The notes under the pieces were generated by a model. That model saw nothing but the letters and a program-made list of their open reading frames with translations. It ran no database searches and had not been told where the DNA came from. A stretch of DNA of 20,707 bases from a virus: positions 1-20,707 of IMG/VR virus record IMGVR_UViG_3300020185_000309; one strand, given 5' to 3'. Position numbers and translations under genes: made by a program. Numbering within the stretch: the first letter of the stretch is position 1; each line of letters begins with the position of its first letter. Below, piece after piece: positions 1 to 20,707 of the stretch.

Positions 1-1
1 A

Positions 2-211
2 CAAACCGGCAAGTTCAGTGATCTTCCCAACGGGGATTCCAGCCATCTTACCTCGGCAAGTGATAGAATCCAACCAGCGTGAGCCAGTTGGAATCCATTC
101 TTTGACCTCGGTAGGATTGTCTTCATTAAGATCATGAGCGATGTTTAAGCCAACTTTTTTGTTGACAAACTTCTTCATTGCATTAATATCAATCTTACCT
201 GCTTTGGTCAT
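2..211 (-). CDS. uvsX: UvsX/RecA-type recombinase, N-terminal part (cut by window edge)
   Basis: Only the first 70 residues are inside the window, and the frame is still open at the edge. The stretch EWIPTGSRWLDSI followed by GIPVGKITELAGL matches the start of the RecA/UvsX ATPase core, just ahead of where the Walker A loop would lie. Proteins of this family coat ssDNA and drive strand exchange; in T4-like phages this supports recombination-dependent replication. The ATG overlaps the stop of the upstream lipoprotein gene (TAATG), and AAGGTGAAG upstream could serve as a ribosome site. It is the last visible gene of a chain clpP, lipoprotein A, lipoprotein B, uvsX. RecA and UvsX cannot be separated from the N-terminus alone; UvsX is preferred because gp32 and other T4-like genes are nearby. 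Confidence 0.85.
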   Translation of the reverse strand, partial: MTKAGKIDINAMKKFVNKKVGLNIAHDLNEDNPTEVKEWIPTGSRWLDSITCRGKMAGIPVGKITELAGL

Positions 212-405
212 TACTCTTCACCTTCTTCAGAGCCCTCTTCCGACTCTTCAGTTTCTTCGCCTGTTTCCTCTTCGGAACCTTCAGTTGCGGTGTCTTCTGC
301 TTCTTCAGCAGTTTCTTCGGTTGTCTCTTCAGTATCTACTGCTGTATCCAACTCTTCTTCTTTGTCCCCACATGCTAGGAACAGTGTCATTAATAAACTA
401 ATCAT
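211..405 (-). CDS. Small acidic lipoprotein B
   Basis: 64 aa. A very short hydrophobic leader (MISLLMTLFLAC) ends in a lipobox-like FLAC followed by GDKEEE, so Cys12 is a likely lipidation site. After Asp14 and Lys15 the mature part is almost entirely Glu, Asp, Thr, Ser and Gly, an unstructured, strongly negative tail. Start: ATG with AGGAG six bases upstream. It overlaps the end of lipoprotein A by 8 nt and its stop overlaps the uvsX start by one base, so translation is probably coupled. The leader resembles that of lipoprotein A, suggesting an old duplication. No function is recognised. Surface exclusion or an envelope role are guesses. It does not look like a classical Rz1 o-spanin, because it has no proline-rich tail and no inner-membrane spanin partner nearby. 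Confidence 0.7.
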   Translation of the reverse strand: MISLLMTLFLACGDKEEELDTAVDTEETTEETAEEAEDTATEGSEEETGEETEESEEGSEEGEE

Positions 406-637
406 TTGTTACTCCTTCGTTTGTATTAGTAGTTTGGTTTGAAGTCGCTGTGACTTCTGCTTTAGATTCTCCAGATGTGACACTAGTAGCATCTTTAGTA
501 ACTTCGATTGAAGCGTCTGTAGTTTTTTCATCTGTTGTCTCCAAAGTTTGTGTTTCAACAACTTGAGTTGCTGTAGTTGCATCTGTTGCAACCTCTTTCT
601 CTCCGCAAGCGAAGAGCATTAATAATAGTAACCTCAT
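398..637 (-). CDS. Small Thr/Glu-rich lipoprotein A
   Basis: 79 aa. The leader MRLLLLMLFAC is only ten residues before the Cys and ends in a good lipobox (LFAC, then GEKE). The mature part is a low-complexity Thr/Ser/Val/Glu/Asp tail with repeated short words such as TDAT and TTDE. The ATG sits in an ATGA overlap with the stop of the clpP-like gene and has a strong AGGAGGTAAC ribosome site. The Arg2 plus hydrophobic run is short for a signal peptide but matches lipoprotein style. Together with lipoprotein B this makes a tandem pair of phage lipoproteins between a protease gene and a recombinase gene. The function is unknown. Confidence 0.7.
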   Translation of the reverse strand: MRLLLLMLFACGEKEVATDATTATQVVETQTLETTDEKTTDASIEVTKDATSVTSGESKAEVTATSNQTTNTNEGVTND

Positions 638-1248
638 GTTACCTCCTGTTGTAAATCAATTTCTAATTTTATTTTCATTTCTAGCTTCGGCATGCCGATC
701 TTGTCAGCAAGACCTATCTCAATTGCCTCTTTGGCATCAATGAACCAGTCAGACCGGCCCTTATCATTCAACTTCTTGTTGAACCACTTCTCTGATTTGT
801 TTGAATTTTTTGACAAAATCTTATAGATCTTATCATTCAAACGCTTTACTTCTTCCGCGCTAGCTTGGATTTCAGAGTTTTTACCCCAAGCCACCGAACT
901 AACATCATGCACCATCAATGTTGCATCTTCAGTAATGTAACGATATCCTTCATCCCCACAAGAAAATAGAATGACTCCACAACTCATGGCTTTTCCTTCA
1001 ACGATTGTAGCGATTGGCAGCTCTGAGTTTCTGATTGATGCAATCATTGACATCAAAGAGTAGACTTGGCCTCCATAAGAATCGATAACTACTGGAATGA
1101 CTTTTTGACCTGTATTATGTGCTTGGGCAATTTTGTTTGCAAACTCTTGCGCTGACTTTTCATCAAACTTATTAACCCTGATAATGACCGGGCTATTTCT
1201 TAATTCGACAGTTTTTATGTTGCTGTCAATGTTTCTTTTCCATAACAT
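634..1248 (-). CDS. ClpP-like serine protease
   Basis: 204 aa from the chosen start. The ClpP/crotonase fold is shown by an SYGG oxyanion segment (residues 57-60, normally SPGG), the nucleophile Ser89 in GKAMSCG, His114 in LMVHD, and Asp171 in FIDAKEAIEIGLADKIG, in the correct order and spacing for a ClpP triad. The start used here is the ATG with AGGAGATATT directly upstream; the frame stays open further upstream only through the terminator hairpin. In some phages ClpP-like proteins are prohead proteases, but here the gene lies beside gp32 and uvsX, far from the tail genes, so the role is uncertain. It could act alone or on host or phage proteins. The C-terminus is Lys/Glu-rich. Its mRNA must come through the terminator after gp32, since there is no room for a promoter between them. 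Confidence 0.85.
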   Translation of the reverse strand: MLWKRNIDSNIKTVELRNSPVIIRVNKFDEKSAQEFANKIAQAHNTGQKVIPVVIDSYGGQVYSLMSMIASIRNSELPIATIVEGKAMSCGVILFSCGDEGYRYITEDATLMVHDVSSVAWGKNSEIQASAEEVKRLNDKIYKILSKNSNKSEKWFNKKLNDKGRSDWFIDAKEAIEIGLADKIGMPKLEMKIKLEIDLQQEVT

Positions 1249-1263
1249 AATATCTCCTATAAA

Positions 1264-1300
1264 TAAAAAAGGCCGTTCCTTTGAGACAAGGGGGAACGGC
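1264..1300 (-). terminator. Intrinsic terminator after gp32
   Basis: On the minus strand an 8-bp GC-rich stem (GCCGTTCC with GGAACGGC, at 1293-1300 and 1272-1279) with a 13-nt loop is followed by CTTTTTTATTT. It lies 25 nt after the gp32-like stop and 16 nt before the clpP-like ATG. Because the clpP-like gene has no promoter of its own, this terminator is probably leaky and sets a high ratio of gp32 to the downstream genes. Confidence 0.85.
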
Positions 1301-1324
1301 AAAACCCTAAACAACACAGGAGGA

Positions 1325-2098
1325 TTATTCTTCAGACATGAACGCCGCGAAAGCTTTATCTACTGACTCACCTGTTTTCTTGTTATATTGTTGAGTCTCG
1401 TTAGAAGAGGACTCTGCTGAAGAGTCGGAGGACAGGTAACCATCCAGCAGAGTTTGCACTTCTTCCGAAGTCTTAACATCGAACAACTTATCAATATCAG
1501 GAACTGAGTCTAGCAACTGTTGGCAGTCTGCGATGCTATCGTCACATAAGATCGATGGACGACGGCGGGGTTGCAATGCTGTCTTTGGAAATGCACCAGG
1601 GCCTGAGGCCAGAGTGTAAGTCAGTTTAATGTCAGTTCCAGTTTCAGAATCTGTGATGTCACCGTAGTCAGGGTCCAACACGTATCCTAAAAGAGTTTCA
1701 TAAGCTGTTTTACCATAAGCCCAGATTTTTACACCATCGGCTTCATGACCTCTTACAAGAACAGGTGAATAATAACGCTTTCGCGCGAACAATTTCTTGG
1801 CTTCGTTTTTAAGGTTCTGATCATCAGATTGAGTTCCTTCTCGCCAAAGTTTTGATGCGAAGTCGCAGATGGCACATTCACCGCCATCATTTCGCTTGTT
1901 GCAGTAAATTCCAGGATTCTTTCCTACATTGTAGTGAAAGTGAAACTCACGGAACGGATCGCCATCCGCTGTTGGTAGAATACGAATGTTTTGGTCGCCT
2001 GCGCTTGGTTTCCACATTGTACTCTTGCGTCCGGAGGATTTCCCACCGTTTTTTGATTGTGCTAGCTTTGCAGCCATTTGTGTTAAGTTTAAAGCCAT
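1325..2098 (-). CDS. 32: gp32-like single-stranded DNA-binding protein
   Basis: 257 aa; T4 gp32 is 301 aa. The basic N-terminus (residues 9-30) precedes a core with the probable zinc ligands His53 or His55, Cys66, Cys75 and Cys78, a spacing very close to the His-Cys-Cys-Cys set of T4 gp32. The segment ARKRYYSPVLVRG matches the OB-fold region of the family. The C-terminus is Ser-rich and then acidic (AFAAFMSEE), as expected for the tail that recruits partner replication proteins. It coats ssDNA at the fork and works with UvsX and the polymerase. Start: ATG with TATAGGAG upstream. The gene has its own strong promoter (P1), a leader of about 100 nt and its own terminator, fitting high expression. 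The leader may carry an autoregulatory site. Confidence 0.88.
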   Translation of the reverse strand: MALNLTQMAAKLAQSKNGGKSSGRKSTMWKPSAGDQNIRILPTADGDPFREFHFHYNVGKNPGIYCNKRNDGGECAICDFASKLWREGTQSDDQNLKNEAKKLFARKRYYSPVLVRGHEADGVKIWAYGKTAYETLLGYVLDPDYGDITDSETGTDIKLTYTLASGPGAFPKTALQPRRRPSILCDDSIADCQQLLDSVPDIDKLFDVKTSEEVQTLLDGYLSSDSSAESSSNETQQYNKKTGESVDKAFAAFMSEE

Positions 2099-2149
2099 AA
2101 TTTACTCCTATATGGTTTGTTTATTTTATTGTGTTTTATCACTAAGGTA

Positions 2150-2173
2150 GACAGGCTATTTTTTCATCCCGTC
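2150..2173 (-). promoter_or_regulatory. 32: Possible leader hairpin/operator of the gp32 gene
   Basis: In the leader between P1 and the gp32-like start, GACGGG can pair with CCTGTC around a 12-nt A-rich loop. It is followed by an unstructured A/T-rich stretch up to the ribosome site. T4 gp32 represses its own translation through a structured leader element plus an A/U-rich run. The layout here is similar, but I see only a hairpin, not a proven pseudoknot. Confidence 0.35.
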
Positions 2174-2203
2174 CCCATTTGTAATTCGTTTTTGTTATAC
2201 TAT

Positions 2204-2232
2204 ATTATAACATATTTAAAAAGGTTTGTCAA
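2204..2232 (-). promoter_or_regulatory. Sigma70-type promoter P1 (gp32)
   Basis: A consensus promoter: -35 TTGACA (2227-2232), a 17-nt spacer ending in TGT, and -10 TATAAT (2204-2209). The TGT before the -10 makes it an extended -10 promoter. It points at the gp32-like gene about 105 nt downstream. It is the strongest of five related promoters in this window. Confidence 0.9.
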
Positions 2233-2312
2233 GTAAAAAGTTAAAGTTTTTTTCGCAATCTCAAAAAAGTGTCGAAAAAAAATTTTGACGATTTTCGGTT
2301 TTTGTAAATTTA
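2233..2312 (-). other. AT-rich spacer between tRNA-like element and P1
   Basis: This spacer holds several T runs on the minus strand (up to eight T) just after the tRNA-like element. These could help end the upstream transcript, but no convincing GC-rich stem precedes them. I see no gene here. Confidence 0.4.
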
Positions 2313-2396
2313 TGCTCGAGTAGGGATTTGAACCCCACAATTCTAACGTTATAGAACGCCTGCCCCCGTTAGTTATCTGCAACCGTACAGTCGAGC
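2313..2396 (-). tRNA. tRNA-like element with an enlarged anticodon-region loop
   Basis: 84 nt. There is a perfect 6-bp acceptor stem GCTCGA/TCGAGC plus a discriminator A, a good T arm (TGGGG, loop TTCAAAT, CCCTA) and a 5-nt variable region (AATTG). There is also a D-side hairpin (CTGTA, loop CGGT, TGCAG) that is not a normal D arm. The anticodon stem position forms CTAAC/GTTAG, but the loop between is 20 nt instead of 7. No normal 7-nt anticodon loop can be assigned and CCA is not encoded. If 13 nt (GGGGGCAGGCGTT) were removed, the remaining loop CTATAAC would look canonical. It may be a decayed tRNA, an odd or processed tRNA, or a tRNA mimic. It lies 80 nt upstream of P1 and belongs to the previous transcript. 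Confidence 0.55.
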
Positions 2397-2491
2397 TAAT
2401 AAGGTGAAGAAAGAGGAGGTGGTTTGATTTCGCTCTCGATGATTTGAGGATCCTCATACGAAACCAACAAAGTTATTATAAAAATAAGCAC
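2396..2491 (-). CDS. Possible 31-aa small membrane peptide (GTG start)
   Basis: A short frame with a GTG start four bases after GGAGG. The product begins with a hydrophobic run (LIFIITLLV) followed by an acidic stretch and a proline-rich end (PPPLSSPY). The stop TAG shares its last base with the first base of the tRNA-like element. The same frame stays open further upstream through the terminator, so the frame alone is weak evidence; the ribosome site and hydrophobic N-terminus are the only support. It lies downstream of a terminator, so its expression would need read-through. Confidence 0.25.
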   Translation of the reverse strand: MLIFIITLLVSYEDPQIIESEIKPPPLSSPY

Positions 2492-2560
2492 ACAGCCTCC
2501 TGTTTCAAATCTCACGAATTCATCTTCCAAGGTTCTCTTATGGAGATTACTAGTCGTAAG

Positions 2561-2648
2561 AAAAAAAGCGGCCTTTAAGGTAGACCGCAAACCTTACCGA
2601 AGGAGGTTGGTAAAACAGGCCGCCTTTTGGTAGGTAGCGGCAAACCTT
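2561..2648 (-). terminator. Structured terminator with competing stems
   Basis: On the minus strand GCGGCCT / AGGCCGC (2617-2623 with 2568-2574) forms a 7-bp stem directly followed by seven T (2561-2567). The 42-nt loop contains further stems, for example TTACC/GGTAA. An upstream GCCGC (2637-2641) can pair with part of the same strand (2619-2623), which would break the terminator stem. An imperfect repeat, AAGGTTTGCCGCTACC and AAGGTTTGCGGTCTACC, flanks it. It closes the transcript of the 88-aa gene. Confidence 0.65.
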
Positions 2649-2664
2649 CAACCTTGGAGTATTT

Positions 2665-2931
2665 TTAGAACAATCTAATGCTTACGTCACGAGATGAACT
2701 CGAGATAGATCCAACTTGAGTGTTGGAGTTAAATGTGCGGTATTGTTGACGGTCAATGTCCCACACGGTTTCATAGCCGGGTTGTAAATTGCGTGAACGC
2801 AAGGTCATAGGGAATACCCCATCTGGTGCTTCTGAAATGCGAATAAAGTTCATTGTTCGCTGCTCACCACGTTGTGTTACGAAAGTTCCGGTGTAAACGG
2901 TCATAGTATTTGTGTTGTTTGTTGTTGTCAT
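2665..2931 (-). CDS. 88-aa small Sm/SH3-like phage protein
   Basis: 88 aa, with an excellent AGGAGG site six bases before the ATG. After a Thr/Asn-rich start the sequence reads VYTGTFVTQRGEQRTMNFIR, then an ETVWDIDRQQYRTFNSNT motif. From memory this pattern (an RTM-F strand, later VWD..RQ.RTFN.NT) resembles small phage proteins of the DUF2693 / WYL_2 Sm-like SH3 beta-barrel family; I could not check this. No catalytic residues are evident, so a regulatory or nucleic-acid-binding role would be a guess. It has its own promoter (P2) and terminator, so it is a single-gene unit and probably made early in quantity. Confidence 0.75.
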   Translation of the reverse strand: MTTTNNTNTMTVYTGTFVTQRGEQRTMNFIRISEAPDGVFPMTLRSRNLQPGYETVWDIDRQQYRTFNSNTQVGSISSSSRDVSIRLF

Positions 2932-2962
2932 AATTCCTCCTAGAATATTGTTTGACTATTAT

Positions 2963-2991
2963 AATATAACATAGTTTTGATACCTTGTCAA
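2963..2991 (-). promoter_or_regulatory. Sigma70-type promoter P2 (88-aa gene)
   Basis: -35 TTGACA at 2986-2991, a 17-nt spacer ending CTATGT, and -10 TATATT at 2963-2968. It shares TGT before the -10 with the other four promoters. It is placed about 20 nt after the 25-aa peptide gene and 31 nt before the 88-aa gene start. Confidence 0.88.
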
Positions 2992-3010
2992 GTATTTTTT
3001 TAAAGTTTTT

Positions 3011-3088
3011 TTACTCTCTATCATCTAACCATTGCCAGAATAAAGTAAAGGCAAAGAAGAATAGGAAAGCTATTATTACGAATTCCAT
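3011..3088 (-). CDS. 25-aa single-span membrane peptide
   Basis: A short frame, MEFVIIAFLFFFAFTLFWQW then LDDRE, with GAGG upstream of the ATG. It is the only frame of note between promoter P3 and promoter P2, starting about 28 nt after the -10 box. The product is a single hydrophobic helix of about 17 residues with an acidic/charged C-terminal end, so it should sit in the inner membrane. Having a private strong promoter argues that it is a real gene and not chance. Small phage membrane peptides often inhibit host enzymes or alter the envelope, but there is no evidence for a particular role here. Confidence 0.6.
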   Translation of the reverse strand: MEFVIIAFLFFFAFTLFWQWLDDRE

Positions 3089-3115
3089 TTTGTTTTCCTC
3101 ATTTGTTATACTTAT

Positions 3116-3144
3116 AATATAACATGTTTAAGATGTCTTGTCAA
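3116..3144 (-). promoter_or_regulatory. Sigma70-type promoter P3 (25-aa peptide)
   Basis: -35 TTGACA at 3139-3144, a 17-nt spacer ending ACATGT, and -10 TATATT at 3116-3121. The -35 box overlaps the TGA stop of the upstream 164-aa gene. It matches the other four promoters in spacing and in the TGT before the -10. Confidence 0.88.
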
Positions 3145-3635
3145 GTAAAAAGGCAAACTTTTTTTATAAAAGTTTCATTTTCCCTAATTGAGTCCATCTT
3201 TACGGTGAACCAATCATCGTTTGTCTCGCCATTGTCTCTGACTCTCTCTGCCCACTCTATTTTAGTCTTGATGTATTCCTGTAACTCTTCTTCTGTGTCA
3301 AATAGATAAGTTGAGTAGTCCATCCCATCTCTGATGGATTTCTCATATTGAGGAAAGAGTTTGATTGCTGTTTTGTAGACTTGTCTATAATGTCTTGCAT
3401 CTTGTAGATGTGTCTCTTTCGAGAATGAGACGTAGACTCTAGGTGAACCAAACTTTTCTTTTGTTTGTAGCACTGCTATATTTGACAGAGGCGTAATCTC
3501 TGTTGTGTAAGGTGTGTGTCTCGGACCTATTAGTGCATAACCAATCCAGTTCGCAATTGTTCCTATTGTGTAGAAGTAGTCTTTGTGCTCTTCGCTTTGG
3601 CTACCCCACATGCTATAATAAATTTGTTCAACCAT
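3141..3635 (-). CDS. 164-aa protein of unknown function
   Basis: 164 aa, start ATG with GGAGG four bases upstream, inside the end of the preceding 55-aa frame (8-nt overlap). I do not recognise the family. It is a soluble-looking, mixed-charge protein with many aromatic residues: WIGYALIGPRHTPYTTE near residues 31-47, VYVSFSKETHLQDARHYRQV in the middle, and a C-terminal half rich in Glu, Arg and Lys (EEELQEYIKTKIEWAERV). There is no signal peptide, membrane segment or clear catalytic motif. It is the last gene of the polymerase/tubulin-like block, and its stop lies in the -35 of P3. Confidence 0.7.
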   Translation of the reverse strand: MVEQIYYSMWGSQSEEHKDYFYTIGTIANWIGYALIGPRHTPYTTEITPLSNIAVLQTKEKFGSPRVYVSFSKETHLQDARHYRQVYKTAIKLFPQYEKSIRDGMDYSTYLFDTEEELQEYIKTKIEWAERVRDNGETNDDWFTVKMDSIRENETFIKKVCLFT

Positions 3636-3795
3636 TCATCCTCCATTGGTTATCGACGTTATAAATGTCTTTTTTATTTTTTTTGACTTTTTCTCCGGTA
3701 ACAAAAAACATTGTTACAAAGCCATTTCTTATTCTTACTATCTGTCCAAACAGTTTTTTGTTTGCGCAGTAGACCAAGTCTGTTATTTTAATCAT
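3628..3795 (-). CDS. 55-aa small SH3/KOW-like protein C
   Basis: 55 aa. The N-terminus ITDLVYCANKKLFGQIVRIR looks like the opening strands of a small SH3-like beta barrel (turn-rich DLVY..., then a G-x-I-V strand), like the two small proteins encoded downstream of polA. The second half is FVTMFFVTGEKVKKNKKD, ending Asn/Gln-rich. The ATG overlaps the stop of the 59-aa gene (ATGA), and the end overlaps the 164-aa gene by 8 nt, giving tight coupling. The fold call is by eye on a short sequence. The function is unknown; protein or nucleic acid binding is plausible. Confidence 0.55.
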   Translation of the reverse strand: MIKITDLVYCANKKLFGQIVRIRNGFVTMFFVTGEKVKKNKKDIYNVDNQWRMNG

Positions 3796-3971
3796 CTTAT
3801 TCTCTCTAAATATTCCTTAAGTGTTACGATATATTCTACTACTTCAAATATTTTTTCACAGATATATTTTTGCTCTCTTTCACTTCCCATATTAGACGCT
3901 AATGCTTCCAACATTCTTCTTTCGGCTTCCAACATGTCCGTCAACTCTTGCTCTATTCTTTCTCTGTCCAT
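3792..3971 (-). CDS. 59-aa helical acidic protein
   Basis: 59 aa from the ATG that has GGAGG seven bases upstream; an earlier in-frame ATG at 4004 lacks such a site. The sequence is almost all helix-forming with regular Leu/Ile/Met spacing (ELTDMLEAERRMLEALASNM and EKIFEVVEYIVTLKEYLERI), so a two-helix hairpin or coiled coil is likely. No known family is recognised. It is preceded by a gap of about 114 nt after the tubulin-like gene and lies about 290 nt downstream of promoter P4, which is inside that gene. It is coupled to the next gene by an ATGA overlap. Confidence 0.6.
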   Translation of the reverse strand: MDRERIEQELTDMLEAERRMLEALASNMGSEREQKYICEKIFEVVEYIVTLKEYLERIR

Positions 3972-4085
3972 GACATTTCCTCCAGTCTTTGTAAAATGAA
4001 ACATCCTGCTTCACTTATAAATACATCTGAGTTGTATCATTGTGCACTTAGTGCTCTCGATAACATGGCGCTATGTGAATATTTG

Positions 4086-4892
4086 CTAGTTCTGAATATA
4101 GTGAGTGTAGTGCTTAGTGATGTAGAAATTGTGTTCGGAAGATCTCCAAATAGCAAAAGAAGACTCTCTTTCTTTGGAAATATTTTCACGGACAATTTGC
4201 TGACAAGTTGGCAACACTGTTTCATCATTATCCAAATCCTCTTCTTCTATATTCATATAATAACATGTCTCTGTAATGTTGTCAAGTGGAAAAAGCTTTT
4301 TTTCTTCAGCATCTTGTAACTTAGCGAGGCCAAGTGTTGATATTCTAGAAATATCTTTTGGCATATGAAGTCTACCAAAGTCAGCTTCTACGTTTGAGCA
4401 ATAAAACATGTTCTGAAGAGTTGAATAGATAAAGAAATTTACTTTTTCATAATAGTTTGATATTGGACCTGCTCCGTTTAGCGAGGTCATTGTTTTATTG
4501 TCTAAAATAAGCATTTCTTTTATCTTTCCAGATCTTGCATACTCTTGCAAGACATTGAAGTGTGTACGATGTCTCATCTTTTCTTCTCTAGTTGAAAACT
4601 CCAAGTCTGGTACTAAGTATACAACAGTTATTTGATGGTCCGGGAATGCCTCTAGGACACGCAATGATGCTCCGGCAACCTTACCAGACCCACATACAAA
4701 CAAAACGCCTTCAGAGTGAGCCTTGAGCCCTCTAGATGTCACCTTGACAGGATGCTCATCATACTCTTCAACAGTTTTTTGAGGTTGAAGACCTTCATTA
4801 TTATCAAAAACTATAACTTTATAATTTTTAGTATGTGGCTTGAACAATTTTACGATGTTCTTTCCCGCTTCGCCTAGACCTATTAAGATCAT
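4086..4892 (-). CDS. Divergent tubulin/FtsZ-like GTPase candidate
   Basis: 268 aa from the ATG with AGGAG six bases upstream; an ATG eight codons earlier lacks a site. N-terminal ILIGLGEAGKNIVKLFK then YKVIVFDNNE resembles the first strand, T1 loop (G-x-G-x-x-G-x-N) and second strand of FtsZ/tubulin. VLFVCGSGKVAGASLRVLEA (63-82) lies where the glycine-rich T4 loop belongs. VVYLVPDLEFSTREEKMRHR then MLILDN (residues 90-132) follows the FtsZ order of PFxFEG..R and the closing Asn of the guanine site. NVEADFGRL (167-175) may be the T7 catalytic loop, with one of its two acidic residues kept. Phage tubulins (PhuZ, TubZ) form filaments that position DNA or capsids. Assignment is by motif order only; another Rossmann-type nucleotide-binding protein is possible. 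The C-terminus is acidic and unlike FtsZ. Promoter P4 lies inside the gene. Confidence 0.6.
   Translation of the reverse strand: MILIGLGEAGKNIVKLFKPHTKNYKVIVFDNNEGLQPQKTVEEYDEHPVKVTSRGLKAHSEGVLFVCGSGKVAGASLRVLEAFPDHQITVVYLVPDLEFSTREEKMRHRTHFNVLQEYARSGKIKEMLILDNKTMTSLNGAGPISNYYEKVNFFIYSTLQNMFYCSNVEADFGRLHMPKDISRISTLGLAKLQDAEEKKLFPLDNITETCYYMNIEEEDLDNDETVLPTCQQIVRENISKERESSFAIWRSSEHNFYITKHYTHYIQN
4257..4285 (-). promoter_or_regulatory. Sigma70-type promoter P4, inside the tubulin-like gene
   Basis: -35 TTGACA at 4280-4285, a 17-nt spacer ending GACATGT, and -10 TATTAT at 4257-4262. It lies within the 3' third of the tubulin-like coding sequence and points to the 59-aa, 55-aa and 164-aa genes. 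It shares all features with the other four promoters, which makes chance unlikely. Confidence 0.75.
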
Positions 4893-4893
4893 T

Positions 4894-5100
4894 TTATTCT
4901 CCTGATTTTGTTGCATATAATATTGGTATTGTAACTATCTTTTCAGAGACAAAGATAAAAACTCTTATTGAAGGTAAGCTAATTTGTTCTGGGTATGGGA
5001 ACACTTCCAAAACAATTCCAAGATCTCCATTTTTATACCCAAATAGAGATCTTTTGTCCCAAGGACTGTTTGAAATATAAACAAGGTCACCGCTTACCAT
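4894..5100 (-). CDS. 68-aa small SH3/KOW-like protein B
   Basis: 68 aa. VSGDLVYISN, then YKNGDLGIVLEVFP, then a long strand-rich half (SIRVFIFVSEKIVTIPIL) suggest a small SH3-like beta barrel; the G-D-L-G-I-V-L-E pattern is typical of KOW/SH3-like phage proteins. It starts with ATG overlapping the previous gene by 14 nt and has only a weak ribosome site, so coupling to the previous gene is likely. It ends two bases before the tubulin-like start. No function is recognised. It looks like a paralogue of proteins A and C. Confidence 0.6.
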   Translation of the reverse strand: MVSGDLVYISNSPWDKRSLFGYKNGDLGIVLEVFPYPEQISLPSIRVFIFVSEKIVTIPILYATKSGE

Positions 5101-5293
5101 CTAAAACTTCGAACTCCTCTTGCCACAATGGCAATGCTGGTTCGAAACCTCCAATAATAACCCAAAATATATAATCTTTTTTTGTTATTAGTTCAATTTT
5201 AGTTATGATGCCGATGGAGCCTTTTGGTATACCAGAGGACTTCTCTTCCGTTACCACTATCAACTCTCCGACTTGGCACTTTTGTTTTACCAC
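5087..5293 (-). CDS. 68-aa small SH3/KOW-like protein A (GTG start)
   Basis: 68 aa. CQVGELIVVTEE, then IPKGSIGIITKIELITKKDY, then IFWVIIGGFEPALPLWQEEFEVL gives the strand pattern of a small SH3-like barrel, with the G-S-I-G-I-I-T-K turn common to KOW-like folds. The start is GTG, eight bases after GAGG, and overlaps the end of the polymerase gene by 7 nt. It is the first of three such small proteins in the operon. A role in tuning the polymerase or another replication factor is a guess from position only. Confidence 0.6.
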   Translation of the reverse strand: MVKQKCQVGELIVVTEEKSSGIPKGSIGIITKIELITKKDYIFWVIIGGFEPALPLWQEEFEVLDGKR

Positions 5294-6474
5294 TCAAATT
5301 TCCTCATGCTGCCCAAGTTTTTACCGATTGAGCAGTTAACCTTAAACCTACCTAGTCTTGTATTTGCAAACATCTCTGATAATTCTGGTATCAACAACCT
5401 GTCATCTTTGTGTAGGTCGATGACAACGCTATCATGAACAACGAAAGCAACATGGGATCTCGTTGACCTAAGAAAGTTAGAAATTTTGCAAAATCTGTCA
5501 AGAGTGTTGTCTGAGGAAGTTGATTGTAGTAAGTAGTTAAGTGCCTTTCGAACGGGAGCAGTGATTGATCTGCCAAATGGGGTTTGCACCTGTTCTCCAT
5601 CATAATATTTTTCTCTAAGGCTTTCTCTATCGTAGAAATGGGATTTGATAGTTTGCGACTCTGGGTTGTAGAGCCATGCAAATAGTTTTGTTTTAGCTTC
5701 TTCTCGGCTAAGGTCTTGTTTAAAAATGTTTTTAATGTTCCATTCATGAATATCTTCCTCTGGTTGCTCATGTTCTTGTAAGGCCAACATCGTTCGGACT
5801 TCGGCTGCATTGAAGTCCAACTCTAAAAACACATCATTGTTTGGCCGAACGTGTTTTTTTAGTTCTCTTTTAAGATTTAATATTGGAAAAGAGTCTTTCT
5901 TTGTTGTCATTCGTCCTGTGATGGTTCCGAATATATCATAATCTACAAATGGTGTAGAGGCCACAAACTGTTCATATAGGTATTTTGCTTTCATATCATC
6001 TGCTGCATGACAATAGACAGCGAATGAGTTAAGGTTCACTGGGTATCTTCTCAGTTCTTTCACGGCTGCTTGTGTGCGTTTTAATAAAGTGTAGTGTTGT
6101 GGCTTCTCCACGTTTTCAAATATCCATTTTGTTATTTGAGTTTTCGTATCGAAGTAATGTTGCAAATGCTTCTGAGGAACTAAATCGTAGAAACAAACAT
6201 TTGCAACGTCTATTCCCGATGTGTTAGCAGCCTTGTAGTGGCTCTTAAGTAGCTTGGATGTTTCTGCCCATCGTTCAGATAGGTGAGGTGGGCAAACGTC
6301 GTTGAGTGACTTACCAGCCACCAGCAGTTGAGCATAATCAATATCCATGCCATACAGATGTTCTGAGTATGACCATGTTTTAGATAAGCCTTTTGGGACT
6401 CTATCCCAAACAAACTGGCCATCTAGATATGTGCCTGCGCAGTCAAATTTGTTGTCTAAAAGTTGAAAAAACAT
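5287..6474 (-). CDS. polA: Minimal family A (PolA-type) DNA polymerase
   Basis: 395 aa, holding only a polymerase region; Klenow-size enzymes are about 600 aa. All core motifs are in order: TGRM (186-189); motif A LELDFNAAEVR with Asp220 and Glu225; motif B Arg257, Lys261, Phe265, Tyr269 (the R-x3-K-x3-F-x3-Y pattern of the O helix); Asn313 and Gln317 in NYLLQSTSSD; motif C VVHDS with His347 and Asp348. The usual Glu after Asp in motif C is Ser here. Residues 1-150 show no 3'-5' exonuclease motifs that I can see, and the palm between motifs B and C is short. It would extend primers on phage DNA, probably needing a separate proofreading protein or none. Start: ATG with CGGAGG upstream. It is first in its operon, directly behind promoter P5. 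Confidence 0.88.
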   Translation of the reverse strand: MFFQLLDNKFDCAGTYLDGQFVWDRVPKGLSKTWSYSEHLYGMDIDYAQLLVAGKSLNDVCPPHLSERWAETSKLLKSHYKAANTSGIDVANVCFYDLVPQKHLQHYFDTKTQITKWIFENVEKPQHYTLLKRTQAAVKELRRYPVNLNSFAVYCHAADDMKAKYLYEQFVASTPFVDYDIFGTITGRMTTKKDSFPILNLKRELKKHVRPNNDVFLELDFNAAEVRTMLALQEHEQPEEDIHEWNIKNIFKQDLSREEAKTKLFAWLYNPESQTIKSHFYDRESLREKYYDGEQVQTPFGRSITAPVRKALNYLLQSTSSDNTLDRFCKISNFLRSTRSHVAFVVHDSVVIDLHKDDRLLIPELSEMFANTRLGRFKVNCSIGKNLGSMRKFEW

Positions 6475-6523
6475 TTGCGTTGTCCTCCGAAATGTGTTAT
6501 AATGTATTAGTAGCTGATACTAT

Positions 6524-6552
6524 AAGATAACATGTTAACGGAGGTCTGTCAA
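6524..6552 (-). promoter_or_regulatory. Sigma70-type promoter P5 (polA block)
   Basis: -35 TTGACA at 6547-6552, a 17-nt spacer ending ACATGT, and -10 TATCTT at 6524-6529. The -35 overlaps the TGA stop of the 389-aa gene that ends the tail operon. It starts the block polA, SH3-like A and B, tubulin-like gene and onward. Confidence 0.82.
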
Positions 6553-7718
6553 GTGTTTTTTGTTCTTTTTCTAAAATAAGTTAATGAGCCGTCTTTCTGG
6601 TTGTAATGAGACTTAAATTGATCTTCAATGTAAAGCAAGGTCTTTTCTTTATCGTATTTGCCAATACTCTGAGCAGTCTGAATAACTTGGTTCCGCACCG
6701 CTGGGGATAATGGTGAACCCTCAAAAAAGTTTTTCATATTTATATATATATTAATTATATAATTATAATCTATACTATATGAATTATTAATTATAGTAAT
6801 TGAAGATACTGTATTGTTATTACATGATTTATAATATGTATTGTAAGGATTATTACTAACATATGTATTGTATGTATCTATCAGTAGTTCTTCTAAATAT
6901 TTCAAATCATAAAAAACTGTTTTTTCATATTGAATGTCAAAGATTGATTGCACTGTTGTTAGATCATATCTACTTCTATACTCCTTTGTCACTGGTGAGG
7001 CAAGATCTGATATCAGCACACCCGGATTGTTTTGATGCACTGAGAAGCCATACTGCTTAGCTATGTTCATATAGTATTTGAATGCTGGTGAATTTAACAT
7101 TTGTGTTTCTTTCTGTCTGTCATCAGAATAGCTTAGTCCTGCTATATCAATGCATAAGCCACTTACATATGGAGAAGAGTTTTGCGACTTCATAAAGTCT
7201 GATAGTATCAGTGTGTTCGATACATCATTAGATGTATAAAAGTTTACGAACAGTGTTAGGAAGTCTGATAGTGAGTTGACTCTCTTCTTATTTAGTGAGA
7301 TAAAATTATCCAATATAGAATACATTTGCTTTCTAGATGTTTGTTTGAAAACTTGCAACGGACTCTCGTATGCTCTCTTGACTTTCAAACTAGACAAAAC
7401 AGGATCATCGATGGGTATGGCCCCCATGCGACATGCTTTTGAAAAATGCAATTCCATATCTAAGTATTGATCTGCTACAAAGTTGATTGCTCTAAAGCTA
7501 GAAGGATCAGGACTAGCCGAAGATATTGGTTTTAGAAATTCTTCAGAGACAATGACTGGTTCTAAAAATCTATTAACGCGGCCATAGAAAGTTCTTTCTG
7601 CAAAATTAAAGTCTTTAACGTGAACGTCTGTCTCCTCAAAGGCTTCTGTCTTATATTTGGCTCTTTCGAATGCTAACCTGCTAGTTTTTAAACTGTTTTT
7701 TCCGTTAAATTTTGTCAT
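6549..7718 (-). CDS. 389-aa putative virion structural protein, family not recognised
   Basis: 389 aa. The ATG lies in an ATGA overlap with the stop of the 1493-aa gene and has GGAGA eight bases upstream. The last position in the tail operon suggests a baseplate or tail-associated protein. There is no signal peptide and no clear enzyme motif. The N-terminus is basic (KNSLKTSRLAFERAKYK) and is followed by YGRVNRFLEPVIVSEEF. Residues about 283-328 are unusually rich in Asn, Tyr, Ile and Ser, and the DNA there is nearly pure A/T, whereas the flanks look like ordinary folded protein. The C-terminus is charged and basic (RKRTKNT). I do not recognise a family. Confidence 0.7.
   Translation of the reverse strand: MTKFNGKNSLKTSRLAFERAKYKTEAFEETDVHVKDFNFAERTFYGRVNRFLEPVIVSEEFLKPISSASPDPSSFRAINFVADQYLDMELHFSKACRMGAIPIDDPVLSSLKVKRAYESPLQVFKQTSRKQMYSILDNFISLNKKRVNSLSDFLTLFVNFYTSNDVSNTLILSDFMKSQNSSPYVSGLCIDIAGLSYSDDRQKETQMLNSPAFKYYMNIAKQYGFSVHQNNPGVLISDLASPVTKEYRSRYDLTTVQSIFDIQYEKTVFYDLKYLEELLIDTYNTYVSNNPYNTYYKSCNNNTVSSITIINNSYSIDYNYIINIYINMKNFFEGSPLSPAVRNQVIQTAQSIGKYDKEKTLLYIEDQFKSHYNQKDGSLTYFRKRTKNT
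6735..6870. repeat. Low-complexity AT block inside the 389-aa gene
   Basis: About 135 bp dominated by TA/AT steps (for example a TATATATATATTAATTATAT run), inside a coding frame and encoding an Asn/Tyr/Ile-rich stretch. It stands out from the base composition on either side. Confidence 0.6.
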
Positions 7719-10700
7719 TTTACTATTCTCCAGTCATCTGATGCGGGTACTAAAATAGGTTCTCCATATTTGGATTCTCCTTCTGCAACTATTTCTAGCA
7801 ATGGGAGGAAGTAGGTGTTACCTTTATTGGTTTCGACATAGTCACCATCCACAATATCTTGAATCATTTGTGTCTCACTTGACTTTCGCGTCATTACATA
7901 TTGACCAGAATAAGAACTTACAGATTTCTCTTCAGTGTCTATTTCTTCTTGTGTTATCTCAACAGTAGTTTCTTCTTCTTTTTCTTGCTTTTCTTCTTCA
8001 GTCGTTGTTTCCACAGGAGCCACTCTTGGTTCATCAACATCTACTGTAGATACATTTGGCGGGTCGACAAACTCGATGAGTTGGACGGTTACGACCCCAG
8101 GATCTCCTTCCTCAAAGCCTACATCATCGTTTGAGGCAATTTCCACGCTAGATATCGATCCACCATTGTCAGTTGAAGAAGTAGGTATCACCTCTTCACT
8201 AGGGGTGTCTTCTAGGAACTTGTCGCTTTGTGCTTCCAATATAACGTTTTTGCAATTTTGATAAGCACCGGGGTTGTCTGAGTTTTCTGGTACATAATCT
8301 CCAATAAGTATTGGTCTCGTGTCGCTATCATCTTTCTTGGGCAAGTTCGGATTGCCACTTCCATCACCAGAATAGTATTGCTGTCCAACAATTGTTGTTG
8401 AGAATTTCCCCGGCCCTATGGAGGACTTTACTGAGGTAATGGTGTGATACCCCCCGAAGCCGAGTTTGTTAGCAACAGACTTTCTATTGGTCGGAGAACC
8501 AAGTTCTGTCCCTCCTATGCCAAATGGATTAAAGAAAAATTCCATTCCGGGATAAAACATTGTGTTTCCAAACATCTCAATAGTGGCTTTATATACAGCG
8601 GATAGCTGCAACAAACCATCAATACCATTTTGAAAAAATCTTGCTTCACGGATATATTGTTGGTCTGATTTGCTTATTGATAAGTTCTTTACAAGTCCGG
8701 AGTTCTGTCCGATATTTATATGAAACCGGCCATTTTTTATATCTTCTGAGTATTTTCCTGTCCCTGTATAAGTTAATGTTGAACCAAGTGCACTAAGGAC
8801 TATGAAATTGTGGAAGTCTTGAAATTTAGACTCTGCATCAACTTCTGGTCCGCCCTTTAATGGCAATGTTTTTTTTGCCCTAAGATCTGAAATGTTTAGG
8901 GCAACAACGTTTCTAGATTTATCTCCCTCCATTGAGTATGCATCGAGAAGTGGATTGCCACCACCTGAATTCCACGCGGAAACTTGAGCAGTCTGAAACC
9001 TTAGGCGGCTTTCAACGTTTCTATTTACGCAGTTTTCCAGCAATGACGGTTTTATGAGGTGGTTCGATAGGTTACGAATAAACATCATAACTGGGAATGT
9101 TTTACGTGTAGTTTTTTGACTCACAACGTTGTCAACAAACCATCGTGAAAAAAAGTCAACCGAAATTGGTATATCTGCAATGTTGTATATTGTGTTTCCA
9201 TACTCGCTTTCTTGGAATGCTTCAAACTCAAATGAACCTAGTATGACAGAACTTCTCTCAAAACCAGTGTTTACCCTATATATACCCCTCTCAGCATACA
9301 CACAATCGAGTATGGTATATAATAGGTCTCCAAAATAGAAAAACTGTATATTTCTATTTTCCGTATCTAAAAAGTTAAAGTCCTCAGAGTTCTCTGGAAG
9401 TTCTGTGTTTAGAACCAATCTAATATCTGCAGAGTCTCCAGTTGCCTCAGTAACGTTGGTGGTTTCCAAGCCGCACTTTCTGAAATAGCCATTTTTGTGA
9501 AAGAAATCTTTACTTCCTTCATTAATCTTTACGTTGTAGATAACTTTTCTTTTTCGTAATCTTTTAATGATAGAGGATAGCGATTGTTTGACAATCAGTT
9601 CTTCTTGCGCTGCGAGAGATATTTGCAACTCTTTGAGTTGTGTCAAACTGCACTCTTTCTTTTGCATCTGCTTTGCCAACTCAGCTCCGTTTTCCTCTCT
9701 CTTTTTAATTAGTCCCGGTGAAGCAAGGGCATCTAATCTCGGATGCTTCAATAGTGACTCTAGATATGCTCTGTAGCTTATTGATATCTGTACTGTTCCA
9801 TCTTTACCAAAGCTGATGTCATGGTCGACCATATTTAGGAAAAACGATTTGTTGGAAACCCTAATGGCTTCGATTTCATCTTTTGTAAAACCATCTTTTT
9901 CTGATGGAAGGTAGTATCCGACTTCTGCTCTAATTCTATAAAACTGTGGCTCATATTGTCTGTCTGACTTGATATGGATGCCGTTTGCTTTATTATCTTT
10001 ATCAGGTGTTGGTTGTATTACCAAATCGACATATCTATAAAGTTCATCATCGTAACTTTTTCTATATCGAATGAAGTCTGAAAAGGACTGGAAATAAAGA
10101 GTAAGGCTAGCTTTAATATCATTCCTAGCTTCGGCAGGATTTGTTCCATTAAACTCAAAAGAGAACTCCTTTAGTCCAACTCCCGTTCCTTTGTCAAAAT
10201 TGGTCTCCATAAATTTTGTCTGAGGAGAAGCACCAGCAGCATCTCTATCTGTAGTTGCATGTCTATTAAAGATGAACTCAACCTCTTTTCCGCTTTCTCC
10301 TGATCCGAAAACTTTATAGAGACGGATCTTTGGCATAAGAGTTGTTACTTTGTGTGGAGCCAGTTCAAATAAGTCTTGCTCTTTTTCTGAGGACACAAGA
10401 CTGGATAACATGGCTTCTTGTTCAATAGAATTACACTGCAATGTTATGAACCTGCCATGGTATGGTATGTCGTTTTTGTAAATTTCTTTTATTTTGTTTT
10501 GATATATAGAGTGGAGCTTTGGCATATTCAACATTAAGGCACATTGTTTAAAATATTTTCTCCTACCCTCAATATCGGACTTATCTAGAGTTGTGGCTTC
10601 TTCATCAAAATCTCCACTTAGAAATGCTTCTAGAGCTTCCTTCTCTGCCTGATTCAGCTCTTCATCTGTAAGGTCGCCATCTTCAGTTAAATTTAACAAC

Positions 10701-12196
10701 TCCTTGAAATATTCAACTCGTCTGATAATTTCTTTATCAATTATGATAGGTGCTATGATGACATCTAAATAATCTGTATTATTTATTGAGGCTTCGAAGT
10801 ATTCTCCAATGGTATCAACTAAGTCTCCATCTCCTGCATCGTCAAACAGTTTGATAAGCGTATCAACATATGCCACCTTAACCAAGTTTTTCATGAATTC
10901 CGCAGGAGTTTGCAATCCTTCAAACCAACTCCAAAGAACAGCTGTTTTTACACCTCCAACCATGACCCACCAAGGAGCATCCAGTGCAGACTTGAACTGT
11001 GAAAGCACCTTAAAGTTGTAAGAGTATATTTTTTTTCCAACAAAACCTTCGAAGGTTGCTAATGTTTCTCTCTCCCCAGGATCGTTCGCCATATCGCTTG
11101 GAAAATTTATGGTTTTTTTAAAAACTTTTCCCAAGTTGGTGCTTTCTTCATTTGGATCCCCAGCAATACTTATGAACACTCCGTCTGATTGTTCATCTTT
11201 TTTTATGAGCCTTCCTCTAGTATTCAGTGTTTCTTCTGCTATTTTTACTGAGTCGCCATTGATAAGTGGGTTTAGATAATATTTCAACTCTGGCTCGGCA
11301 TTCTCTCCTAAGTCTACAACAGTAGACCCATTATCTCTGACTACTTCTGACCAATAACTAGTTGTTCTCTCAGATAGCATTTCATTATATTCTGACCATC
11401 CGTAACCATTTTGTACAATTGTTGATATTAGACTTTTATCCGAGAGCTTCTCCAGCATCCCATGCTCAACAACATCCACAACTTTTTCCGCTACCGTTGT
11501 TTTCTGTTTCTTATCGGTACCAACCAACACTGTTCCTGTTGTAAAACCAGTGACATCACTGGCATCTGTGACATCTTCCCAGCTGAAGTCCCCGTCCACT
11601 TGAACGTATGCTATTTTCTTACTTTTTCTAGAAAGTTCAAGCCCTAGTGCTAGCATATAATAGCTGAAATCTTCTTCACCAACCTCATGGTCCTCTATTA
11701 TTTTAATTATTGTTGTTAAATTAGTCCCAGGCTGGAATGGAATAAAGGCAGTTCCATCTTCTGTGTACAACATGCTATCGTTATTTATGTATGCTTCAGC
11801 TGCGTTAATGATATTCATCGCTGTATTGTAGTCTTTACCAGTCGCATTTTCTGACGATGCAAGAAATGCAGATATAAGTTCATAAAACGTTTTGTTAATA
11901 AATGTTGACTTTCCACCGTACATAAATTTTTCTGTGTCGAAATCAAAGAACTGAGACGCCAATAGAGAAGCGACGCCAATTAAACCCATCACAACACCTG
12001 TCGCAACTCCGAATGCACCTCCAGTCATCACTGTAAGTAATAAAAAACCAACAGCGCCGACAGCACCAGCGGTTGCCGTGATTTTCAAGGCTTGATCCCA
12101 CATGTTTCTGTGTTCTTCATTTGGAGCTAAAGATTTAGCTATACGTATGAGGTTTTTTAACTGTTCATTGGTGATCTGTCCATCTTCTGCGCTCAT
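7715..12196 (-). CDS. 1493-aa baseplate/hub-like tail protein
   Basis: Very large protein between the LysM protein and the 389-aa protein in the tail operon. Residues 39-82 contain two closely spaced hydrophobic, Gly/Ala-rich segments (AGAVGAVGFLLLTVM and FGVATGVVMGLIGVASLL), unusual for a soluble baseplate subunit. The middle (about 600-830) holds VTTLMPKIRLYKVFG and KEFSFEFNGTNP, and a strand-rich region with FYRIRAEVGYYLP. Near 1246-1270 lies GFGGYHTITSVKSSI with GKFSTTIV, a hub-like beta pattern. Residues about 1395-1425 are an acidic Glu/Thr-rich linker, and the last 60 form a compact tail. Size and position fit a baseplate hub or tail-spike-base protein; I cannot assign a T4 homologue. 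ATG overlaps the LysM gene stop by 4 nt, with GAGGTG as ribosome site. Confidence 0.7.
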   Translation of the reverse strand: MSAEDGQITNEQLKNLIRIAKSLAPNEEHRNMWDQALKITATAGAVGAVGFLLLTVMTGGAFGVATGVVMGLIGVASLLASQFFDFDTEKFMYGGKSTFINKTFYELISAFLASSENATGKDYNTAMNIINAAEAYINNDSMLYTEDGTAFIPFQPGTNLTTIIKIIEDHEVGEEDFSYYMLALGLELSRKSKKIAYVQVDGDFSWEDVTDASDVTGFTTGTVLVGTDKKQKTTVAEKVVDVVEHGMLEKLSDKSLISTIVQNGYGWSEYNEMLSERTTSYWSEVVRDNGSTVVDLGENAEPELKYYLNPLINGDSVKIAEETLNTRGRLIKKDEQSDGVFISIAGDPNEESTNLGKVFKKTINFPSDMANDPGERETLATFEGFVGKKIYSYNFKVLSQFKSALDAPWWVMVGGVKTAVLWSWFEGLQTPAEFMKNLVKVAYVDTLIKLFDDAGDGDLVDTIGEYFEASINNTDYLDVIIAPIIIDKEIIRRVEYFKELLNLTEDGDLTDEELNQAEKEALEAFLSGDFDEEATTLDKSDIEGRRKYFKQCALMLNMPKLHSIYQNKIKEIYKNDIPYHGRFITLQCNSIEQEAMLSSLVSSEKEQDLFELAPHKVTTLMPKIRLYKVFGSGESGKEVEFIFNRHATTDRDAAGASPQTKFMETNFDKGTGVGLKEFSFEFNGTNPAEARNDIKASLTLYFQSFSDFIRYRKSYDDELYRYVDLVIQPTPDKDNKANGIHIKSDRQYEPQFYRIRAEVGYYLPSEKDGFTKDEIEAIRVSNKSFFLNMVDHDISFGKDGTVQISISYRAYLESLLKHPRLDALASPGLIKKREENGAELAKQMQKKECSLTQLKELQISLAAQEELIVKQSLSSIIKRLRKRKVIYNVKINEGSKDFFHKNGYFRKCGLETTNVTEATGDSADIRLVLNTELPENSEDFNFLDTENRNIQFFYFGDLLYTILDCVYAERGIYRVNTGFERSSVILGSFEFEAFQESEYGNTIYNIADIPISVDFFSRWFVDNVVSQKTTRKTFPVMMFIRNLSNHLIKPSLLENCVNRNVESRLRFQTAQVSAWNSGGGNPLLDAYSMEGDKSRNVVALNISDLRAKKTLPLKGGPEVDAESKFQDFHNFIVLSALGSTLTYTGTGKYSEDIKNGRFHINIGQNSGLVKNLSISKSDQQYIREARFFQNGIDGLLQLSAVYKATIEMFGNTMFYPGMEFFFNPFGIGGTELGSPTNRKSVANKLGFGGYHTITSVKSSIGPGKFSTTIVGQQYYSGDGSGNPNLPKKDDSDTRPILIGDYVPENSDNPGAYQNCKNVILEAQSDKFLEDTPSEEVIPTSSTDNGGSISSVEIASNDDVGFEEGDPGVVTVQLIEFVDPPNVSTVDVDEPRVAPVETTTEEEKQEKEEETTVEITQEEIDTEEKSVSSYSGQYVMTRKSSETQMIQDIVDGDYVETNKGNTYFLPLLEIVAEGESKYGEPILVPASDDWRIVK

Positions 12197-12525
12197 GTTA
12201 GCACCTCAAGTGCAATTCCTATATTCAATGGTATCTTCACGATATCTCCTGCTTCGAATAATGCCTCTGTAGGCTTGTTGTTTAGTTTAGCTAGCACCCA
12301 CCATAGACGAGGGTCTCCAAGTTCTCTAGCAGACAACCTCCAAAGCCTATCGCCACTTTTCCAGATATAGTCTCGAGTTTGAATTCTGGATAGTTGCTCT
12401 TCTGTTGGGTTCTTTAATCTAGGCGTCGTATATTGTTCGATTTCTTTGACACCTCTCTCTTCGAGTATTTTTTCCCACTGCTCATTCTTGTTGATGCCGC
12501 GAGTTCTTGAATTGTATCTAGACAT
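12193..12525 (-). CDS. LysM-domain baseplate protein (gp53/gpX-like)
   Basis: 110 aa. The C-terminal 55 residues form a LysM-like fold: DYIWKSGDRLWRLSARELG, then DPRLWWVLAKLN, then FEAGDIVKIP, corresponding to the pGDtLw..A, dp.lWw.ia..N and l..Gq.l.iP signature. The N-terminal half is charged and probably flexible. In contractile phages small LysM proteins (P2 gpX, the LysM part of T4 gp53) help assemble the baseplate around the hub. GGAGGATAAAT gives a strong ribosome site. It lies between the tube-cap-like protein and the 1493-aa protein, the position expected for such a component. Confidence 0.78.
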   Translation of the reverse strand: MSRYNSRTRGINKNEQWEKILEERGVKEIEQYTTPRLKNPTEEQLSRIQTRDYIWKSGDRLWRLSARELGDPRLWWVLAKLNNKPTEALFEAGDIVKIPLNIGIALEVLT

Positions 12526-12527
12526 AT

Positions 12528-13127
12528 TTATCCTCCATCATATGGAAACTTTGCTTTATCTCCAGTTGTTGGTTTGTTAAATGCCAAATCAACCCTGTGT
12601 TGTGGAGTAAAATCTAATGTCGCGTTGTAAACTTTTGGATATAGTTTGCCGGAGTCTGTGAACATTCCCATTTCCAAAACAGGGTCGGCAGACCATGAGC
12701 CAATCCATCCCAACAAAAAGTTGTCATACGCATTTTGTTCTTGAATGAGATTCGCAAGTTTAAGCTCAACCAATGGTGCTTTTGACATCACCAACGCATT
12801 TAGTTTGGCACCTTCTTGACCTGTAGAGTCGGTATATGAAGGATATAGCATTTTTATTAAATTGTTTATATTGTTCATGTTAACTTTCGCATCAGCTAAG
12901 TCATAGGAGACAATATTAAAACCCACATTAATAGTTCTCTTTGTGGACTGAAAAGTTCCGATTGGATCTTGTCTACCATATACAACTTCTTCGCTCCACT
13001 GAGAATTGAACTTGTTTCCGAATGAAGTTAGAAATGCCGGAAAAGAAACATTCACGCTCTTGTCTTGCGCTGAGCGTATCTCTAGTATTGCTTTTTTGTT
13101 GTCTTTGTACGTATCTCTGAAATTCAT
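12528..13127 (-). CDS. Tube-proximal baseplate protein (tube cap/initiator-like)
   Basis: 199 aa. Near the N-terminus VSFPAFLTSFGNKFNSQW, then EEVVYGRQDPIGTFQSTKRT, then NNINNLIKMLYPSY match a pattern I associate with baseplate proteins of T4-like myoviruses at the tube-baseplate junction (the T4 gp48/gp54 role). The exact family cannot be checked here. The C-terminal half is strand-rich (LGWIGSWSADPVLEMGMF, LDFTPQHRVDLAF). ATG overlaps the tape measure stop by one base (TAATG), with GGAG upstream. Position directly after the tape measure supports a role in starting the tail tube. Confidence 0.68.
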   Translation of the reverse strand: MNFRDTYKDNKKAILEIRSAQDKSVNVSFPAFLTSFGNKFNSQWSEEVVYGRQDPIGTFQSTKRTINVGFNIVSYDLADAKVNMNNINNLIKMLYPSYTDSTGQEGAKLNALVMSKAPLVELKLANLIQEQNAYDNFLLGWIGSWSADPVLEMGMFTDSGKLYPKVYNATLDFTPQHRVDLAFNKPTTGDKAKFPYDGG

Positions 13128-15475
13128 TATGTTGCTCCATGAACTTTAGGAAGATAGGATTCTTCCATATATGCATCAAACTCTCGCTCTCCAATCTTGA
13201 CTTTTAAATTTAAGCCTTCGAAAGAGTTTTGAACATTGGCCATTACATTTGTCTGAGACGCAGAGACTCTTTCTCCTGTGATGCTGGTGGATGTGCCTGC
13301 CGTAATTAGAGCTAGGTTTTCAATTGTTGAGCTTACTTTGACATCTTGCGATAATTTTGTCATCTGCCCAACAATGGCAGCGACTGACGCTACTGCGGCT
13401 TCATGTGGGCCATTTACGATAGAAGCAGCCGCTTCGGCTGTTCTTGCTTCGAAACCTTTTAGTTTTGCTTCTGCTTCTGCAGTCTTGAAATCGAACTCGC
13501 TCGAGCCAAACGCCTGGACCAGCATTGCAATGGCTGCAATCGCAAGACCCACGGCAGCAACAACGCCTATTACTTGAATTGAAATTAGGGCCATACTTCC
13601 TGCAAATGCTGCCAGTCCCGGTGCTGAAGCTGCACCAGCGGTTCCTGCAGCCGTCATTCCTGTTGCAGCAACGGAACCACCTAAGCCCACACCAGGCAGT
13701 ATTACTGCTCCAGCCAGTTTGAGACCGGTCATCAATGCACCACCGGCTTTAAAAATTGGCACCAAAGCCAACATGGCGCCGACAAGTCCTATGATGTTTC
13801 CTATCATTTCTTTGGTATCTTTGTCCATTCCTTGGAACAATTTTATCATTCCATCAGCGGCTGCCTCAAGCGTCTCTAGAAAAGGCTGTAAAGACACGGC
13901 AATTTCTGCACCGAGCAGTTTGAATTTGTCCAATACCGGTATTGTTTTGGAAACCGCTTCGTCAAGCTTCTTTTGTGCTGCTGTGGATGCGTTTAGTTTC
14001 TTCTCGTTCTCATCGTATTCTGATAGCGACATTCCAAATATTCTATTTGCCTCGGCCATATCTGTTATGCCTGCAGCGTTTGCGATTGCTTTCTGACTGA
14101 AGCGGTCCATGTCTTGAAAAGCAACGCCTTGAGCTTGGACTGATTCGACCAACATGCGTATACGCTCATCCTCAGTTGCCAACAACATTTCTGTTGTAGA
14201 TAATTGAGTTCCCAATAAAGCATTTAGTTTACCAGCTCCTTCTGCTGCGCCGGAAAAAGTGTCGAACTTAGAGGCGATATTTAATAACGTTGATGTTTCC
14301 ACACCAGCAGCTTTGGCGGCTGCGGCGATACCCTTGAATACATCTACCGACTCTCTACCATAAACCATCAATGTTGAAAGAGATGCATTGAAATCTTTTG
14401 TAATTTTTGATGCACTGATACCAATCGACTGCCCAGCCATGGCTAGTTCGGTCTGCATTGCAATAGACTCATTGGCGGTCATTCCCAAACCTTGGTTGAA
14501 GTTTTGAAATATGGCAGCGGAATCTGCTGTTGCAACACCTAACTTTTCCATTTTGGCAACCGTCAAGCCGATACTTGCTTGTTGCGACTTGGACATTGAG
14601 GTAAAATTCGATGTTTGTGAAACCATGGTTCCGATTGCCTCACCCGCGTTGGCCATTGTGATTCCGAAACTATTTCCTTCACGACCCATGTCATAAAGAA
14701 CTCCTCTAAACTTGTCACCTTGAGCAGTCGACTTTGCGAGAGCAGCTTGAGCATTATCAAAGTTGGTGAACATTTTGGAAGAAACGGATTTTATCCCATT
14801 GAGCATATTGAGTCCAATATTTCCCATATTAAATATTTTCTTTAAAGAATTTCGAAGTGCCAAAGAGGCCAACGCAGATTGTTTTCCACCCTCTTTAAAG
14901 GCTGCAGATAATTCTACCAAACTTCCTAGAGTGCTTGTTGAGTACTGATCTGTTAAGCCATACAATTTTCCTATACCTTTAGCAACAGTATCTGTTTGTT
15001 TTCCATATGCCTCTTGTGCTTCTATTAGAAGTTGGGTCTGTGAGAGTCCGGTCTGCAGTCTTTTCAATGCCTCGTCTGGCATTAGGCCCGATAGTCCACC
15101 TAATGCACCTTCATCGCCCTCCTTGAACTTTTCCATAGCCTCTCTGGCATCGTCGAGTTTCTTTTCGAGATCTACAAGAGAATCATCTTTATACATATCT
15201 TCTATTTGTTTTAAAAAGTCTGACTCCAAAAGGGCTTGTTGAGCAGTTGCAGCCGTTGCCATGTCTCCCATGGCTGCTGCTGTTGCCTGAATAACTCTTT
15301 TATAGTCATCAGCTTTTTTAACATCGCTATCTGTTATGAAAGAACCAGTACCAGAAGCACCAAGTGCGGCTAGCAACTCTTTCCTTTCTTGATCTTTGAG
15401 TCCTTTGATGGCTTTCTTCAAAGCCTCTACTGATATGTCTCCACCTTCTTTACCCTTCTTCTTGTCATCAGACAT
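13127..15475 (-). CDS. Tail tape measure protein
   Basis: 782 aa from the ATG that has GAGGGG six bases upstream; a TTG two codons earlier is a less likely start. The N-terminus is Lys/Glu-rich, followed by long Ala/Leu/Glu/Lys helical stretches typical of tape measures. A hydrophobic region at about 555-660 (EMIGNIIGLVGAMLALVPIF, then GSMALISIQVIGVVAAVGL) contains three or four membrane-like segments, as in many tape measures that enter the host membrane. The C-terminus (LNLKVKIGEREFDAYMEESY) is more compact. It sets tail length and plugs the tube until DNA ejection. Position between the gp26/gp51-like genes and the baseplate genes is the standard one. Confidence 0.87.
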   Translation of the reverse strand: MSDDKKKGKEGGDISVEALKKAIKGLKDQERKELLAALGASGTGSFITDSDVKKADDYKRVIQATAAAMGDMATAATAQQALLESDFLKQIEDMYKDDSLVDLEKKLDDAREAMEKFKEGDEGALGGLSGLMPDEALKRLQTGLSQTQLLIEAQEAYGKQTDTVAKGIGKLYGLTDQYSTSTLGSLVELSAAFKEGGKQSALASLALRNSLKKIFNMGNIGLNMLNGIKSVSSKMFTNFDNAQAALAKSTAQGDKFRGVLYDMGREGNSFGITMANAGEAIGTMVSQTSNFTSMSKSQQASIGLTVAKMEKLGVATADSAAIFQNFNQGLGMTANESIAMQTELAMAGQSIGISASKITKDFNASLSTLMVYGRESVDVFKGIAAAAKAAGVETSTLLNIASKFDTFSGAAEGAGKLNALLGTQLSTTEMLLATEDERIRMLVESVQAQGVAFQDMDRFSQKAIANAAGITDMAEANRIFGMSLSEYDENEKKLNASTAAQKKLDEAVSKTIPVLDKFKLLGAEIAVSLQPFLETLEAAADGMIKLFQGMDKDTKEMIGNIIGLVGAMLALVPIFKAGGALMTGLKLAGAVILPGVGLGGSVAATGMTAAGTAGAASAPGLAAFAGSMALISIQVIGVVAAVGLAIAAIAMLVQAFGSSEFDFKTAEAEAKLKGFEARTAEAAASIVNGPHEAAVASVAAIVGQMTKLSQDVKVSSTIENLALITAGTSTSITGERVSASQTNVMANVQNSFEGLNLKVKIGEREFDAYMEESYLPKVHGAT

Positions 15476-15493
15476 GTGCAACCCCTCGTATTA

Positions 15494-15509
15494 TGAACTA
15501 AATAGTTCA
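15494..15509. repeat. 16-bp perfect inverted repeat upstream of the tape measure gene
   Basis: TGAACTAAATAGTTCA is a perfect palindrome in the short gap before the tape measure gene, about 18 nt upstream of its ATG. It could form a small hairpin in mRNA. There is no T run after it, so it is not a terminator. Confidence 0.4.
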
Positions 15510-15531
15510 AGTAGCAAAACCCAGAGCGTGT

Positions 15532-15696
15532 TTATCGCTTCTGGGCTTTCTTCATTTCTTTTGCTTCATCTTCGAACTGCTTCTTCAACCTTTCGATGAA
15601 CCAAGTTCTCAAACCGATTGGTAGCGAATGAATCTCAGTAAAAGACCATCCACCGAAATGCTTTAAAATAAAGAACCCTTCATAGATGCCTTCCAT
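15532..15696 (-). CDS. gp51-like small tail assembly ORF (or frameshift extension)
   Basis: 54 aa from the ATG four bases after the gp26-like stop. IYEGFFILKHFGGWSFTEIH, then SLPIGLRTWFIERLKKQFED resembles the short proteins or frameshift tails found between tube and tape measure genes in contractile phages (gp51, or the T part of gpGT). The ribosome site is poor: only AAGG, two bases from the ATG. The frame is open upstream and overlaps the end of the gp26-like gene in the +1 frame, with a run of seven T at the junction. So it may be made by re-initiation after the gp26-like stop or as a frameshift fusion. The C-terminus is highly charged. Confidence 0.65.
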   Translation of the reverse strand: MEGIYEGFFILKHFGGWSFTEIHSLPIGLRTWFIERLKKQFEDEAKEMKKAQKR

Positions 15697-15700
15697 CGCC

Positions 15701-16534
15701 TTAGGAGTTAGGCCAAAAAAAGTCGGTCCCGAATGGAACCTGTACCTCCTGCTCGTGAGAGCAATTCTTACATGTAAGCACTTCAGAAATGTCGATAGAC
15801 GGAGATGCATGTTTCAAGCACGCTTTAAAATGAGCAGAGTCTGCCATTGGCATGTTATCAACAAATTGGTTTATTACGTCTTGGTCAGTATGTCCCTCAA
15901 TTGATAATATCATTTCCTTATATTGTTCAGATATTGAGAACTCTTTCTTTTCGTTGATTAATATCTGAGCAATTTTGCTTTCTTCAATTCCATTAGCTAG
16001 TCGAAACTTGATATTGAACTTTGAGAACGGTAATGTCGTAACAAACAGTCCATCGTCAGATATCCGAACAGTGTTCTGGTCTTCATTATATCCACCTACA
16101 ATGGTTGGTTCTCTTAAATCGAACATTATCGTATTGCTGGTTTGACAGTTTGGACATGTCACACGACCTTCATAGTCAAAGCCATATGCCGTTCCGCGAG
16201 CTTGGATGAGTATTGCGTTACGGTCCGCTATAAGAAGCGTTAGAGGGTCAATGTTGGCCCCTATGATGATGTTTTCAAGCAACCTCTCTAGGGCGACGCC
16301 CTTTTTTATAAGAGACTGGTTTGAAAGAGTGTCTTCGTCTTTTGCTGTCATGTATCTAATTTCTAAAGATTCTTTTCCATGCAAAGGATGTTCTTTGTGA
16401 TACCCCACGCCTTTCGAAGGCAGATTTACAAACTCTGTTGGGGCTGTAAAGCTTAGTGGGTTAAACATTTGTGGCGGTGCTTCTCCGCTTTCTGGCTGGC
16501 TGTTAAGCCCAAGCCGGTCTGAGTTTCTACTCAT
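15701..16534 (-). CDS. gp26-like tail/baseplate assembly protein with zinc-type Cys pairs
   Basis: 277 aa. VNLPSKGVGYHKEHPLHGKE, then LEIRYMTAKDEDTLSNQSLI, then KKGVALERLLENII fits the N-terminus of the T4 gp26 family (PF12322-type). Two Cys pairs, C127-P-N-C130 and C255-K-N-C258, probably hold one zinc. The end FGTDFFWPNS is also of a type I recall for these proteins. In T4, gp26 takes part in hub assembly; related small proteins between tube and tape measure act as tail assembly chaperones. GGAGAAATA gives a good ribosome site. The last codons contain seven T in a row next to the out-of-frame gp51-like ORF. Confidence 0.78.
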   Translation of the reverse strand: MSRNSDRLGLNSQPESGEAPPQMFNPLSFTAPTEFVNLPSKGVGYHKEHPLHGKESLEIRYMTAKDEDTLSNQSLIKKGVALERLLENIIIGANIDPLTLLIADRNAILIQARGTAYGFDYEGRVTCPNCQTSNTIMFDLREPTIVGGYNEDQNTVRISDDGLFVTTLPFSKFNIKFRLANGIEESKIAQILINEKKEFSISEQYKEMILSIEGHTDQDVINQFVDNMPMADSAHFKACLKHASPSIDISEVLTCKNCSHEQEVQVPFGTDFFWPNS

Positions 16535-16552
16535 TATTTCTCCATTGTATTG

Positions 16553-17107
16553 TTAATCCGTCACAGCCGCAGGTGGCGTTGTATTATCGCCACCGTTCGA
16601 GCTAGATAAGTAAGCGTGGTCATATGTTATTGTTAGGGTTACTACTACTAGCTCGTCCGATGTATAATCAAGATTGCCAAACTTGACATCCGTTATGAAT
16701 GCTCCTTCGAGCAACCAACTATCCAAAGGCTCACCAGAGCCATTCAATTGTTCTATTGTAAGGTTTGCAAGTAAGCCACCATGTGACTTCGCAATTCCAC
16801 TATCTTTACTTAGATCTTTGGGACTATAACCAGAAGCACCTAGGTGTTTAAGCAGTGCATCTACTTGCCCGCCAACATCAACCAGTTCAATGTTAATTGG
16901 GTTCCACACTGCGATGCCTGGGATATTTATTTCGTGGTTTATAAGGCGATATTTGCTTGAACTAATGTTAAAAGAAGGTTTATCAACCTTTTTTATATTC
17001 CACCAATAGCTTTTTCCATCACCACCCAAACCAATATCGCCATCAGATGATACTCTAAAGCGATAAGTGCGTTTGGGTTCTGCTCCGTCGGTCCAAAAAG
17101 AGGACAT
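16553..17107 (-). CDS. Tail tube protein B (gp19-like)
   Basis: 184 aa. FWTDGAEPKRTYRFRVSS and WWNIKKVDKPSFNISSSKYR, then NHEINIPGIAVWNPINIELV, then FITDVKFGNLDYTSDELV align motif by motif with tube protein A just upstream (FWTD..EPKR.FR.RV; WW.K.VD.PS.NI; FPG...W....L.D; FIT..KF..LDYT.DD). This is the gp19 tail-tube pattern of stacked hexameric rings. The tail is Gly/Asn/Thr/Pro-rich. GAGAGG lies upstream of the ATG. It differs from A mainly in loops, so the tube may be mixed, or B may serve a special ring at one end. Confidence 0.82.
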   Translation of the reverse strand: MSSFWTDGAEPKRTYRFRVSSDGDIGLGGDGKSYWWNIKKVDKPSFNISSSKYRLINHEINIPGIAVWNPINIELVDVGGQVDALLKHLGASGYSPKDLSKDSGIAKSHGGLLANLTIEQLNGSGEPLDSWLLEGAFITDVKFGNLDYTSDELVVVTLTITYDHAYLSSSNGGDNTTPPAAVTD

Positions 17108-17120
17108 CTATCACCTCTCG

Positions 17121-17720
17121 TTAGGCCTTGAATTGCTCACCATTACCATACGGTGAACCAGATACATCCTTAGATGTGCAAACGGCATAGTCGTATTTCC
17201 AAGTTAGATCAATAGTTCTCATATCATCATTGGTATAATCTAGTGTTGAAAACTTAGCAGAAGTAATGAATGGGTGCATCATTTGCCATGCTTCTACAAT
17301 CTCGCCTGTACCGCTGAGAATTTCTATAGTTACATCACCAACGGCCGCATTTGCACCTGACTTGGTTATAGATGTGGGCTTCGCATTTATTTCAGTTAAA
17401 CCCTTAATACTATATCCAGAAGCTAGAACAATTTGGTTAGTAATATAAACTGCGTTTGGAGAAATAGGATCTACCAATGTCATGCTGACATCTTGCCACT
17501 GAACTCTGCCTGGAAACTTATATTCATTATCAAAAAATGAGTGAGTAACATCTGTAATGTTGTAACTAGGTGTATCAACTGTCTTCGCCCACCACAGTAC
17601 ATCATTAGTTACCCCGTCTAAGGTACCCAATGGACTAGTGCCACTGTTGATATTCGCCATTCTCACACGCCATCGAAAGTTTCTTTTAGGCTCTGTTGTA
17701 TTGTCTGTCCAAAATCCCAT
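17121..17720 (-). CDS. 19: Tail tube protein A (gp19-like)
   Basis: 199 aa, directly after the sheath gene, the usual place for gp19. FWTDNTTEPKRNFRWRVRM, then LWWAKTVDTPSYNITDV, then FPGRVQWQDVSMTLVDP, then FITSAKFSTLDYTNDDMRTI form the core of the tail tube fold. Start ATG with AGGAGAAATA upstream. It builds the inner tube through which DNA passes. The C-terminal end (GSPYGNGEQFKA) is short. A clear paralogue (tube protein B) follows after a 13-nt gap. Confidence 0.87.
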   Translation of the reverse strand: MGFWTDNTTEPKRNFRWRVRMANINSGTSPLGTLDGVTNDVLWWAKTVDTPSYNITDVTHSFFDNEYKFPGRVQWQDVSMTLVDPISPNAVYITNQIVLASGYSIKGLTEINAKPTSITKSGANAAVGDVTIEILSGTGEIVEAWQMMHPFITSAKFSTLDYTNDDMRTIDLTWKYDYAVCTSKDVSGSPYGNGEQFKA

Positions 17721-17756
17721 TTTGTATTTCTCCTGTTTACTAGTAAATAGTGTTTA

Positions 17757-20707
17757 TTAAAATTCAACGCCACTTTGAGTGATAACAAAGTCAACAGCAA
17801 TGAACTCAATAGCTCTAGCCGGCTTTACAAACACTTTTGCGTACATAATATTTCGATCTTGAAGATCCGGTGTTGTTGTTGTTTCGTCTAAAATTACTTT
17901 ATATTCAGAAACACCAAACTCGTTTTTAAGAGTGAGCAAAACTGGCTCAACTCTAGACTTGAACTTACTGAATGTTGCTCCAACGCTTTGCTCGAACAAG
18001 ATTGTATTTGCAATATCGCCAACACGCTTCTTTAGGTGAATCATCATTCTTCGAACGTTGATGCGATCCAAAGCAGATGGTGTCTGCTGAAGAGTCTTTT
18101 GGCCAAAGATGACAGTTTCACCAGTAGCAGGGAAGCGAGCAATAGGGTTGATGTTGACGTCATACAGTGCATCGCGATCTGCCTTGTTTAAGTGCTCTAG
18201 AGTTCCAACAACTGATGCTCCGCCTGGTCCACCTAGAGGAGCCAATGCTCCACGGTTAAAGCCTGCAGGTGCGAACCAAGGTTGAGAGACGGACTCGGAC
18301 TTAGAGATTGCGCCGATGGCAGCAACCGATGGCGGCGCCATCAATACTGAGTCGTTACCGTTGGACACATCTTTGATGCGAACATTCGGAAAATAAGTAG
18401 CAGCATAAGAAGAATTAAAGCCGCTTTCGACTTCGCTAATGATGCTGTTTACGCTTCCGCCTTGCAGTGTGGTACCATGGTCTTCTTTGCTTTGGTAAAT
18501 ACCTGCCAAGTCAACAATAGCCAATGCATCACCACGACTCTCAACCATTGAGATTAAGTCTTGAGTAATGTTTGTAGCAGTAACTCCTGGAATAGAAATC
18601 ATATCGTATCGAATAATGTCTGAATCTGATACTTGTGATAGTGCTGCCTCTAGAGAGTATTCTGCATAACCACCTGCAATCAACTGTGCATCATTAAATG
18701 GGTTTTCAACAGTGATATCTACACCGTCAGTCCCACCGAAAAATGGTGCTGCAAACTGCTTAGCTCCTGCTGTAATAAGATCGCTAACGTTAGCAAGATT
18801 AGAAGTACCAGCCAAGGCATCGTCATGATAATATGCGCCAAGAGAGTCAGTTGCTAGATATTCAAGAGAGAATATATAAGATGCATATGTTAATAGTCCA
18901 CCTTCTTCTAAGTGAGGTTCGATATCTGCTTTTGCATATCCGATATCTCCAAAATATTGATCACCAGCTTGTGCATAATACGATAAACCATGCAAGAATG
19001 TTGCGGGATAGTTTTTGTTTCTGCGTATATAAGTGTTTTCTGTTGAAAGCTCATGAGTTGGCCACTTTAATTGTGCTGTGTATCCAAAGCCAAATGCTCC
19101 ACTGATAAGGTTAGTTGCCGTTGGGGTTGAGGCCTGTAATGTGCCTTTTCCTTTCATCCACTCTAGTGTGTCGTCGGTATTATCTGCTGAAAATTCAAAA
19201 TCACCAGCATTTACAGGTCCTACAAAACCAACAGGCAAGTCGGAACCATTGACGGAAGATGCAATCTCAACTCGAATATAGTCTGAAACGTTGTTGTATA
19301 TGCCTGATGTAATTTGTTTTCTCTTGCTAACATTCCATTCAAGCTTTAAGTTTCCAATTTTCTTACCGATATAGCCAGTAGAGTCTACATTTAGGTTACA
19401 CCCGGTGAACTTTTCTACATATTGAGAAGCTTTTTGACCAACTCCAGCTAGTTCTACCGTAAATGTTGCATCAGTATTAACTCGAGATGGCTCTTTCAAA
19501 TCTTTGATTCGGATAACATAGTTCTTGTGGAAATCGCTTCCTTCATCTAAAGCTTCAAAGCGAAACAATTTCTTTTGTTGCGATGCTTCTGTTCCAATGA
19601 ACCAACCAGTTTTCGCAGCAGTTAGTTGCTGATTGTGGTTTGAAAAAGAACCTGCACCTGGGTCAATGTGTGCAATCCAAGCTACTAAAGTTTTCGAAGT
19701 GTCGAGCATCTCTTCAACGTTGTATTCGAAAGACTCTCCTAGGAAGTATTTTAAGTTGTTACTACCTGCACCATCGGTGATAAGGGTTGGGTCTGTATTT
19801 AGAACGTTACGAATATTACTTGCATCTCCATAATTGAAGTTGAAAGCAAATGTGTCTGTGTTGTTCCCGTCGGAAATGTCGATGGTCCAATCTCCGGATG
19901 CGTTCTGTCGAGTGAAGCGTTCTGCCGCAGTGGCAACACTTATTATGTTTGGATCAAAACTATCACCAGTCAAAGTAACGCTAGCTCCATCGGTGTAGAT
20001 GATGGCCGCGAGTGTTCCATTTCCTTCTGATGTGCTTGCACCACCAGAGAATGTTCTAGAAGAAACATTAGCGAAGTTGGTATCATCATTTGCATCATAT
20101 GAGATAATGTTTTGAGCGATTGCTGTAGAAGCGCCACCAAGAGCACCTGTGGCTGTTATTGTTCGTGTGTTACCAGAGCCACCTTGGACGTCTAAAGTGA
20201 TGTCGATTGGGTCTCCTGAGTTTGCTTGTGTATGCGCGAAGGAGGTTGCAACAAGTGCACTATTTGCTGGATCTGCAAAGAATGTATCTAAGGCTGACTT
20301 AACAAGGTTATTGATGTCTGCTGCATTCGCTGCCGAATTTAAGTCAACGTCGATGTTCGCATTTCCAGTAGATGCGTTATTGTTGGCAGAATCAAAAAAT
20401 TCAATTGTAATGCTTGCTGTTGGGTCTGTTGTGTCTAGATATTGAATCTCCAATGTAATATGGTCTGTGGTACCTTGTACTAAATCACTACCACCGTTAC
20501 CTGTCGTCAGCATTGCATCGTTGAATCCAAGTCCTGCTGCTGTTGGTGTTGGCAATTCGTTTTGAAGACTAGCAGCTGCGGTTGCTAGGATGTTGCTGTC
20601 ATCAACCTCAGATACGAATAGTCCCATCGCACCAGTGTTGGACGTTGCAGTCGTTGCATTTGGACCTGCAGCAATATTCCATCCCGCCAACTTTGAAGAA
20701 CTCTCTT
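17757..20707 (-). CDS. 18: Tail sheath protein (gp18-like), 5' end missing
   Basis: At least 982 residues, open to the right edge of the window; a TTG at 20690 is not convincing because the frame runs upstream as ESSSKLAGWNIA. The C-terminal ~190 residues are the sheath signature: PWFAPAGFNRGALAP, then NINPIARFPATGETVIFGQK, then ALDRINVRRMMIHLKKR, then YAKVFVKPARAIEFIAVDF. The middle (about residues 560-790) is also sheath-like. Residues about 60-320 of the visible part are a Thr/Asn/Asp/Gly-rich beta-type region, probably an extra surface domain, which makes it far longer than the 659-aa T4 gp18. It contracts to drive the tube into the host. The gap to tube protein A is 36 nt, with no terminator seen. 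Confidence 0.9.
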   Translation of the reverse strand, partial: ESSSKLAGWNIAAGPNATTATSNTGAMGLFVSEVDDSNILATAAASLQNELPTPTAAGLGFNDAMLTTGNGGSDLVQGTTDHITLEIQYLDTTDPTASITIEFFDSANNNASTGNANIDVDLNSAANAADINNLVKSALDTFFADPANSALVATSFAHTQANSGDPIDITLDVQGGSGNTRTITATGALGGASTAIAQNIISYDANDDTNFANVSSRTFSGGASTSEGNGTLAAIIYTDGASVTLTGDSFDPNIISVATAAERFTRQNASGDWTIDISDGNNTDTFAFNFNYGDASNIRNVLNTDPTLITDGAGSNNLKYFLGESFEYNVEEMLDTSKTLVAWIAHIDPGAGSFSNHNQQLTAAKTGWFIGTEASQQKKLFRFEALDEGSDFHKNYVIRIKDLKEPSRVNTDATFTVELAGVGQKASQYVEKFTGCNLNVDSTGYIGKKIGNLKLEWNVSKRKQITSGIYNNVSDYIRVEIASSVNGSDLPVGFVGPVNAGDFEFSADNTDDTLEWMKGKGTLQASTPTATNLISGAFGFGYTAQLKWPTHELSTENTYIRRNKNYPATFLHGLSYYAQAGDQYFGDIGYAKADIEPHLEEGGLLTYASYIFSLEYLATDSLGAYYHDDALAGTSNLANVSDLITAGAKQFAAPFFGGTDGVDITVENPFNDAQLIAGGYAEYSLEAALSQVSDSDIIRYDMISIPGVTATNITQDLISMVESRGDALAIVDLAGIYQSKEDHGTTLQGGSVNSIISEVESGFNSSYAATYFPNVRIKDVSNGNDSVLMAPPSVAAIGAISKSESVSQPWFAPAGFNRGALAPLGGPGGASVVGTLEHLNKADRDALYDVNINPIARFPATGETVIFGQKTLQQTPSALDRINVRRMMIHLKKRVGDIANTILFEQSVGATFSKFKSRVEPVLLTLKNEFGVSEYKVILDETTTTPDLQDRNIMYAKVFVKPARAIEFIAVDFVITQSGVEF

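Follow-up and report, generated by a model that had tools for sequence, protein, structure and literature searches.

The question raised by this locus was whether an open reading frame lying beside a phage DNA polymerase gene encodes a divergent tubulin and, if it does, what such a protein might do there. The DNA analysed (the window) was virus record IMGVR_UViG_3300020185_000309, with a length of 20,707 bases, and the product of ORF 4086-4892 is referred to here as TUB. The features of the locus are listed in Table 1. An earlier sequence-only reading had proposed a distant, shortened relative of tubulin and FtsZ from the order of a few motifs and was silent on the strand, which is minus. All of the quoted motifs were located in the protein (GLGEAGKN at residues 5-12, CGSGKVAG at 67-74, VPDLEF..REEKMRHR, LDN at 130-132, and ADFGRL at 170-175). 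An alternative in-frame ATG at 4916 would give a TUB of 276 aa; the 268-aa start was favoured because the ATG at 4892 is preceded, 6 nt away, by AGGAG. Four pairs of near relatives gave dN values of 0.07-0.14, far below the dS values of 0.99-1.8, so the ORF is a genuine gene under purifying selection. The motifs are not a chance pattern, given >200 homologues in IMG/VR, the low dN relative to dS, and the conservation of N132 (57/57) and N152 (56/57).

Table 1. Coordinates of the TUB gene, its sequence elements and its neighbours in the window.
Feature	Coordinates	Strand	Comment
TUB gene	4086..4892	minus	Tubulin/FtsZ-superfamily protein, 268 codons + stop
Ribosome-binding site AGGAG	4899..4903	minus	6 nt ahead of ATG at 4892
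T1 loop GLGEAGKN (residues 5-12)	4857..4880	minus	G5, G7, G10 invariant in 57 members
T4-position loop CGSGKVAGA (residues 67-75)	4668..4694	minus	G68 57/57, K71 52/57
N132, first guanine-contact position	4497..4499	minus	Asn 57/57; aligns with Asn of FtsZ IPNDKLL
N152 in core helix H7, second guanine-contact position	4437..4439	minus	56 Asn + 1 Asp of 57; aligns with FtsZ H7 Asn/Asp
T7-position loop NVEADFGRLHMPKDISR (residues 167-183)	4344..4394	minus	Canonical acids not conserved
PolA-type DNA polymerase, polymerase domain only, 395 aa	5287..6474	minus	PF00476 E 2.8e-8, phrog_17 E 2.3e-15; constant upstream neighbour of TUB
Unknown-function protein, 88 aa	2665..2931	minus	Synteny; no significant Pfam match
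gp32-like single-stranded DNA-binding protein (SSB)	1325..2098	minus	PF08804 E 7.6e-14, phrog_1192 E 3.5e-29; constant downstream neighbour of TUB

The window covers part of the genome of a large phage with a contractile tail. Its minus-strand genes encode a tail sheath (Phage_sheath_1C), two tube-like proteins, a T4 baseplate protein, proteins of 784 aa (a probable tape measure) and 1493 aa, the PolA-type polymerase, TUB, the gp32-like SSB, and a ClpP-like protease; the tube and tape measure labels rest on position and size. The protease gene (634-1317, minus) is beside SSB in only a few relatives, and while PHROGs labels ClpP-like proteins as head maturation proteases, the window copy sits in the replication region. 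Two short ORFs at 211-637 (minus), Glu/Thr-rich or Thr/Ala/Val-rich with lipoprotein-like starts (LFLACG and LLMLFACG), are possible small lipoproteins. Two ORFs of 68 aa (4894-5100 and 5087-5293, minus) occur between polA and TUB solely in the subclade of the window and were judged by eye to be possibly SH3/KOW-like.

The fold of TUB was predicted with AlphaFold2 from a 38-sequence alignment (pLDDT 90.5, pTM 0.90), and the model was compared to the PDB using Foldseek. The 50 matches listed were all FtsZ, TubZ or tubulin, with 1fsz at the top (E 1.6e-10, probability 1.00). As a guard against one lucky model, a second was made from a separate alignment for the relative L121, which is 31% identical to the TUB of the window; this model (pLDDT 91.6, pTM 0.90) likewise had 50 listed matches, all FtsZ, TubZ or tubulin with probability 1.00 and led by Staphylococcus aureus FtsZ (E 5.6e-14). 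Both models have the two-domain architecture of a Rossmann-like GTPase domain, core helix H7 and a C-terminal domain, and the tubulin core order. The earlier reading would have been refuted by a model without that order or by a confident match to an unrelated Rossmann family, and neither was obtained.

Sequence evidence was weaker for single proteins than for the family. The TUB of the window alone had no significant match in Pfam, PHROGs or a phmmer search of the PDB, and no single member tested met the curated Pfam or NCBIfam cut-offs; the NCBIfam model that matched most single members was ftsZ (10/40, all under its cut-off). A TUB profile of 57 non-redundant members was compared to an FtsZ profile of seven sequences and matched it over 250 columns (E 5.7e-6, probability 85%), ahead of every control: the best of 16 other Escherichia coli proteins was MurD (E 0.0099), and reversed profiles gave 0.16 and 0.53. 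The TUB profile matched PhuZ at E 5.5e-4 and E. coli FtsZ alone at E 0.002. The clear signal needed all 57 non-redundant members, as less diverse TUB alignments matched FtsZ only weakly (E 0.009 and 0.0016). CetZ was sought by a plasmid search, which returned FtsZ and no CetZ. The alternative that TUB is an unrelated NAD(P)-binding Rossmann enzyme with a tubulin-like N-terminus alone draws on weak Pfam matches in some members (Sacchrp_dh_NADP down to E 1e-4, TrkA_N E 4e-5), but those matches span about 30-75 residues round one glycine-rich loop and are placed inconsistently, being N-terminal in some members and at residues 65-140 in others. Both models match tubulin-superfamily structures exclusively among the matches listed, the whole-length profile favours FtsZ, and the models contain core helix H7 as well as the C-terminal domain; the enzyme was discarded on these whole-fold grounds and is hardly credible. 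On the predicted fold first and the profile comparison second, TUB almost certainly belongs to the tubulin/FtsZ superfamily.

The order of elements in the TUB model is S1-H1-S2, a strongly reduced T3/H3, S4, T4 loop, H4, S5, H5, S6, H6, H7, T7 loop, S7, S8, H10, S9 and S10, with element names assigned by analogy with FtsZ. A gap of ~20 residues falls at the H2/S3 region of FtsZ in the global alignment of the two profiles, helix H9 is missing (the S7-S8 link is too short to hold it), and H8 is coil in both predicted models. The shortening that had been noted for this one protein extends to the whole family (265-298 aa), and so does the weak T4 loop: the signature GGGTG[SAT]G was found in 0/57 members, with CG[SA]GK in its place. 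The T7 loop, thought to hold a single acidic residue, is also altered throughout the family, with the FtsZ pattern N.[DN][FLY].D (NxDxxD) in 1/57 members. The one acid, D171, is itself not conserved; the two T7 Asp columns contain D14/V14/I12/E10 and S18/K11/N8 (n=57). Another set of residues is conserved there (P170, G173, H176, K179, then S182-R183-I184), and the bottom face is therefore still under selection. The guanine-contact roles of the positions corresponding to N132 and N152 are known from FtsZ and tubulin structures, and the Asn-to-Asp exchange seen once at N152 also occurs among FtsZ proteins. On the most economical interpretation, TUB retains guanine binding but not canonical hydrolysis, GTP binding and hydrolysis both being inferred from the residues.

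Relatives of TUB were collected by successive pattern scans of IMG/VR, which yielded 17, then 99, then 205 stretches encoding them. None was found in 50,697 phage records by tblastn with two diverged members as queries. The window PolA, which lacks a 3'-5' exonuclease domain, had no tblastn match at E 1e-5 in the same number of phage records and has >570 relatives in IMG/VR, which leaves the entire phage clade without an isolate. The phages with TUB are uncultured large contractile-tailed phages known solely from metagenomes. The sole TUB match among 84,980 species genomes was a candidate division WOR-3 MAG, in which a segment of the 'chromosome' (CP070664.1, 2243228-2260037) is a piece of the same phage clade with PolA, TUB, SSB and RecA. 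This fragment is bounded by runs of N and is probably a mis-scaffolded phage contig, with little information on the host. In one other locus (L225), the TUB gene is broken into two ORFs (124 and 139 aa) by a frameshift or a sequencing error.

The position of TUB beside a DNA polymerase, which the sequence-only reading had called unusual, is real and fixed: the order PolA-TUB-SSB on one strand was found in 86/86 distinct loci, with TUB downstream of PolA and upstream of SSB. In 37 of these loci the TUB ORF and the end of polA share 1-29 nt; in the non-overlapping ones, including the window, one or a few small ORFs separate the two genes. TUB was present in all 68 of the fetched PolA relatives that were parsed and had enough downstream sequence. 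A protein of 81-90 aa is encoded between TUB and SSB in most loci and is, with polA, the closest constant companion of TUB, making it a candidate partner. Past SSB, one locus (L017) continues with RecA, a 5'-3' exonuclease, a DnaB-type helicase and ribonucleotide reductase. Distances between TUB sequences correlate with those of PolA (Mantel r 0.92, 0/999 permutations) and of SSB (0.78), the pattern that vertical inheritance of a core gene would produce. Each related phage open to checking had the gene at this position, so the viruses of this group are probably dependent on an undescribed tubulin-like protein. Two isolates, Flavobacterium phage immuto and Microcystis phage Mel-JY01, have a diverged cassette with other genes in the TUB slot, and TUB thus marks a subclade. 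A 428-aa ORF in the slot of Mel-JY01 (L162:5598-6884) was considered as a tubulin and rejected, as it has an S-adenosylmethionine lyase domain (E 4e-10); it is possibly a counter-defence gene.

For the role of TUB, we propose a GTP-binding tubulin without canonical hydrolysis that organises the phage replication complex, a proposal given an even chance of being right, with polymerisation and function both inferred. TUB would bind GTP, for which there are no binding data, and would self-associate in the head-to-tail manner of tubulins, with the rebuilt T7 loop (PxxGxxHxPK) of each subunit set against the nucleotide bound by its neighbour. With the T7 aspartates missing, this contact would not be dissolved by fast hydrolysis, and the assemblies may be stable or switched by another factor. 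Made together with PolA, TUB could then organise the replication complex or its DNA within the cell, or anchor them there. The fold, the FtsZ profile, N132/N152, the conserved T7 set, the operon order, the overlap with polA, the RecA, exonuclease and DnaB genes further on, and the co-divergence with PolA were counted in favour. Against it, nothing shows directly that TUB binds or hydrolyses GTP, polymerises, or places DNA or capsids, no recognised DNA-binding adaptor is adjacent, and operon context by itself does not prove a role in replication. Whether filaments form can be argued both ways. In FtsZ, H8 and the T3 region are part of the longitudinal contact or of gamma-phosphate sensing; with a predicted coil at H8 and a truncated T3 region, TUB may no longer polymerise. 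A tubulin that hydrolyses poorly can nevertheless be a polymer, since the GTPase-dead PhuZ D190A still needs GTP to polymerise and forms stable filaments (PMC4244570).

The main rival is a non-polymerising, monomeric or dimeric nucleotide-sensing subunit that binds PolA or SSB, for instance as a processivity or regulatory factor. The constant adjacency to and overlap with polA, the co-divergence, the loss of H9 and of the T7 acids, and the coil at H8 all fit such a subunit, and its partners are plausible in that PolA is short and without the exonuclease domain; the nucleotide-contact residues and the conserved T7 set, however, exceed the needs of a pure scaffold. We know of no PolA accessory factor with a tubulin fold, and this rival is regarded as possible, if on the unlikely side. 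Phages attacking FtsZ are known, and a tubulin decoy that has a nucleotide face and lacks a catalytic T7 could cap or poison host FtsZ filaments and halt cell division. Such an antagonist of the host appears improbable: identity to FtsZ in structural alignments is merely about 10-13%, host contacts are not obviously mimicked, and TUB is locked into a replication operon and not among early host-takeover genes. Taking the GTP-binding organiser further, we tentatively suggest, at rather less than even odds, that TUB is an undescribed, widespread family and a core part of replication in a large uncultured clade of myovirus type. It would be a minimal tubulin using GTP as structural glue without canonical hydrolysis, and a replisome scaffold that needs neither a phage nucleus nor the PhuZ spindle.

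The phage tubulins that turned up in the papers searched are PhuZ and the TubZ group, which move DNA or bring it to a central position and still have a functional T7 catalytic site. TUB adds a second, separate set of phages, seen in metagenomes only, that carries a predicted tubulin as the fixed neighbour of its DNA polymerase, and suggests that the fold tolerates a reduction to about 265 residues along with the rewriting of its T4 and T7 signatures. The family is a natural experiment on which parts of the fold GTP binding and filaments require, and on whether a cytoskeleton organises replication in phages that lack a nucleus.

Among known systems, FtsZ is the closest in whole fold, in best PDB and best profile match (250 columns), and in the guanine-contact positions. 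TUB differs from it in identity (about 10-15%), in a shorter T3 region, in the absence of H9, in the loss of GGGTGSG and NxDxxD, and in its place in a phage replication operon, whereas FtsZ is in a division cluster. The best viral fold match in BFVD, A0A6J5RW92 ('FtsZ Cell division GTPase' of an uncultured Caudovirales phage; E 4.1e-11, TM 0.74), has 452 aa and 11% identity to TUB, and its FtsZ label is merely a database name.

PhuZ and phage TubZ, from phiKZ-type nucleus-forming phages, share with TUB a phage-encoded tubulin fold; PhuZ of phage Noxifer was also among the BFVD matches. They have 314-327 aa, a C-terminal tail and the catalytic T7 Asp (PMC3678025, PMC4244570), whereas TUB has ~268 aa without tail or catalytic Asp and is found in other phages and another gene context. 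The TUB profile is nearer to FtsZ than to PhuZ, for which the match is weak (E 5.7e-6 versus 5.5e-4), and no PhuZ-specific similarity was detected by tblastn with two members (0 matches in the 50,697 phage records, which include >100 PhuZ genes). Two contigs with TUB relatives (G001 and G002, 184-192 kb, maybe incomplete) had no match at E 0.1 to 201phi2-1 chimallin or PhuZ, or to RNAP beta; G001 had one marginal RNAP beta' match (48 residues, E 0.07). On this evidence from two relatives, the phages with TUB do not look like the nucleus-forming lineage. These differences bear on a dynamic spindle like that of PhuZ or TubZ with a normal GTPase cycle, which the shared superfamily and the phage origin would allow. 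It is very unlikely, given that the T7 catalytic acids are absent across the family, that the two contigs gave no PhuZ, chimallin or convincing phiKZ-type RNA polymerase match, and that TUB is far shorter and without the tail used by PhuZ.

The TubZ of Bacillus plasmids also matches in fold (E 1.1e-9 for the TUB of the window and 6.9e-13 for L121) and is longer, with 379-410 residues in solved chains. Plasmid TubZ is part of a partition system with the DNA-binding adaptor TubR and centromere repeats. No TubR-like adaptor was recognised near TUB, where the small ORFs have no significant Pfam match, although one could be present unrecognised, and there is no tandem array close to the gene. The jumbo-phage and marine-phage surveys consulted mentioned only phiKZ-type and TubZ tubulins, and searches of open-access papers for other phage tubulins or FtsZ turned up no account of the TUB family. 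Divergent prokaryotic FtsZ-like families have been described, namely FtsZl1 and FtsZl2, with a proposed role in membrane remodelling, and some FtsZ-tubulin homologues without functional motifs have been noted (PMC2875224); these are a precedent for deep branches and motif loss in the superfamily, but they are cellular genes, whereas TUB is phage-encoded. With no specific similarity to either, in different phages and at a shorter length, TUB is a new family, neither PhuZ nor TubZ.
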